Below are positions 1 to 64,000 of a stretch of 64,000 nucleotides of DNA, in pieces. Each line of letters opens with the position of its first letter. The stretch's first letter is position 1. Source of the stretch: Candidatus Rokuibacteriota bacterium (GTDB lineage: Bacteria; Methylomirabilota; Methylomirabilia; Rokubacteriales; CSP1-6); the NCBI GenBank assembly GCA_003220535.1, contig QHSU01000065.1:1-64000 (forward strand), read 5' to 3'. The translations under genes were made by a program, and so were the position numbers. The notes below the pieces were generated by a model. It made no database searches. It had not been told where the DNA came from and saw only the letters and a program-made list of their open reading frames with translations.

Positions 1-22
1 CCCGCCGCTTGCGTTTGGCCAT
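1..22 (-). CDS. 5' end of probable IS transposase OrfA (partial)
   Basis: ATG at 22 on minus strand, MAKRKRR..., basic N-terminus; only 7 codons visible. Confidence 0.35.
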
Positions 23-82
23 GACACACTCCTACCGCACTTCCGTGCGATCTGGGGTGTCCACCAAATCGGGGCAGGTTCA
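1..82 (-). mobile_element. terminal end of a probable IS3-family insertion sequence (rest lies outside window)
   Basis: Reverse strand reads TGAACCTGCCCCGATTTGGTGGACACC..., starting with TG and resembling IS3-group ends, followed about 60 nt later by ATGGCCAAACGCAAGCGGCGG (MAKRKRR, typical OrfA-like start). It abuts a truncated gene. Confidence 0.55.
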
Positions 83-631
83 AACCACGCCTATCTCGAC
101 TGCGCGCTAGCCCTGCGCCGCGAGCACGCGATCGAGCCCCACTCGATCGAGCGCATCGAGTGCCGGGTGCCCGCCGGCGAGGTTCCCATCGTCTGCGAGC
201 CGCGCGAGGCCAAGCTGCGCCCCCGCACCCCCTACGACGCCCAGTTCAGCCTGGCGTACTCGGTGGCGGCGGCCCTGCTGGACGGCCGGGTGAGCCTCGA
301 CACCTACACCAAGGACCGGATCAGGGACGAGCGGGTCCTCGGGCTCGCATCCCGGGTCGAGCACACCGTGGATCCCGCGTCACGCTTCCCCGACGGCTTC
401 CCGGGATGGGTCCGGGTACGACTCCGCGACGGCCGCCTCGTCGAGGCGCGGGAGCCCGACGGTCGCGGAGGCGCCGCGCGGCCGCTCGAGCCGGCGGCGA
501 TCGTCGCCAAGTTTCGCGACAATGCCGGGCGCGCGCTCCCCTCGGCGCGTGTGGAGGCGATCGAGCGCGCTGCGGCTGCGCTCGATACTCTCCCCAACGT
601 CGCCGCCCTCATGGTCGCGTGCCGCGCGTGA
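83..631 (+). pseudogene. MmgE/PrpD family protein, C-terminal remnant
   Basis: NHAYLDCALALRREHAIEPHSIERIECRVPAGEVPIVCEPREAKLRPRTPYDAQFSLAYSVAAALLDGRV... matches MmgE/PrpD C-terminal half; homology starts abruptly at the IS-like boundary. Confidence 0.75.
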
Positions 632-747
632 GCTTCCGGATATTCCGGGCGCTCGCCTCGCGCGTGAGCAATGTGGCGCCGGCGATAGACAATATCGCGC
701 CAGCAATACCTGGTTGCGGTCTCGACCGAAGCGGTACAATAGATTGT

Positions 748-1146
748 ATGAAATACGCGGTCGTGATCGCGCTCGCGATGCTGTTCGCGACCCCCGCTTG
801 GGCCCAGCAGGTCGAGATCAAGAAGCCGTCGCCGCCGCCGGCGCGCGAGGAGCGCGACGTGATCCCGCCCGGGCTCCAGGACGAGACGCGCCCTGGCGAC
901 GCGGATCACTATCCGCGAGGCGGCCAGGTCCAGCACGACCCCGCATTCATCGGACCGATGTCCAAGCGGCGTGAGACGGCGACCTCCACCGGGCGTTTTG
1001 GCGTGGCGGGCTGGGTATCGCCGAACACGCCCGTGGGCTCTCCGAACTCCGGGTGGAACGAGGTCAGCGGCTATTTCGCCCTGGGCTTCTCGATCACCTG
1101 GGACGGTCCTCCGCCCGTTCGGCGTACGGCTCCCGCTGCGCCCTGA
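748..1146 (+). CDS. secreted hypothetical protein (signal peptide MKYAVVIALAMLFATPAWAQQ)
   Basis: ORF with clear signal peptide; TACAAT -10-like box at 735-740. Confidence 0.6.
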   Translation: MKYAVVIALAMLFATPAWAQQVEIKKPSPPPAREERDVIPPGLQDETRPGDADHYPRGGQVQHDPAFIGPMSKRRETATSTGRFGVAGWVSPNTPVGSPNSGWNEVSGYFALGFSITWDGPPPVRRTAPAAP

Positions 1147-1197
1147 GTCCGTGACCGTGGCCGGCCGACCCGGCGCCCCCCGCAAGGCGCCCTGCTG

Positions 1198-1749
1198 ATG
1201 CCCTGGCTCCGCGGCAACCTCCACGCGCACACGACTTTCTCGGACGGCGTCAAGGAGCCCGCCCAGCTCATCGCCGAGTACGAGGCGCTCGGCTACGACT
1301 TCCTCGCCATCACCGACCACGAGAACTGGATCGACGACAGCTACTGGCGGTCGCTTCCCAAGCTGTCGTCGAAGCTTCTCCTGTTCCACGGCGTCGAGCT
1401 GAACTGGCCGCGATTCGACCAACACATCGGCAAGGTCGTCGGTGACCGCGAGACGCTCCACGTCCTGAACCATCCGGCGCGCTACCAGCTCACGGTCGCC
1501 CAGACGCTCGAGCGCATCCGACGCATCGTCGCCGGTGGCATCGCCCTCGACGCCATCGAGGTGACGGACACCGGCCAGCGCCGTCCGCTCTACGAATCCC
1601 CGGAGATCCCGCTCGTGAAGGTCGCGACCGACGACGCGCATGGTCCCATCCACTTCGGCCGAGCGTGGGTCGAGGTCGACGCCTCGCGGAGCCGCGACGC
1701 GATCATCCGCGCGATCCGCGCGGGCGACTTCCGGCTGGGCTTCGCTTAG
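1198..1749 (+). CDS. PHP domain-containing metal-dependent phosphoesterase
   Basis: NLHAHTTFSDG, ITDHENW motifs. Confidence 0.85.
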   Translation: MPWLRGNLHAHTTFSDGVKEPAQLIAEYEALGYDFLAITDHENWIDDSYWRSLPKLSSKLLLFHGVELNWPRFDQHIGKVVGDRETLHVLNHPARYQLTVAQTLERIRRIVAGGIALDAIEVTDTGQRRPLYESPEIPLVKVATDDAHGPIHFGRAWVEVDASRSRDAIIRAIRAGDFRLGFA

Positions 1750-1821
1750 GTAGCCACTCCTCGACTTCTCGAGTAACGCGTGCAGCGTGTGGCCGGTGAT
1801 ACGTTCCCGGGCGAGCGAAGG

Positions 1822-2649
1822 ATGAAGATCGTGCGCATCGGCGTGAGCCCGGATCCGGACGACGCCTTCATGGTTTGCGCCCTCGCCGCCGGCAAGGTGA
1901 CGATCCCCGGCGTCGGCGTCGAGCTCGTCTTCGAGGACCTCGAGTCGCTGAATCGTCGCGCGCGCGACGCCGAGTTCGAGGTGACGGCGGTGTCCTTCGC
2001 GACCTACCTGCTCATCGCCGACCGGTACCGCCTGATGGATGCGGGCGCGGCGATGGGAACGACCGCCGGGCCGATCCTCGTGGCGCGCGAGCCGATTCCG
2101 ACGGCTGCGCTCGAAGACCGGGTCGTCGCGATCCCGGGCAAGCACACCACCGCCGCCTTGCTCCTGCGACTCTACGTGGGCGATCCGCCGCTGATCGAGG
2201 TCGCCTTCGATAGGATCGCCGGGGTCGTGCTCGAAGGTCAGGCCGACGTGGGCCTGCTCATCCACGAGGGCCCCATCACTCACGCGAAGCTCGGCCTGAC
2301 GAACGTTCTCGACCTCGGCGAGGCCTGGCGACGCGACACGGGGCTGCCGCTGCCGCTCGGCGTCAACGTGATGCGGCGGGACCTCGGCGACGAGCTTCAC
2401 CGCAACCTCTCGCAGGGGCTCCGCGACTCCATCGCCTGGGCCCACGACCACGTCGACGAAGCGCTCGACTACGCGATGCAGTACGGGCGGGGGATGGACC
2501 GGGAGACGTGCCGGCGCTTCGTCTTCACGTTCGTCAACGACCACGCGCTGACGCTCGGCGGCGGCGGTCGCGCGGCGATCGAGCGGCTGGTCGAGATGGC
2601 TCGCGCCAAGGGGCTCATCGCCGAGAACCCGCCGATCGATCCGATCTGA
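1822..2649 (+). CDS. MqnA/MqnD-like protein (1,4-dihydroxy-6-naphthoate synthase family, futalosine pathway)
   Basis: VRIGVSPDPDDAFMVCALAAGKV...FEDLESLNRRA...EVTAVSFATYLLIADRY...LLIHEGPITH. Confidence 0.75.
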   Translation: MKIVRIGVSPDPDDAFMVCALAAGKVTIPGVGVELVFEDLESLNRRARDAEFEVTAVSFATYLLIADRYRLMDAGAAMGTTAGPILVAREPIPTAALEDRVVAIPGKHTTAALLLRLYVGDPPLIEVAFDRIAGVVLEGQADVGLLIHEGPITHAKLGLTNVLDLGEAWRRDTGLPLPLGVNVMRRDLGDELHRNLSQGLRDSIAWAHDHVDEALDYAMQYGRGMDRETCRRFVFTFVNDHALTLGGGGRAAIERLVEMARAKGLIAENPPIDPI

Positions 2650-2757
2650 TCGCCGCGGGGCTTCGCCGGAGCCTCCGCGCGATTCCTGGCCACTGCAGAC
2701 GGTGTGCTATTCTCGCGACGAGCCACGACCGATCTCACTCTGTCGACGGGAGGACCT

Positions 2758-3852
2758 ATGGAGCGACGCAGATTTCTGGTGAAGGCCGGTGGCGTGCTGG
2801 CGGCGGCCGGCCCGACGGTGGCGATCGACGCGCCGAACGTCATCGCGCAGCCGAAGTTCCAGTGGCGCATGTCGACGACCTGGACACCGGCGCTCGACGT
2901 CTTGCAGGGCGCGGCCCAGCGCCTCGGCAAGATCATCGACGAGATGAGCGGCGGGCGGCTCAAGATCCAGGTGTTCGCGGGCGGGGAGCTGATGCCGGCG
3001 TTCGGCTGCTTCGACGCCGCGTCCCAGGGCACGATCGAGTCCTTCATGGGCGCCCCGTACTACTGGGCGGGCAAGGAGCCGGGCATGCAGTGGTTCTCGG
3101 CCGTGCCTTTCGGCCTGAACCCCCAGGGCATGATGGCCTGGTACCTCCACGGCGACGGCCTCAAGCTGTGGGAAGAGACCTACGCCACCTTCAATCTCGT
3201 CCCGCGCCCCGGCCCGTCCACGGGCGTGCAGATGGCGGGCTGGTTCAGGAAGAAGATCAACAGCATCGCCGACTACAAAGGGCTCAAGATGCGCATCCCG
3301 GGCCTCGGCGGCAAGATCGTCGCGGCGGCCGGCGGCACGGTCGTGCTGACGCCCGGCGGAGAGATCTACACGGCCCTCGAGCGGGGCGTCATCGACTCGA
3401 CCGAATGGGTCGGGCCCCACGACGACATGAAGCTCGGCCTCCACAATGCGGCCCGCTATTACTACTACCCCGGATGGCACGAGCCCGGGACGACTGCGGA
3501 GTTCGGCTTCAACAAGAAGGCGTACGAGTCCCTACCGGCCGACCTCAAGGCGGTGGTGGACCACGCCTGCCAGGCGACCCAGGTCCACACGCTCATGGAG
3601 TACGAGTACAAGAACACCGTGGCCCTGCAGAAGCTCAAGACCGAGTTCAAGAGCAAGGTCGAGATCCTGCAGCTCTCGCAGCCGACTTTGAAGGAGCTGA
3701 AGAAGCTCGCCGACACGGTCGTCAAGGAAGAGTCCGAGAAGAGCCCGCAGGCCAAGAAGGCCTACGCCTCGGTCAAGAAGTTCGAAGCGACGGTGAACGA
3801 CTGGCGGCTGATCTCCGAAGCCGCCTACCACGCCCAGATCGCGGCCGCCTAG
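2758..3852 (+). CDS. dctP: TRAP transporter substrate-binding protein DctP
   Basis: MERRRFLVKAGGVLAAAG signal, DctP/TakP-like body (YTALERGVIDSTEWVGPHDDMKLG). Confidence 0.88.
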   Translation: MERRRFLVKAGGVLAAAGPTVAIDAPNVIAQPKFQWRMSTTWTPALDVLQGAAQRLGKIIDEMSGGRLKIQVFAGGELMPAFGCFDAASQGTIESFMGAPYYWAGKEPGMQWFSAVPFGLNPQGMMAWYLHGDGLKLWEETYATFNLVPRPGPSTGVQMAGWFRKKINSIADYKGLKMRIPGLGGKIVAAAGGTVVLTPGGEIYTALERGVIDSTEWVGPHDDMKLGLHNAARYYYYPGWHEPGTTAEFGFNKKAYESLPADLKAVVDHACQATQVHTLMEYEYKNTVALQKLKTEFKSKVEILQLSQPTLKELKKLADTVVKEESEKSPQAKKAYASVKKFEATVNDWRLISEAAYHAQIAAA

Positions 3853-3875
3853 CGGCCGGGCGGGGCGAATCCCGA

Positions 3876-3903
3876 CGGGGCGAAGCGACCAGGCTTCGCC
3901 CCG
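3876..3903. terminator. 11-bp perfect hairpin between convergent dctP and dctM
   Basis: cggggcgaagc-gaccag-gcttcgccccg (3876-3886/3893-3903). Confidence 0.65.
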
Positions 3904-3922
3904 TTCGCTTTCTCGGGGGCGC

Positions 3923-5260
3923 TCAGCGTAGAGCGCGGATGAGCCAGTTGGAGAGATCGGGGAAGGCGATGACGAGCGTGAGACCGATGAGTTGCAGCGC
4001 GACGAACGGCGCGACTCCGCGGTAGATGTGCGGCGTCGTGATCTCGGGCGGCGCCACGCCCCGCAGATAAAAGAGCGCGAACCCGAAGGGCGGTGTCAGG
4101 AACGACGTCTGGAGGTTCACCCCGATCACCACTCCGAGCCAGACGGGATCGAAGCCGAAGTGCGTCACGAGGACCGGCGTCAAGATCGGCACGTGAATGA
4201 AGCAGATCTCGAAGAAGTCGATGAAGAAGCCCAGCAGGAAGATCACGAACATGACGACGGCCAGGACCCCGTAGGCTCCGAAGGGCAGGCCCTTGAGAAA
4301 GTCCTGGATGAGGTGGTCGCCGTTGAGGCCGCGGAAGACCAGCCCGAAGCAGTTGGCGCCTACCAGGATGATGAAGGCCAGGCTCGTGATCCGGGTCGTC
4401 GCCTGCATGACGGAGCGGAGCATCGCCATCGAGAAGCGACCCTTGAGCATCGTGAGGATCAGCCCGCCCGCCGCGCCGACGGATGCGGCCTCGGTAGGAG
4501 AGGCGATGCCGACGAAGATGGACCCCAGCACGCCCACGATCAGCACGAACGCCGGGATGAGGGCGAGGATGACCCGCTTGACGGCGTCGCCGCGGAAAGC
4601 CGCCAGCTCCTGGGCCGGGATCGGTGGCGCCAGGTGCGGCTTCCAGTGGGCGAGGATCAGGAGGTAGACGATGTAGAGCGCCACCAGCACGAGGCCCGGG
4701 ATGACGGCGCCGATGTAGAGGTCGCCCACCGAGACGCCCATGATGTCGCCGAGCAGGATGAGGATCACGCTGGGCGGGATGATCTGTCCCAGGGTGCCGG
4801 AGGCGCAGATGGTGCCGCAGATGAGCTCCTTGTTGTAGCTGCGGCGGAGCATGGTCGGCAGCGAGATGAGCCCCATCGTGATGACGCTCGCGCCCACGAT
4901 GCCCGTGGACGCGGCGAGGATCGCGCCGACCACGACCACGGAGATGGCGATCCCGCCCTTGAGCTTGCCGAAGAGGAGCGCCATGGTCTCGAGCAGCTCC
5001 TCCGCGAGCCCCGATTTCTCCAGCGCGACCCCCATGAAGACGAAGAGAGGCACGGCTAGCAACGTGAAGTTCGTCATCGTGCCCCAGATCCGCAAGGGGA
5101 GGATGTCGAAGAAGTTGGCGTTGAGATACCCGAGGCCGACGCCGAGCAGGCCGAAGAAGAGGCCCGTGAAGATCAGGCTGAACGCCACCGGGAAGCCGAA
5201 GAAGAGGAAGGCTATCATCCCGGCGAACATGAGAGCGGCGATGATCTGTTCGGGCGGCAT
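3923..5260 (-). CDS. dctM: TRAP transporter large permease DctM
   Basis: MPPEQIIAALMFAGMIAFLFFGFPVAFSLIFTG... multi-TM; start overlaps dctQ stop; the upstream part of the long minus ORF is spurious. Confidence 0.9.
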   Translation of the reverse strand: MPPEQIIAALMFAGMIAFLFFGFPVAFSLIFTGLFFGLLGVGLGYLNANFFDILPLRIWGTMTNFTLLAVPLFVFMGVALEKSGLAEELLETMALLFGKLKGGIAISVVVVGAILAASTGIVGASVITMGLISLPTMLRRSYNKELICGTICASGTLGQIIPPSVILILLGDIMGVSVGDLYIGAVIPGLVLVALYIVYLLILAHWKPHLAPPIPAQELAAFRGDAVKRVILALIPAFVLIVGVLGSIFVGIASPTEAASVGAAGGLILTMLKGRFSMAMLRSVMQATTRITSLAFIILVGANCFGLVFRGLNGDHLIQDFLKGLPFGAYGVLAVVMFVIFLLGFFIDFFEICFIHVPILTPVLVTHFGFDPVWLGVVIGVNLQTSFLTPPFGFALFYLRGVAPPEITTPHIYRGVAPFVALQLIGLTLVIAFPDLSNWLIRALR

Positions 5261-5793
5261 CAGTGGATCTCGGTCGCCCGGACTTCGCGCGGTTCCCAAC
5301 CCATCGCCCAGTAGAAATTTTTGATGCTCTGCGAGAAGGCCTGCAGCGTGAGGAGCGCGAACCCGACGATAATCACCGACTTGAGCAGGAAGCGTAGCGG
5401 GATGCCGCCCGGGTCGGGCGAGCCCTCGAGGGCCACGTAGGAGTTCCTGACGAACGGCCAGCTCGTGATCATGACCATGGCGGCCGACGGGTAGTAGAAG
5501 ATCAGGTAGCAGAAGAAGTCGAACCACGCCTTCCTGCGTGGAGACCAGCGCGAGTACAGAATATCCACGCGCACGTGCTCGTCGTAGAGCATCGTGTAGC
5601 CGGCTCCGAGCAGGTAGACGAGCCCGAACAGATGCCACTCGAGCTCCTGCGCGAACACGCTGCTCTTGTTGAACACGTACCGCATGACGACGTCGGAGAA
5701 GACGACGAGGACCATGAGCAGCATGATCCAGGACACGCCCCGGCCGAACCGATCCTGAAATGCGTCGATCTTCCGGGCAAGCTCTCGGAGCAT
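5260..5793 (-). CDS. dctQ: TRAP transporter small permease DctQ
   Basis: MLRELARKIDAFQDRFGRGVSWIMLLMVLVVFSDVVMRYVFN...AQELEWHLFGLVYLLGAGYTM. Confidence 0.88.
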   Translation of the reverse strand: MLRELARKIDAFQDRFGRGVSWIMLLMVLVVFSDVVMRYVFNKSSVFAQELEWHLFGLVYLLGAGYTMLYDEHVRVDILYSRWSPRRKAWFDFFCYLIFYYPSAAMVMITSWPFVRNSYVALEGSPDPGGIPLRFLLKSVIIVGFALLTLQAFSQSIKNFYWAMGWEPREVRATEIH

Positions 5794-5917
5794 GGGTCCC
5801 TGGACTGAGGAGATAGCGACGGCGACGAGCTATAACACGTGATTCCGGAGGGGTCAAACGAGCACCGTGGACAACGAGCGCGTGGACACGGGGACGCCCT
5901 TCTGCTAGAAACGCCCT

Positions 5918-6946
5918 GTGCTCCTGACGACGATCGCCGGCAGCCTTCCCAAACCCTCGTGGCTCGCGAAGCCCGGCGTCTTGTGGGCGCCGTGGAGTCT
6001 TTCGGGCGCGGCGCTCGCCGAGGGCAAGCGCGACGCGGTCCGGCTCGCCTTGCAGGAGCAAGAGGCGGCGGGGATCGACATCGTGACCGACGGCGAGCAG
6101 TCGCGGCAGCATTTCGTCCACGGGTTCCTGGAGGCGATCGAGGGTGTCGACTTCACCCGGCGCGTGACGATCGGCATCCGCGCCGACCGCTACAAGGCCG
6201 AGGTGCCGACGGTGACGGGGCCGCTCGCGCGTCGAAGGTCCGTGCACGCGGAGGACGTCCGCTTCGCCCGCGCCCATACGACGAAGAAGCTCAAGTTCAC
6301 GATTCCGGGGCCGATGACGATCGTGGACACGCTCGCCGACGAGTACTATCGCGACCGCCCCCGGCTGGCGATGGAGTTCGCCCGGGTCATCAACGAGGAG
6401 GCCCGCGAGCTCGCCGCGCTCGGCCTCGACGTCCTGCAGCTCGACGAGCCCGCCTTCAACGTTTATATGGACGACGTGCGGACGTGGGGGATCCAGGCGC
6501 TCGACTGCGCCATCCAGGGCCTCCGTTGCCGGACGGCCGTGCACATCTGCTACGGGTACGGGATCAAGGCGAACGTCGATTGGAAGGGGACGCTGGGCGG
6601 CGAGTGGCGGCAATACGAGCAGACGTTCCCCGTGCTGGCGGCGAGCCGGATCGACCAGGTCTCGATCGAGTGCGCCAACTCGCGCGTCCCCGTCTCGCTT
6701 CTCGGCCTGCTCGCGGGCAAGGACGTGCTGGTCGGCGCAGTCGACGTCGCGACGGACGCGATCGAGACGCCGGCGCAGGTCGCCGCGACCATCCGGAGCG
6801 TCCTGCCCTTCGTTCCGCCCGAGCGGCTCTATCCGTGCACGAACTGCGGCATGGTGCCGCTCGATCGCGGTGTCGCCCGAGGCAAGCTCCGGGCGCTGGC
6901 CGCCGGCGCCGCGCTGGTCCGGGGCGAGCTCGGCGCGCGCGCGTGA
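5918..6946 (+). CDS. cobalamin-independent methionine synthase (MetE C-terminal-like) family protein
   Basis: TTIAGSLPKPSWL...IDIVTDGEQSR...PGPMTIVDTLADEYY...LQLDEPAF...HICYG...CTNCGMVPL. Confidence 0.82.
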   Translation: MLLTTIAGSLPKPSWLAKPGVLWAPWSLSGAALAEGKRDAVRLALQEQEAAGIDIVTDGEQSRQHFVHGFLEAIEGVDFTRRVTIGIRADRYKAEVPTVTGPLARRRSVHAEDVRFARAHTTKKLKFTIPGPMTIVDTLADEYYRDRPRLAMEFARVINEEARELAALGLDVLQLDEPAFNVYMDDVRTWGIQALDCAIQGLRCRTAVHICYGYGIKANVDWKGTLGGEWRQYEQTFPVLAASRIDQVSIECANSRVPVSLLGLLAGKDVLVGAVDVATDAIETPAQVAATIRSVLPFVPPERLYPCTNCGMVPLDRGVARGKLRALAAGAALVRGELGARA

Positions 6947-7025
6947 TATCCTCGGTTCATAGTCGCGCGTCGGTCGGTGGGACCCCAGCCCCGCGACGGC
7001 CTGCGGCGCGCACCTCAACGAGGCG

Positions 7026-7472
7026 ATGACCGAGCAGCGACGGTACTTCGACGAGATCGCCCTGGGCGAGGAGTACGAGTCACCCGGGCGCACGGTGACC
7101 GAGGCCGACATCGTGATGTTCGCCGGGCTCTCCGGCGACTACAACGTCCTCCACACGGACGCCGAGTTCATGAAGCAGTCGATCTTCGGCGAGCGCATCG
7201 CCCACGGATTGCTCTGCCTCGCGATCCAGTCCGGGCTCTTCAGCCGCGCCACCGCGCCGTACGCGACGCTCGCGTTCGGCGGGCTGCGCTGGAAGTTCAA
7301 GGTGCCGGTCAAGATCGGCGACACGATCAGGCTCAAGGCGAAAGTGACCGGGAAGAAGGATCTCTCGAAGCCCGACCGTGGACTGATCACGCTCCAGCGC
7401 ACCGTGCTGAACCAGCGCGACGAGGTCGTCCAGCAAGGCGAGACGGACCTGATCGTGGAGAAGCGCCCGTGA
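7026..7472 (+). CDS. MaoC family dehydratase
   Basis: RYFDEIALGEEYESPGRTVTEADIVMFAGLSGDYNVLHTDAEF. Confidence 0.85.
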   Translation: MTEQRRYFDEIALGEEYESPGRTVTEADIVMFAGLSGDYNVLHTDAEFMKQSIFGERIAHGLLCLAIQSGLFSRATAPYATLAFGGLRWKFKVPVKIGDTIRLKAKVTGKKDLSKPDRGLITLQRTVLNQRDEVVQQGETDLIVEKRP

Positions 7473-7897
7473 CCGGCACCTACTTCGAGGACGTCGTCGT
7501 CGACAATATCCAGGTGACGCCGGCCATCACCGTCACCGAGACGCACGTCGCGCTGTACCTCGGCATGACGCGCGAGGCCCCGCTCGGGTCCGGCGCGGTC
7601 CCCGACGTCTTGCCCCTGTGCATGGTGATCGGGCTCGGCTGGCGCGTCAAGGACCCACCGCTGGTGGTGCTCGCGTTCGTCGGGCTCGACTGGCAGATCA
7701 TGCGAGAGCTCCGCGTGGGCGACACGGTGCACAGCCGGTCGCGGATTCTCTCCAAGCGGCCGATGCGCGACGGTGGGCTCGTCGTCGACGAGCGCACGAT
7801 CATCGATCAGCACGGCGAGGTCGTCCAGCAGGGTAGGTTCACGTTCCTCGTCGCCAAGCGACACGTCGCCAAGCGACACAAGGAGGTGTCCGCATGA
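7469..7897 (+). CDS. MaoC-like hotdog-fold protein
   Basis: VTGTYFEDVVVDNIQVTPAITVTETHVALYLGMT...; GTGA overlap with previous gene. Confidence 0.75.
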   Translation: MTGTYFEDVVVDNIQVTPAITVTETHVALYLGMTREAPLGSGAVPDVLPLCMVIGLGWRVKDPPLVVLAFVGLDWQIMRELRVGDTVHSRSRILSKRPMRDGGLVVDERTIIDQHGEVVQQGRFTFLVAKRHVAKRHKEVSA

Positions 7898-9567
7898 CTT
7901 TCGACCCCAGGCACCAGAGCCGGGTCCTCCTGGACGGCGCCGACCGCGCGGCCGCGCGGTCCTACTTCAAGGCGATCGGCTTCACCGACGATGACCTCAA
8001 GCGCCCCCTGGTCGGCGTCGCCCACTGCTGGATCGAGGTCACGCCCTGTAACTGGAACCACCGGAAGTTGGCCGAGAAGGTCAAGGAAGGGATCCGCGCC
8101 GCCGGCGGCACGCCGATCGAGTTCAACTCGATCAGCATCACCGATGGGATCGCCATGGGCACCGAAGGCATGAAGGCCTCGCTCGTCAGCCGCGAGACCA
8201 TCGCCGACTCCGTCGAGCTGGTGGTCCGCGGCCATCTCTTCGACGGCTTCGTGGGCATCTCCGGCTGCGACAAGACCATTCCCGCGATGGTCATGGCGAT
8301 GGCGCGGCTGAACCTCCCGAGCGTCATGCTCTACGGCGGCTCGATCGCCTTCGGCGAGTACAAGGGCCGCAAACTCACCATCCAGGAAGTCTTCGAGGCG
8401 ATCGGCGCCTTCAACGCCGGCAAGATCGACGCCCGCGAGCTCAACGAAGTCGAGAGTCGCGCCTGCCCGGGCGCCGGTGCCTGCGGCGGGCAGTTCACGG
8501 CCAACACGATGTCGACGGCCTTCGAGATGCTCGGCGTGTCGCCCATGGGGTTCAACGGCGTGCCGGCCGTCGACCCCCGCAAGGAAGAGGTGGCCTTCGA
8601 GACGGGCCGGCTGGTGATGGACCTGCTCAAGAAGGGCGTCCTGCCGCGCCGGATCATCACGAAGAAAGCCCTCCACAACGCGATCGCCGGCGTGATGGCG
8701 ACGGGCGGCTCGACCAACGCGGTCCTGCACCTGCTCGCCGTCGCCAAGGAGGCGGGCGTCAAGCTGGCGATCGACGAGTTCGACAAGATCTCGCGCAAGA
8801 CGCCCGTGCTCGCCGACATGAGGCCCTGGGGCAACTACACGGCGCCCGAGATGCACGAGGCCGGCGGCATGGGGGTCGTCGCCAAGCGTCTGCTCGAAGC
8901 GGGGCTGTTGTACGCCGACGAGCCGACCGTCACCGGTCGGACGATCGGCGACGAGGCGCGCGCCGCGCGCGAGGCGCCGGGCCAAAAGGTCATCCGGCCG
9001 CTCTCGGATCCGCTCAAGCCCGAGGGGGGCCTCGTCATCCTCCGGGGTAATCTCGCGCCTGAGGGGTGTGTCGCCAAGGTCTCGGGACAGAAGCGGGATT
9101 TCCACCGCGGCCCCGCCAAGGTGTTCGACCGCGAAGAGGACTCATTCCAGGCCGTGAAAGCGAGGAAGATCAAGCCCAACGACGTGATCGTCATCCGCTG
9201 GGAGGGTCCCAAGGGCGGGCCAGGCATGCGCGAGATGCTCCACGTGACGGGCGCGCTCCAGGGGGCCGGCCTCGGCGACACCGTTGCGCTCATGACCGAC
9301 GGGCGCTTCTCCGGAGCGACCCACGGATTCATGATCGGCCACATCGCGCCCGAGGCTGCCGAAGGCGGCGCGATCGCGGCGCTTCGCAACGGTGACACCA
9401 TCGTGATCGACATCAAAAAGCGCAAGCTTGACGTCGAGCTGTCCGCCGCCGAGCTGAAGAAGCGTCTCAAGAGCGTGAAGCCACCGAAGCCGCGCTATAC
9501 CTGGGGCGTCCTGGCGAAGTACGCGCGCCTCGTCTCGAGCGCGTCCGATGGCGCCGTCACGGGCTAA
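7894..9567 (+). CDS. ilvD: dihydroxy-acid dehydratase
   Basis: GFVGISGCDKTIPAMVMAMARLN, ACPGAGACGGQFTANTM, MTDGRFSGATHGFMIGHIAPEA. Confidence 0.95.
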   Translation: MTFDPRHQSRVLLDGADRAAARSYFKAIGFTDDDLKRPLVGVAHCWIEVTPCNWNHRKLAEKVKEGIRAAGGTPIEFNSISITDGIAMGTEGMKASLVSRETIADSVELVVRGHLFDGFVGISGCDKTIPAMVMAMARLNLPSVMLYGGSIAFGEYKGRKLTIQEVFEAIGAFNAGKIDARELNEVESRACPGAGACGGQFTANTMSTAFEMLGVSPMGFNGVPAVDPRKEEVAFETGRLVMDLLKKGVLPRRIITKKALHNAIAGVMATGGSTNAVLHLLAVAKEAGVKLAIDEFDKISRKTPVLADMRPWGNYTAPEMHEAGGMGVVAKRLLEAGLLYADEPTVTGRTIGDEARAAREAPGQKVIRPLSDPLKPEGGLVILRGNLAPEGCVAKVSGQKRDFHRGPAKVFDREEDSFQAVKARKIKPNDVIVIRWEGPKGGPGMREMLHVTGALQGAGLGDTVALMTDGRFSGATHGFMIGHIAPEAAEGGAIAALRNGDTIVIDIKKRKLDVELSAAELKKRLKSVKPPKPRYTWGVLAKYARLVSSASDGAVTG

Positions 9568-10219
9568 CACGCGCCCGGCCGACCTCCCCGACGAGCTGAG
9601 CCCGGTCTTCCTCGAGCGTCTCAAGGCCGAGCCGCTGGCCGAGCTCACCCTGCTGGACGCCGGGACGGGCGCGGGTCGGGTCGCGCTGGCGCTGGCGCCC
9701 CTCTGTCGCGCCGTCGTCGGCGTCGACCGCGACGCGAAGGAGATCGACGAGGCCCGCCGACGCGCCGCCGCCGCGAAGCTCTCGAACGTCCGGTTCGTCG
9801 TCGGCGACGTGGAGGTCGAAGAGTACGCGCCGTTCAAGCCCGACATGGTCGTGGCCTACCTCTGCATGTCCGACGCGATCGCCGAACGGGCCGGGCGGGC
9901 GCTCCGGCCGGGCCAGGTCTTCGCCTTCGTCGCGTTTCACACTGACCAGTGGAAGGAGACGGGCCGGCCCTCGCGCTTCGCGTACGGCGAGACCGGCGTG
10001 CGGCGGCTCCTCAAGCGGACCGGCTTCACGGTCGATCACCTCGAGGTCGAGCGCGAGGTCAAGGCGTTTGCCTCGGTGGAGGAGGGGCTCGCGGCGGCGG
10101 TCGGGCTCCAGGAGAAGTGGAAGGTCGACGGGCGCTGGTTCCGGTACGTGAAATTTCTCGAAGACGGCGGGCGGACGCTGACGCGGGCCCACCTCGTCGT
10201 GAAGGCGCGCAAGGCGTGA
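9548..10219 (+). CDS. class I SAM-dependent methyltransferase
   Basis: LTLLDAGTGAGRVALALAPLCRAVVGVDRDAKEIDEARRRA. Confidence 0.8.
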   Translation: MAPSRANTRPADLPDELSPVFLERLKAEPLAELTLLDAGTGAGRVALALAPLCRAVVGVDRDAKEIDEARRRAAAAKLSNVRFVVGDVEVEEYAPFKPDMVVAYLCMSDAIAERAGRALRPGQVFAFVAFHTDQWKETGRPSRFAYGETGVRRLLKRTGFTVDHLEVEREVKAFASVEEGLAAAVGLQEKWKVDGRWFRYVKFLEDGGRTLTRAHLVVKARKA

Positions 10220-11259
10220 CGCTGGTCGGCCTCGCGCTGAGCGGCGCGGTGAAGGCGCAGGCACTCGAGCTGGGCTTCGACCGGGTCGCGATCGGCCCGG
10301 CGGAGCCTCCAGAGCACGGCCCCGAGCTCGAGACGTGGCTCGACGCCGGCTACGCCGGGACGATGGCCTACCTCGACCGCGGGCGCGCCGACCGCCTGGA
10401 CCCCGCTCGCCTCCTGCCGGGGTGTCGTTCCGTCGTGGCGGTGGCGGTGAGCTACGCGCGGGAGGACGACGACCCGACCTGGCGGCCCGTCTCGCGCTAC
10501 GCGCGCGGGCGGGACTACCACGACGTGATGCGACCCCGTCTCCAGGCGCTGGGCGAGTTCATCCGCGCGGCGGCGGGCGCCGGGGTGGCGAGCCGGGCCG
10601 CGGTCGACTCGAGCGCTGTGCTCGAGCGAGATCTCGCCGCGCGGGCGGGGCTCGGCTGGATCGGCAAGAACACGAATCTGCTCACGCCGTCGCTCGGCTC
10701 CTACTTCTTCATCGGTGTCGTCCTCACGACCGCCGCGCTCGACTTCGATCGTCGCCAGCCCGATCGCTGCGGCACCTGCACCGCCTGTCTCGACGCCTGC
10801 CCGACGCGCGCGTTCGTCGGCCCCTACGTCCTCGACGCGCGCCGCTGCATCTCGTACCTGACGATCGAGCACCGCGGCGACATCCCGGGAGAGCTCGCCG
10901 GCCAGCTGGGGGAGTGGCTGTTCGGCTGCGACGTGTGTCAGGAGGTTTGCCCGTGGAACCGCAAGGCCGAGGCCGCGCGTGAGCCCGCGCTGGCACCGTC
11001 CGGGTCGCTGGGCCCGCTCGAGACCCTGCTCGAGCTCGATCAGGACGCGTTCCGGGCCCGCTTCCGCGGCACGGCCCTCACCAGAACCAAGCGCTCCGGG
11101 CTCCTCAGAAACGCGGCCGTCGTCCTGGCCAACCGCGGTGAGCGCGGGGCCGTCGGCTCGCTCGCCCGGGCGCTCGGCGACGAGGATCCGGTGGTGCGCC
11201 GCGCCGCGGCGTGGGCGCTCGCGAAGCTCGACGCCGGCGGCCGGACGTCGTCGTCGTGA
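10216..11259 (+). CDS. queG: epoxyqueuosine reductase QueG
   Basis: two 4Fe-4S motifs CGTCTACLDACPT and CDVCQEVCPWN, DSSAVLERDLAARAGLGWIGKNT. Confidence 0.93.
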   Translation: MTLVGLALSGAVKAQALELGFDRVAIGPAEPPEHGPELETWLDAGYAGTMAYLDRGRADRLDPARLLPGCRSVVAVAVSYAREDDDPTWRPVSRYARGRDYHDVMRPRLQALGEFIRAAAGAGVASRAAVDSSAVLERDLAARAGLGWIGKNTNLLTPSLGSYFFIGVVLTTAALDFDRRQPDRCGTCTACLDACPTRAFVGPYVLDARRCISYLTIEHRGDIPGELAGQLGEWLFGCDVCQEVCPWNRKAEAAREPALAPSGSLGPLETLLELDQDAFRARFRGTALTRTKRSGLLRNAAVVLANRGERGAVGSLARALGDEDPVVRRAAAWALAKLDAGGRTSSS

Positions 11260-11648
11260 AAGTCAAGCGCCTCGATCACTTCGGCGCCGACGTCGCCGAC
11301 CTCGGGCGTGCCGAGCGCTTTTACGCCGAGGTGCTCGGGATGTCGGTCCAGCTGCGTCTCGCCGATCAGGTGCTCATGCGCGGGGGCGAGACGATCTGCG
11401 CGCTGTTCCTCAAGCCGGATCGCGCACCCTCCGATCCCGAGCACGTGCGGAATCCGCTCGGCAAGAGCCACCACGCTTTCGAGGTCGCGTGGGAGGACCT
11501 GAAGGCCGCCCAGGCGCTGTTCGCCGCACGCGGGGTGCCCCATCACGCGCCGATCGACTGGGGCGACCACGACTGCCTCTACTTCCTCGATCCCGACGGC
11601 AACCTGCTGGAGCTCGTCGGCTACCGATCGAACGGCACGCGAACGTGA
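11256..11648 (+). CDS. VOC family protein (glyoxalase/dioxygenase-like)
   Basis: VKRLDHFGADVADLGRAERFYAEVLGM...YFLDPDGNLLELVGY. Confidence 0.88.
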   Translation: MKVKRLDHFGADVADLGRAERFYAEVLGMSVQLRLADQVLMRGGETICALFLKPDRAPSDPEHVRNPLGKSHHAFEVAWEDLKAAQALFAARGVPHHAPIDWGDHDCLYFLDPDGNLLELVGYRSNGTRT

Positions 11649-12091
11649 CGCTGACGACCGATCGGGTCGCCGGCGGGGCGCTCGTCCTGCTCTCGCTCGT
11701 CGTCCTCTGGGAGAGCCGGCGCCTGCCGCTGGGCAGTCTGCGCAATCCCGGTCCGGCCTACATGCCCGTCGTGCTCGCCGTCGTGCTGCTGGGCTTCGGC
11801 GCCCTCCTGGTCGCGCTCGCGGGCAAGGCGCCGGCGCTGTCGAGCGTCGGCTGGACGGAGTGGCGCCACGCGGTCGCGATCTTCGTCGTCTGCGCGTTCG
11901 CCGCGCTGGCCCTCGAGCGGCTCGGCTTCCGGGCGACCATCGCCCTGTCGCTCGCGTTCCTCCTGCGCGGCGTCGAGCGCAAGGGGTCGGTCTTCACCGC
12001 CGTGCTCGCCATCGCCTTCGCCGTCGCCACGTTCTTCCTCTTCGACACACTCCTGAGAGTGCCGCTCCCGCGCGGGCCGTTCGGTCTCTGA
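11645..12091 (+). CDS. tctB: tripartite tricarboxylate transporter TctB
   Basis: four-TM protein immediately upstream of tctA. Confidence 0.8.
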   Translation: MTLTTDRVAGGALVLLSLVVLWESRRLPLGSLRNPGPAYMPVVLAVVLLGFGALLVALAGKAPALSSVGWTEWRHAVAIFVVCAFAALALERLGFRATIALSLAFLLRGVERKGSVFTAVLAIAFAVATFFLFDTLLRVPLPRGPFGL

Positions 12092-13623
12092 TGGCCGAGA
12101 CCCTGCACAACCTCGCCCTCGGCTTCTCGATCGCGCTCTCGCCCGTCATCCTCCTCTACGCCGTCGTCGGCTGCGTCGTGGGGACGCTCGTCGGCGTGCT
12201 CCCCGGCGTCGGGCCGCTGGCCGGCATCAGCTTGCTGCTGCCGGCGACGTTCGGCCTCGATGCGACGCGGGCGATCGTCATGCTCGCCGGCATCTACTAC
12301 GGCGCCATGTACGGGGGCTCGACGACGTCGATTCTCATGCGGATTCCGGGCGAGGCCGCCTCGGTCATGACGTGCATCGACGGCTATGCGATGGCTCGCA
12401 AGGGCCGGGCCGGGGCCGCTCTCGCCATCGCGGCGGTCGGGTCGTACGTCGCCGGCACGGTGAGCGTGATCGGGCTGATGCTCCTGGCGCCGCCGCTCGC
12501 CTCGTTCGCGCTCCGCTTCGGGCCGCCCGAGTACTTCGCGCTGCTCGTTCTGGGCCTGCTTGTGCTCGCCTACATGAGCAGCGGCTCGATGCTCAAGGCT
12601 CTCGCGATGGCCGCCCTCGGCCTCCTCCTCGGCATGATCGGCATCGACCAGATGACCGGCTATTTCCGCTTCGCCTACGGCGTGGTCGAGCTGGGCGACG
12701 GCATCGGCGTGGTGCCGGTGGCGGTGGGGCTCTTCGGCCTCGCCGAGATCCTCGCCACGGCCGGGTTGCCCGCGCCGCCGCGGGTCATCAAGCCGAAGCT
12801 CCGCGAGCTCCTGCCGACGCGCCGCGAGTGGCGCGAGTCGGCGTGGCCTATCGGCCGGGGCACGGTGCTCGGCTTCCTGATCGGCATCGTCCCCGGCTCG
12901 GCCCACATCATCTCGAGCTTCGTGTCGTACGCCGTCGAGCGGAAGCTCTCGAAGCGGCCCGAGGAGTTCGGTCAGGGAGCGGTGGCGGGAGTGGCGGGAC
13001 CGGAATCGGCGAACAACTCGGCGACCTCGGGCGCGTTCGTGCCGATGCTCGCGCTGGGGGTGCCGTCGGGGCCGATTCCCGCGGTGATGCTCGCGGCGAT
13101 GATGGTCCACGGCGTCTCGCCGGGCCCGCTCCTGATCAAGCAACAGCCCGAGCTCTTCTGGGGATTCATCGCCTCGATGTACGTCGGCAACGTCGTCTTG
13201 CTGGTCTTGAACCTGCCGCTGGTGGGCGTGTTCGTGAACATCTTGCGGGTGCCGTACCCGATCCTCTACCCGTCCATCCTGGCGTTCTGCATTCTCGGCG
13301 TCTACGCGGTGAACGGCAGCGTCGTGGACGTGTGGATCATGCTCCTGATGGGCGCGCTCGGCTATCTCCTCCGGAAGCTCGACTTCGAGACCGCGCCGAT
13401 CGTGCTGGGCGTCGTCCTGGCACCGATGATCGAGATGGCGTTGCGCCAGTCGCTCGCGATGTCGGACGGCCAGTACTCGATCTTTCTGGGGCGGCCGATC
13501 TCGGCCACGCTGCTCGGCGTCGGCCTCTTGCTGCTGCTGCTGGGGCTCCGACCGCTCGTGACGCGGGGGCTGGACTGGCGCGCCCGGCTCGCGCTCGCCG
13601 AAAAGGGGGAAGAGCATCCATGA
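12091..13623 (+). CDS. tctA: tripartite tricarboxylate transporter permease TctA
   Basis: GVLPGVGPLAGISLLLPATFGLDATRAIVMLAGIYYGAMYGGSTTSILMRIPGEAAS. Confidence 0.95.
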   Translation: MAETLHNLALGFSIALSPVILLYAVVGCVVGTLVGVLPGVGPLAGISLLLPATFGLDATRAIVMLAGIYYGAMYGGSTTSILMRIPGEAASVMTCIDGYAMARKGRAGAALAIAAVGSYVAGTVSVIGLMLLAPPLASFALRFGPPEYFALLVLGLLVLAYMSSGSMLKALAMAALGLLLGMIGIDQMTGYFRFAYGVVELGDGIGVVPVAVGLFGLAEILATAGLPAPPRVIKPKLRELLPTRREWRESAWPIGRGTVLGFLIGIVPGSAHIISSFVSYAVERKLSKRPEEFGQGAVAGVAGPESANNSATSGAFVPMLALGVPSGPIPAVMLAAMMVHGVSPGPLLIKQQPELFWGFIASMYVGNVVLLVLNLPLVGVFVNILRVPYPILYPSILAFCILGVYAVNGSVVDVWIMLLMGALGYLLRKLDFETAPIVLGVVLAPMIEMALRQSLAMSDGQYSIFLGRPISATLLGVGLLLLLLGLRPLVTRGLDWRARLALAEKGEEHP

Positions 13624-14603
13624 GGCTCGCTCGAGTGTGCAGGCTCGCGTCGGTCGCGGTGCTCGCCATCGCGGCGATGGCGTCGGCCCAGGAGCCGTAT
13701 CCGGCGCGCCCGATCACGATCGTCGCGCCGTTCCCGCCGGGCGGCGTCGCCGACCTCACGGCACGGCCCGTAGCCGCGGCCATGGAGAAGGCGCTGAAGA
13801 ACCCGGTGGGGGTCGTGAACAAGACCGGCGCGGCCGGCGCCGTCGGGATGCAGTTCGTGGCGACGAGCAAGCCGGACGGCTATACGCTGCTCCTGGCGCT
13901 TTCCTCGATCTCGATCATTCCGGAAGCCGACAAGCTCTTCGGGCGACCCCCGGCGTTCACCGTCGATCAGTTCGCCTCGATCGCGCTGATCTCCGCCGAC
14001 CCGACGATCCTCGTCGTGCCGGCCGACAAGCCCTGGAAGACGGCGGCCGACTTCATCGAGGACGCGAAGCGGCGGCCCGGGCAGATCTCGTACAGCTCAT
14101 CGGGAGTGTACGGCACGCTCCACATGGCGATGGAGCTCCTGTCGCACGCGGCCGGCATCAAGCTGCGCCACGTGCCGTACGCCGGCGCTGGACCGGCGCT
14201 CACGGCCATCCTCGGTGGTCACGTGGACGCCCTCGCCTCGGGCCCGGCGGTGGTTCTGCCGCACATCAAGGCGAGCAAGCTTCGGCCGCTCGCCGGGTGG
14301 GGGGACAAGCGTGTCGCCGCGCTCCCGGAAGTGCCGACGTTCCAGGAGCTGGGCCTGGCCGAAGCGGAGTTCTACATCTGGGCCGGCGTCTTCGCGCCCA
14401 GGGGCACTCCCGAGCCCGTGCTGGCGAAGCTCCGGGACACCATGCGCGCCGCCGTCAACGACGCCGACTTCAAAGGGGCGATGGACAAGCTCGAGACGCC
14501 GATCGTGTTCAAGCAGGGAGAGGAGTTCGCGAGGTTCTTCGAGGCCGACGCCCGTCGATTGGCCGAGGGCGTCCGCAAAGTCGGGAGGATCGAGACCAAG
14601 TGA
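13620..14603 (+). CDS. tctC: tripartite tricarboxylate transporter substrate-binding protein TctC
   Basis: YPARPITIVAPFPPGGVADLTARPVA...KPDGYTLLLA. Confidence 0.93.
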   Translation: MRLARVCRLASVAVLAIAAMASAQEPYPARPITIVAPFPPGGVADLTARPVAAAMEKALKNPVGVVNKTGAAGAVGMQFVATSKPDGYTLLLALSSISIIPEADKLFGRPPAFTVDQFASIALISADPTILVVPADKPWKTAADFIEDAKRRPGQISYSSSGVYGTLHMAMELLSHAAGIKLRHVPYAGAGPALTAILGGHVDALASGPAVVLPHIKASKLRPLAGWGDKRVAALPEVPTFQELGLAEAEFYIWAGVFAPRGTPEPVLAKLRDTMRAAVNDADFKGAMDKLETPIVFKQGEEFARFFEADARRLAEGVRKVGRIETK

Positions 14604-14628
14604 CGCGCATGATAAGATTCACCGTGTT

Positions 14629-15177
14629 ATGGCGATCCTGAAGGTCGCGCGCCTGGGTCATCCCGTGCTTCGGCAGGTGGCCGAGCCGGTCGATCCCGCC
14701 GCGATCCGATCACCCGCGGTCCAGCGGCTCATCGACGACATGATCGAGACGATGCGCGAATACGACGGCGCCGGCCTGGCGGCGACCCAGGTGCACACCC
14801 TCAAGCAGATCGCCGTCATCGAGGTGCTCGCCAATCCGCGCTACCCTGACGCGCCGGCCGTGCCCCTGATGGTGCTCATCAATCCCGTCGTCACGCCGCT
14901 CACGGACGAGATGGAGGAGGGGTGGGAGGGCTGTCTCTCGGTCCCCGACATGCGCGGCATGGTGCCCCGCCACACGGCGGTGCGTCTGCAGTGTCTCGAC
15001 CGGGAAGGCCAGGTCGTCGATCTGGTCGCCAAGGATTTCTTCGCACGGGTGAGCCAGCACGAGACCGACCATCTCAACGGCATCGTCTATCTCGACCGGA
15101 TGCGCAATCTCTCCACGCTCTCCCACGTCGCCGAGTGGAACAAGCACTGGCTCGGCAACCGTGAACAGGCTGACTGA
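14629..15177 (+). CDS. def: peptide deformylase
   Basis: GAGLAATQV, EGCLSVPD, QHETDHLNG motifs. Confidence 0.95.
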   Translation: MAILKVARLGHPVLRQVAEPVDPAAIRSPAVQRLIDDMIETMREYDGAGLAATQVHTLKQIAVIEVLANPRYPDAPAVPLMVLINPVVTPLTDEMEEGWEGCLSVPDMRGMVPRHTAVRLQCLDREGQVVDLVAKDFFARVSQHETDHLNGIVYLDRMRNLSTLSHVAEWNKHWLGNREQAD

Positions 15178-15619
15178 GGACGGCGAGCACGGGGGCGTCG
15201 GGGCCGGGCGGGGGCATTCCCCCCGCGCTCAGAAAACCCCACTTCGCGCGGAGGGAACGCCCCCGCCCGGCCCCGACGCCCCCGTGCTCGCGGTCGTCAG
15301 CGACCTGTTTTTTGTCGCTCGTATCAGGGAGACGGGCCGGCTCGCCGGCGTGCCGGTCGAGTTCGCGAGGACGCCCGAGCAAGTCCAGGCATCACTCGAC
15401 CGGCGCCCACGGCTCGTCGTGCTCGACCTCACGGCCGGGTACGACTACGAGCGGCTGTTCGCGGTGCTCGACGGCGCGCGGCTGCCCGTGCTCGGCTTCA
15501 CCACGCACGCGCTGGCGCGGCAGACGCAGCCCTGGCATTCGCGGTGCGACCGCGTCGTGACCAAGGAGACGCTCACCCAGGAGCTTCCGCGCCTCCTGAA
15601 GGAAGGAGTTACCGCATGA
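15161..15619 (+). CDS. CheY-like/receiver-like hypothetical protein; true start uncertain (GTG 15161 or GTG 15284)
   Basis: VLAVVSDLFFVARIRETGRLAGVPVEFARTPEQVQASLDRRPRLVVLDLTA...; N-terminal about 40 codons correspond to hairpin IR-A. Confidence 0.6.
   Translation: MNRLTEDGEHGGVGAGRGHSPRAQKTPLRAEGTPPPGPDAPVLAVVSDLFFVARIRETGRLAGVPVEFARTPEQVQASLDRRPRLVVLDLTAGYDYERLFAVLDGARLPVLGFTTHALARQTQPWHSRCDRVVTKETLTQELPRLLKEGVTA
15174..15300. repeat. long inverted repeat IR-A
   Basis: 15174-15228 pairs with 15246-15300, no bulges (position sum 30474), 55 bp with 4 mismatches, 17-nt loop; core 33 bp perfect: gcgagcacgggggcgtcggggccgggcgggggc. Confidence 0.95.
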
Positions 15620-16275
15620 CGGCCGAGGAGTTCGTCGCTCAGCTCGATGGCGAGAACCAGCGGCGGCTCAGCCGACTGGCGCCGGCGGACACGCTGAAGC
15701 CGGAGGTCGAGGGGGACCTGAACGTCCTCAATCTGCTGAAGGTCGCGCTCCGGAACGAGATGGAGGCCACCGAGATCGCCGCGCGCTGGCTGGTCACCAC
15801 CGACGTGGTCGACGTCAAGCTCGCGCTGGCCCGGCAGGTCGGGGACGAGGCCAAGCACTATCGGATGATCGCGGACCGGCTCCGCGCGCTCGGCTTCGAC
15901 GCGGCGTCGTTCGATCCGCTCGGGAAGGGCTACGGCCCGCTCTTCCAGTACCTGGACACCCTCGAGACGACCGTCGAGCGCGTCGCCGCGGGCCAGTTCA
16001 CCCGCGAGGCGATCGCCGTCGTGAAGAACCGGCAGTTCATCGAGTTCTGCGAGCACGCGGGCGATCGTGAGACCGCCGCGATGTATCGCGACGTGATCGA
16101 GCCGGATGAGCGCTACCACCAGGAGCTGGGCCGGAAGCTCCTCCTCCGGCTCGCGACCACGTCGGAGGCGCAGGCGGCGGCGTCGCACGCGGCGCGGAAG
16201 ACGCTCGAGCTGGCCGACGAGCTGCAGAAGAAAGCGCTCGCGACCGCGGGCATCCATCACGCGCCGGGCTGCTGA
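15616..16275 (+). CDS. ferritin-like domain-containing protein
   Basis: LNLLKVALRNEMEATEIAARWL...QVGDEAKHYRMI...EPDERYHQELGRKLL. Confidence 0.7.
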   Translation: MTAEEFVAQLDGENQRRLSRLAPADTLKPEVEGDLNVLNLLKVALRNEMEATEIAARWLVTTDVVDVKLALARQVGDEAKHYRMIADRLRALGFDAASFDPLGKGYGPLFQYLDTLETTVERVAAGQFTREAIAVVKNRQFIEFCEHAGDRETAAMYRDVIEPDERYHQELGRKLLLRLATTSEAQAAASHAARKTLELADELQKKALATAGIHHAPGC

Positions 16276-16284
16276 GGCGAGTTG

Positions 16285-17109
16285 ATGGATCGAGATCGGG
16301 CGCTTCACGACTTCAGGGACCTCGTGCGGATGCCCGAGATCGATCTCGCCGCGGCCGCCCTCGCAGTCGCCCGAATCGAGTACCCGGACCTCGCGCCCGA
16401 GCGTTCCCTGGCGAAGCTCGACGATCTCGCTGCGCGCTCGCGTGTGCCGAAGCGGGGGGACGGGCGGCGCGCCGTCGCCCGGCTCCGCGACTTCCTGTTC
16501 GAAGAGCAAGGGTTTCGCGGGAACGCCGACGACTACTACGACCCTCGCAACAGCTGCCTCAACGATGTCCTCGATCGCCAGCTCGGGATCCCGATCACCC
16601 TGGCGGTGCTCACCATGGAGGTCGGGCGGCGGGTAGGGCTGGAGATTCTGGGTGTCGGCCTGCCCGGCCACTTTTGCGTGGGCGCGCCGATCGGCGGAGA
16701 GTTGGTGTTGCTCGACCCGTTCGGCGGCGGCCGCGTGCTGGAGCGTGCGGAGGCCGAAGCGGTCGCGTCGCGCGCCGTCGGGCGCCCGGTCAAGCTCACC
16801 GACGCCCACTTCGCCCCGGCGTCGAAGGCCCAGATCGTCGTGCGGATGCTCAGGAATCTCCAGGGGATCTATGCCCGGCGTGAGGACTGGGCCAAAGCGC
16901 TGGCCGTCATCGACCGGCTGCTCGTCGTCGAGGCGGACGCGCCGATGCACGTGCGCGACCGTGGCACCGTCCTGGTGAAGCTCGGCGACCTTCACCGAGG
17001 GGCGTCCGAGTGGGAGCGCTACCTGACCCGGTATCCGCAGGCCCGCGACGCCGCGGCGTTCAAGGAGGAGCTGAGGCGGGTCCGACAGACGCTGGCGGAA
17101 CGGAACTGA
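16285..17109 (+). CDS. SirB1/transglutaminase-like family protein with TPR
   Basis: DYYDPRNSCLNDVLDRQLGIPITLAVLTMEVGRRVGLEILGVGLPGHFCVG. Confidence 0.85.
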   Translation: MDRDRALHDFRDLVRMPEIDLAAAALAVARIEYPDLAPERSLAKLDDLAARSRVPKRGDGRRAVARLRDFLFEEQGFRGNADDYYDPRNSCLNDVLDRQLGIPITLAVLTMEVGRRVGLEILGVGLPGHFCVGAPIGGELVLLDPFGGGRVLERAEAEAVASRAVGRPVKLTDAHFAPASKAQIVVRMLRNLQGIYARREDWAKALAVIDRLLVVEADAPMHVRDRGTVLVKLGDLHRGASEWERYLTRYPQARDAAAFKEELRRVRQTLAERN

Positions 17110-17126
17110 GAGATTAGACCACCGCA

Positions 17127-18431
17127 ATGATCGTGCAGGGCGCGTGGCGCGTCGCCTACCGCTCGGTCGCGTGGCTGGTCATCGTCGCCTTCCTGACCGT
17201 TTCCTGCGCCTCGCGCAGCGTGTCCCCGATCGGCGCCGGCGGCCAGCCCTTCAAGCCCGAAGCCGACGAGCTCCGACTCTGGGCCCAGGCCGAGAAGGAA
17301 GAAGAGCAGCTCCAGAAAAAGGCCAAGCCCTACGACGATCCGCTCCTCGAGGAATACCTCGCCAAGATCGGCGACAAGCTTACGTCGGACGAGGTGCGCG
17401 CGGCCGGAGGCCCGGGGTTCCGGTTCGGCGTCATGCGCGACCCGACGCTGAACGCGTTCGCGATGCCCAACGGACGGATCTACATCCACACCGGACTGCT
17501 GTCGCGCCTCGACAACGAAGCGCAGCTGGCGATGATCGTCGGCCACGAGATGACCCACGTCACCAACCGCCACGCGCTCAGCTTCACGCGCGACGCCCAG
17601 AACAAGCAGATCCTCTTCACCGTGCTGGCCATCGCCGCCTCCATCGGCGTCGCGGTCGCCGCAGGCTCGCGCGCGGGATCGGGCGACTACATCGGCGGCG
17701 CGGTCCTGAGCCAGACCGCGAACGTGGTCCTCGGCCTGGGGCTCCAGCTCGCCGCCATCGCGGCGATCAACGGCTACGGGCGCGACCTCGAGCGCGAGGC
17801 GGACGCGGGCGGGATGGAGAACCTGGTCCGTGCCGGCTACGACCCGAAGGAGGCGCCCAAGGTGTTCGACCTCCTGCGCAAAGAGTCGAAGGACCGCGGC
17901 AGCCTCGAGACCTTCTTCTTCGGCAATCACCCGCGGCTCACCGAGCGGGTCGAGACCACCACCGAGCTCGTCAACAGCAAGTACGCGACGGCGGCGGCCG
18001 CGTCGGATAGCGTGCGGAACACCGAGGACTTGGGTCTGCGGGTGCGCACCGTCGTGCGTGAGAACGCCCGCCTCGACATCCAGGCCGGCCGATTCAAGCT
18101 CGCGCAGGAGCAACTCGACCGCGTGCTCGCGATCACCCCGAAGGACCCGGTGGCGCAGCTCTACTACGGCGACCTCTACCGCCTGCAGTCGCAGCGGGCA
18201 CGTGACGCCGGGGACAAGGCCGACAAGGCCAGGAAGGCCCTCGAACGCTACGAGCGCTCGGCGGAGCTCGACCCGGCCTTCCCCGATCCGTTCCGCCAGC
18301 TCGGGTTCCTCTACTACCAGCAGAAGGAGACCGAGCGGGCGAAGGCGGCGTTCCAGAAGTACCTGGCGCTCAAGCCGGAGGCGCCCGACGCTCCGCGCAT
18401 CAAGGAATATCTCGTCGAGTTCGATCGGTAG
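17127..18431 (+). CDS. M48 family metalloprotease with TPR repeats (BepA-like lipoprotein)
   Basis: MIVGHEMTHVTNRHA (HExxH), lipoprotein-like N-terminus, C-terminal TPR. Confidence 0.9.
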   Translation: MIVQGAWRVAYRSVAWLVIVAFLTVSCASRSVSPIGAGGQPFKPEADELRLWAQAEKEEEQLQKKAKPYDDPLLEEYLAKIGDKLTSDEVRAAGGPGFRFGVMRDPTLNAFAMPNGRIYIHTGLLSRLDNEAQLAMIVGHEMTHVTNRHALSFTRDAQNKQILFTVLAIAASIGVAVAAGSRAGSGDYIGGAVLSQTANVVLGLGLQLAAIAAINGYGRDLEREADAGGMENLVRAGYDPKEAPKVFDLLRKESKDRGSLETFFFGNHPRLTERVETTTELVNSKYATAAAASDSVRNTEDLGLRVRTVVRENARLDIQAGRFKLAQEQLDRVLAITPKDPVAQLYYGDLYRLQSQRARDAGDKADKARKALERYERSAELDPAFPDPFRQLGFLYYQQKETERAKAAFQKYLALKPEAPDAPRIKEYLVEFDR

Positions 18432-18586
18432 GCATCGGCGGGCCGGGGGCCGGCTGCTGCGGTCCTGGCCGAGACCCGACTGCAGTCACTCCGGCTCCTT
18501 GGTGTCATGCGCTTCTTGTCTAGTCAGTCCTGACTACACGGGTCTCGGGCAGGACCGCAGCAGCCGGCCCCCGGCCCGCCGACGCC
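18431..18586. repeat. long inverted repeat IR-B between convergent genes
   Basis: 18431-18477 pairs with 18540-18586 (47 bp, 2 mismatches); 62-nt loop containing smaller palindromes gactgcagtc and tagtcagtcctgacta. Confidence 0.95.
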
Positions 18587-18656
18587 GTTTTCGAGCATGG
18601 AGGGCTCGAGCGCATAGGGCGGGGGCATGCGGTCTTGTTTGTGGGCAGGTACTCCT

Positions 18657-20123
18657 TCAGCGTCGGAGGTGGGATTTGAGGACTTTGCCGGTTGGGCTGC
18701 GCGGGAGGGCGTCGAGCACCGTGAGCTGTCGGGGGTACTTGAACGCAGCCAGGCGATCCCGGCAGTGGGTGACCAGCTCGTCGGGTGTGGCCGTCAGCCC
18801 AGGGCGCAGCGTCACGAAGGCGGCCACGTCTTCACCCAGCTCGGGGTGAGGCATGCCGACGACGGCAGCTTCGGCGACCGCGGGGTGCGCGAGGAGCACC
18901 GCTTCCACCTCAGGCGGGAACACCGAGTACCCGCCGCGGAGGATCCGCTCGCGCTTGCGGCCGACGATGGTGACGAGACCGTCGGCGTTCACCGTGGCGA
19001 GGTCGCCGGTGCTGAACCATCCGTCCACGAGAACCTCGCGCGTCTCCTCCGGAGCATTCACGTAGCTCTCCATCGCGGAAGGGCTCTTGATCAGGAGCTC
19101 GCCCACCGCGCCGTTCGGCAAATGGCGGCCGGTGTCGTCGACGATCCGGATCTCGACGCCCGGCACGGGTCGGCCGATCGCGTCTGGCGATTCGATCGGG
19201 TCCATCGCCTGATACGAGATCGGGCGGAAGAGCTCCGTCATCCCGTAGCCGCGGACGATCCTGATGCCGGTGCGCGCACGCCACTCCTGCGCCAGATCCC
19301 ACGGACACGGCGCCGCGCCCGAGACCCCGATGCGCACCGACGAGAGGTCTGCGGCGGCGAGGTCGGCGTCCAGGAGCCGGCGGAACATCGTCGCGACGCC
19401 TGGAAAGACCGTGACGCGATGGCGGCGGATTGCCTCGACGACCGTCTCGGGCGCGAAACGTTCCACCAGAGCCACGGTACCGCCGACGAGCAACGGAGCG
19501 AGGAGGGCGCCGTTCAGGCCGAACGAGTGGGCGAGCGGAAGCGTCGCCAGCACGACATCGGCGTGCGTCAGCGCCATCACCGGACCTGCCCACGACTCGA
19601 TCGCAAGCTCGAGCGCCGCATGTGACAGCACTGCGCCCTTCGGCCGCCCGGTGCTGCCAGACGTATACAGAATCAACCCAGCGTGAACGGGCTCGGGCGT
19701 GGCGGCGCGGGGGGACCCGGACGGCGGAGTGGGACCCCTTCGTGGGTGACGGAGCCGTCCGGGTCCCCCCGCGCCGCCACGCCCGAGCCCGCCTACGATG
19801 GCTGCATCGATGAGAAGTGTTGGTCTGAGGTCGGCGAGGATTTCGGCTCGCTCGTCGGCTTTCAAGAGTGGGTCGAGCGGAGCGACGGTGGCGCCGAGTT
19901 TCCAGCCGGCGAGCAACGCCACCGCGAACGCCCAGTGGTTTCCGATCGCGAGCGCGATGCGGTCCCCAGGCTGGACGCCCTTCGCCTCGAGGATCGCGGC
20001 GAAGGCGTCCGCCCGACGGTCCAGCTCGTCGAACGTGACCGCGCCGCCCTCCCAGACGAGGGCGGGCTTGTCCGGGGTGCGACGCGCGCTGGCCTCGAGG
20101 CGGCGAACGAAGCTCTCCGCCAC
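18657..20123 (-). CDS. class I adenylate-forming enzyme (acyl/aryl-CoA ligase) carrying an in-frame palindromic insert
   Basis: LILYTSGSTGRPKGAVLSH, GYGMTE, GWFSTGDLATVNADG, SPTGKVLKSHLRR; insert GLGRGGAGGPGRLRHPRRGPTPPSGSPRAATPEPVHA. Confidence 0.88.
   Translation of the reverse strand: MAESFVRRLEASARRTPDKPALVWEGGAVTFDELDRRADAFAAILEAKGVQPGDRIALAIGNHWAFAVALLAGWKLGATVAPLDPLLKADERAEILADLRPTLLIDAAIVGGLGRGGAGGPGRLRHPRRGPTPPSGSPRAATPEPVHAGLILYTSGSTGRPKGAVLSHAALELAIESWAGPVMALTHADVVLATLPLAHSFGLNGALLAPLLVGGTVALVERFAPETVVEAIRRHRVTVFPGVATMFRRLLDADLAAADLSSVRIGVSGAAPCPWDLAQEWRARTGIRIVRGYGMTELFRPISYQAMDPIESPDAIGRPVPGVEIRIVDDTGRHLPNGAVGELLIKSPSAMESYVNAPEETREVLVDGWFSTGDLATVNADGLVTIVGRKRERILRGGYSVFPPEVEAVLLAHPAVAEAAVVGMPHPELGEDVAAFVTLRPGLTATPDELVTHCRDRLAAFKYPRQLTVLDALPRSPTGKVLKSHLRR
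19688..19791. repeat. long inverted repeat IR-C inside coding sequence
   Basis: 19688-19725 pairs with 19754-19791, 38 bp perfect (cgggctcgggcgtggcggcgcggggggacccggacggc), 28-nt loop. Confidence 0.97.
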
Positions 20124-20131
20124 GGAGCCGG

Positions 20132-21487
20132 TCAGGCGAAGAAGTCTTTGAGGTTGATCCGCTGCCAGACGTCGGCCGGCACGCGGTGTCGGGGCGTGTA
20201 GGCCGCGAGCGAGGGCTTGGCCGTCGCGTCCACGCCCCACTTCGCGCTCATACCGTCCTCGCGGGCCGAGGGATCGAGGTCGGAGCCGCGCGCGTTCGTA
20301 ATGATCGTGATGTCACGGTCGGGTTGGCAGCGCGTCGCGATCGCCCAGTTCACCTGCCGGTCGTCGAAGACGTCCACGTCGTCGTCCACGACGACGATGC
20401 GCTTCATGTAGAGATCGGCGCCGAGCGCCGCCAGAATCGCGTTCTTGGCCTGGCCCGGGATGCGCTGCTCGATGGAGATGAAGCAGGTGAAGGGGCCCGG
20501 CACGCGCACCGCCTTGACCGACGGGACCATCGCCCGCACGGCACGGAAAAGGTTCGCCTCCATCGGGATCGTGGACAGGAGCATGTGGTCGAGGTGGGCG
20601 ACGGTGATGTCCTGGAAGATCGCGTCCCGCCGATGCGTGATCGCGTTGACGCGGACGATCTCGCGCTGGCGCTCGCCGAGGCTATAGCCCGTGAACTCGC
20701 CGAAGGGCCCCTCGGGGGTGCGCTGTCCCGGCAGGATCTCGCACTCGAGCACGATCTCGGCGTGGGCTGGCACGAGCACGTCGGAGGTCTGACACTTCAC
20801 GAGCTCGAGCGGCTCGCCCAGCAGCCCGCCCATGATCCCGCGCTCGTCCTCGTCGATGGATCCGATGGCGAGCGCGCCGAGGGCGATCGCCGGGTGCACA
20901 CCGATCACCAGCGCCAGGGGCAGGGACTCGTTCCGCGCCTCGGCGATCCGCTGGAACTCCCACAGGTGCTTGCCGGTCGTCAGGTGGATCGACGTCGTGT
21001 CGCGGCCCTTGATCTGGAGCCGATTGTAGGCGCAGTTCCAGATCTCCCGCGTTGGGTCTTTCGCGAAGGAGATCGCCGCCGTGACGTATGCGCCGGCGTC
21101 GCCCTCGTGGTGGACGATCTGGGGCAGGTCGTAGAGGTTGATCCGGTCACCCTTGAGGACAACTTCCTGCACGGGTCCGGCGGCCACGACCTTGGGCGGG
21201 AGAGGCTTCTCCATCGCCCGGAGGTAGGTCGCCTGCGTCGCCTCAGGCGCTGCGTTCATGGCGGCGGCGAGCCGCGGCCGGCTGGCGTGGAGATTGGTGA
21301 GGACCGGGAACCTGGTGCCCTTGACGTTCTCGAACAGCAGAACGGGCCGGCGCTTAGCCTCGCGCTCGAGCTTGACGACGAGCGCGGTGATCTCGTACCG
21401 CGGATCGACGGACCCCGCGACGATCTCGAACTCGCCCGCCTTCCGCCGCTTGATGAGATCGAGATAGCTCCGGAGGTCTTGCGCCAT
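20132..21487 (-). CDS. UbiD family decarboxylase
   Basis: MAQDLRSYLDLIKRRKAGEFEIVAGSVDPRYEITALVVKL...GPFGEFTGYSLGERQ...DDDVDVFDDRQVNWAIATR. Confidence 0.9.
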   Translation of the reverse strand: MAQDLRSYLDLIKRRKAGEFEIVAGSVDPRYEITALVVKLEREAKRRPVLLFENVKGTRFPVLTNLHASRPRLAAAMNAAPEATQATYLRAMEKPLPPKVVAAGPVQEVVLKGDRINLYDLPQIVHHEGDAGAYVTAAISFAKDPTREIWNCAYNRLQIKGRDTTSIHLTTGKHLWEFQRIAEARNESLPLALVIGVHPAIALGALAIGSIDEDERGIMGGLLGEPLELVKCQTSDVLVPAHAEIVLECEILPGQRTPEGPFGEFTGYSLGERQREIVRVNAITHRRDAIFQDITVAHLDHMLLSTIPMEANLFRAVRAMVPSVKAVRVPGPFTCFISIEQRIPGQAKNAILAALGADLYMKRIVVVDDDVDVFDDRQVNWAIATRCQPDRDITIITNARGSDLDPSAREDGMSAKWGVDATAKPSLAAYTPRHRVPADVWQRINLKDFFA

Positions 21488-21505
21488 GGCGCTTAGGATA
21501 CTGAA

Positions 21506-22201
21506 TCAGGCGTTGCCCGGCACCTTCTTTCTCCCGTTCTGGTTGTTGAGCCACCACCCCAGCGCGACGATGATCGCGGCCGGGACCAACGGCAACAGCC
21601 CGAGGCCGGGCGCCGTGTGGTCGATCCAGCGGGCGAGGCTCTGGTCCTTCAGGACCATCTCGCCCGCGACGTAGCCGAGGACGCCGCCGCCGAGCCAAAT
21701 GATCCAGACGAAGCGGTTCATCAGCGTGGCCAGGAGGCCGCTGCCCCAGACGACGATCGGCAGCGACAGCGCGATTCCAAAGACCACGAGCGTCATGTCG
21801 CCGTGGGCCGCGGCGGCGACGGCGAGCACGTTGTCGAGGCTCATGACCGCGTCGGCGAGGATGATGATCCAGACGGCCTCGCGGAGCGAGCTGCCCTGCC
21901 GCACATGTCCCTCGGCGCCAGTCTCCTTGCGGACGAGCTTGAGCGCGATCCAGAAGAGCAGCGCGCCGCCCACGAGCTGCAGGAGCGGGATCCGTAGCAG
22001 GAACGTCGCGACGGCGATGAACGCGAGCCGGAGACCCACCGCACCCGCGGTGCCCCACACGCGCCCCCAGAGCTGCTGACGCGTCGGCAGCGTCCGGACC
22101 GCGAGCGCGATGACGAGGGCGTTGTCGCCCGCGAGCGTGAGATCGATCACGATGATTCCGACGACGCGCGCCCAGAACTCAGGATCCATCAGAAAGAGCA
22201 T
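21506..22201 (-). CDS. TerC family integral membrane protein
   Basis: IIVIDLTLAGDNALVIALAVRTLP...AVWIIILADAVMSLDNVLAVAAAAHGD. Confidence 0.9.
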   Translation of the reverse strand: MLFLMDPEFWARVVGIIVIDLTLAGDNALVIALAVRTLPTRQQLWGRVWGTAGAVGLRLAFIAVATFLLRIPLLQLVGGALLFWIALKLVRKETGAEGHVRQGSSLREAVWIIILADAVMSLDNVLAVAAAAHGDMTLVVFGIALSLPIVVWGSGLLATLMNRFVWIIWLGGGVLGYVAGEMVLKDQSLARWIDHTAPGLGLLPLVPAAIIVALGWWLNNQNGRKKVPGNA

Positions 22202-22204
22202 ACG

Positions 22205-22300
22205 TCACTCCACCAGCGCTTTCAGGAGCGCGACCAGAACGCGCCCCACCACGATGAGCGCGATGGCGATGGCCAGACCTTGATAGCGATTGACCGTCAT
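22205..22300 (-). CDS. 31-aa hydrophobic microprotein MTVNRYQGLAIAIALIVVGRVLVALLKALVE
   Basis: ATG with upstream AGGGGAG, single TM-like helix, 3 nt before the terC-family start; too short for the ORF track. Confidence 0.45.
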   Translation of the reverse strand: MTVNRYQGLAIAIALIVVGRVLVALLKALVE

Positions 22301-22381
22301 CTCGTGTCTCCCCTGGGAGCGAACGAACGGAGTTCGCCGCCGATTGGCGGCGTGCTTCAGGAGACGAACGGGACGACGGCG

Positions 22382-22705
22382 CTAGTGGTCTTCGGAGGAC
22401 GGGGCGTGGCTCGGGGACGGCAGGTGAGCGAGCCTCACCTGCGGGAGCCAGTCATCGGCGGTCGGCTGGCGTGCGGCCAGCGCCGGAGGCGCCACCCGAC
22501 GCGGCGACACCAGGTGCTCGGCGCGTTGCCGAGGGATCGCGCGCCGGGCGGCGATCGCCTGTCGACCGTGAGACTCCCGGCGGACATGGATGGACTCTTC
22601 GACCTCGGAGTCCTCGACGTCGAACTCGAAGGCGCCCGGCAGCGGCGTCGTGAGATCGAACGACAGCCAGGCCGTCAGCAAGAGCAGGATCCGACGCGTT
22701 CGCAT
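22382..22705 (-). CDS. hypothetical secreted protein
   Basis: MRTRRILLLLTAWLSFDLTTPLPGA signal-like N-terminus. Confidence 0.4.
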   Translation of the reverse strand: MRTRRILLLLTAWLSFDLTTPLPGAFEFDVEDSEVEESIHVRRESHGRQAIAARRAIPRQRAEHLVSPRRVAPPALAARQPTADDWLPQVRLAHLPSPSHAPSSEDH

Positions 22706-22730
22706 CGGGTCTATTGTACGCGGACGCCGC

Positions 22731-23756
22731 TCAGAGCTTGTAGAGCGTGCGGCAGTTGTCGGCCAGCACCTTGCGCTTCTGGGCGTCGGTGAGGTCGCCG
22801 CGGTCCCTGATCTCGTCGATCGACTCGGGGTAGCTGTGGTCCCAGTGCGGGTAGTCGGACGCGTAGACGATCTGGTTCTCGCCGCAGAGCTTCAGCGCCT
22901 GGGGCAGGAGCCACTCGTCGGCCTCGCACGAGAAGTAGATCTTGCCCGACCGCACGTAGTCGCTCGGCTTCTTCTTGAGGGCCGGCGCCTCGATCTCCCC
23001 GCGCTTGGCGTACTCGTCGTCCATCCGCTCCATCCAGTACGGCGCCCAACCGCAGCCGGCCTCGAGAAAGGCGATGCGGACGTCGGGGAAGCGCTCGGGG
23101 ATCCCCTCGAAGACGATCGAGGTGAGCTGGCGCATCTGGCCGAAGGCATGCGAGCAGGTGTGCGCCTGGATGAACGACGGGAACAGATCGACGCCGGCGC
23201 CCCCGAGGTGCGAGCCCGAGGCGTGGATGCCGAGCATCACGTCGAGCCGCTGGGCTTCCTCGTAGACCGGCATGAAGCGCTCATCGCCCAGGACGTGGCT
23301 GCCGTCCGCCGACAGCATCGCACCGGAGTGGCCGAGCTCGCGCACCGCGCGGCGGAGCTCCTTCGCCGAGGCCTCCGGGTCCTGGATCGGCAGGAGGGCG
23401 ACCGACTTCAGGCGCGGGCTTTTCTTGATGAACTCCTCGTGCATGAAGGTGTTGTACGCCCGGCAGAACTGCACGGCCCAGGCCCGGTCCTTCAGAAAGG
23501 ACATGAAGAGCCCGAGCGTCGGGAAGAGCACGGCCGCTTCCATGCCGCCCTTGTCGAGCGCTCGCAGCCACTCGTCGGCGGTTCCGGCCGTGTCGTGGAA
23601 CTTCGTGATGAGCCGCCGGTCCCAGCCGTCGGACGGCACAAGCGGGAAGGAGAGCTGCCGATCGCGGTACGGCGCGTCCATGTACTTCACGAGCTGCTGG
23701 GCGGTCTCGGTCACGTGGCCGTCGGCATCGAGCACCGTCATCGCCGTTTCCTCCAT
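22731..23756 (-). CDS. amidohydrolase family protein (ACMSD-like)
   Basis: VLDADGHVTET...FPTLGLFMSFLKDRAWAVQFCRAYN...IHASGSHLGGAG...YASDYPHWDHSYPESI. Confidence 0.85.
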   Translation of the reverse strand: MEETAMTVLDADGHVTETAQQLVKYMDAPYRDRQLSFPLVPSDGWDRRLITKFHDTAGTADEWLRALDKGGMEAAVLFPTLGLFMSFLKDRAWAVQFCRAYNTFMHEEFIKKSPRLKSVALLPIQDPEASAKELRRAVRELGHSGAMLSADGSHVLGDERFMPVYEEAQRLDVMLGIHASGSHLGGAGVDLFPSFIQAHTCSHAFGQMRQLTSIVFEGIPERFPDVRIAFLEAGCGWAPYWMERMDDEYAKRGEIEAPALKKKPSDYVRSGKIYFSCEADEWLLPQALKLCGENQIVYASDYPHWDHSYPESIDEIRDRGDLTDAQKRKVLADNCRTLYKL

Positions 23757-23775
23757 CGGGGAATCGCTTCGATCC

Positions 23776-25485
23776 TCATGGCTTCTTGCAGATCACGTTG
23801 AGCAGTGCCTGGCGCTTCTCGTCGCGCACGACCTTGAGCGCGCGGGCCAGCGCCTCGGGCAGCGCCGCCGGGTCCTCGACGCGCTCGGCGTGGCCGCCGG
23901 AGGCGCGGCACACCAGCTCGTAGTCGGGCGCCGGCTCGAGGTCCGAGAGCGGCATGGTGGCCGACTTGACGCCGGCACCCGCGGGCGCGTGGCTCTGTAC
24001 CGCGCGCTTGACCGCGTTCCAGGCGCGGTTGTTGAAGATCACGAACAGTGCCGGCAGATTGTACGCGCGGGAAACGAAGTGAGCGGCGGTCGGAGCGCCG
24101 AAGATGTAGGCGCCGTCGCCGACGCAGCAGATGACCGTCTTGTCCGGCGCGGCCAGCTTGGCCCCGAGGGCCGCGCCCAGGCCCCAGCCGAGGCCGCCGG
24201 CCGGCGACGACCCGAAGTAAGTCCCCGGCGCGCGGAAGCAGCCCTGGGTCGGATCGAAATCGTACTCGTCCACGAGGATGGTCCGGTCGTCCACGAGATC
24301 GCCGACGCACTTCGAGACCCAGACCATCTCGAGGGGTTTTTCGTTCTGCGCCTTCCGCGCCGTCGCGGCCCACGTCTCGCGGAGCCTCCGGTGCTCGGCG
24401 TGCCAGCGCTGCGTGCGCTCACCGACGGCGGCGGCGTCGACACGCGGCCGGACGGCCTCGGCGAGCGCGCTCAGGTTCAGGCTGACCGTGCCCGACAGCG
24501 CCGCGTCGGCCGGGAACCCTCTGATCGGGTAACGCGCGAAGAGCGGATCCACCGCAATCTGGACGATCTTCGTCTCGGGCCGCGGCGCCTTGAGCGCAGG
24601 AAACCACAGCACGTCGGACTCGACCGCCACGACGCAGTCGGCGTCGTCGAGATACGGCGTCGCATCGAAGCCCGCGTGGAGCGGGTGATCCTGGGGGAAG
24701 TTCACGTAGGTGTGGAACTGATCGATCACCGGCGCGCCGAGCGCTTCGGCCAGCCTGACGAGCGCGGCGACGGCGAGGGGGTCGCGGCCGGCAGCCTTGG
24801 TGAGGATGATCGGGTTGCGAGCCGCGGCCAGGAGCCGCGCCGTCTCGGCGATCGCCTCGGGTGCCGCGACCGCCGCGGCCGGACGGGGCGCCCGGCTCGC
24901 CTCGGCATACTCGAAGGTCTCCTGCTTCTCGGCCAGGACTTCACGGGGCAACGTGAGATAGACGGGCCCGCGCGGCTCGGCCTGGGCGAGCGACAGCGCG
25001 CGGTCGACGACCGTCTCGAGCTGGGTGAAGTTCCGGAGCTCGTAATCCCACTTGACGTACTCGCGGACCATCCCGGCCTGATCGAAGGATTCCTGCGCCC
25101 AGTGGATCGCGCGGTTGCGGCTGCCGTGCAGGCCGGCCTCGGTGAGCGGGTTGCGCCCGGCGCTGAAGAGGATCGGCACGTTCGAGCGCGCGGCGTTGAT
25201 GATGCCGCCGACCGCGTTGCCGGCGCCGACGATCACGTGGACCATGACGACCTGGGGTCGCCCGGTGACCATCGCGTAGCCGTGAGCCATGCTCACCGCC
25301 GGCGTCTCGTGCGGGATCGTCATCGGCCGCGGCAACGCCTGGCCCTGGGAGAGCCGCTTGGCGTAGGCGTCGATCAGCGGCGCGAAGTCCGTGCCGGAAT
25401 TCGCGAAGAAGTACTCGACGCCGCGGGCGGCCAGGAGCTCCAGGTAGGCTTCGGCGGTGCTTTCGACGCTCGCTCGCTTGGTCAT
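23776..25485 (-). CDS. thiamine pyrophosphate-dependent enzyme (acetolactate synthase/benzoylformate decarboxylase-like)
   Basis: GVEYFFANSGTDFAPLIDAY...PHETPAVSMAHGYAMVTGRPQ...GDGAYIFGAPTAAHFVSRAYNLPALFVIFNN. Confidence 0.88.
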   Translation of the reverse strand: MTKRASVESTAEAYLELLAARGVEYFFANSGTDFAPLIDAYAKRLSQGQALPRPMTIPHETPAVSMAHGYAMVTGRPQVVMVHVIVGAGNAVGGIINAARSNVPILFSAGRNPLTEAGLHGSRNRAIHWAQESFDQAGMVREYVKWDYELRNFTQLETVVDRALSLAQAEPRGPVYLTLPREVLAEKQETFEYAEASRAPRPAAAVAAPEAIAETARLLAAARNPIILTKAAGRDPLAVAALVRLAEALGAPVIDQFHTYVNFPQDHPLHAGFDATPYLDDADCVVAVESDVLWFPALKAPRPETKIVQIAVDPLFARYPIRGFPADAALSGTVSLNLSALAEAVRPRVDAAAVGERTQRWHAEHRRLRETWAATARKAQNEKPLEMVWVSKCVGDLVDDRTILVDEYDFDPTQGCFRAPGTYFGSSPAGGLGWGLGAALGAKLAAPDKTVICCVGDGAYIFGAPTAAHFVSRAYNLPALFVIFNNRAWNAVKRAVQSHAPAGAGVKSATMPLSDLEPAPDYELVCRASGGHAERVEDPAALPEALARALKVVRDEKRQALLNVICKKP

Positions 25486-25509
25486 CGTCTCTCTCTCCCT
25501 CGAGTTGAG

Positions 25510-26523
25510 CTATTTGAGCCGCAGCCGGAGCATCCGGCGAGCGTTGCCCTCGTAGATCTTCACCTTCTCGTCCTCGGTGGCGCGCATCCGCGTCATCGCC
25601 TCGATGGTGTCGCGGATGAAGCCCGGCCCCTTCTCGGGATCGAAGGGCATGTCGGTCCCGAAGAGGACGTGGTCGGCCCCGAAGAAGGCCAGCCCGGACT
25701 CCATGGCGTGCCAGGCGCCGAAGAGGGCGGTGTCGCCGTAGAACATCTTGAAGTACTCGATCGGCGGCTTCTGCAAACGCGCGAGCGCGGCCATGTCCTC
25801 GGCATCGTCGGTCCGGCTGCCGAGCTGATCCAGGCCGCCGCCGACGCGGCCGGCGCAGAACGGGATCATGGCGCCCATGTGGTGCGTGATGATCTTCAGC
25901 CGGGGATGGCGATCGAAGATTCCGGAGAAGACCAGGCGCCCCATCGCCACGGAGGTCTCGTACGGCCAGCCGAACGCCCACCACATGTCGTACTTCGACC
26001 GCTTCTCGCTCGCGTAGTCGGCGAATGCCGCCGGCCGCGCCGGATGCATCCAGATCGGCAGGTCGCGCTGGGCCATCCGGTCGAAGACCGGCTGGTACTC
26101 CGGCAGATCGAGCGGCCGTCCGGCGACGTTGGTGTACACCTGCACACCCGTGGCGCCGAGATCGTCGATCGTCCGATCGATCTCGCGCACCGCGGCGTCG
26201 GGATTGTTCATCGGGAGCGACGCGACGAAGCCGGGGAAGCGGTCAGGGTTCCGGGCGACCACTTCGGCCATTCCGTCGTTGGCGAGCCGCGCGAGCTCGG
26301 GGCTCACGTCGGGGCCACCCACGACCTCGATGGGCGGGTTGGCGAGCGTGAGGACCTGCGTGTAGCCCTCGTAGCGGTCCATGAGCCGCAGGCGCTCCGC
26401 GACGTCGACCAGGACGGGGATCCCCGACATCCGCTTTTGCAGCGTCATGCCCGGCGGAGCCACCTGCAGCATCCGATCGAAATAGCGGCGCGGCATGATG
26501 TGCGGAAAGATGTCGATCTTCAC
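25510..26523 (-). CDS. amidohydrolase family protein
   Basis: VKIDIFPHIMPRRYFDRM...GFVASLPMNNPDAAVREIDR...FGTDMPFDPEKGPGFIRDTIEAM. Confidence 0.85.
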   Translation of the reverse strand: MKIDIFPHIMPRRYFDRMLQVAPPGMTLQKRMSGIPVLVDVAERLRLMDRYEGYTQVLTLANPPIEVVGGPDVSPELARLANDGMAEVVARNPDRFPGFVASLPMNNPDAAVREIDRTIDDLGATGVQVYTNVAGRPLDLPEYQPVFDRMAQRDLPIWMHPARPAAFADYASEKRSKYDMWWAFGWPYETSVAMGRLVFSGIFDRHPRLKIITHHMGAMIPFCAGRVGGGLDQLGSRTDDAEDMAALARLQKPPIEYFKMFYGDTALFGAWHAMESGLAFFGADHVLFGTDMPFDPEKGPGFIRDTIEAMTRMRATEDEKVKIYEGNARRMLRLRLK

Positions 26524-26564
26524 CAGGCCTCCTGGTCCCTCGGTGCTAGGCCTCGGGGATCCGT

Positions 26565-26586
26565 CGCCTGAGGATAAGCTCAGGCG
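26565..26586. promoter_or_regulatory. inverted repeat cgcctgag-N6-ctcaggcg in divergent promoter region (possible operator)
   Basis: perfect 8-bp arms between divergent genes starting at 26523(-) and 26623(+). Confidence 0.35.
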
Positions 26587-26622
26587 GCCCCGAAAGAAAG
26601 AAGCAGGGTAGAGTAGGGGGCC

Positions 26623-27360
26623 ATGACGTCGGGGCGTGTCCGGGGCGGCGTCAACCAGTACGGGTTCAGCGTCGGCATCCTCATGCTCGACACGCGATTT
26701 CCCCGGATCCCCGGCGACATGGGCAATGCCGCGACCTTCCCGTTCCCGGTCCGCTACGAGCGCGTGAGCGGCGCCGACCCCGATCTGGTCGTGCGGCGGG
26801 GCGCGGCGGGCCTCTTGCCCGCGTTCCTCGAAGGAGCGCAGCGGCTCGAGCGCGAAGGGGTGGGCGCGATCACCACCAACTGCGGATTTCTCGTCAAGTT
26901 CCAGCGCGAGATCGCCGCCTCGGTCCGGGTGCCCGTGTTCACCTCGAGTCTCCTGCTGGTCCCCCTCGTCCACCGTCTACTTCCGCCCGGACGGCGTGTC
27001 GGCATCATGACCGTGAACGCTGGGACGCTCACGGCAGAGCATCTCGCCGGCGCGGGCATCGGCGGCGACATCCCGATCGCCGTCGCCGGGATGGAGACGG
27101 AGAAGGAGTTCACCCGCGTGCTCCTGGGCAACGAGCTGGTGCTGGACGTGGATGTCGCGCGCGAGGAGCACGTGCGAGTCGCGCGCCGGCTCGTCGCCGA
27201 GCACGGGGACATCGGCGCGGTCGTGCTGGAGTGCACCAACATGCCGCCGTATACCGCCGACATCCAGCGCGAGACCGGACTTCCCGTCTTCGACATCGTC
27301 TCGCTCGTCACCATGGTCCACGCGGCACTCGCCGCCGGCCAGCCGCCTCGACCGGCGTGA
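26623..27360 (+). CDS. aspartate/glutamate racemase family protein
   Basis: VGILMLDTRFPRIPGDMGNAATFPFPV...AITTNCGFLVKFQ...VVLECTNMPPY. Confidence 0.85.
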   Translation: MTSGRVRGGVNQYGFSVGILMLDTRFPRIPGDMGNAATFPFPVRYERVSGADPDLVVRRGAAGLLPAFLEGAQRLEREGVGAITTNCGFLVKFQREIAASVRVPVFTSSLLLVPLVHRLLPPGRRVGIMTVNAGTLTAEHLAGAGIGGDIPIAVAGMETEKEFTRVLLGNELVLDVDVAREEHVRVARRLVAEHGDIGAVVLECTNMPPYTADIQRETGLPVFDIVSLVTMVHAALAAGQPPRPA

Positions 27361-27369
27361 CCGGCTGAC

Positions 27370-28128
27370 GTGACAGAGGTCGCCGGCGCGCCGAACGGAT
27401 GGCTCGTCCAGACGCGGGGCCTCACGAAGCGGTTCGGCGGGCTGGTGGCGGTGGACGATCTTCCCCTCGCGCTTCGCCCCGGCGAGGTGCGAGGGCTCAT
27501 CGGACCCAACGGCTCGGGCAAGACGACGACGGTCAATCTGCTCTCTGGCCTGTACCGCGCCGATGGGGGAGACATCCGCCTGCGCGGCGAGCGCATCGAT
27601 CGCCTGCGACCGCACCAGATCACGGCGCGGGGTGTGGCCAGGACGTTCCAGACTCCGAAGCTCTTCGGGAACATGACGGTGCTGGAAAACGTCCTGCTGC
27701 CGGCCCTGGCCGAGCTCGGCCGGGGCGGCCACCGCCCGATGCCCGAGATCATCGACCGCGCCCGCCGGCTGCTCGAGCTCGTCACCCTGGACGGCCAGCG
27801 CCACGCGCTGGCCAAGGAGCTGTCCGGCGGTCAGAGCATGCTGCTGCAAATCGCGCGCGGCCTCATGGTGAACCCGATCCATCTTTTCCTGATGGACGAG
27901 CCGTTCGCGGGGGTGCATCCCACGATCAAGGACACCATCATGGAAACGATCCTCCGGATGAACCGCGAGGAGCGTGTGACGTTCCTGATCGTGTCCCACG
28001 AGATGGCGACCTTGCGCCGGCTCTGCCCGCGGGTCTCGGTGATGCACGAGGGCAAGCTCATCGCCGAGGGGTCGTTCGAGGAGATCGCCAACCACGCCGC
28101 CGTCCTCGAAGCCTACCTGGGGCGGTAA
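27370..28128 (+). CDS. livG: branched-chain amino acid-type ABC transporter ATP-binding protein LivG
   Basis: Walker A GPNGSGKTT, LSGGQSMLLQIARGLM. Confidence 0.9.
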   Translation: MTEVAGAPNGWLVQTRGLTKRFGGLVAVDDLPLALRPGEVRGLIGPNGSGKTTTVNLLSGLYRADGGDIRLRGERIDRLRPHQITARGVARTFQTPKLFGNMTVLENVLLPALAELGRGGHRPMPEIIDRARRLLELVTLDGQRHALAKELSGGQSMLLQIARGLMVNPIHLFLMDEPFAGVHPTIKDTIMETILRMNREERVTFLIVSHEMATLRRLCPRVSVMHEGKLIAEGSFEEIANHAAVLEAYLGR

Positions 28129-28851
28129 GTGGCGCTGCTCGAGCTCCAGGGGATCGTCGTCGGCTACGTCGAAGGCATCGACATCCTGAACGACGTCCAC
28201 CTCGGTGTCGCCCGTGGCACCGTGACCGGCGTCATCGGTCCGAACGGCGCCGGAAAATCGACGCTCCTCAAGACGATCTTTGGATTCCTCCATCCGAGCC
28301 GGGGCCGAATCGTCCTGGACGGGCGCGAGATCCATCACCTGGCGCCGCACACGCTCAAGCGGTCGGGTATCGGCTACGTGCCGCAGGGCGCGAACATCTT
28401 CCCCCAGCTCACGGTACAGGAAAATCTCGAGCTCGGGGCCTGGGTGTTCCGGCACGACCGGGCGCGTGTCGCCGGGATGCTGGAGCGCGCCTACGACGCC
28501 TTTCCGCGTCTCGGCGACAAGCGCCGGCTCCGCGCCACGGTGCTCTCCGGCGGAGAGGCGAAGATGCTCTCGGTCGCCAAGGAGCTCGTGACCGCGCCGA
28601 GCTTGCTCCTGGTCGACGAGCCATCGGCGGGCCTGGCGCCGCGAATCGCCGAGCAGGTCTACGAGCGGCTGCGCGAGGTCCAGGCCGCCGGCGTGACGAT
28701 CCTTCTCGTCGATCAGAACATCACGAAGGCCGTCGAGATCTCGGACTACCTCTACATGCTCGAGATCGGGCGCGTGCGACGGGAGGGTCCGCGCCAGGCC
28801 TTCGCCGATCAGCTCCGCGAGATCATCCGCGACTCGCTCCTCGGAGCCTGA
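28129..28851 (+). CDS. livF: branched-chain amino acid-type ABC transporter ATP-binding protein LivF
   Basis: GPNGAGKSTLLKTIFGFL, LSGGEAKMLSVAKEL, LLVDEPSAGLAP. Confidence 0.9.
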   Translation: MALLELQGIVVGYVEGIDILNDVHLGVARGTVTGVIGPNGAGKSTLLKTIFGFLHPSRGRIVLDGREIHHLAPHTLKRSGIGYVPQGANIFPQLTVQENLELGAWVFRHDRARVAGMLERAYDAFPRLGDKRRLRATVLSGGEAKMLSVAKELVTAPSLLLVDEPSAGLAPRIAEQVYERLREVQAAGVTILLVDQNITKAVEISDYLYMLEIGRVRREGPRQAFADQLREIIRDSLLGA

Positions 28852-28924
28852 CCTGCCGCGTGTCCTTCGCCGCCTCGCGTGGTGCCTGCTGGCGTACGCG
28901 GCGCTGGCATGGCTGCCGTGGGCG

Positions 28925-29827
28925 ATGTCGGAGTACCACACCCACGTGCTGGCCACGAGCCTCTACTACGTCATCCTCGCCATCGGCTGGAACCTGCTCG
29001 CCGGCTACACCGGGCAGTTCTCGCTGGCGCACCATACGTTCGCCGGGATCGGCGCCTACACCTCGGCCCTGCTCGTCCTGTACGCGCACGTGCCGATCCT
29101 CGTGGGCATCGCGGCTGGGGTCGTCGTGGCGGCCGCGATCGGCTACGGCCTCGGCACACTGTGCCTGAGGATGCGCGCGATCTACCTGGCGCTCGCCACC
29201 TGGGCCTTCGCCGAGTCGATGCGGCTCTTCATCACGGTCGAGTACGAGATCACCCGGGGCGACCTCGGCCTGGCGACGCCGTTCCTCTTCGCGACGCCCC
29301 GTCCCACCGCGTACTACTACCTCTTCCTCGCCCTCGCGCTGGCGGCCGTCCTCGCCGCGCGCGAGATCATCGACTCTCGGGTCGGCGCGTACATGCGATC
29401 GATCCGGGATGACGAGGAGGCGGCGGCCGTCATGGGCGTGGATACCTTCAAGTGGAAGCGGTTCGTCTTCGCCGTTTCGGCCGTCTTCGCGGCGGTCGCC
29501 GGCGGGTTCCAGGGCCACTACGTCGGCCTGCTGTCGCCGACGCCGATGAAGTTCAACGAGATGGCCATGGTGGTCGTCATGGTGATCGTGGGTGGTCTCC
29601 GGACGTTCGCCGGACCGATCCTGGGTGCGGTGTTCATCGAGGTGCTGTCGGAGGCGCTGCGGGCCTGGGGCGAGATCCGCATGGTGCTCTTCGCTCTGCT
29701 CGTGATCGTCATCGCCCGCGGCTACCCGGGAGGGCTGGCGGGCATCGGTCGCGGGCTCGGCCAGCGGCTAGCGGCGCGCATCCCGGCCCTGGCGCCGGTC
29801 TTCACACCCCGCCGGCAATGGGACTGA
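28925..29827 (+). CDS. livM: branched-chain amino acid-type ABC permease LivM (N-terminus may extend upstream)
   Basis: LAGYTGQFSLAHHTFAGIGAYTSALL...; upstream in-frame sequence RRLAWCLLAYAALAWLPWAM looks like the first TM helix. Confidence 0.85.
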   Translation: MSEYHTHVLATSLYYVILAIGWNLLAGYTGQFSLAHHTFAGIGAYTSALLVLYAHVPILVGIAAGVVVAAAIGYGLGTLCLRMRAIYLALATWAFAESMRLFITVEYEITRGDLGLATPFLFATPRPTAYYYLFLALALAAVLAAREIIDSRVGAYMRSIRDDEEAAAVMGVDTFKWKRFVFAVSAVFAAVAGGFQGHYVGLLSPTPMKFNEMAMVVVMVIVGGLRTFAGPILGAVFIEVLSEALRAWGEIRMVLFALLVIVIARGYPGGLAGIGRGLGQRLAARIPALAPVFTPRRQWD

Positions 29828-29856
29828 CGGCAGTGCGAGCCGAAGCCGTTCGCCCT

Positions 29857-30060
29857 TCAGATCCGAGAATCGTCAACGAGCGCCAGCGCCTGCTTCGGGC
29901 AGCGCCGTACGGCTTCCTCCACGCGGGCCCGCAACGTCTCGGGCGGCTGCTCCGTGCGCAGATAGAGCCGGTCGTCGCCGCGCACCTCGAAAACCTCGGG
30001 CACCAGACGCATGCACACCGCGTTGCTCTCGCAGAGAGCGTAGTCGACGACCACTCGCAT
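29857..30060 (-). CDS. small ferredoxin ([3Fe-4S]/[4Fe-4S] type)
   Basis: MRVVVDYALCESNAVCMRLVPEVFEV...RCPKQALALVDD. Confidence 0.82.
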   Translation of the reverse strand: MRVVVDYALCESNAVCMRLVPEVFEVRGDDRLYLRTEQPPETLRARVEEAVRRCPKQALALVDDSRI

Positions 30061-30182
30061 GTCAGGCCTCCCGCCGATCTGCCGGATCTGAAGGCTCGCC
30101 TTGACCCGAGTGTAGCGAATGCGGTACTCGGAGGGGAGCCAGAGTCCGGGCGCCCGAGCTCGATCCACCGGAGGCAGACGCG

Positions 30183-31424
30183 ATGAGCGAGATCCCCGCG
30201 CCGACGACCACGCTGACCCTCGACGAGGTCAACCCGGCCAGCTTCGACTTCTGGCTTCGGGACGACATCCACGGCGCGATGGCCCGCCTGCGTCACGAGC
30301 GGCCGATCGCCTGGCACCAGCATCCTGACTCGGGCCGGGGGTTCTGGTCCCTGACCCGGTTCGACGATGTCGCCGCCGCCAGCCGCGACTGGGAGACGTT
30401 CAGCTCGGCCTACGGGATCCAGGTGATGACCGACCCGGAGGACGCCGCGCGGATCGGGATCCGGTCGATGATCTCCACGGATCCACCGAAGCACACGAAG
30501 CTCAGGGCGATCGTCAATCGAGGTTTCACCCCCCGCATGGTGGCGAAGGCCGAGGACTCGGTGCGGCGTCGGGCGCGCGAGATCGTCGACGCCGTGGCTC
30601 CCAGGGGCGAGATCGAGTTCGTCTCGGAGGTGTCGTCTGTTCTCCCGGTGGCCATCATCTGCGACATGGTGGGCGTGCCCGACGCCGATCGGCCGCGTCT
30701 GCTCGATCTCACCAACCGCCTCCTGGCCGGCGGCGACGCCGAGTACGGCGGAACGAAAGAGTCGCTCGTGCAGGCGGGCCACGAGCTCCGCGACTATGGG
30801 CTATGGCTCGGTCGCAGCCGCCTGGAGCATCCTCAGGAGGACATCGCGACGACGCTCGTCCACGCCGAGATGGACGGCGAGGCGCTGCCGCCGGAGGACC
30901 TGGGACCGTTCATCCTCTTGCTCATAGCCGCGGGCAACGAGACGACGCGCAACGCGATCAGCCACGGGCTCTGGGCGCTCACGACTTTCCCGGACGAGAA
31001 GCGCCGATGGCTCGACGACCTGGAGGGCCACGCCGCCACCGCGGCTGAGGAGATCGTCCGCTGGGCGAGCCCGCTGCTGCACATGCGGCGGACGCTGACG
31101 CGCGACGTCTCGTTCGGCGGAGTCGAGATGCGCAAAGGCGAGAAGGTCGCGATGTGGTACGTGTCCGCCAACCGCGACGAGACGCACTTCGAGGATCCGT
31201 ACCGCTTCGACATCACTCGGGAGCCGAATCACCAGGGCGGCTTCGGGACCGGCGGGCCGCACTTCTGCCTCGGCGCCCACCTCGCCCGGCGCGAAGTCGT
31301 CGTGATGATGAGGGAGCTGCTGCGGCGCCTGCCCGACATCGAAGCCACGGGCAAGCCGGAAAAGCTCCGCTCGAACTTCATACACGGCATCAAGCGGCTG
31401 CCGGCCGCGTTCAAGCCGGTCTAG
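30183..31424 (+). CDS. cytochrome P450
   Basis: I-helix AAGNETTRN, heme loop FGTGGPHFCLGAHLAR. Confidence 0.95.
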   Translation: MSEIPAPTTTLTLDEVNPASFDFWLRDDIHGAMARLRHERPIAWHQHPDSGRGFWSLTRFDDVAAASRDWETFSSAYGIQVMTDPEDAARIGIRSMISTDPPKHTKLRAIVNRGFTPRMVAKAEDSVRRRAREIVDAVAPRGEIEFVSEVSSVLPVAIICDMVGVPDADRPRLLDLTNRLLAGGDAEYGGTKESLVQAGHELRDYGLWLGRSRLEHPQEDIATTLVHAEMDGEALPPEDLGPFILLLIAAGNETTRNAISHGLWALTTFPDEKRRWLDDLEGHAATAAEEIVRWASPLLHMRRTLTRDVSFGGVEMRKGEKVAMWYVSANRDETHFEDPYRFDITREPNHQGGFGTGGPHFCLGAHLARREVVVMMRELLRRLPDIEATGKPEKLRSNFIHGIKRLPAAFKPV

Positions 31425-31427
31425 CGC

Positions 31428-32318
31428 CTACACGCTACGCTCGCGCTCGCCGAAGAGTCCGGTGGGCCGGAACACGAGCAGCGCGATCAGCAGCAGGAAG
31501 CCGTAGAGGTCCTTGTAGGCTGCCGAGAGGAACACCGAGCCCAGCGCCTCGATCACGCCGAGGAGCACGCCGCCCACGATGCTGCCAAGGACCGAGCCGA
31601 GCCCGCCGATCACGATGATCTCGAAGCCCTTGAAGGTCGAGATGGCGCCGTTCTCCGGGTAGACGAGGAAGTCGGGCGCCAGGAGCGCGCCGGCCGCGGC
31701 CGCCAGCGCCACACCGATGCCGAACGCCAGCATGTCCAGACGGAGCACATCGATCCCGGCGGTCTGGATGCCGACGCGATTCTGGGCGGCGCCGCGGAGC
31801 GCGCGGCCGAGCCAGGTCTTCTTGATCACCAGATAGAAGAGGCTGAGAAGGACGAGCGTGGCGATCAGCGCCACGAAGCGGTTGCCCGAGATGGGCAGCG
31901 TTCCGAGCGTCATCGGGCGCGCATAGTCGGGCGGCGCGTACTGGTTCGGGCCCCCCAGGACGATCGCCAGGTTCCGGAAGAAGACCATGAGAGCGATCGT
32001 GATGATCGTCGCGTACTCGTCGCGCCGCTCGATGCCGCCCACGAACATCGGTCGCAGGAGAAATCGCTGGACGACCAGCCCGAGGAGGAACACGGCGCCC
32101 ATCGACAGCGGGAGCGCGACGTACCAGAGCCGGGGGCCGAGCAGGTTCACGATCAGGGCGTACTGCACGTAGCTGCCGATCATGTAGAACTCGCCCATCC
32201 CCCAGTTGATCATCTTCATGATGCTGTAGATGAAGGTGATCCCGAGGGCCATCAGGCTGTAGATCACGCCGATGACCACGCCCGAGAGCAAGTACTGCGA
32301 GAAGAGGTGTGCGTCCAC
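31428..32318 (-). CDS. livH: branched-chain amino acid-type ABC permease LivH
   Basis: LLSGVVIGVIYSLMALGITFIYSIMKMINWGMGEFYMIGSY. Confidence 0.92.
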   Translation of the reverse strand: MDAHLFSQYLLSGVVIGVIYSLMALGITFIYSIMKMINWGMGEFYMIGSYVQYALIVNLLGPRLWYVALPLSMGAVFLLGLVVQRFLLRPMFVGGIERRDEYATIITIALMVFFRNLAIVLGGPNQYAPPDYARPMTLGTLPISGNRFVALIATLVLLSLFYLVIKKTWLGRALRGAAQNRVGIQTAGIDVLRLDMLAFGIGVALAAAAGALLAPDFLVYPENGAISTFKGFEIIVIGGLGSVLGSIVGGVLLGVIEALGSVFLSAAYKDLYGFLLLIALLVFRPTGLFGERERSV

Positions 32319-32336
32319 CGCGGAGGCGTTTCGGCC

Positions 32337-33545
32337 TCAGCGCTTCGGTCCCGCCACCCAGTCTCCTGTCTTGAGCTCCGGCGGATAGACGATCTTGACG
32401 TCGGTGAACGGCATCTCCGGCTTCGTGTACTGGGTGACGAGCATCGGCGGCGTCCACTGCTGCCAGTACGGCCCCTCGCCACGCGAGAAGCTGATCGTCC
32501 CGTTCCAGCCTTCGAACTTCCCGGCCAGGAGCGCCTTCACCAGCTCGTCGATGTTGTCGCTCTTGGCGGCGTTCAGCGCGTCGGCCAGGAGGACCACCTG
32601 GGCGTACCCGTTGAGGGCGCCGTAGATCGGATCCTCCTTGAACTCGGCCATGTACTTCTTGCGGAACGCCTCGCCGCGCGCGGTCAGCCTCATCGTCGGG
32701 TGGTAGTACACGATGAAGGCGGCCCACGTGCCCTTCTCGCCGAGGTTCTTCCAGTACTCGGGTCGCGCGGGCGCGTCGTAGGAGATGAGCATCGGCACGG
32801 CTGGGTGCAGTCCCACGTCGTACGCTTGCTTGATGATCAGGTACATCGGGGTGCCGATGCCGCCGTTGAGGAGCAGGTCGGGCTTCCAGCTCTTGATCTC
32901 GAGGAGCTGCGGGGTGAGATCGACCACCGCCCGGTCGAAGATGATCGTCTTGAGCTCGGCGCCCGGGTGCATCGCCGCGAAGGCCTTCTTGGTTTCGTCC
33001 ACCAGCCCCACGCCGTAGTCCGTGTTCTCGGTGATCAGCGCGACCCGCTTGAAGCCGCGGTCCTTGGCCCAGCGCGTCCACATCTGGCAACGGTCGGGGT
33101 CGATCACGTGCGTGCGGAAGGTGTAGTTCAGGTGCTTCTCCGTGATCTGGCGCGCCGAGGCCTGAGTGGAGAAGACCGGGACCTTGAACTGCTCGGCGAG
33201 CGCCTGCACCGCCGTCATCACCGAGCTGTGGAACTGGCCGACGACCGCGACCGCCTGGTCCTGGGTGGCGAGCTTGCGGAATCCAGCCGACCCCTTCTCC
33301 GGCGTGCCGGCGTCGTCCTCGATGACCAGCTCGATCTTTCGCCCGCCGAGGACGCCGCCACGCGCGTTGACGTCCTCGGCGCCCATCTTGGCGCCGCGGA
33401 CGATGAACTGTCCGGCGGCCGCGTCGCCGGGCGGTGAGAGCGGCGTGAGGACGCCGATCTTCACGGGCTTCTGGGCGAGGGCGGGCACGGTGAGCCCGAC
33501 GACCAGCAGCGCTGCCAGCAGAGTAATTCGAGCTCGTCCAATCAT
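32337..33545 (-). CDS. ABC transporter substrate-binding protein (LivK-like)
   Basis: signal peptide, VKIGVLTPLSPPGDAAAGQFIVRGAKMGAEDVNARGGVLGGRKIELVIEDDAG. Confidence 0.92.
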   Translation of the reverse strand: MIGRARITLLAALLVVGLTVPALAQKPVKIGVLTPLSPPGDAAAGQFIVRGAKMGAEDVNARGGVLGGRKIELVIEDDAGTPEKGSAGFRKLATQDQAVAVVGQFHSSVMTAVQALAEQFKVPVFSTQASARQITEKHLNYTFRTHVIDPDRCQMWTRWAKDRGFKRVALITENTDYGVGLVDETKKAFAAMHPGAELKTIIFDRAVVDLTPQLLEIKSWKPDLLLNGGIGTPMYLIIKQAYDVGLHPAVPMLISYDAPARPEYWKNLGEKGTWAAFIVYYHPTMRLTARGEAFRKKYMAEFKEDPIYGALNGYAQVVLLADALNAAKSDNIDELVKALLAGKFEGWNGTISFSRGEGPYWQQWTPPMLVTQYTKPEMPFTDVKIVYPPELKTGDWVAGPKR

Positions 33546-33753
33546 GGTGATCCTCCACCGAGGGCATGTGTGCGGCGCCGAGCGGCCCTCATGCTATGCG
33601 GGCCCTCGCCCAGCGTCAATACGCTCGCGGTCGCCTACGTCGCGAGGCGCACGCGGTATCCGGATGGCTCGAAATCGAGGCATTCCGCACCGGCTCCGCC
33701 GACGTCGGCGTGCTAGAGTTCGGGCCGCCACGACGCATGCGAGGGAGGCGTGA

Positions 33754-34512
33754 ATGTACCGAGACATCGTGTGGGAACAGACGGAGAACGTCGTCGTCAT
33801 CACGCTCAATCGACCGAGAGTCCTGAACGCGCTCAACCGCGCGCTCAAGGGCGAGCTCGGCGATGCGCTCACGCGCATCAAGGGCGACCCGGAGATCCGC
33901 GCCGTGATCCTCACCGGCGCCGGCGATCAGGCCTTCAGTGCGGGCCAGGACCTCACCGAGACGAAGGACATGAGCGGCCCGGAAGCCGAGGAGTGGGTGC
34001 GCGAGTACGAGCTTCTCTACGATCGCGTTCGGATGCTCGACGTGCCCGTGATCGCCGCGGTGAACGGTTGGGCGATGGGCGCCGGCTGCCAGCTGGCGCT
34101 TCTGGCCGACATCCGGATTTCGTCCGAGAACGCGCGGTACGGGATGCCGGAGATCCGGGACGGAATTCCGGCCGTCTTCGGCCTCGAGCTGCTCTGGAAC
34201 ACGATCGGGATGAGCCGCGGGCTCTACCTCGTCCTGAGCGGCGAGTCGCTCGACGCACGCCAGGCGCAGGAGGCGGGTTTGACGGTCAAGGTCGTCCCGC
34301 GGAGCCGGCTCCTGACCGAGGCCACCGAGCTCGCGCGGACGATGGCGGCGTACGCGCCGATCGCGATGAAGCAGAACAAGCAGTACGCGCGCCGGAGGAC
34401 CGAGGCGGATTTCCGAGCCTGCGCCAGGTTCTGCGAGAGCGCGCACCACGCGTCGTTCGCGGCCGGCGACGCCAAGCGTGGCATGGAAGCATTCCTCGCG
34501 AAACGGCGCTGA
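33754..34512 (+). CDS. enoyl-CoA hydratase/isomerase family protein
   Basis: VVVITLNRPRVLNALNRALKGELGDAL...FSAGQDLTE...NGWAMGAGCQLALLADIRI. Confidence 0.9.
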   Translation: MYRDIVWEQTENVVVITLNRPRVLNALNRALKGELGDALTRIKGDPEIRAVILTGAGDQAFSAGQDLTETKDMSGPEAEEWVREYELLYDRVRMLDVPVIAAVNGWAMGAGCQLALLADIRISSENARYGMPEIRDGIPAVFGLELLWNTIGMSRGLYLVLSGESLDARQAQEAGLTVKVVPRSRLLTEATELARTMAAYAPIAMKQNKQYARRRTEADFRACARFCESAHHASFAAGDAKRGMEAFLAKRR

Positions 34513-34528
34513 CGCCTCCCGGCAGGGC

Positions 34529-35650
34529 TCAGGGCTGTCGCGTCCACTCCTTCAAGAGTCTCTCGTCGATCTCCACGCCGAGCCCCGGACCGTCGAGAGC
34601 CAGGATCTCGCCGTGCGCGTACTGCACGGGCCGGCGTGCCACGTCTCCGGCGAGGAGCAACGGGCCGAACAGCTCGCAGCCCCACGTCACCGGCGCCGCC
34701 GCCAGCGCCACCTGGAGATAGGCGGCCGTGCCGAGCGACGTCTCGATCATGCAGCCGACGTAGCAGCTCATCCCCGCCGCTTCGGCGATGCGCGCGACGG
34801 CCATGGCGCCGAGAATGCCAGCCGACTTCGTGAGCTTGAGCGCGAGGATGCTCACGCCGCCGAGGCGTGCGATCGCCAGCGCATCGTGGGTCGAGCAGCA
34901 CGCCTCGTCGGCCATGATCGGCACCTTCACCGCCCGCGCGATCTCGGCCAAGCCCTCCCGATCCCATCGCCCGAGCGGTTGCTCGACGAAGTCTAGGCCG
35001 TAGGGCTCGAGCGCGCGGATGGCCTGGAGCGCGGTCGACCGGTCCCAGCCCTGGTTGGCGTCGACGCGGAGGGAGACGTCGGGCCCGACGGCCTCCCGCA
35101 GTCGCCTGACGCGCTCGACGTCGTGGGCGACCGGATGCGCGGCCGTCTTGATCTTGAAGATGCGATGGCCCAGCGCGACTTTCTCGCGCGCCTCGGCGAC
35201 CTCGGCGTCCGAGCTCTCGACCGCGAGCGACCACGAGAGCGGCACGCTCTCGCGCACGCGCCCGCCGAGCAGGCGGTGCACGGGAACGCCGAGCGCTTTG
35301 CCGTTGAGGTCCCAGAGCGCCATCTCGACGGCGGCGCGCGCGAAGGGATTGCCCTGGACGCGACGCGCCATCTCTCGGCTCAGCGCCTCGATCCGGGTGG
35401 CGTCACGGCCGGGGAGCCACGGCGCGATGTAGCGCTCGATCGTCACCGCCACCGATTCCGACGACTCCTCGCTCCAGGTCGGGCCCCCGAGGCACGCGGC
35501 CTCGCCCCAGCCGGTGAGGCCATCGGTCGTCTCGACGCGGACGAAGGCGAAATTCACTGCTTCCAGCGTGGTGAAGGACATCTTGTGCGGGCGCTTGACC
35601 GGGATATCGGCGAGGATCACGCGGACGTCGGCGATCTTCACGGAGCTCAC
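34529..35650 (-). CDS. mandelate racemase/muconate lactonizing enzyme family protein
   Basis: VKIADVRVILADIPVKRPHKMSF...FKIKTAAH...LRVDANQGWD...VEQPL...MADEACCS. Confidence 0.9.
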   Translation of the reverse strand: MSSVKIADVRVILADIPVKRPHKMSFTTLEAVNFAFVRVETTDGLTGWGEAACLGGPTWSEESSESVAVTIERYIAPWLPGRDATRIEALSREMARRVQGNPFARAAVEMALWDLNGKALGVPVHRLLGGRVRESVPLSWSLAVESSDAEVAEAREKVALGHRIFKIKTAAHPVAHDVERVRRLREAVGPDVSLRVDANQGWDRSTALQAIRALEPYGLDFVEQPLGRWDREGLAEIARAVKVPIMADEACCSTHDALAIARLGGVSILALKLTKSAGILGAMAVARIAEAAGMSCYVGCMIETSLGTAAYLQVALAAAPVTWGCELFGPLLLAGDVARRPVQYAHGEILALDGPGLGVEIDERLLKEWTRQP

Positions 35651-36807
35651 TCGGCGTCCGGGGTCGCTTCGTGAGCGGCGCCCGCGCGGTCGAACCGAGC
35701 GGGATCGAAGAGCGAAAGATCGAGAGACGGCTTGCCGTCGAGCAGCCACTCCGCGACGTAGCGGCCGGTGGCGGGCGAATGCTGGAAACCGTGGCCACCG
35801 AACCCGACCGCCAGGAAGAATCCCTCGACACCAGGCGCCCAGCCGATGATGGCGTGATCGTCTGGCGTGAGCGGCCTGAGCCCGGCCCAGCCGCCGGCGA
35901 TGCGCGCGTCGCCGATGATCGGCAGCCGCTGGATCGCTTTCTGCACCGCGTCTTCGACTTTGCCCCAGTCCATCGGGACATCGAAATCCTCGCCGATGTC
36001 CTCGACGTCTCCCGGGCTCAGCAGCACCTGCTCCATTTCCTTCCTGAAGTAGAAGCCACTGGTGACGTCGGTGGTCAGCGGCACCGGCCCGGGAATCGCC
36101 GGGAAGGGCTCGGTGAAGAAGATGTGGCGGCGTCTTGGATGCACGGGCAGCTCGACGCCCGCGAGCCTCGCGACGCGCGCCGCCGACGGCCCGGCGGCGT
36201 TGATCACCAGGGGCGCGGCGATCGCCCCGGCCGAGGTCGTCACTCCGCTCACTCGGCCCTGCGCCCGCTCGAGCGACACGACGCGGACGCCCTCGACGAT
36301 CTTCACACCGAGCTCGCGCGCGCGCCGGGCGAAGCCGGCCGTCACCTCGGCCGGACCGGCGAGCCCGTCGCCGGGCCCCCACACCGCCGCGATCAGGTCG
36401 TCCACACGGAGGGCGGGCACGAGCTTCCGAGCGTCGTCCGGAGTGATCACTCGCACGTCGGCGCCGAGCTGCCGCTGGAGCGCGATCCGCTTCTCGAATC
36501 CGCGCAGATGCTTGGCTTCGGCGATGAGAAAGAGGTAGCCGATCTTCTTGTAGCCGGGGTCGACACCGAACTCGTCCTGGAACCGCTCGAACACCCGGAT
36601 CGCCTCGAGCGAGAACCGGATCTCGGTCTCGGTGGGGAACTGAACGCGAATGCCGCCGGCCGCTTTGCTGGTGGTCCCCGAGCCTACCGTCTCGCGCTCC
36701 ACGACGACGACGTCTGCGAGGCCACGCCGCGCGAGGTGGTAGGCGATGCTGCAGCCGACCACGCCGCCGCCGATCACCACCGCGCTCGCTGTCTTCGGCA
36801 GGTCCAT
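35647..36807 (-). CDS. NAD(P)/FAD-dependent oxidoreductase (DadA/sarcosine oxidase-like)
   Basis: ASAVVIGGGVVGCSIAYHLARRGLADVVVVERETVGSGTTSKAAGGIR. Confidence 0.88.
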   Translation of the reverse strand: MDLPKTASAVVIGGGVVGCSIAYHLARRGLADVVVVERETVGSGTTSKAAGGIRVQFPTETEIRFSLEAIRVFERFQDEFGVDPGYKKIGYLFLIAEAKHLRGFEKRIALQRQLGADVRVITPDDARKLVPALRVDDLIAAVWGPGDGLAGPAEVTAGFARRARELGVKIVEGVRVVSLERAQGRVSGVTTSAGAIAAPLVINAAGPSAARVARLAGVELPVHPRRRHIFFTEPFPAIPGPVPLTTDVTSGFYFRKEMEQVLLSPGDVEDIGEDFDVPMDWGKVEDAVQKAIQRLPIIGDARIAGGWAGLRPLTPDDHAIIGWAPGVEGFFLAVGFGGHGFQHSPATGRYVAEWLLDGKPSLDLSLFDPARFDRAGAAHEATPDAE

Positions 36808-36955
36808 GGGCCCTCTCGTCTCGTGTCGGAGTGGAAGGGCTCCGATTGTACCGCGACTCGAGACGGGTGGCCGTACGAGCTCGAGATCGACAAGCGCTCC
36901 GCGCGGGCTTGTCTTCACCGCGAGCAATGCACAACGAAACGGGGTCTCCGCGTCG

Positions 36956-37054
36956 TTTTCTGAAGTGCACGTCTGGCGAATGAAGAACGGAAAGGCGACC
37001 GACTTTCGCGAGTTTCAGGGCGACGAGCAGCGGGAGGATCGGTTCTGGTCTTGA
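36956..37054 (+). pseudogene. C-terminal remnant of SnoaL-like/NTF2-like protein
   Basis: FSEVHVWRMKNGKATDFREFQGDEQREDRFWS*; no intact upstream part. Confidence 0.5.
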
Positions 37055-37129
37055 GCTCTTCTGGGGAAGGGCCGCGAGAGGTGACGACGCGCCGCTTGTC
37101 CGTCAAACGCGGCCGCATCGATGTTGTTC

Positions 37130-37294
37130 AACGCCGGTGTCGCTGCGCGGAAGGGCTCTCGCGCCTATGGCGCAACAGGCCGGTCTGCCCCGCTCGGCCA
37201 ACTGCCGAGCCTCGAGACGTGGCGGCTGTTTGCTGCTGCCAAGAAACGGTTCGATCCAGCCAACGTACTGACTCCCGTCACAGGAATATTCTGA
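37130..37294 (+). pseudogene. C-terminal remnant of FAD-linked oxidase (glycolate oxidase-like)
   Basis: FNAGVAARKGSRAYGATGRSAPLGQLPSLETWRLFAAAKKRFDPANVLTPVTGIF*. Confidence 0.55.
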
Positions 37295-37320
37295 CGCTGC
37301 GACCGCCCGCGGACCCGGCC

Positions 37321-37707
37321 TCAGCGAAGGCGCGCGATCAGCTCGCGGTCGGCCGGCGGGAACTCGAACTCCCCGAGACGCTCTGCCGCCACCCACGCCA
37401 TGGTCTGAGACTCACGGGGCTCGATCGTCCCAGACTCGAGCCGGCAACGGTAGAAGTGAATCACGACCGTCCGCTCCGGGTATGCCCACCGGACCGTCTC
37501 GACCCGCTCGCCGACGATGAAGCTTGCCGCCAGCTCCTCGACGAGCTCGCGACGGAGCGCCTCTTCCAGCGACTCGCCCGGTTCGCGCTTGCCCCCCGGA
37601 AACTCCCAGAGGCCGGCGAGGTGCGAGTGGCCGTGGCGCCGGGTGATCAGGTAGCGGCCCGCCTCGTCCTGGATCAAAGCGGCCACGACCTCGACGAGAC
37701 TAGGCAC
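37321..37707 (-). CDS. mutT: MutT/Nudix hydrolase (8-oxo-dGTP diphosphatase-like)
   Basis: Nudix box GGKREPGESLEEALRRELVEEL. Confidence 0.88.
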   Translation of the reverse strand: MPSLVEVVAALIQDEAGRYLITRRHGHSHLAGLWEFPGGKREPGESLEEALRRELVEELAASFIVGERVETVRWAYPERTVVIHFYRCRLESGTIEPRESQTMAWVAAERLGEFEFPPADRELIARLR

Positions 37708-38359
37708 GCTCGTAGCTGGCGCAGAAGCGCTTCATGGGGCAGGGAGCGCAGCGAGGCTTGCGCGGCGTGCACCACGTCGCGCCGAAATCCATGAGCGCCT
37801 GGTTGAAATCGTAGCCACGGCCGCGTGGGACGAGTGCGGCCGCGAGGTCCCAGAACGCCTTTTGTCCGCGGACGCGCGCGAGCCGGCGTGGGCCCAGAAA
37901 GACGCGACCCAGGACGCGGCGCACATTGGTGTCGAGGACCGCCGCGTCGCGACCGTAGGCGAACGAGAGAATCGCGCCCGCCGTGTAGCGCCCGACACCC
38001 GGTAGCCGCCGCAGCGCCTCCTCACGATCGGGCAGGCGGCCGCCGTAGTGGGCGACGGTCTCGCGGGCGATCGCGTGGAGACGAATCGGGCGGATGTTGT
38101 AGCCGAGCGGGTACCAGAGACGCCGCACGTGGCCGACGGGCGCTCGCGCGAGATGCGCAAGCGTCGGGTAGTGACGGAGGAACTCCCGGTACTTCGGGAT
38201 GACCCGGTCGACCTGAGTTTGCTGGAGCATGATCTCGGACACCAGCACGCGGTACGGATGCCGCGTCCGTCGCCAGGGCAGGTCGCGGCCGTGCTCCGCG
38301 TACCACGCGAGCAGACGTCGCTGGAACCGGCGGATCGTCCCCTGCGGCGGCGGTCGCAC
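37700..38359 (-). CDS. mutY: A/G-specific adenine glycosylase, short form
   Basis: LPWRRTRHPYRVLVSEIMLQQTQVDRV, LPGVGRYTAGAI, 4Fe-4S CTPRKPRCAPCPMKRFC. Confidence 0.9.
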   Translation of the reverse strand: MRPPPQGTIRRFQRRLLAWYAEHGRDLPWRRTRHPYRVLVSEIMLQQTQVDRVIPKYREFLRHYPTLAHLARAPVGHVRRLWYPLGYNIRPIRLHAIARETVAHYGGRLPDREEALRRLPGVGRYTAGAILSFAYGRDAAVLDTNVRRVLGRVFLGPRRLARVRGQKAFWDLAAALVPRGRGYDFNQALMDFGATWCTPRKPRCAPCPMKRFCASYERA

Positions 38360-38442
38360 GGCGCGCAGTCTAGCACGCGGCGCGGATCGCTCTGGCCGAG
38401 CGACGCGCGATGAGCAGCGCGCGCGTCATGTAGAATGGCGCC

Positions 38443-39513
38443 ATGGCGAACCCGCTGCCGCTCCACGAGCGTCACGTCGCCGCGGGCGCGACGTTCGAGG
38501 CCGTGTCCGACTGGGAGCTGCCCGTCGCGTACGGCGCTCCGGCCGACGAGTACAAGCGTGCGCGCCACGACGTCGGGCTCGTCGATCGGGGCCACTTCGG
38601 TATTCTCGAGCTTACCGGGCGCGATCGCGCGACGTTCCTCCACGCCCTCGTGAGCAACGAGGTCAAGGCGCTCAGCCCAGGGCAGGGGTGCGCGGCGACC
38701 TTGCTCGACGTCCACGGCAAGGTGCAGGTCGTCCTCGTCGTCTGGGTCGTCGCCGACCGGATCTTCGTCGTGACCCCGCCGGCGATGGCGCGGAAGACCG
38801 CCGAGGCGCTCGATCACTATCTCTTCTCCGAGAAGGTGGTGATTCGTGACGTCTCCGGCGAGACGGCACTCCTCGTCCTCGTCGGACCCAAGGCGCCGGA
38901 GACGAGCGAGCGATTGATGGGCGCGCGTCCGCCGGCGACCGCGTGGGCGCACGTCGAAGGAAAGCTCGGCGAGATTCCCCTGCGGCTCGTGAGCGGTGGC
39001 GGTGAGACCGGTGAAGCCGAGGTGTGGATTGCGGGCCCTGCAGCCGAGGCGCCGAAGATATGGGACGCGCTCGTCGCGGCTGGCGCGCGGCCCCTGGGGC
39101 TCGTGGCCTTCGAGTCGCTCCGGATCGAGGCGGGCACACCCGTCTTCGGCCACGACGTCGACGAATCCGTCCTTCTTCCCGAGATCCCCTTCGCGAACCT
39201 CGCCTCCGAAAGCAAGGGCTGCTACCCCGGCCAGGAGGTCGTCGTGAGGATCCGTGACCGGGGGCACGTGAACCGGGTGCTTCGCGGGCTCGTGCTCGAG
39301 GGCGACCAGGTGGCGCCGAGCGGCGCCGAGGTGATCGCCGACGGTGCTCCCGTCGGCCGGGTCACGAGCGCGACCTGGTCGTTCGGCCTCGGGCGGCCGA
39401 TCGCGCTCGCGTTCCTCCGTCGCCAGCACGCCGAGCCGGGCAGCGCCGTGTCGGTTCGCCTCGGCGAGCGCGCGGTCGCGGCGAACGTCAGCGCGTTGCC
39501 CTTCACCCGGTAA
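38443..39513 (+). CDS. ygfZ: folate-binding YgfZ/GcvT-like protein
   Basis: [26 protein letters not shown] motif. Confidence 0.9.
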
Positions 39514-39526
39514 CCGGAGGCCCCTC

Positions 39527-41542
39527 GTGGCGGAAAACCGCCTCGCGCGCGAGACCAGCCCCTATCTCCTCCAGCACGCCGGTAACCCGGTCGACTGGTA
39601 CCCGTGGGGCGACGAGGCCTTCGCGAAGGCCCGGGCCGAGGACAAGCCGGTGCTCCTCTCCGTCGGCTACTCGGCGTGTCACTGGTGCCACGTGATGGAG
39701 CACGAGTCGTTCGAGAACCCCGAGATCGCGGAGGTGATGAACCGGCACTTCGTGAGCGTGAAGGTCGACCGCGAGGAGCGCCCGGACGTCGATCAGATCT
39801 ACATGCAGGCCGTTCAGTCGATGACCGGTCACGGCGGCTGGCCGATGACCGTGTTCCTGACGCCCGACGGCGCACCGTTCTACGGCGGCACCTACTTTCC
39901 GCCGGTGGACCGGCACGGGCTGCCCGGATTCCCGCGCCTGCTCATGTCGATTGCCGACGCCTGGGCGACGCGCCGGGGAGAGGTCGTCGAGTCGTCGCGC
40001 AAGATCAGCGAGGCGCTCGGCCAGTCGGAGCGCCTGCGAGCGGCGTCGGAGCTCCTCACCCCGTCCCTGCTCGGCGAGGCCTTCCAGGCGATCTCGGCGC
40101 AGTTCGACGACGCCGACGGGGGCCTCGGCGGCGCGCCGAAATTCCCACAGCCGATGATCTGGGAGTTCGTCCTGCGCTACTGGAAACGCACGCAGAACGC
40201 GCGCGCTCGCCAGATGGCCCACACGACCCTGACCATGATGGCGCGCGGGGGAATGTACGATCAGGTCGGCGGCGGCTTTCATCGTTACTCGGTCGACGCG
40301 CACTGGCTCGTGCCGCACTTCGAGAAGATGCTCTACGACAACGGCCAGCTGGCGTCGCTCTACCTGCACGGCTGGCTCGCGTTCGGCGATCCCGAGTGCC
40401 GCCGGATCTCGGAAGAGACGCTCGACTACATCCTGCGCGAGATGACCCACCCGGCCGGCGGATTCTATTCGTCGCAGGACGCCGACTCCGAGGGCCACGA
40501 GGGAAAGTTCTTCGTCTGGACCCCGGACGAGTTGCGCGAGGTATTGGGCGACGCCGACGCCGAGTATGCCGGGCGCTACTGGGGCGTGGACCGGGGCGCG
40601 AACTTCGAGGGGAAGAGCATCCTCTACGTCGCCGGCGAGCCCGAGCCCCAGCGGATCGCGCCGATCCGGAAGAAGCTCTACGAGGCGCGGGAGCGCCGGG
40701 TCCATCCCGGCCGCGACGACAAGGTTCTGGCGTCGTGGAACGGTCTGGCGTGCCGCGCGTTCGCGGAAGCCGGCCGCGCCCTCGGCCGGCCCGACTACGT
40801 CGCCGCCGCCGTCAAGAATGCCGAGTTCCTGCTGGAGGCGATGCGGTCCGAGGGCCGGCTGCTCCGCACCTGGAAGGGCGGCCGGGCCAAGCTCAAGGGC
40901 TATCTGGAAGACTACGCCATGGTCGCGGCGGCGCTGCTCGAGGTGTACGAGGCGACCTTCGAGCGGCGATGGCTCGACGCGGCGCGCGGCCTGGCCGACG
41001 AGATGATCAGGCTCTTCTGGGACGAGCGACTCGAGGGCTTCTACGACACCGGCGGTGACGGGGAGCAGCTCATCGTCCGGCCGCGCAATCTCTTCGACAA
41101 CGCCGTACCGTGTGGGACATCGGTCGCCACCGAGACGCTGTTTCGCCTGGCGGTGCTGACGGGCGAGTCGCGATACGAAGCGACGGCGCTGAAGGCGCTG
41201 AGACCGATGGCGGATCTCATGGCCCGCTACGCGAGCGGCTTCGGCCGGTTCCTCTGCGCGTTCGACTTCCATCTCGGGCCGGTGATCGAGATCGCGCTGG
41301 TCGCTCCGGCGGCAGGCGATGGGCTCGGCTCGCTGGTGGCCGAGGTCTTCGGGCGATACCTGCCGAACCGCGTCGTGACCGGCATGGTGACGGGGGACGG
41401 CCCCGGCGCCGCGGGCATCCCGCTCCTTGAGGGGAGGGAAGCGGTGGGCGGGAAGGCGACCGCGTACGTCTGCCGCAACTACGCCTGCGAGCTGCCGGTC
41501 ACCGATCGCGCGGCGCTGGCGCGCCAGCTCGACGGGGCCTGA
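39527..41542 (+). CDS. thioredoxin domain-containing protein (DUF255/YyaL/SSP411 family)
   Basis: [60 protein letters not shown]. Confidence 0.95.
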
Positions 41543-41546
41543 GCCG

Positions 41547-42269
41547 GTGCGTCGGGCCATCCTCTTCGTCTCGGCGCTGCTGCTCGCGAGCGCGGCGCCG
41601 GCCTCCGCCCAGCTCGACCAGATCCTCAAAGAGATCGACACCTACTCGCGCCCCGGAGTCGGTACGCCGGGCGACGCGAAGATCGGCGCCGCGCTGAAGC
41701 AAGCGCTCCAGGTCGGGACCGAGAACGCCGTGAAGCTGACGGGGAAGACCGACGGCTACCTCACGAACAAGGCGATCAAGATCCTGATGCCGGAGCGCCT
41801 GCGCACGGTCGAGCGCGGCCTGCGGACCGCCGGTTACGGATCCGAGGTCGACAAGCTCGTACTCAATATGAACCGCGCGGCCGAGCGCGCGGCGCCATCG
41901 GCCAAGAAGATCTTCTGGAACGCGATCGGAGGAATGACCATCGACGACGCTCGGCGGATCCTGGGCGGGACGCCGACCGCGGCGACCGACTATTTCAAGA
42001 GCAAGACGTCCGCCTCGCTCACGCTGGCCTTCCGTCCCATCGTGGATCAGGCGATGAACGAGGTTGGCACGACGCGGCAGTACAACGAGCTGCTCGGCCA
42101 GGCGAAGGCCATCCCGTTCTTGAAGACGGAGAACTACGACCTCGATCGCTACGTCGTCGGCAAGGCCCTCGACGGCCTGTTCCACATGGTCGGCGAGGAG
42201 GAGCGCAAGATCAGAGCCGACCCCGCCGCGCGCGTGACCGATTTGTTGAAGGAAGTCTTCGGGAAGTAG
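41547..42269 (+). CDS. DUF4197 domain-containing secreted protein
   Basis: signal peptide; GAALKQALQVGTENAVKLTGKTDGYLTNKAIKILMPERLRTVERGLR. Confidence 0.8.
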   Translation: MRRAILFVSALLLASAAPASAQLDQILKEIDTYSRPGVGTPGDAKIGAALKQALQVGTENAVKLTGKTDGYLTNKAIKILMPERLRTVERGLRTAGYGSEVDKLVLNMNRAAERAAPSAKKIFWNAIGGMTIDDARRILGGTPTAATDYFKSKTSASLTLAFRPIVDQAMNEVGTTRQYNELLGQAKAIPFLKTENYDLDRYVVGKALDGLFHMVGEEERKIRADPAARVTDLLKEVFGK

Positions 42270-42275
42270 CTCGCC

Positions 42276-44075
42276 TCACGACTCCCTGTGCCAGTAGGCG
42301 AGCCGCCACAGCGGCCCGCTGTACGGACTGAAATCGAATCCCTTCAGCGTGTTCGAGATGGCGAAGGCGCCGGCTCGGGTGACGATCGGGATGACGACGC
42401 CGTTCTGGATCACGAGATCGTTCATGCGGATGAACATCCCGGCGCGCTTGAGGGGATCGATCTCGCGCTCGGCGGCTCGCCAGAGCCGGTCGTACTCGTC
42501 GTTCCGCCACCGGGTCATGTTCGAGCCGGTCCACTTGTTGGCCTTCTGGGCCACCTCCCACGAGCAGAACGGTCGCATGAAAGCCTGCGGGTCGGGATGC
42601 CGCAGGATCTTGTTGTTGAGCTGCAGGTCCGCGTAGAAGTGGCTCTCGGTGTCGGGATTGCCGGGATCGGAGGAGAGGAATACCGAAGCGACCACGGACT
42701 TCAGCTCGCACTCGATGCCGGCCCTGGCGCACGCCTGCTTGACCATGACCTGGATCTTCTGCCGTGGTGTGTGCGTCGTGGTCTGGAAGAGGAGCTTCAG
42801 CCGCTTGCCGTCCTTGCTCCGGATGCCGTCCGAGCCGCGGCTCCACCCGCCGCCGTCGAGGAGGCGAGAGGCCTTGTCCGGGCTGAACTCCCAGCGCATG
42901 CTCGGTGACACGAAGCGGGCCGGTCCGTTGAGGAAGTTCGCCGTGGCCTCGGCCTGGCGTCCCCAGATCTCGGTCTGGACGGCGCCCCGGTCGACGAGGA
43001 GCGCCAGGGCGGACCGGACGGCCGAATCGGTCAGGAAGGGATGGACCGTCTTGACGCTCGAGCGCTCGCCATCGACCTCTCGCCACGGATCGGTCTGATT
43101 GAGCTGGATGTATTCGGGATTGGCCGTGCGGCCGATGACGACTCGCCCCTTGCCGCCCGTCTCGAGCCGGCGCAGGATCTCGTCTTCCATCGAGAGACCC
43201 CAGGCGTAGTCGTACTCTCCGGTCTGGAGCACCGCGCGAGCCGCCGAGACGGCGTCGCCACCGCCCTTGAGCTCGAGCGTGTCGAAGAAGAGACGATTGG
43301 CGACGTGATAGCCGGGATTGATCTCTGCCCGGACGATGTCGCCCGGCTTGAAGTCCACGTAGCGATAGGGACCGGTCCCGACGGGCTTCAGGTTTGCGGG
43401 CGCCTCGCGCGATCGGCCACCACGATACGGCTCGAACACGTGACGGGGCAAGATCATGCCGGACGCGCTGCAAAAAGCGTCGGCCCAGAACGGCGTGGGG
43501 TGCTTGAAGATCAGCTTCACCGCGTGATCGTCCAGCCGTTCGATGCGCTCGATCTCTCGATAGGACCCGGTAGTGGTTGCCGCCGTCGCCATGTCGGCCG
43601 CGTATTGCCAGGTGAAGATCACGTCGTCGGCGGTGAAGGGACGCCCGTCGTGCCAGGAGACACCGGGCTTGAGTCGCCAGATGACCCACGTGCCATCCCT
43701 CGCGAGGCCACCGTTGTCCAGGGTCGGGACCTCGCGGGCGAGGACCGGCACGACATTGCCCTCGGTGTCGATGTCGGCCAGCGGCTCGTAGAAGACCTCC
43801 GACGCTTCGAGGTCCTTGGGAGTCAGGGACAGGTGGGGATTCAGGATGGTCGTCGCCGCCCAGTACAACAGTCGGAGCGGACCGCCGCCGCCTCGACGCG
43901 TGGGCGTGAAGCTCGAGGGCCGGGGCTGGGCCCGCGCGACCCCCGCCCCGGCCAACATCTGAGCGGCCAGCGGTGCGATGAGCCCCAGGCCGACCATTGC
44001 TTGAACGAAGCGGCGGCGGGGGAGGTATCCGAGCTTGACCTCTTCGATCAGTTCACGAAGCTCGCGCTCGTCCAT
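42276..44075 (-). CDS. ABC transporter substrate-binding protein (peptide/nickel DppA-like)
   Basis: twin-arginine-like RRRFVQAMVGLGLIAPL; PRRGGGGPLRLLYWAATTILNPHLSLTPKD...KPGVSWHDGRPFTADDVIFTW. Confidence 0.92.
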   Translation of the reverse strand: MDERELRELIEEVKLGYLPRRRFVQAMVGLGLIAPLAAQMLAGAGVARAQPRPSSFTPTRRGGGGPLRLLYWAATTILNPHLSLTPKDLEASEVFYEPLADIDTEGNVVPVLAREVPTLDNGGLARDGTWVIWRLKPGVSWHDGRPFTADDVIFTWQYAADMATAATTTGSYREIERIERLDDHAVKLIFKHPTPFWADAFCSASGMILPRHVFEPYRGGRSREAPANLKPVGTGPYRYVDFKPGDIVRAEINPGYHVANRLFFDTLELKGGGDAVSAARAVLQTGEYDYAWGLSMEDEILRRLETGGKGRVVIGRTANPEYIQLNQTDPWREVDGERSSVKTVHPFLTDSAVRSALALLVDRGAVQTEIWGRQAEATANFLNGPARFVSPSMRWEFSPDKASRLLDGGGWSRGSDGIRSKDGKRLKLLFQTTTHTPRQKIQVMVKQACARAGIECELKSVVASVFLSSDPGNPDTESHFYADLQLNNKILRHPDPQAFMRPFCSWEVAQKANKWTGSNMTRWRNDEYDRLWRAAEREIDPLKRAGMFIRMNDLVIQNGVVIPIVTRAGAFAISNTLKGFDFSPYSGPLWRLAYWHRES

Positions 44076-44172
44076 AGATGGCCTCCGGCAGATGAGATGG
44101 GCTCCGACAGATGGCCTCCGGTGAGGGGCATCGGCGCGATCGCGACATCCTGCGCCGCTGATGACGACGCTG

Positions 44173-44589
44173 TCAAGGGGCGCGTGACAGACCGAGGACG
44201 GTCTGAAGCATCAGCGGAGTCCGCGCTGCCTCGTCGAGGGCCGGGTGGGCGCAGACGAAGAGGAGCTTCAGCCGCTCGTCGGGGAAGACCGCCGATTCCC
44301 GCTGGGCACGCTCGGCGACGATCTCGAGCGCCGTCGCGGCCGCGGCCGAGACTTTCGCGTGCCGCGCGGCGTCGACGAGCCGCCGCCGCGCGGCGGCCAG
44401 CAGCCAGGCCTCGGGCTTGTCGGGAACTCCGACGCGTGGCCACGTCTCGAGTGCTGCCAGCAGCGCGTCGCCGAGCGCGTCCTCGGCGGCCGCGACGTCG
44501 CGCCATGACGCCGCCAGGTAGGCGAGGAGCCTGCCGTACGAAGTCCGGGCCGCCAGCTCCGCCGCGTAACGCGCGCCGATGGCGCGTGC
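44173..44589 (-). pseudogene. truncated ECF sigma factor (YCII-associated/SigJ-type N-terminal region)
   Basis: ARAIGARYAAELAARTSYGRLLAYLAASWRDVAAAEDALGDALLAALETWPRVGVPDKPEAWLLAAARRRLVDAARHAK...DERLKLLFVCAHPALDEAARTPLMLQTVLGLSRAP*; stops where the family normally continues, no obvious start codon. Confidence 0.7.
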
Positions 44590-44949
44590 TCAGCCCACCG
44601 CCGGGGGCAGGTTGGGGCGTACCTCGACCGTGCCCGTCGCCGCCGCGGGGCAGCGCGCGGCCCAGTCGAGCGCCCGGTCGAGGTCGGGGACCTCGATGAC
44701 GTAGTAGCCGCCGAGCTGCTCCTTGGCTTCGGCGAAGGGCCCATCCTGCACGTGGCGCTTGCCGTTCTTGAGCCGGACCGTCGTGGCAAGGGGAGGCGGC
44801 TGGAGCCCGGCGCCGCCGACCATCACGCCGGCCTCGGTCAGGGCCTTAGTGTAAGCGCGGTAGGCGCCCCAGTAGGCGTCCTTTCGCTGCTCATCGGCGC
44901 GGGTGGTGAAGTCGGCCGCGGTTTCATAGATCAGGACTGTGTACTTCAT
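44590..44949 (-). CDS. YciI/YCII family protein
   Basis: MKYTVLIYETAADFTTRADEQRKDAYWGAYRAYTKALTEAGVMVGGAGLQPP...VQDGPFAEAKEQLGGYYVIEVPDLDRALDWAARCP. Confidence 0.9.
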   Translation of the reverse strand: MKYTVLIYETAADFTTRADEQRKDAYWGAYRAYTKALTEAGVMVGGAGLQPPPLATTVRLKNGKRHVQDGPFAEAKEQLGGYYVIEVPDLDRALDWAARCPAAATGTVEVRPNLPPAVG

Positions 44950-44995
44950 GGGTTGCCCTCCCTCGGTTGTCGAAGTTCCCTTCGCACATCCGCTC

Positions 44996-45574
44996 CTATG
45001 ACGTGCGACCGGGGCGCGTTTCGACAACGGCCCCGGTCTGCCGCCGGCGCCGCGGCAGGGCCAGACCGACGAGGAAGACCAGGGCCGCCGGCAACCAGAC
45101 CCAGCCGAGCTCGCTCCGCATCACGACCAGGCCATGCCGGCTGAAGAACCCGTGGATCGACAGGGGCGAGACGACGATCGGTTGCCAGGGAAGGAAATAG
45201 CGCGTGTCCGAGAACGGAGCGAAGAACGCGATCCCCAGGCCGCCGCTGGTCATGGCGTCGAGCAGTCCGTGCGACGCGGTCGCCAGAAAGAAAAACGCCC
45301 AGAGCCGCGGTGAGCTTCCACTCGCCAGTCGCGCACGGCGCACGACGGCGGTCATCACCGACGCGAGTCCGGCCGCGAAGAGGAGCGAGTGCGAGAGCCC
45401 GCGGTGACCGAGCACGTGATCGTACGGGAGGCCGAGGTAAAGCGAGATGACGTCGAGGTCGGGCACCACCGCGCACAGGGCGCCGAGCGCCCAGAGCGGC
45501 ACGCGGGCCGGCCCAGCCACCAGCACCGCTCCGATCGCCGTGCCCGCGATCGCGTGCGAGAACACGGTCGGCAT
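44996..45574 (-). CDS. metal-dependent hydrolase, YdjM-like inner membrane protein
   Basis: MPTVFSHAIAGTAIGAVL...PDLDVISLYLGLPYDHVLGHRGLSHSLLFA. Confidence 0.88.
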   Translation of the reverse strand: MPTVFSHAIAGTAIGAVLVAGPARVPLWALGALCAVVPDLDVISLYLGLPYDHVLGHRGLSHSLLFAAGLASVMTAVVRRARLASGSSPRLWAFFFLATASHGLLDAMTSGGLGIAFFAPFSDTRYFLPWQPIVVSPLSIHGFFSRHGLVVMRSELGWVWLPAALVFLVGLALPRRRRQTGAVVETRPGRTS

Positions 45575-46399
45575 TCACTTCACTCCGACGCGGACGCGAT
45601 AGCTCACGTACCACGGCAGCCCGCGGTCCCCGAGGGTTCGCTCGGCGACCTCGCGGAGCGCCGTGACTCCGAGCTCGGCGTCGGACAGGCCGAGGTCGAG
45701 GACGGGGAGCACGAACCCGATCGTCAGGGCGAACCCGATCCAGCGCTCGGCCGTGCATAGCTCGGTGTTGTGCAGGAGGAGCTCGTTGAGATACCGGAAG
45801 AGGCCACTGCCGCGCATCCTCTCGACGTGCTCGTCCTTTCCCCACTGCTGCTGCTCGCTCCTGATCCCGTGCCCCTTCCGCAGCGCGCGGACGCGGTCCA
45901 TGAAGATCGTAAAGGCCCGCTCGGCCTCCCAGTGGATCATCGGTGGCCAGTCGTAGTCGTACGCGGCGAAGACGCCGCCGACGCGCAGGATCCGACCGAT
46001 CTCCGCCAGAGTGCTCTCGGGCTCGGTATGGTGCAGCGATTGCGCGCAGGTCACGATGTCCGCCACGCCGTCACGGAGTCCGGTCTGCTGCGCGACGCCG
46101 GCCTGGAAGTGCACGTTGGGCGACTGGTTGCCGGCTTCCGCGATCTTTCGCATCTCGTCGAGCGGCTCGATGCCGAGCACACGCTCGGCGTGGGGAGCCC
46201 AGAGCAGGGCCGAGATCCCCGTGCCGCTGCCGAGATCGACCACGAGCCGCGGGCGCCGCATCTGCGCCAGCTGCAACAGCGCTTCGACGAGGGCCGTCGG
46301 AGGCTTGGGACGATAGGCGTGATACTGGGCGCCGAATCCGCTACGCGTGTATCCCGTGCGCCGCGCGTTGAGCAAGGGATCGTGCGCCGGTTGACTCAT
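45575..46399 (-). CDS. class I SAM-dependent methyltransferase
   Basis: RLVVDLGSGTGISALLWAPHAERVLGIEPLDEM. Confidence 0.88.
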   Translation of the reverse strand: MSQPAHDPLLNARRTGYTRSGFGAQYHAYRPKPPTALVEALLQLAQMRRPRLVVDLGSGTGISALLWAPHAERVLGIEPLDEMRKIAEAGNQSPNVHFQAGVAQQTGLRDGVADIVTCAQSLHHTEPESTLAEIGRILRVGGVFAAYDYDWPPMIHWEAERAFTIFMDRVRALRKGHGIRSEQQQWGKDEHVERMRGSGLFRYLNELLLHNTELCTAERWIGFALTIGFVLPVLDLGLSDAELGVTALREVAERTLGDRGLPWYVSYRVRVGVK

Positions 46400-46415
46400 G
46401 CTCGGAGGGACGAGC

Positions 46416-48122
46416 TCATTTGGTGTTCAGCAGCAACACCCAGTCCTGCTGATCTGGCGCCTGGAATTGGTCCTGCGTTGCCGAGGTGGTCATCCTGCGC
46501 CCGGTCCTTGGATCGAACCACTCGGCTCGTTGCCTGTCTCTGACGACGCCCTCCTTCAACCGCATGCTGCCGCCGACGGGCAAATAGACCACTACGAGGT
46601 CGCCCTTCTCTGATCGCGATGCGGAGATGTGACGCGCCGGATCGTCTCCTGCCGGCTGTTCGGCGAGCAGCTTGGGGTCCGGTCGCAGCGTCCACCAGGC
46701 GATCGAGCCGAAAAACTCCCCGAGGTATCTCATCTGGGTGCTTCCAGGCAAGGACAGAGCTTCGCGCCAAGACTTTGCGACACCCGTGTCTGGATGGTCC
46801 GTCGGAGGGGATCCGATGGCCGTGTGCCAGCTCCAAACGCCGTGGGCTCCGTAGCTCACGCCTGCGGTCGGCGCGTTCAGGAGGCTCCAGTAAATGGCTC
46901 GGCGCGTGGAGTAGTCGCTGTGTGGGCGGCCCGACTGATATCCGAGGTGTCCCTCGTAGGGCGGTTCCAGGTTGACGATGGGCCGGGGTGGCGGATCCTG
47001 CCAATGCTGCATCGGAGGCCCGGAGTGAATCCAGCGCAGCGTGTCGGCGTCGTCGCCGTGTCCACTCTGGTAAACGATGAAGTCGAGCCAGGCCTCATCA
47101 CGGAAGCGCTCCCAGGGCCAGCGCATGCCCATAGGGTGAGTCGTGACCGGCGCGTGGGCTCGTCCGCCGAATGCCGCTCGCGCGATGCGTTTCCAGCGCT
47201 CGCCACTGAATCCTTCGTAAGGATGGTCGCCCGTGACGATCCAGACGACGTGATTGGCCCCGTAGCGCGACTCCAGGTAGCGAATCAAGCGGACCACTTC
47301 CGTCTCCGGCAGGGCGTTTCCGGAGTCTACGGGGCGCAGCCCCCAGGTGAGAACGATCGCCGCCAACAACCCGTGGGAGTTTACCGCGTCAACTCGCTCG
47401 TCCAGGCGACGGTAGAAGCGGGGATTCATCCTGACCCTGTCTTGTTTCTTGAGGCCGAGGAGCTGGAGCGGCGCGGTCGCCAGTCGGGAGAGAAGTGAGC
47501 CCGGTGGTTGAAGCTGGTCCGCCCCGGCGAACGAGACCTCCCCATTCCCGTCTGCCGGCACACCGTTGCGCGGCGCCACCGCGTTGAAGTGCACGACGCT
47601 GAATCCCTTGCGCGCGCGATCCGCCAGGTACGCGTTCCAATCCACTTTTGCGCTCAAGATCGCGCCATACCACACTGTGTCGCCCAACCAGAAGAAAGGG
47701 GTCCCGTCGGCGTGCTCGAAAAAGCGACCGTTGGCGGAGACTCGCACTGGTCCGTGCTGCAGGAAGCGCGTCCTTCCCGTCGCGTGCTCACAGACGAATT
47801 CGCCGCGCCGTCCGTCCAGGCCATCCACCGGTGGAATCGAGCGGGTCCGGTAACGCCACGTGCCGGGCTCGGCCGGCATGAAGCGCACCCGCCAGGTCGC
47901 TCCGCCATCCCAAAAGCCCGCGACCGTGACGAACCTTCCGGATGGAGAAGTGAGCTCAACTGTGAGTTCGGTATCGGGTGTCGCCGTCGCGGGGGCACGG
48001 AAACTGTGCTCCCAGCGTCCCCAGAGCTGGATCGGCTGGGCGCTGGCGTTGGCGGCGAGGGAGAGCAGGCAGAGGAGGCTGCAGAAGAGCTGGATGGGAC
48101 GCGTCGCAAGCCTTGTTCGCAC
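46416..48122 (-). CDS. DUF5060/DUF4038 apiosidase-like glycoside hydrolase, secreted
   Basis: signal peptide; LWGRWEHSF...; PFFWLGDTVWYGAILSAKVDWNAYLADRARKGFSVVHFNAV. Confidence 0.82.
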   Translation of the reverse strand: MRTRLATRPIQLFCSLLCLLSLAANASAQPIQLWGRWEHSFRAPATATPDTELTVELTSPSGRFVTVAGFWDGGATWRVRFMPAEPGTWRYRTRSIPPVDGLDGRRGEFVCEHATGRTRFLQHGPVRVSANGRFFEHADGTPFFWLGDTVWYGAILSAKVDWNAYLADRARKGFSVVHFNAVAPRNGVPADGNGEVSFAGADQLQPPGSLLSRLATAPLQLLGLKKQDRVRMNPRFYRRLDERVDAVNSHGLLAAIVLTWGLRPVDSGNALPETEVVRLIRYLESRYGANHVVWIVTGDHPYEGFSGERWKRIARAAFGGRAHAPVTTHPMGMRWPWERFRDEAWLDFIVYQSGHGDDADTLRWIHSGPPMQHWQDPPPRPIVNLEPPYEGHLGYQSGRPHSDYSTRRAIYWSLLNAPTAGVSYGAHGVWSWHTAIGSPPTDHPDTGVAKSWREALSLPGSTQMRYLGEFFGSIAWWTLRPDPKLLAEQPAGDDPARHISASRSEKGDLVVVYLPVGGSMRLKEGVVRDRQRAEWFDPRTGRRMTTSATQDQFQAPDQQDWVLLLNTK

Positions 48123-48156
48123 AGTGTGAGGCGTCAGCGAGCGGAGCCGCGCCGCG

Positions 48157-48990
48157 CTAACCTCCGGAGCCGCCGGTGTCGCGCTCGGGCGCCGAGAGCG
48201 TCGTGCCGCCGTCCACCACGAGCACGTGGCCGGTGATGTAGCGCGCAAAGTCCGACAAGAGGAAGCGCACGGCGTGTCCGATGTCCCAGCCCGTCCCTTC
48301 GATCCCGAGCGCAGAGGCCTTGCGCCGGCGGTCGCGCGCGGCGGGGCTCATGCCCCGCTGATAGACCATGGGCGTGTAGACCGGGCCGGGCGCGACGCAG
48401 TTCACCCGGATCCCTTCGGGACCGTGGTCGACCGCCATCGCCCGGGTCAGCGCGATGACCGCGCCCTTGGAGACGGAGTAGGCGGTGAGGCCGCGGGGGC
48501 GGAGCGCGGAAATCGACGACACGTTGACGATGGCGCCGCCGCCCGTCCGCCGCATCGCGGGGATGGCGTGCTTGGCGGTGAGAAACATGCTGTCGACGTT
48601 GACGGTCATCAACCGGCGCCAGCTCTCTTCGCTCTCGTCGACGACGGAGCCGCGGCTGCCGATGCCGACGTTGTTGTCGAGGAAGTCGAGGCGGCCGAAG
48701 CGATCGAGCGCGGCTTCGACCATGGCCGCGCAGTCGGCGGCACGCGTGACGTCGGCTTGAAAGGCGAGCGCCTCGCCGCTGCCCGCCTCGATCATCTCGA
48801 CGGTCCGCTTCGCGAGCCCGGCGTCGCGGTCGACCACGACGACCCGCGTCCCGGCCCGACCGAGGAGGATCGCGGCGGCCCGGCCGTTGCCGATGCCGTC
48901 GCCGGCGGCGCCTCCCCCGGTCACGATCGCGACCTTCCCCGACAACCCCGGACTGTCCGGCACGTCGAAACCGATCCGCGCGTCGGCCAT
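48157..48990 (-). CDS. SDR family oxidoreductase
   Basis: GKVAIVTGGGAAGDGIGNGRAAAI...YSVSKGAVIALTRAMAVDHGPEGIRVNCVAPGPVYTPM. Confidence 0.93.
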   Translation of the reverse strand: MADARIGFDVPDSPGLSGKVAIVTGGGAAGDGIGNGRAAAILLGRAGTRVVVVDRDAGLAKRTVEMIEAGSGEALAFQADVTRAADCAAMVEAALDRFGRLDFLDNNVGIGSRGSVVDESEESWRRLMTVNVDSMFLTAKHAIPAMRRTGGGAIVNVSSISALRPRGLTAYSVSKGAVIALTRAMAVDHGPEGIRVNCVAPGPVYTPMVYQRGMSPAARDRRRKASALGIEGTGWDIGHAVRFLLSDFARYITGHVLVVDGGTTLSAPERDTGGSGG

Positions 48991-49140
48991 ATCGTCCCTC
49001 GTGCGGGCCTCGAGCGGCTCGGCCCGGCGGTTGCGGATTCTATCACCGCCGGTGCTAACCCGTCAGCCGAGCGGCACCCGCAGCACGCTGATCGAGTGCG
49101 CGGTACGGGCCCATCCTGGCCGGGGCCGTGCTGAGCGCGC

Positions 49141-49548
49141 TCAAGGGGTCGCGGTGGGGACGGTCGGCGCCCAGGGGCCGGCCACGACCATCGCTTCATC
49201 GGCGCCGGGCCAGGGGGGCATCGTGATCCCGAGCACCGTCAAGGCACCGTCCCGCAGTGCGCGGAACTGAAAGTGCGCGCCCAGCGGAACCGTCATGCAC
49301 ACGCCCGCCTCCAGCGCCACCACTTCTTCCTGCTCTCCCTGACGACGCCACATCTCGCCGCGACCGCCCAGCACGTACCAGATCTCCTCGACGGTCCGGT
49401 GCGTCACCGCCGTAGAGACCTGGCCCGCGGCCAGCTGGAATTCGGCCATGCCGCCGCCGGCTAGACCGAGCAGGACTCGGACGTCGGAGCCGTCCGGCGC
49501 GACGGCGGTACGACGGGCCGGTCGGCGCATGGTCGCGAACGGCGTCAT
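49141..49548 (-). CDS. cupin domain-containing protein
   Basis: HRTVEEIWYVLGGRGEMWRRQGEQEEVVALEAGVCMTVPLGAHFQFRA. Confidence 0.85.
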   Translation of the reverse strand: MTPFATMRRPARRTAVAPDGSDVRVLLGLAGGGMAEFQLAAGQVSTAVTHRTVEEIWYVLGGRGEMWRRQGEQEEVVALEAGVCMTVPLGAHFQFRALRDGALTVLGITMPPWPGADEAMVVAGPWAPTVPTATP

Positions 49549-49593
49549 GGCGTCGTCACGGGCGAGACGGTGAAGGGAGTCGGTCGTGTCGGA

Positions 49594-50886
49594 TCACGGC
49601 GCCCGCCGGACGGTATAGGACACGAGCTCGTCGATGCGGTCGCCCTGGGCCGAGACGATGCGCTCGCGCACCATGCTCTTCACCTCGGGGGCGTACCACG
49701 CCTCCGAGGCGATGCGGTCTGCGCCGTCGCGACAGACGACGTACAGCGTCAGGAAGGTCCCGGCCTGGACGTTCAGCGTCGTCTCCGCGGCGACGGTGCA
49801 GCGGCGATAGAAGTCCTGGACACTCCCGTCGCCGTCCTCGCGACGGTAGCTCAGCTCCCACGACTTGCCGACCCGGAGCGGCCAGTCATACGCGATCGCC
49901 GGCGTGCGCCGGAGCACGACGGCGCCGTTCTGCTTTTCGAGATGCCAGCCGAGCGTGGCCTTCACGTAGTAGGTCTGCCGCGAGCCCGACCGGACGACGT
50001 AGTGCGTCACGTCGTCGACGTTTTCCTCGCCCTCGACGCGTCGAACGTAGGTCCCGCCGCCGGTCGGGGTCTGCCAGCGCAGCCGCCACTCGTCGCCCGG
50101 CGTCCAGACTGGCAGGGCCCACTCGCGGGCAGCGGCGCCCGGCGCCGGGAATGCCGCCGCCGTCTCCGGGGTCGGTGTCGCGCGCGACGTCGTGGGCGTC
50201 GCCCGCGACGGCTCCAGCGTGAGCCGACGGTTCTCGCGATCGATCGTCACCTTGAAGTGGTTGAGGAAGTCGCCGCCGAGGAGGCCGTCGACGCCCGGCA
50301 TGTGCGCCAGCCCATCGAAGACACCGACGTCGATGCCCTCGACCGCGGCGTCGCCGATGCTCAGCGAGCGAACCCTGACGAACGGCAACGAGAAGCGCTG
50401 TCCCCCGACGACGACCCCCACCATCTTGGGAGCGTCCGGCGCGACCTCGATCCCGGCGCGCTGGACGAGCGCCGGCCGGACGATGGTGGTGCTGGCGCCC
50501 GTGTCGAGGAGCAGCGTTGCCGCGGCACCGTTGAGGAGTGCCGGCACCAGGACCACGGCGCCGGCGACCTGGATCGGCACATTGCTCGAGCGCGCGGTCG
50601 GCGCGAGCTGTCCCGTGGCGAGCGGCCTGACCTCGAGCTCGCGCTTCACGGCGTCTTGCGCGCAGCTCCGGAACCTGGCGAGGTCGTCGATATTGCTCGG
50701 CGACACCTGCGTACGCAGCCGTCCCTGGTCGTCGAAGCCGAGCACGCGCACGCCCGGGTACTTCTTCTCGCACGGCGCGATCGCGCGCATGACGAATCGC
50801 TCGCGATCCGCCCGCGCCGGCGGCGCCGAAGCGCAGCCGGCCGCCAGGAGAACGAGGGCAAGCGGCGCCGCGAGTCTGGTCCGCAT
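49594..50886 (-). CDS. retropepsin-like aspartyl protease lipoprotein
   Basis: lipobox LLAAGCASAPP; VPALLNGAAATLLLDTGASTTIVRPALV...VDGLLGGDFLNHFKVTID. Confidence 0.8.
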   Translation of the reverse strand: MRTRLAAPLALVLLAAGCASAPPARADRERFVMRAIAPCEKKYPGVRVLGFDDQGRLRTQVSPSNIDDLARFRSCAQDAVKRELEVRPLATGQLAPTARSSNVPIQVAGAVVLVPALLNGAAATLLLDTGASTTIVRPALVQRAGIEVAPDAPKMVGVVVGGQRFSLPFVRVRSLSIGDAAVEGIDVGVFDGLAHMPGVDGLLGGDFLNHFKVTIDRENRRLTLEPSRATPTTSRATPTPETAAAFPAPGAAAREWALPVWTPGDEWRLRWQTPTGGGTYVRRVEGEENVDDVTHYVVRSGSRQTYYVKATLGWHLEKQNGAVVLRRTPAIAYDWPLRVGKSWELSYRREDGDGSVQDFYRRCTVAAETTLNVQAGTFLTLYVVCRDGADRIASEAWYAPEVKSMVRERIVSAQGDRIDELVSYTVRRAP

Positions 50887-51066
50887 GTCGCAAGACCAGT
50901 GTAGCCCGGGGACGCGCGTCGGCACTACAGACCGCGTACGACGACTCGCCGGCCCCGATGGGAAGTGTCGCCGTGCGGCGACGCACAACCGCGTGCAATA
51001 TTTGACCCGACGCCGAGCGAGAACCTATGGTGGATCTATCCCAGTTTCGCGCGAGGGAGGACCATC

Positions 51067-51666
51067 ATGGCCGACGTCACTCCGTCCCAGGCGACACCAG
51101 TCGCGACACGATGCGCGCGATGCCAGTCGGCGCTGAGCGAGAGCGATCGCGTCACCGCGGAGGACCGCGTCTTCTGCCGTACCTGCTACGACATCCTCAA
51201 GCTCCAGCTCCGGAGCAGCGTGACGAGCATGTCACAGGACGTCAACTATCCGATGGCGGTGGTGGGCGCCGTCCTGGGCGGCACCGTCGGGGCCCTCGCC
51301 TGGTGGGGCGTCACCGTGCTCACCAAGATCGGCTTCGGCCTCGTGGCGGTGGTCATCGGCGTGCTCGTTGGCCACGGAGCCCTGCGCTTCGCGGGCGGCA
51401 AGCGAAGCGTCGGACTGCAGGCGATCGCGGTCGTGGTCGGCGCGCTGTCCTTCCTCGTGGCCGCCTATCTGGTCAACATGACGTTCATCAACGAGGTGCT
51501 CGCCCAGCGTGGCGAGACCTGGCGGGTGACCTTTCCGCCGATGGGGCTCGGCATGTTCTACAAGGTCCTGGCGGCCAATTTCGGAATCATGAAGGTCGTC
51601 TTCCTCGGGGTGATCGTGTACGAGGCGTGGTTCATCCCACGCCCCATCAAGCTCGTGAAGTCGTGA
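51067..51666 (+). CDS. zinc-ribbon plus four-TM membrane protein
   Basis: CARCQSALSESDRVTAEDRVFCRTC, followed by multiple TM helices. Confidence 0.6.
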   Translation: MADVTPSQATPVATRCARCQSALSESDRVTAEDRVFCRTCYDILKLQLRSSVTSMSQDVNYPMAVVGAVLGGTVGALAWWGVTVLTKIGFGLVAVVIGVLVGHGALRFAGGKRSVGLQAIAVVVGALSFLVAAYLVNMTFINEVLAQRGETWRVTFPPMGLGMFYKVLAANFGIMKVVFLGVIVYEAWFIPRPIKLVKS

Positions 51667-51838
51667 CCGACACGAGCGAGACCGAGCGCCAGTCGCGCGA
51701 GATCGAAAACCTGCGCGCCTCGTCCCGGTCCCGGACTGCTGACGGAGGAGCTCGCAACCGCATAGCCGCACCGGGTCGGCGTCGCACGTTGGCCCCGTAG
51801 CCCCCCTCCGAGTACACTGCCCTGTCGGGAGGAAGGTC

Positions 51839-53788
51839 ATGACCGAGACCGGCAGGGGCGAGATCGTCTGGCGACCGACCCGGGAGTACGCGGAGCGCAC
51901 GCGCATCGCGCGGTTCATGCGCTTCCTCGGTGTCGGCTCGCTGGAGGAGCTCCAGCGGCGGAGCGTCGCCGGCCCGGACTGGTACTGGGACGCGGTGGTA
52001 CGCGACCTCGGCCTGCGCTTCACGCGTCCCTACGCCCGCGTGCGTGACGTCTCGCGCGGGGTGCAGTGGCCGCGCTGGTTCGAGGGCGGTCTGATGAACT
52101 TCAGCGACAACTGTGTCGACCGTCACATCGACGCCGGCCGGGGCGAGCAGGCGGCGCTCATCTGGGAAGGCGACGACGGCCGGAGCCGCACGCTGACCTA
52201 CCGCGAGCTGGCGCGCGAGGTGAACCAGCTCGCCAATGCGCTCAAGCGGCTGGGCGTGGGCGAAGGCGACCGCGTCGGCGTGTTCCTCCCGATGTCGCCC
52301 GAGGCGGCCATTGCGACGCTCGCCGTCGTGCGGATCGGCGCGATCTACACGCCGTGCTTCTCGGGCTACGGCGCCCAGGCCGTCGCCTCACGGCTGCAAG
52401 ACTGCGAGGCGAAGGCGCTCGTCACGGCCGACGGCTTCTACCGCCGCGGCCAGGTCGTGAGGATGAAGGAGACCGCCGACGAGGCCGTGGCCGCATCGCC
52501 TTCGATCGAGCACGTGGTCGTCTACAAGCGGCTCGGGCGCGAGATTCCGTGGACCGAGGGGCGCGATGCCTGGTGGCACGAGCTGATCGGCAGGGAGTCG
52601 GACGCCTGCCCCGCGCTGCCCGTCGAGTTTGACCGCCCGTGCCTCATCATCTACACGTCCGGCACGACGGGCCGGCCGAAGGGCGCGGTGCTCACGCAGG
52701 GCGGCTTCCTCCTCAAGTGCGCCCACGACTTCGGCTACCTGATGGACGTGGGCCCGGGCGATCGTCTCTTCTGGCTGACGGATCTCGGCTGGCTGATGGG
52801 CCCGATGCTCATCACGGCGGGGCTCTTCCACGGCGGCACGGCCGTCCTCTTCGAGGGCGTGCCCGACTATCCCAAGCCGAACCGTCTCTGGTCGCTGGTC
52901 GAGCGTCACCGGATATCCGTCATGGGGCTCTCGCCCACCGCGGTGCGGGCGCTCATGCCTCACGGCGCCGAGCACGTGCATGCTCACGAACTCGGCTCGC
53001 TCCGGGTGCTCGGCTCGACGGGCGAGCCCTGGAATCCGGAGCCCTATCGCTGGCTCTTCGAGAACGCGGGCAAGGCGCGCGTGCCGATCATCAACTACAC
53101 CGGGGGTACCGAGATCTCCGGCGGCATCCTCAGCTCGTTCCCGATAGCGCCGATCAAGCCGTGCTCGTTCACCGGGCCCATCCCGGGCATGGCGGCCGAC
53201 TGCTTCGGCGAGGACGGCCGGCCCGTGCGAGGGCAAGTCGGCGAGCTGGTGGTGACGGCGCCGTGGCCGGGGATGACGCAGGGCTTCTGGAAGGACCCCC
53301 GGCGCTACGAGGAGACGTACTGGTCACGCTGGCCGAACGTGTGGGTCCACGGCGACTGGGCCTACGTGGACGAGGACGGCTTCTGGTTCATCCAGGGGCG
53401 GTCGGACGACACGCTGAAGATCGCGGGCAAGCGCCTGGGCCCCGCGGAGGTCGAGTCGGTGCTGGTCTCGCACGACGCCGTCGCCGAGGCAGGGGTGGTC
53501 GGCGTGCCGCACGAGGTGAAAGGCGAGGCGATCGTCTGCTTCGTGGTCCTGAGGCCGAGCCGCGCGCCGTCCGAGCCCCTGCGCGCCGAGCTCTGCGAGC
53601 TGGTCGCGCATCAGATGGGCAAGGCGCTCAAGCCCGAGCGCCTGCTCTTCACGCGCGATCTGCCGAAGACCCGGAGCGCCAAGATCATGCGGCGTGTGAT
53701 CCGGGCGACCTACCTGGGCAAGGAGCCGGGCGACCTCTCGTCCCTCGAGAACCCCACGGCCGTCAAGGCCATCACGGAAGCGTCATGA
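51839..53788 (+). CDS. AMP-dependent synthetase (acetyl-CoA synthetase-like)
   Basis: IYTSGTTGRPKGAVLTQGGFL, WLTDLGWLMGP, GKRLGPAEVESVLVSH, KTRSAKIMRRVIR. Confidence 0.93.
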   Translation: MTETGRGEIVWRPTREYAERTRIARFMRFLGVGSLEELQRRSVAGPDWYWDAVVRDLGLRFTRPYARVRDVSRGVQWPRWFEGGLMNFSDNCVDRHIDAGRGEQAALIWEGDDGRSRTLTYRELAREVNQLANALKRLGVGEGDRVGVFLPMSPEAAIATLAVVRIGAIYTPCFSGYGAQAVASRLQDCEAKALVTADGFYRRGQVVRMKETADEAVAASPSIEHVVVYKRLGREIPWTEGRDAWWHELIGRESDACPALPVEFDRPCLIIYTSGTTGRPKGAVLTQGGFLLKCAHDFGYLMDVGPGDRLFWLTDLGWLMGPMLITAGLFHGGTAVLFEGVPDYPKPNRLWSLVERHRISVMGLSPTAVRALMPHGAEHVHAHELGSLRVLGSTGEPWNPEPYRWLFENAGKARVPIINYTGGTEISGGILSSFPIAPIKPCSFTGPIPGMAADCFGEDGRPVRGQVGELVVTAPWPGMTQGFWKDPRRYEETYWSRWPNVWVHGDWAYVDEDGFWFIQGRSDDTLKIAGKRLGPAEVESVLVSHDAVAEAGVVGVPHEVKGEAIVCFVVLRPSRAPSEPLRAELCELVAHQMGKALKPERLLFTRDLPKTRSAKIMRRVIRATYLGKEPGDLSSLENPTAVKAITEAS

Positions 53789-54205
53789 TCAGGCGCTCCC
53801 TGGGCATCGCCGCCCCTCTCGTGCTGCTCACCGCGCTCACTGCGCTCGCGCAGCAGCCGGCGCAGCCGGTCCGGGAGATCACCAAGATCGCCGGCGAGGT
53901 CTACCGGTTCCGGAACAACAACCACTACTCGGTCTTCGCGGTGACCCCGGCCGGCGTGATCGTCACCGATCCGATCGACGCCGGCGCCGCCCAGTGGCTC
54001 AAGGACGAGATCAAGCGGCGCTTCAACCAGCCCGTCCGATCTCGGCGGCACGCTCGTGCAGCTCTCGTACGAGGGGAAGAACCACTCCGACAACTCGATC
54101 GTGGTGCGGTTTCTCAAGGAGCGAATCCTCTTCGCGGTGGACTTCATCCCGTTGAACGTCGAAGGGATGTACCGTTACATGTTGGTGTACCGCCGGCCGA
54201 ATTGA
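53785..54205 (+). pseudogene. MBL-fold metallo-hydrolase with internal deletion and frameshift
   Basis: Frame 1 MIRRSLGIAAPLVLLTALTALAQ...REITKIAGEVYRFRNNNHYSVFAVTPAGVIVTDPIDAGAAQWLKDEIKRRFNQPVR; frame 2 SDLGGTLVQLSYEGKNHSDNSIVVRFLKERILFAVDFIPLNVEGMYRYMLVYRRPN*; the HxHxDH region is missing. Confidence 0.8.
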
Positions 54206-54251
54206 CCGGGCGAGCCGAAATCGTCCTGGGGGCCATGGGAGCGAGGAACTC

Positions 54252-55577
54252 ATGCTGAGCAGGGAAGACAACGAGCTCTTGACGCGGACGGGGCCGGGCA
54301 CGCCAATGGGCGCGCTCGTGAGGCAGTACTGGATTCCGGTGGTGCTATCGAGCGAGGTCGCGGCCGGCGGCCGGGTCAAGCGCGTGAAGTTGCTCGGCGA
54401 GCGCCTCATCGCGTTCCGCGCCAAGGACGGCCGGCCCGGGCTCGTCGGGGAATTTTGCCCGCACCGGCGCGCCTCGCTCTATTTCGGTCGTGTCGAGGAA
54501 GCCGGAATGCGCTGCGTGTATCACGGCTGGAAGTTCGGGATGGACGGCCAATGTCTCGAGATGCCGAACGAGCCGCCCGAGTCCGGCTTCGCCGCGAAGA
54601 TCCGCCACGTCGGCTACCCGTGCGAGGAACGGGGCGGCATGGTCTGGGCGTACATGGGGCCGACGAGCCCGCCGCCTCCGCTGCCGCATCTGGAATGGAC
54701 GCTCCTGCCCGATGCGAACTCGTTCGCGTCCAAGCGCGTGCAGGAGTGCAACTGGTTCCAGGCGATGGAGGGCGGCATCGACTCGAGCCACATCTCGTTC
54801 CTCCACGCTCCGCTCGATCACCGAGACGCCGAAATCAACCGCGCGCTGGACCAGGCGAGCTTCGGCATCGGCGTGGCGGTGCAGACGGCGGACCGGGCGC
54901 CGCGGTTCGAGGTGGTGGACACCGACTACGGCGTGCTGATCGGGGCACAGCGCACGCGCGCCGACGGGCAGCACCTCTGGCGGGTCACCCAGTTCCTGAT
55001 GCCCTTCTACACGATGCCGCCGACGGACCTCGACGAGAAGATCACGCAATCGCACATCTGGGTGCCGATGGACGACACCAACGTCGTCAACTGGATGGTC
55101 ACCTGGCACCCGGACCGGGCACTGACGCGCGAGGAGATCGCCCTGAACATCGCGGGCAAGGGCGCCCACGTCTGCGACTACCTGGCGCCGACCTCCGAGC
55201 CCTACGGTGACATCCGCACGGCGGCGAACCGCGGCAACGACTACGAGATGGACTGGGAGGCGCACCAGACGCGCATGTTCTGCGGTATCCCGGGCTTCGG
55301 CGTGCAGGATCAGGCGATCCAGGAGAGCCAAGGCGATATCGTCGATCGAGCCCTCGAGCACCTGGGCAGCAGCGACACGGCCATCATCCACGTGCGCCGG
55401 CGCCTCATGAACGCCGCCCGCGCCCTGCGCGACCAGGGAGCGCCCGCTCCGGGGCGCGATCCCCAGTCGTTTCACGTGCGCTCGGCGTCCGTCGTGCTCC
55501 CCGCGGGGGCCAGCTGGGTGGAGGGCGCGCTGTCGCGTGTGATGGCCAGGCCGGGCCGCCAGCTCACGCTCGCCTGA
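54252..55577 (+). CDS. Rieske 2Fe-2S ring-hydroxylating oxygenase alpha subunit (phthalate dioxygenase-like)
   Basis: CPHRRASLYFGRVEEAGMRCVYHGWKF; EGGIDSSHISFLH. Confidence 0.93.
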   Translation: MLSREDNELLTRTGPGTPMGALVRQYWIPVVLSSEVAAGGRVKRVKLLGERLIAFRAKDGRPGLVGEFCPHRRASLYFGRVEEAGMRCVYHGWKFGMDGQCLEMPNEPPESGFAAKIRHVGYPCEERGGMVWAYMGPTSPPPPLPHLEWTLLPDANSFASKRVQECNWFQAMEGGIDSSHISFLHAPLDHRDAEINRALDQASFGIGVAVQTADRAPRFEVVDTDYGVLIGAQRTRADGQHLWRVTQFLMPFYTMPPTDLDEKITQSHIWVPMDDTNVVNWMVTWHPDRALTREEIALNIAGKGAHVCDYLAPTSEPYGDIRTAANRGNDYEMDWEAHQTRMFCGIPGFGVQDQAIQESQGDIVDRALEHLGSSDTAIIHVRRRLMNAARALRDQGAPAPGRDPQSFHVRSASVVLPAGASWVEGALSRVMARPGRQLTLA

Positions 55578-55601
55578 GCACGGGTCCCGCCGGCGCGGTG
55601 G

Positions 55602-55607
55602 TATACT
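55602..55607 (+). promoter_or_regulatory. -10-like TATACT upstream of TPP riboswitch
   Basis: TATACT 10 nt before riboswitch P1. Confidence 0.45.
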
Positions 55608-55616
55608 CCGCCTTGG

Positions 55617-55704
55617 CGTCGTGGGGGGAGGATTCCTGAGAACCGGGTGCGGCCCGGGACCCCTCGAACCTGCACTGGGTAATTCCAGCGAAGGGAACAC
55701 GACG
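55617..55704 (+). ncRNA. TPP riboswitch (THI element)
   Basis: GGGGGGAGGATTCCTGAGAA...GACCCCTCGAACCTGCACTGGGTAATTCCAGCGAAGGGAACAC; P1 cgtcgtg/cacgacg. Confidence 0.95.
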
Positions 55705-55716
55705 ACGAGAATCGAG

Positions 55717-55751
55717 CGGCCGCACCCGTGAAGGGGCGCGGCCGTTTTGTT
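55717..55751 (+). terminator. intrinsic terminator of TPP riboswitch
   Basis: cggccgc-N14-gcggccg followed by TTTTGTTT, directly before thiS ATG. Confidence 0.8.
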
Positions 55752-55752
55752 T

Positions 55753-55953
55753 ATGAAGATCATGGTCAACGGTAATCCGATGGTGGTGGAGGCGGGAATC
55801 ACGGTGGATGGTCTCCTCGACGTCCTCGGTGTCAACCGCCGGTTCACGGCCGTCGCGGTCAACCGCGAGGTGACGCCCAAAAGCGAGTATGCGTCGGTGA
55901 AGCTCTGGGAAGGGGACAAGGTCGAGATCGTCAGACCGATGGGTGGGGGATAG
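55753..55953 (+). CDS. thiS: sulfur carrier protein ThiS
   Basis: [40 protein letters not shown]...[10 protein letters not shown]. Confidence 0.93.
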
Positions 55954-55957
55954 AGCC

Positions 55958-56737
55958 ATGAGCGACACGAATCTGGTCATCGGAGGCAAGGAGTTCTCGT
56001 CGCGTCTGATCGTCGGTACCGGCAAGTACGCGTCGATGGACGTCATGAAGCAGGCCCATGAGGCCTCGGGCGCCCAGATCGTCACGGTAGCCCTGCGCCG
56101 GGTCAGCCTGCCGTCGGGCGAGTCCATCCTCGATCACCTCGACACCACGCGATACACGCTCCTGCCGAACACCGCGGGCTGCTACACGGCGGACGAGGCG
56201 ATCCGCACGTGCTACCTGGCGCGCGAGGCGGGGCTGGGCGAGATGGTCAAGCTCGAGGTCATCGGCGACCCGCGCACGCTCTTTCCGGACGTCCTGGGGC
56301 TCCTCGAGGCGACGAAGACGCTCGCGCGCGAGGGGTTCACCGTCATGCCCTACACCAACGACGATCCGGTGATGGCGAAGAAGCTCGAGGATGCTGGCGC
56401 CGCCGTTGTCATGCCGCTCGGCGCCCCGATCGGCTCGGGCCTCGGGATCCGGAACCCGTACAACATCAAGATCATCCTCGAGACGGTCACCGTCCCCGTC
56501 ATCGTCGACGCCGGAGTGGGCACCGCCTCGGACGCCGCGATCGCGATGGAGATCGGCTGCGACGGCGTCCTGATGAACACGGCGATCGCGGGCGCGCAGG
56601 ATCCGGTCGACATGGCGCGCGCGATGAAGCTGGCCGTGGAGGCCGGGCGGCTCGCGTCGCGCGCGGGCCGGATCGGCAAGAAGCTCTACGCGACCGCGTC
56701 CTCGCCGCTCGAGGGCGTGCCCGATTGGACGAGCTGA
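55958..56737 (+). CDS. thiG: thiazole synthase
   Basis: [17 protein letters not shown]...[10 protein letters not shown]...[24 protein letters not shown]. Confidence 0.96.
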
Positions 56738-57351
56738 GGCTCTGCCTCGTCACTGACCGCACCCAGACGCGCGGCCGCGACCTCACCGCGGTCGTGGGCG
56801 ATTGCCTGGCGGCGGGCCTGCCGGCCGTGCAGGTGCGCGAAAAGGACCTCGGCGCCGCCGAGCTCGCCTTCGTGTGTCGGCGGCTGCGCGCGCTCACACT
56901 CGATCGCGAGGCGCTCCTGATCGTCAACGACCGGGTGGACGTCGCGCTGGCCGTCGGCGCCGACGCCGTCCAGCGCACCTCGACGTCGCTCCCGATCGAA
57001 GACATCCGCGCGATCGCCGACAAGCGGCTCCGGATCGGGGTGTCCGTGCATTCCCTGGAGGAAGCGGTCGAGGCCGAGCTGAAGGGCGCCGACTGGGTGG
57101 TCTTCGGTCCCGTGTACGACACGCCGTCCAAGCGCCCCTACGGCCCGCCGCAGGGCCTCGAGCGCCTCGGGCGGGTCGCGACGACGGTGCGCCTGCCCGT
57201 CATCGCGATCGGCGGTGTCACGCCGGAGCGGGTGCGTGAGGTGCTGCGGGCGGGCGCCCGCGGCGTCGCCGCCATCTCGGCGATCATCGCGGCCGAGTCT
57301 CCCGCCGACGCGACCCGCCGCTTTCTCGACGCGCTGGAGCAGGGGGCTTGA
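56725..57351 (+). CDS. thiE: thiamine phosphate synthase/TenI-like protein (TTG start)
   Basis: [15 protein letters not shown]...VQVREKDL...[19 protein letters not shown]...[20 protein letters not shown]...IAIGGV. Confidence 0.85.
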
Positions 57352-58448
57352 AGGTCCTCGTCGTCGGCGGCGGGATCATCGGCTGCGCCACCGCGTACGA
57401 GCTCGCGAAGGCGGGATGCCAGGTAACGGTGTTCGAGCGGGCCACCGCGGGCGCCGAAGCCTCGAGCGCCGCCGCCGGGCTCCTGGCGCCCCTGGGCGAC
57501 TCGACTGACACGAACTTCGCCCAGCTCGCCCTGGCGAGCTGGCGACTCTATCCCGGGGTCGTCCGTGAGCTCCAGGAGCGCACCGGCATCGACGTCGAGT
57601 ACGTCACCCGCGGGACGATCTATCCGATGTCCGCGACCCAGACGCGCCGCGACGCGGAGGCGTGGGCCGTCAACAAGGAGTTCGGCGTCGAGGTGCTGGA
57701 AGGCGGTGACGTCCAGGCACTCGAGCCGGCTCTGTCGCCGAAGATCCGCCACGCGATCTTCGTCAAAGGCGACCACTGGCTCAACAACCAGCGGCTCGTC
57801 CTCGCCTACGCCCAGGCGGCGGCCGCCGCGGGAGTCGAGCTCAACACGGGGTGCAACGTGTCCCATCTCATCCTCGAGGGGGGCAGGGTACGGGGCCTCG
57901 TGACGGAGGGCGAACGGGTCGACGGCGATGCGGTGCTCCTGGCCGCCGGAGCCTGGAGCTCGGAGCTGATGGCGCCACTCGGCTCGCCGCTTCGGATCGA
58001 GCCGCGCCGCGGCCAGATGATCGCCCTCGCCCACGTGCCGCCCGTGCTCACGTACTGCGTCCATGGCGAGGCGTACATGGCCCCGCGGCCCTCGGGGGAG
58101 CTCGTGGTCGGCGCGACGGTCGAGCGCGCAGGGTTTCAGCGGGTCGTGACCGCCGAGGGCATCGCCGGCCTGCTTCGCGCCGCCATCGAGCTCGTGCCGT
58201 CGTTGCGCGAGCTGCCGATCGCTCGGACGTGGTGCGGATTCAGACCCTGGGCGCCGGACAGCCTTCCGGTGCTCGGCCCCTGGCCGGGTGTCGACGGCTT
58301 GTTCGTCGCCACCGGGCACTTCCGCAACGGGATCCTGTTGGCGCCCATCACCGCGCGGCTCATGACGGACTGGATCACCATCGGCCAGCCGAGCATCGCG
58401 GTGAAGGACTTCCTGCCCGACCGCTTCATCCGACGGGGAGCCCGGTAG
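57348..58448 (+). CDS. thiO: glycine oxidase ThiO
   Basis: [47 protein letters not shown]...GHFRNGILLAPITA. Confidence 0.93.
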   Translation: MKVLVVGGGIIGCATAYELAKAGCQVTVFERATAGAEASSAAAGLLAPLGDSTDTNFAQLALASWRLYPGVVRELQERTGIDVEYVTRGTIYPMSATQTRRDAEAWAVNKEFGVEVLEGGDVQALEPALSPKIRHAIFVKGDHWLNNQRLVLAYAQAAAAAGVELNTGCNVSHLILEGGRVRGLVTEGERVDGDAVLLAAGAWSSELMAPLGSPLRIEPRRGQMIALAHVPPVLTYCVHGEAYMAPRPSGELVVGATVERAGFQRVVTAEGIAGLLRAAIELVPSLRELPIARTWCGFRPWAPDSLPVLGPWPGVDGLFVATGHFRNGILLAPITARLMTDWITIGQPSIAVKDFLPDRFIRRGAR

Positions 58449-58521
58449 GGCGGCACGCTCCTCCCGGCCCCGTGCGCACGCACCTCCACGATGCACAAAG
58501 GCTTTGACTTGGCCGGTCGTG

Positions 58522-58542
58522 ACATGGCTAACATAGCCATGT
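58522..58542. promoter_or_regulatory. 9-bp palindromic operator overlapping antitoxin start
   Basis: acatggcta-aca-tagccatgt, overlaps -10-like TAACAT and the GTG start. Confidence 0.6.
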
Positions 58543-58834
58543 GAAGAAGGCCAAGATAGCTAACTTGAAGAACAACCTGTCGCGCTACCTGGCGCACGTC
58601 CGCGGAGGCGGTTCCGTGCTCGTGCTGGACCGGGACGAGCCGGTCGCTCGCCTGGTGCCGCTGCCGGCCTCGGGGGCCCGGGGCGCGTCGGAGCGGCTCG
58701 CGCGCCTCGAGCGCCAGGGGCTCATCCGGCGCGGCACCGGAGGTCGGCCCGCCGGCCTGGCGGCCCGCAAGCCCGCGCGGCTCCCCGGCGGGGTATTGAG
58801 AGGACTTCTGGAAGAGCGCGAGCGCGGCTGGTGA
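58541..58834 (+). CDS. Phd/YefM family antitoxin
   Basis: IANLKNNLSRYLAHVRGGGSVLVLDRDEPVARLVP. Confidence 0.85.
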   Translation: MKKAKIANLKNNLSRYLAHVRGGGSVLVLDRDEPVARLVPLPASGARGASERLARLERQGLIRRGTGGRPAGLAARKPARLPGGVLRGLLEERERGW

Positions 58835-59259
58835 GGTTCTGGGACACGTCGGCCCTGGTACCGCTGTTCATCGCCGAGCGCGAGTCAGGGCCCGCCGTGC
58901 GCCGGCTCCGCGAAGACCCCGACGTGGTGGTCTGGACGCTGGCGCGACTGGAGCTGCTCGCGGCGCTGGCGCGGCGTGGTCGCGCCGAGCCCGCTTCGGT
59001 CCGGCAGCTCCGGCTCGTGCGGCGGCATTTCCTGGACGCGTGGGAGCGCTGGTCGGAGGTGACCGCCGCGGACATCGTGCGGCGGCACGCCGAGCGCATC
59101 GTTGGGACTCATCCGCTCCGGGCGTCGGACGCGCTCCACATCGGCGCCGCCCTCGTCGCCGCCGAGCACGAGCCCGGCACCCTCGAGTTCGTCACATTCG
59201 ACCCTCGCCAGGCGGCCGCCGCCGAACGCGAAGGCTTCCACGTCCTCGGCCCCGAATGA
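58831..59259 (+). CDS. VapC-like PIN domain toxin
   Basis: MRFWDTSALVPLFIAERES...WTLARLELLAALAR...LRASDALHIGAALVA; ATG overlaps antitoxin stop. Confidence 0.88.
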   Translation: MRFWDTSALVPLFIAERESGPAVRRLREDPDVVVWTLARLELLAALARRGRAEPASVRQLRLVRRHFLDAWERWSEVTAADIVRRHAERIVGTHPLRASDALHIGAALVAAEHEPGTLEFVTFDPRQAAAAEREGFHVLGPE

Positions 59260-59342
59260 AGCGCGCCCCGCGGGGCACGGAGGCAACGTCGGCCGGGCGC
59301 GCGCCTCGTGGTCGGTCCGAAGCGACGCTCATCCCGAGGGAC

Positions 59343-59502
59343 CGGAGAAGGCGGGGCGGGGTGCGGCAGGGGTCGAAAGGACCCGTTCCCGGCAACCGGC
59401 GGCGGGCACCGCGCGTCCGGATGGAGCCCAGCCGCCGCGGGGCAGCGAACGCGTGCAGCGTGGTCCGTCGACCCCTGCCGCACCCCCGCCCCGTCTTCTC
59501 CG
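59343..59502. repeat. long imperfect inverted repeat IR-D between convergent genes
   Basis: 59343-59376 pairs with 59468-59502 (1 bulge, 1 mismatch); further inner pairings ggacc/ggtcc, cgttc/gaacg, cggcggc/gccgccg, gggc/gccc. Confidence 0.88.
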
Positions 59503-59519
59503 ACTCCATCGGAGGAAGT

Positions 59520-60443
59520 CTAGCCCGATCCGCTCGACCGCCTGATGTCGAGCATCGGGGGCAGCATGCCCCGCCCCGGCACTTCCTCGATCTGCGTGAT
59601 GGCGTTCATGCGAGTGATGATGTCCTTGACGTTGTTGACGCCTTCGCGCGCGCGCGCCGCCCACTGAGCATCCTCGCTGTCCACCGGTAGCCGCCGGGCG
59701 AGGATGGCGAGCCCGCCGGCGACGACCATGAGCGCGTTGTTGATCTCGTGCGCCGCCGCACGGGCGAGGAGCGTGACCGCGCGCAGCTCGGCTGCTTCGC
59801 GTCGCGCCGCCTCCGCCGCCTGGGCGTTGGCGACGTCGGTGAAGAGCCGGGCAAAGCCTCCGATGCCGCCGACGCTGACCACCAGCAATGGCAGCCAGTC
59901 GCGGGCGAACATCTGCAGGCCCCGGGCACCCAGGACGAGGAACGAGGCGAAGGTGATCACGTACACGAGACCGCCAAGCGCGAAGGCGTGGCGCGCGCGA
60001 ACGCCGCCGCGGCGCCGGGCCCAGGCCAGTGTCAGCGTGGCCACGCCGGCAGTCGCCAGGAGCCCGAGCACGCCGGCCGAGGCGCCGGGACCGCCGAGCC
60101 AGAACACCCGATAGGCGGAGGCGACCAGCGCGGCGACGAGCCCGGCCCAGCCGCCCTCGACCAGGGTCACCAGCGCGATCGGAACCGCCCGGGCATCGAC
60201 GAACGCGCCCTGGCCCACCTCGATCCGCGAGATCATCAACGCGACCGCCAGGAGCCCGAACGCGAGACCGTTCAGCAGGGCGCGATTCGGGATGCGCTGA
60301 CGGCGATCGACCTGCCCGATCGACTCCAACCACCGTCGTGCGTAAGAGTAGAAGACGAGCCCGAGGACCACGATACCGGCTGCCTCGACGACATGGTGGG
60401 AGTCCAGAGAGAGCCTGGTGATGACGGCGTGCAGAACGTCCAT
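59520..60443 (-). CDS. membrane protein with LytS-like 5TM region and histidine-kinase-like H-box, lacking an ATPase domain
   Basis: multiple TM helices; VTLLARAAAHEINNALMVVAGGLAILARRL; ends shortly after. Confidence 0.7.
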   Translation of the reverse strand: MDVLHAVITRLSLDSHHVVEAAGIVVLGLVFYSYARRWLESIGQVDRRQRIPNRALLNGLAFGLLAVALMISRIEVGQGAFVDARAVPIALVTLVEGGWAGLVAALVASAYRVFWLGGPGASAGVLGLLATAGVATLTLAWARRRGGVRARHAFALGGLVYVITFASFLVLGARGLQMFARDWLPLLVVSVGGIGGFARLFTDVANAQAAEAARREAAELRAVTLLARAAAHEINNALMVVAGGLAILARRLPVDSEDAQWAARAREGVNNVKDIITRMNAITQIEEVPGRGMLPPMLDIRRSSGSG

Positions 60444-60558
60444 GTGCCCCTCTCGGCTCGAGCGGAATCGGTTCCCGCCAGTATGCAGGCGCGACGCGCC
60501 GAGCGGCAGTAGAATGTCGGGCGGCTTCCAGAAATTCGTGACCGACGGAGAGGATGAC

Positions 60559-61887
60559 ATGACCAGGGACGAGCTCAAGCACCGGGTCTATCAGGCGATC
60601 GATCGGCGCGGGGAGGAGATCATCGGGCTCGGCGAGCAGATCCGGCGCCATCCCGAGCTCGGCTTCAAGGAGGTCAAGACCGCTCGTCTCGTCGAGGAGA
60701 CCTTCAAGAAGCTCGGGCTGGTCCCGCGGCCGGGCCTCGCCCTGACGGGCGTCCGCGCCGATGCCAGCGGCCGTGCCGGCGACGGGCCGACGTTCGCCAT
60801 CCTCGGCGAGCTCGACGCGCTGGTCGTCGCCGGGCATCCCGAGGGGGATCCGGCGACGGGCGCCGCGCACGCCTGCGGCCACAACGCCCAGATCGCCGGC
60901 ATGCTCGGCGCGGCGATCGGACTGCTGGACGCCAAGGCCTTCGACCAGCTCGCCGGCCGTGTCGCGTTCTTCTCCGTCCCGGCCGAGGAATACGGCGATA
61001 TCGAGTGGCGCATCACCCAGGCGCGCGCCGGGAAGCTCGAATTCCTGGGCGGCAAGCCCGAGCTCCTGCGGCTCGGACACTTCGACGACGTGGACCTCGC
61101 GATGATGATCCACACGACGTCGCGCGCGGAGGATGGCAAGGCGGGCGTGCCCGCCTCGAACAACGGCTGCATCGTGAAGACGGTGCGCTACGTCGGCCGG
61201 GCGGCGCATGCGGGCGGCGCCCCCCACATGGGGGTGAACGCTCTCTACGCGGCCCAGATCGGCCTGATGGGAATCAACGCGATCCGCGAGACGTTCCGCG
61301 ACGACGATACGATCCGCGTCCATCCGATCATCACCCACGGTGGCTCGCAGGTGAACGTCATCCCGGGCGAGGTGAGGATCGAGACGTACGTGCGCGGCCG
61401 GACGATGGAGGCGATTCTCGACGCCAACCGCAAGGTCGACCGTGCGCTCCGGGCCGGCGCCCTGGCGCTCGGGGCCAAGGTCGAGATCGAGACGCTTCCG
61501 GGCTACATGCCAATGACCTGCGACCCGATCATGGCCCGCTACTTCAAGGACAACGTCGCCGGCCTCCTGGGCGAGGAGCACTACCGCCAGATCGGCCACC
61601 GGACGGGCTCGACCGACATGGGCGACCTCTCCCAGGTGATGCCCGTGCTCCATCCCTACATCGGGGGCGCCCGCGGCACCGGCCACGGCGCCGACTTCGA
61701 GATCGTCGACAAGCCGCTCGCGTACCTTGGCCCTGCCAAGGCGCTGGCCGCGATGGTGGTGGACATGCTCGGGGAGGGCGCCGCCGCTGCCCGCGAGGTG
61801 TTGGCCAAGGCCAGACCGCCCATGACGCGCGAGGGTTACCTCGCGTCCCAGCGCGGCCTGGCCAAGCGCGAGACCTACGAGGGGTAG
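60559..61887 (+). CDS. M20 family amidohydrolase (AbgB-like)
   Basis: IRRHPELGFKEVKTARLVEETF...ELDALVV...AHACGHNAQIAGMLGAA...GSTDMGDLSQVMP. Confidence 0.9.
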   Translation: MTRDELKHRVYQAIDRRGEEIIGLGEQIRRHPELGFKEVKTARLVEETFKKLGLVPRPGLALTGVRADASGRAGDGPTFAILGELDALVVAGHPEGDPATGAAHACGHNAQIAGMLGAAIGLLDAKAFDQLAGRVAFFSVPAEEYGDIEWRITQARAGKLEFLGGKPELLRLGHFDDVDLAMMIHTTSRAEDGKAGVPASNNGCIVKTVRYVGRAAHAGGAPHMGVNALYAAQIGLMGINAIRETFRDDDTIRVHPIITHGGSQVNVIPGEVRIETYVRGRTMEAILDANRKVDRALRAGALALGAKVEIETLPGYMPMTCDPIMARYFKDNVAGLLGEEHYRQIGHRTGSTDMGDLSQVMPVLHPYIGGARGTGHGADFEIVDKPLAYLGPAKALAAMVVDMLGEGAAAAREVLAKARPPMTREGYLASQRGLAKRETYEG

Positions 61888-61898
61888 CTCGGCGCGCG

Positions 61899-62702
61899 AT
61901 GTACGGGGCGCGTCGCGCCGACTTTCCGCAGCGGATCGTCTGCCTCACCGCGGAGACCGCCGAGATCGCGTTTCTGGTGGGCGCCGGCGACCGAGTCGTC
62001 GGCGTCCCGGGCACGACTCGGCGGCCGGAGGCCGCGCGGGACAGGGCGCGAGTCGGCGGCTTCACGACGTTCAAGCTCGACCGGATCCTGGCGCTCGAGC
62101 CCGATCTGGTGCTGGCGTTCTCCGACCTTCAGCGTGACGTCGTCCGCGACTTGATCGGTGCCGGCGTGAGCGTGCTCTGCACGAACCAGCGCTCGTTCGA
62201 CGAGATCCTCGGAACGATTCTCCTCATCGGCGCCGCCCTCGGCTGCGAAGCGGCGGCGCGCGGGGTGATCCAGGACATCGCCGACGAGGTCCGACAGATC
62301 CGCGAGTACTCCGCGGTGTGGCCGCATCACCCGCGTGTCTACTTCGAGGAGTGGATGGATCCGCTCATCGCCGGCATCCGCTGGGTGTCGGAGATCATCG
62401 AGATCGCAGGTGGTCGCGACGTCTTCGCCGAGCTCCGCGACCGGCACGCGGCGCCGGGTCGCGTGGTGACGTCCGAGGCCGTCGTCGAGCGCGACCCCCA
62501 GATCATCCTCGCCTCCTGGTGCGGCAAGCCGGTCGATCCGGCGCTGATCGCGCGCCGGCCGGGCTGGGAGAAAATCGCGGCGATCAAGACGGGACAGGTC
62601 CACGAGATCGACGGCGCCGATATCCTGGCGCCCGGGCCATCGCTCATGCACGGTCTCCGGCGCATCCACGAGATTATTCAAGCCTTTCAAGCGACTGGCT
62701 AG
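61899..62702 (+). CDS. cobalamin-type ABC substrate-binding protein (BtuF-like, no signal peptide)
   Basis: RIVCLTAETAEIAFLVGAGDRVVGVPGTTRRP...LEPDLVLAFSDLQRDVVRDLIGAGVSV. Confidence 0.82.
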   Translation: MYGARRADFPQRIVCLTAETAEIAFLVGAGDRVVGVPGTTRRPEAARDRARVGGFTTFKLDRILALEPDLVLAFSDLQRDVVRDLIGAGVSVLCTNQRSFDEILGTILLIGAALGCEAAARGVIQDIADEVRQIREYSAVWPHHPRVYFEEWMDPLIAGIRWVSEIIEIAGGRDVFAELRDRHAAPGRVVTSEAVVERDPQIILASWCGKPVDPALIARRPGWEKIAAIKTGQVHEIDGADILAPGPSLMHGLRRIHEIIQAFQATG

Positions 62703-62836
62703 CTTTCACCCGTCGGTCCGGCCTTCCCCGGCCGGTTAGAATGAATCCATAGGGAAAATCGAATCCAAAAAGCTTGGGGTGCGGCGGGGCGCACGATAGG
62801 ATTGGGCCTCCGAAGGCCCGGGAGGCCGAACGACCG

Positions 62837-64000
62837 ATGACAGATCTTGCTCCCTCTCGTCCGGAGAGCTTCTTCTCCGATCGCTTCAGCATCACGTCGG
62901 GACTCATAGAGCGCGTCCTCGGTGGCAACCTCATCGGCAAGGTCGACGACGCGGATATCTACCTCGAGTACCGTATCAACGAAGAGCTGGTACTCGAAGA
63001 AGGCACAGTCAAAAAGGCCTCCCGGCACGTGAGCCAGGGCGCCGGGGTGCGCGCCCAGTCCGGAACCCGGACCGGCTACGCCCACACCGACGAGATCTCC
63101 ATCAAGAACCTCGAGGAGGCCGCGCGTCAGGCGCGCGCGATCGCCGACCGCGGCGCGACCTCCGGCGTGCTGGCGCTCCCGACGCGCGGTCGGCCTCACG
63201 ATCTCTACACGCTGGCCGAGCCGCCGATCGTCACCGACCTCGCACGCAAGCTCGATCTCCTGAGGCGCATCGACGCCGAGACCCGCGCGGTCGACACGCG
63301 CGTCAAGCAGGTCATCGCGTCGATGACGAGCGAAGAGGTCATCATGCTCATCGCGACCGCCTCGGGCTGGACGGTCGGCGACATCCGCCCGCTCACCCGC
63401 TTGAGCGTCACGGCGATCGCGGAGGACGGCGGCAGGCGGGAGATCGGCTCGTACGGCGGCGGCGGCCGCGTGACCTTCGACTTTTTCCTGGAAGAGGGCC
63501 GGTGGCGCCGGTTCGCCGCCGAGGCGGCGCGCCAGGCGGCGCTCAAGCTCGCCGCGGTGGACGCGCCCGCGGGAGAGATGACCGTCGTGCTCGGGCCCGG
63601 CTGGCCGGGCATTCTCCTGCACGAGGCGATCGGGCACGGCCTCGAGGGCGACTTCAATCGCAAGCGGACCTCGGCCTTCGCCGGACGGATGGGGCAGAAG
63701 GTCGCCTCGGAACTGGTGACGGTGATCGATGACGGGACGATCCCGAATCGCCGAGGCTCGCTCAACGTCGACGACGAGGGCACGCCGACGGGCCGCACCG
63801 TGCTCATCGAGAACGGGATCCTCACCGGGTACATGCAGGATCGGCTCAACGCGCGGCTCATGGACATGAAGCCCACCGGCAACGGGCGGCGCGAGTCTTA
63901 CGCCCACCCGCCGATGCCACGCATGACCAACACGTTCATGCTCGCCGGAGGGGACGACCCCGAGGAAATCTTGAAATCGGTCAAGCGCGGCCTCTACGCC
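62837..64000 (+). CDS. tldD: TldD/PmbA family metalloprotease TldD (partial, runs off window)
   Basis: WPGILLHEAIGHGLEGDFNRKRTSAFAGRMGQKVASELVTVIDDGTIPNRRGSLNVDDEGTPTGRTVLIENGILTGYMQDRLNARLM; missing from ORF track because there is no stop in the window. Confidence 0.95.
   Translation, partial: MTDLAPSRPESFFSDRFSITSGLIERVLGGNLIGKVDDADIYLEYRINEELVLEEGTVKKASRHVSQGAGVRAQSGTRTGYAHTDEISIKNLEEAARQARAIADRGATSGVLALPTRGRPHDLYTLAEPPIVTDLARKLDLLRRIDAETRAVDTRVKQVIASMTSEEVIMLIATASGWTVGDIRPLTRLSVTAIAEDGGRREIGSYGGGGRVTFDFFLEEGRWRRFAAEAARQAALKLAAVDAPAGEMTVVLGPGWPGILLHEAIGHGLEGDFNRKRTSAFAGRMGQKVASELVTVIDDGTIPNRRGSLNVDDEGTPTGRTVLIENGILTGYMQDRLNARLMDMKPTGNGRRESYAHPPMPRMTNTFMLAGGDDPEEILKSVKRGLYA

Follow-up and report, generated by a model that had tools for sequence, protein, structure and literature searches.

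Introduction

The closest described counterparts of the sequence studied here are the Rickettsia palindromic elements (RPE). As summarized in PMC10969869 (see Ogata et al. 2000, 2002), these are dispersed palindromic repeats of about 100–165 bp that lie in frame within unrelated genes, leave the reading frame intact and form several families per genome. Perfect inverted repeats within protein-coding genes are also known from the mitochondria of Nematomorpha, where the arms evolve in concert and template switching is one proposed mechanism; their arms code for conserved parts of the proteins and are not presented there as a dispersed insertion family (PMC6649704). Template switching at quasipalindromes makes imperfect inverted repeats perfect and homogenizes their arms (PMC7202029, PMC8794818, PMC8604942).

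Here we describe a hairpin, IR-C, that lies in frame within a CoA-ligase gene of a soil bacterium, together with the dispersed repeats to which it belongs (family A). Family A resembles RPE in that a dispersed palindromic family occurs in frame in unrelated genes and the ORF is kept open. We say that it works like RPE, a likeness of behavior, and do not claim it as an RPE. The differences lie in the arms, which are unrelated between copies and homogenized within a copy, only the apex being conserved; in the apex, which is read in different frames with no conserved peptide; and in the host, a high-GC soil lineage in which some copies bear IS1380-type ends. What is added with respect to RPE is concerted evolution of copy-specific, self-homogenizing arms and a possible replacement of the apex. 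The palindromes of Nematomorpha share the perfect inverted repeats and the concerted arms, whereas here the arms lie in disposable linkers around a conserved, dispersed apex. With prokaryotic MITEs, family A has in common its short length, the presence of both intergenic and intragenic copies and, in copies with intact ends, terminal inverted repeats that match an IS1380 element of the genus. In contrast to MITEs, its interior forms a long, perfect palindrome whose arms are specific to each copy, and its gene-borne copies are without terminal repeats. REP/RAYT palindromes span 20–40 bp and have a fixed GTAG/CGTC tag, whereas the arms of family A measure 38–100 bp and the start of the apex is variable (GGAG, GTAG, GCAG, GAAG). 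Quasipalindrome correction likewise homogenizes arms and is known as a mutation process, but here it seems to have operated time and again on repeat families in different species. We found no report of such elements for Rokubacteria in the open-access literature. With the present family, the range of coding palindromic elements reaches beyond Rickettsia, into a soil phylum of high GC content.

Results

A perfect hairpin in frame within a CoA-ligase gene

The window, that is, the whole stretch of DNA analyzed, covers 64 kb of contig C90 in the 7.18-Mb genome (G000) of a Candidatus Rokuibacteriota MAG. A perfect 38-bp hairpin had been predicted at 19688-19791, and both its coordinates and its arms were borne out. 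The two perfectly complementary arms enclose a 28-nt loop (Table 1), and with the imperfect outer extensions they reach 48 nt, 92% paired. Folded as single-stranded DNA, IR-C has a z of -11.5, and none of 200 shuffles folded as well. Three hairpins with perfect arms of at least 20 bp occur in the window, all inside 4.6 kb, compared to two in the 386-kb contig C1 of the same genome. Order-3 Markov copies of that contig held 0, 0, 0, 0 and 1.

The host gene is a minus-strand ORF that remains open through the hairpin, in keeping with the original prediction of a preserved frame, and carries an AMP-binding domain (at 2.9e-89) and an AMP-binding_C domain. A UbiD-type gene adjoins it, and the relatives of its protein come mostly from MAGs labelled Candidatus Rokuibacteriota. 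As had been claimed, both strands of the arms encode GLGRGGAGGPGR and SGSPRAATPEP; a perfect palindrome in that phase gives the same arm peptides automatically.

Table 1. Positions of the hairpins and related features (window coordinates unless a contig is named).
Feature	Position	Strand	Description
Hairpin I1	15174-15300		55-nt arms, 93% paired
Hairpin I2	18431-18586		48-nt arms, 60-nt apex; between convergent M48 peptidase and CoA-ligase genes
Host gene, AMP-dependent (adenylate-forming) CoA ligase	18657-20240	-	PF00501, PF13193; ortholog homology begins near 20126
Imperfect outer palindrome extension	19678-19687	+	partner of 19792-19801, probably coding sequence of the host
IR-C left arm	19688-19725	+	38 bp, perfect
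IR-C loop, GGAGTGGGACCCCTTCGTGGGTGACGGA	19726-19753	+	family-A apex (65 nt) reduced to its two ends, inner 37 nt deleted
IR-C right arm	19754-19791	+	38 bp, perfect
Imperfect outer extension, other side	19792-19801	+	codes IVG, conserved in orthologs
Hairpin I8	59353-59491		member of the second dispersed hairpin family (family B)
LigD hairpin in G000	C98:96653-96715		L081/L253

The hairpin lies in the linker between the motifs DLxPx and LILYTSG. This linker has 47 residues here, 27–37 in seven congeners and 29–46 in the other genera of the family. By this comparison the net gain is 10–20 residues relative to the congeners, at a place that tolerates change, and the hairpin has come to fill the greater part of a linker that varies in any case. 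The predicted size of the addition needs correcting, as the net gain is not 37 residues. Its sequence is present in no ortholog, and the congener linkers are shorter, so an equivalent linker is not common to all orthologs. Linkers of similar length do occur in other genera and in the solved relative 8wev, which aligns over the linker almost gap-free. Inverted repeats found in the linkers of the orthologs were of 6–10 nt only. The linker is too variable for exact borders of the insert to be set.

The dN/dS of the CoA-ligase gene against seven congeners is 0.15–0.21, a constraint like that on the orthologs, which indicates that the gene remains under purifying selection. Residues 116–146 are the sole long stretch with pLDDT <50 in the AlphaFold2 model and have no secondary structure there, a low value that is also expected where the alignment has no homologous residues. 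In the model, this stretch is a flexible surface loop. The insert is predicted to be neutral for the enzyme, as a disordered surface loop that would do nothing for it.

Relation of IR-C to a dispersed hairpin family

As a query against its own genome, IR-C gave paired matches flanking a piece of about 36 nt that is absent from IR-C itself. Full copies of family A carry a conserved 65-nt apex, GGAGTGGGACCCCCTCGTCCCGTCCGCAGCTCGAAGAGCTGCGATTCGGGCGAGTGGGTGACGGA, which itself forms a small stem-loop. The apex consensus is GGAGTGGGACCCC[C/T]TCG...GAGTGGGTGACGGA, with TTCG variants at four loci (L072, L076, L107 and L113). The loop of IR-C equals this apex minus one clean 37-nt block, so that GGAGTGGGACCCCTTCG is followed directly by TGGGTGACGGA. 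Judged by its sequence, IR-C is a shortened copy of this dispersed, hairpin-forming repeat; loss of the 37-nt inner stem-loop in one step would account for the 28-nt loop. The description of IR-C as a coding palindromic element in frame is supported, in that the ends of its loop match a dispersed family and other in-frame gene copies exist. The original prediction missed the family membership, the status as a deletion derivative, the concerted arms, the IS1380-type ends of some copies and the hypervariability of the linker in the absence of any insertion.

Copy numbers rest on searches that scored limited numbers of candidates, and the counts are therefore lower bounds. The apex has at least 27 matches in this genome and about 40 more across seven relatives (at least 21 in G006, at least 10 in G003, at least four in G007, at least two each in G002 and G004, and at least one each in G001 and G010). 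Among the matches listed, it was not found in the remaining genomes searched, other orders and classes included, and 40 nt of the apex had no exact match in viral contigs. We extracted 62 family-A copies, of which 52 have alignable arms of at least 25 bp. At one locus of this genome (L225; C147:116545 and 116822), two family-A hairpins adjoin in opposite orientation beside an alanine-racemase-like gene, and a similar side-by-side pair occurs in G006 (L100, C47).

Could the linker have grown without any insertion, through local template switching that copied a neighboring stretch as an inverted repeat? The creation of a hairpin in one step by template switching is possible (PMC8794818), the linker is hypervariable in all relatives, and the outer 10 nt of the palindrome pair partly. 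A local event, however, would not yield the apex ends of family A, and the loop of IR-C holds both of them, together with family-like inner arm sequence. This counts against local template switching, which we consider very improbable as the origin of IR-C. We regard it as likely, instead, that a shortened family-A copy landed in, or moved into, a flexible and variable linker of the CoA ligase, which would tolerate an in-frame, stop-free insert.

In-frame copies and the DNA ligase D site

At least four other family-A copies lie in frame within genes of G000. Their hosts are DNA ligase D (LigD), a radical-SAM protein, an indolepyruvate-oxidoreductase-like protein and a membrane protein, names that were taken from reading the translations and not from a family search. 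In the radical-SAM and oxidoreductase linkers, the element is present in G000 only, and the linkers of the orthologs there are shorter and variable. The apex is antisense to the gene in all five gene-borne copies (IR-C included), an orientation in which the consensus apex has no stop in any of its three frames. With five cases, the antisense preference of gene-borne apices is no more than suggestive. Annotators should bear in mind that repeat DNA can be the source of linker stretches in such proteins.

The LigD hairpin, which lies in the interdomain linker, is found in eight congeners; its start point 3' of the ligase domain agrees to within one base among them. In these eight species, the linker spans 276–351 nt; its length is divisible by three in each, and no stop codon interrupts it. 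In a ninth congener, G008, the copy is broken, and a plain LigD linker of 75–81 nt is present in two relatives that belong to other families of the order. The apex is of type A in four of the eight species and of the unrelated type B in the other four. Among the LigD copies compared, we found no element peptide conserved in a single frame: the apex reads GSVTHSPES.. in G000 and AASPTRP/AASPARP.. in G003, G006 and G007, so the frames differ.

The switch between A core and B core is unexplained by template switching inside one hairpin. Replacement of the apex in one ancestral hairpin would explain it, as would the arrival of two families at the same spot. A tentative and somewhat doubtful proposal is that the apex is an exchangeable module, whereby one ancestral LigD hairpin would carry apex A or B depending on the species and its arms would be continually rewritten. 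If this were true, the hairpins themselves would be targets of mobile apex modules, or would recombine via their arms. With its eight species, LigD is a site for the direct testing of both template-switch homogenization and apex replacement.

Concerted evolution of the arms

The distal arms are unrelated between family-A copies, and within a copy they are mostly 90–100% complementary. At orthologous family-A sites, recognized by flanks that are mostly 80–88% identical, the two arms of a copy are much alike, but the arms of different species diverge widely. In LigD, the arms are 96% identical within species and 66% between species, compared to 59% in the shuffled control, and each of the 16 arms is nearest to its own partner (16 of 16). 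The drift between species is fast, while that between arms is almost nil. One asymmetry between the arms, GGG--TGGC versus GGGGCCTGTC or GGGTCCTGTC, is fixed between the 5' and 3' arms in G002, G003 and G004. In G006, both arms hold the same version of this otherwise kept asymmetry, and one arm was therefore copied onto the other.

The orthologous sites also bear on whether IR-C could be an artefact of assembly, a chimeric inverted join within the metagenome bin. A single MAG is the only source of IR-C, and the genome is estimated to be 8% contaminated. Yet the same family is present at orthologous sites of separate genomes with matching flanks, the reading frame of IR-C is kept, and its loop holds the family apex. 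We judge an artefact to be improbable in the extreme.

Two other sources of the matched arms were considered. Copying of host target sequence is unlikely as the only source of the arms: the 5' arms are 52% G and 8% T, and the flanks are balanced in composition. The second is selection for pairing, with the hairpins serving a function as RNA or in transcription (as terminators, attenuators or sRNAs). Several family-A copies are located directly after stop codons, the placement of I2 (Table 1) would suit such a role, and the folds are very stable. Selection on RNA should, however, favor G.U on one strand, whereas the arm mismatches comprise 57 G.T and 51 A.C (p = 0.63), an equality that makes selection on one-strand RNA pairing unlikely. 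Several copies lie mid-gene. The Rfam 15 scan, which covered the window and two full copies, returned nothing related to the hairpins above the gathering scores, only miRNA models far under the cut-off. An RNA function is, on this evidence, an unlikely reason for the pairing.

Template switching from arm to arm in an extruded hairpin appears to be the best fit and the simplest process. Replication or repair would switch template between the arms of the extruded hairpin, as in quasipalindrome correction. Any mutation in one arm would be lost or else carried over into its partner, and the arms would stay perfect. The family is a natural, replicated record of the upkeep of long, perfect hairpins in bacterial chromosomes, conserved reading frames included.

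IS1380-type ends and the spread of family A

Element ends of IS1380 type are seen at four loci (L137, L138, L146 and L150). The copy at L138 (the same as L091) has intact ends, with the inverted repeats GGGATTGTTCATGAAC and GGATTGTTCATGAAC at its two extremities. In G003, a gene for an IS1380-family transposase (NF033539, E = 2.5e-68) is bounded by CTAGCCCGGATTATGCGTGAA and CTAGCCCGGACTATTCGTGAAC, and the end CTAGCCCGGACTATTCGTGAAC is also present in copies in G001 and G015. Some intact family-A copies have CTAG next to their ends, as does the IS1380 element. Since the intact copies share CTAG-GCCCGGATTATTCATGAAC-like inverted repeats with the IS1380 element of the genus, we infer that family A most likely spread as an IS1380-driven, non-autonomous MITE. 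Most family-A copies look old.

IR-C has no IS1380-type ends and no recognizable target duplication at its locus, and the other gene-borne copies are likewise without such ends. It is for this reason that we infer, rather than observe, their arrival by transposition. Family A would have been moved by an IS1380-type transposase, and the gene-borne copies would have lost their ends.

Similarly built elements are present in G024, a genome from another family of the order. These (L137, L146, L150, L133 and L144) are compact IS1380-like MITEs of 150–200 bp, several of them bordered by CTAG/TAG; the CTAG/TAG borders of the G024 MITEs may coincide with the stop codons of genes.

Other hairpins of the window

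G002 has a counterpart of hairpin I2 at the corresponding position (L177). The two have homologous 60-nt apices, both starting with TGTAGTCAGGACTGA, and wholly different arms, whose pairing is perfect in G002 and 96% in this genome. No dispersed relatives of I2 were found, and its membership in family A or B was rejected; it represents a third apex type, shared with G002. At least three apex types in the genus behave alike, with a conserved apex and changing, matched arms.

For family B, a joint query gave 50 matches in this genome, a count that takes in all three hairpins of the query, and 33–40 in each of five congeners, in both cases among the matches listed. Family B (I8; L254, L256, L260 and L262) is the more abundant family, is genus-wide and is also found in frame in LigD. 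Hairpin I1 was ruled out as a member of either family, as no dispersed relatives were found in nine genomes; it is located directly after the stop of an apparent peptide-deformylase gene. A tRNA search of the window returned none. The Rfam scan placed a TPP riboswitch at window positions 55614-55714 on the plus strand, over the gathering score.
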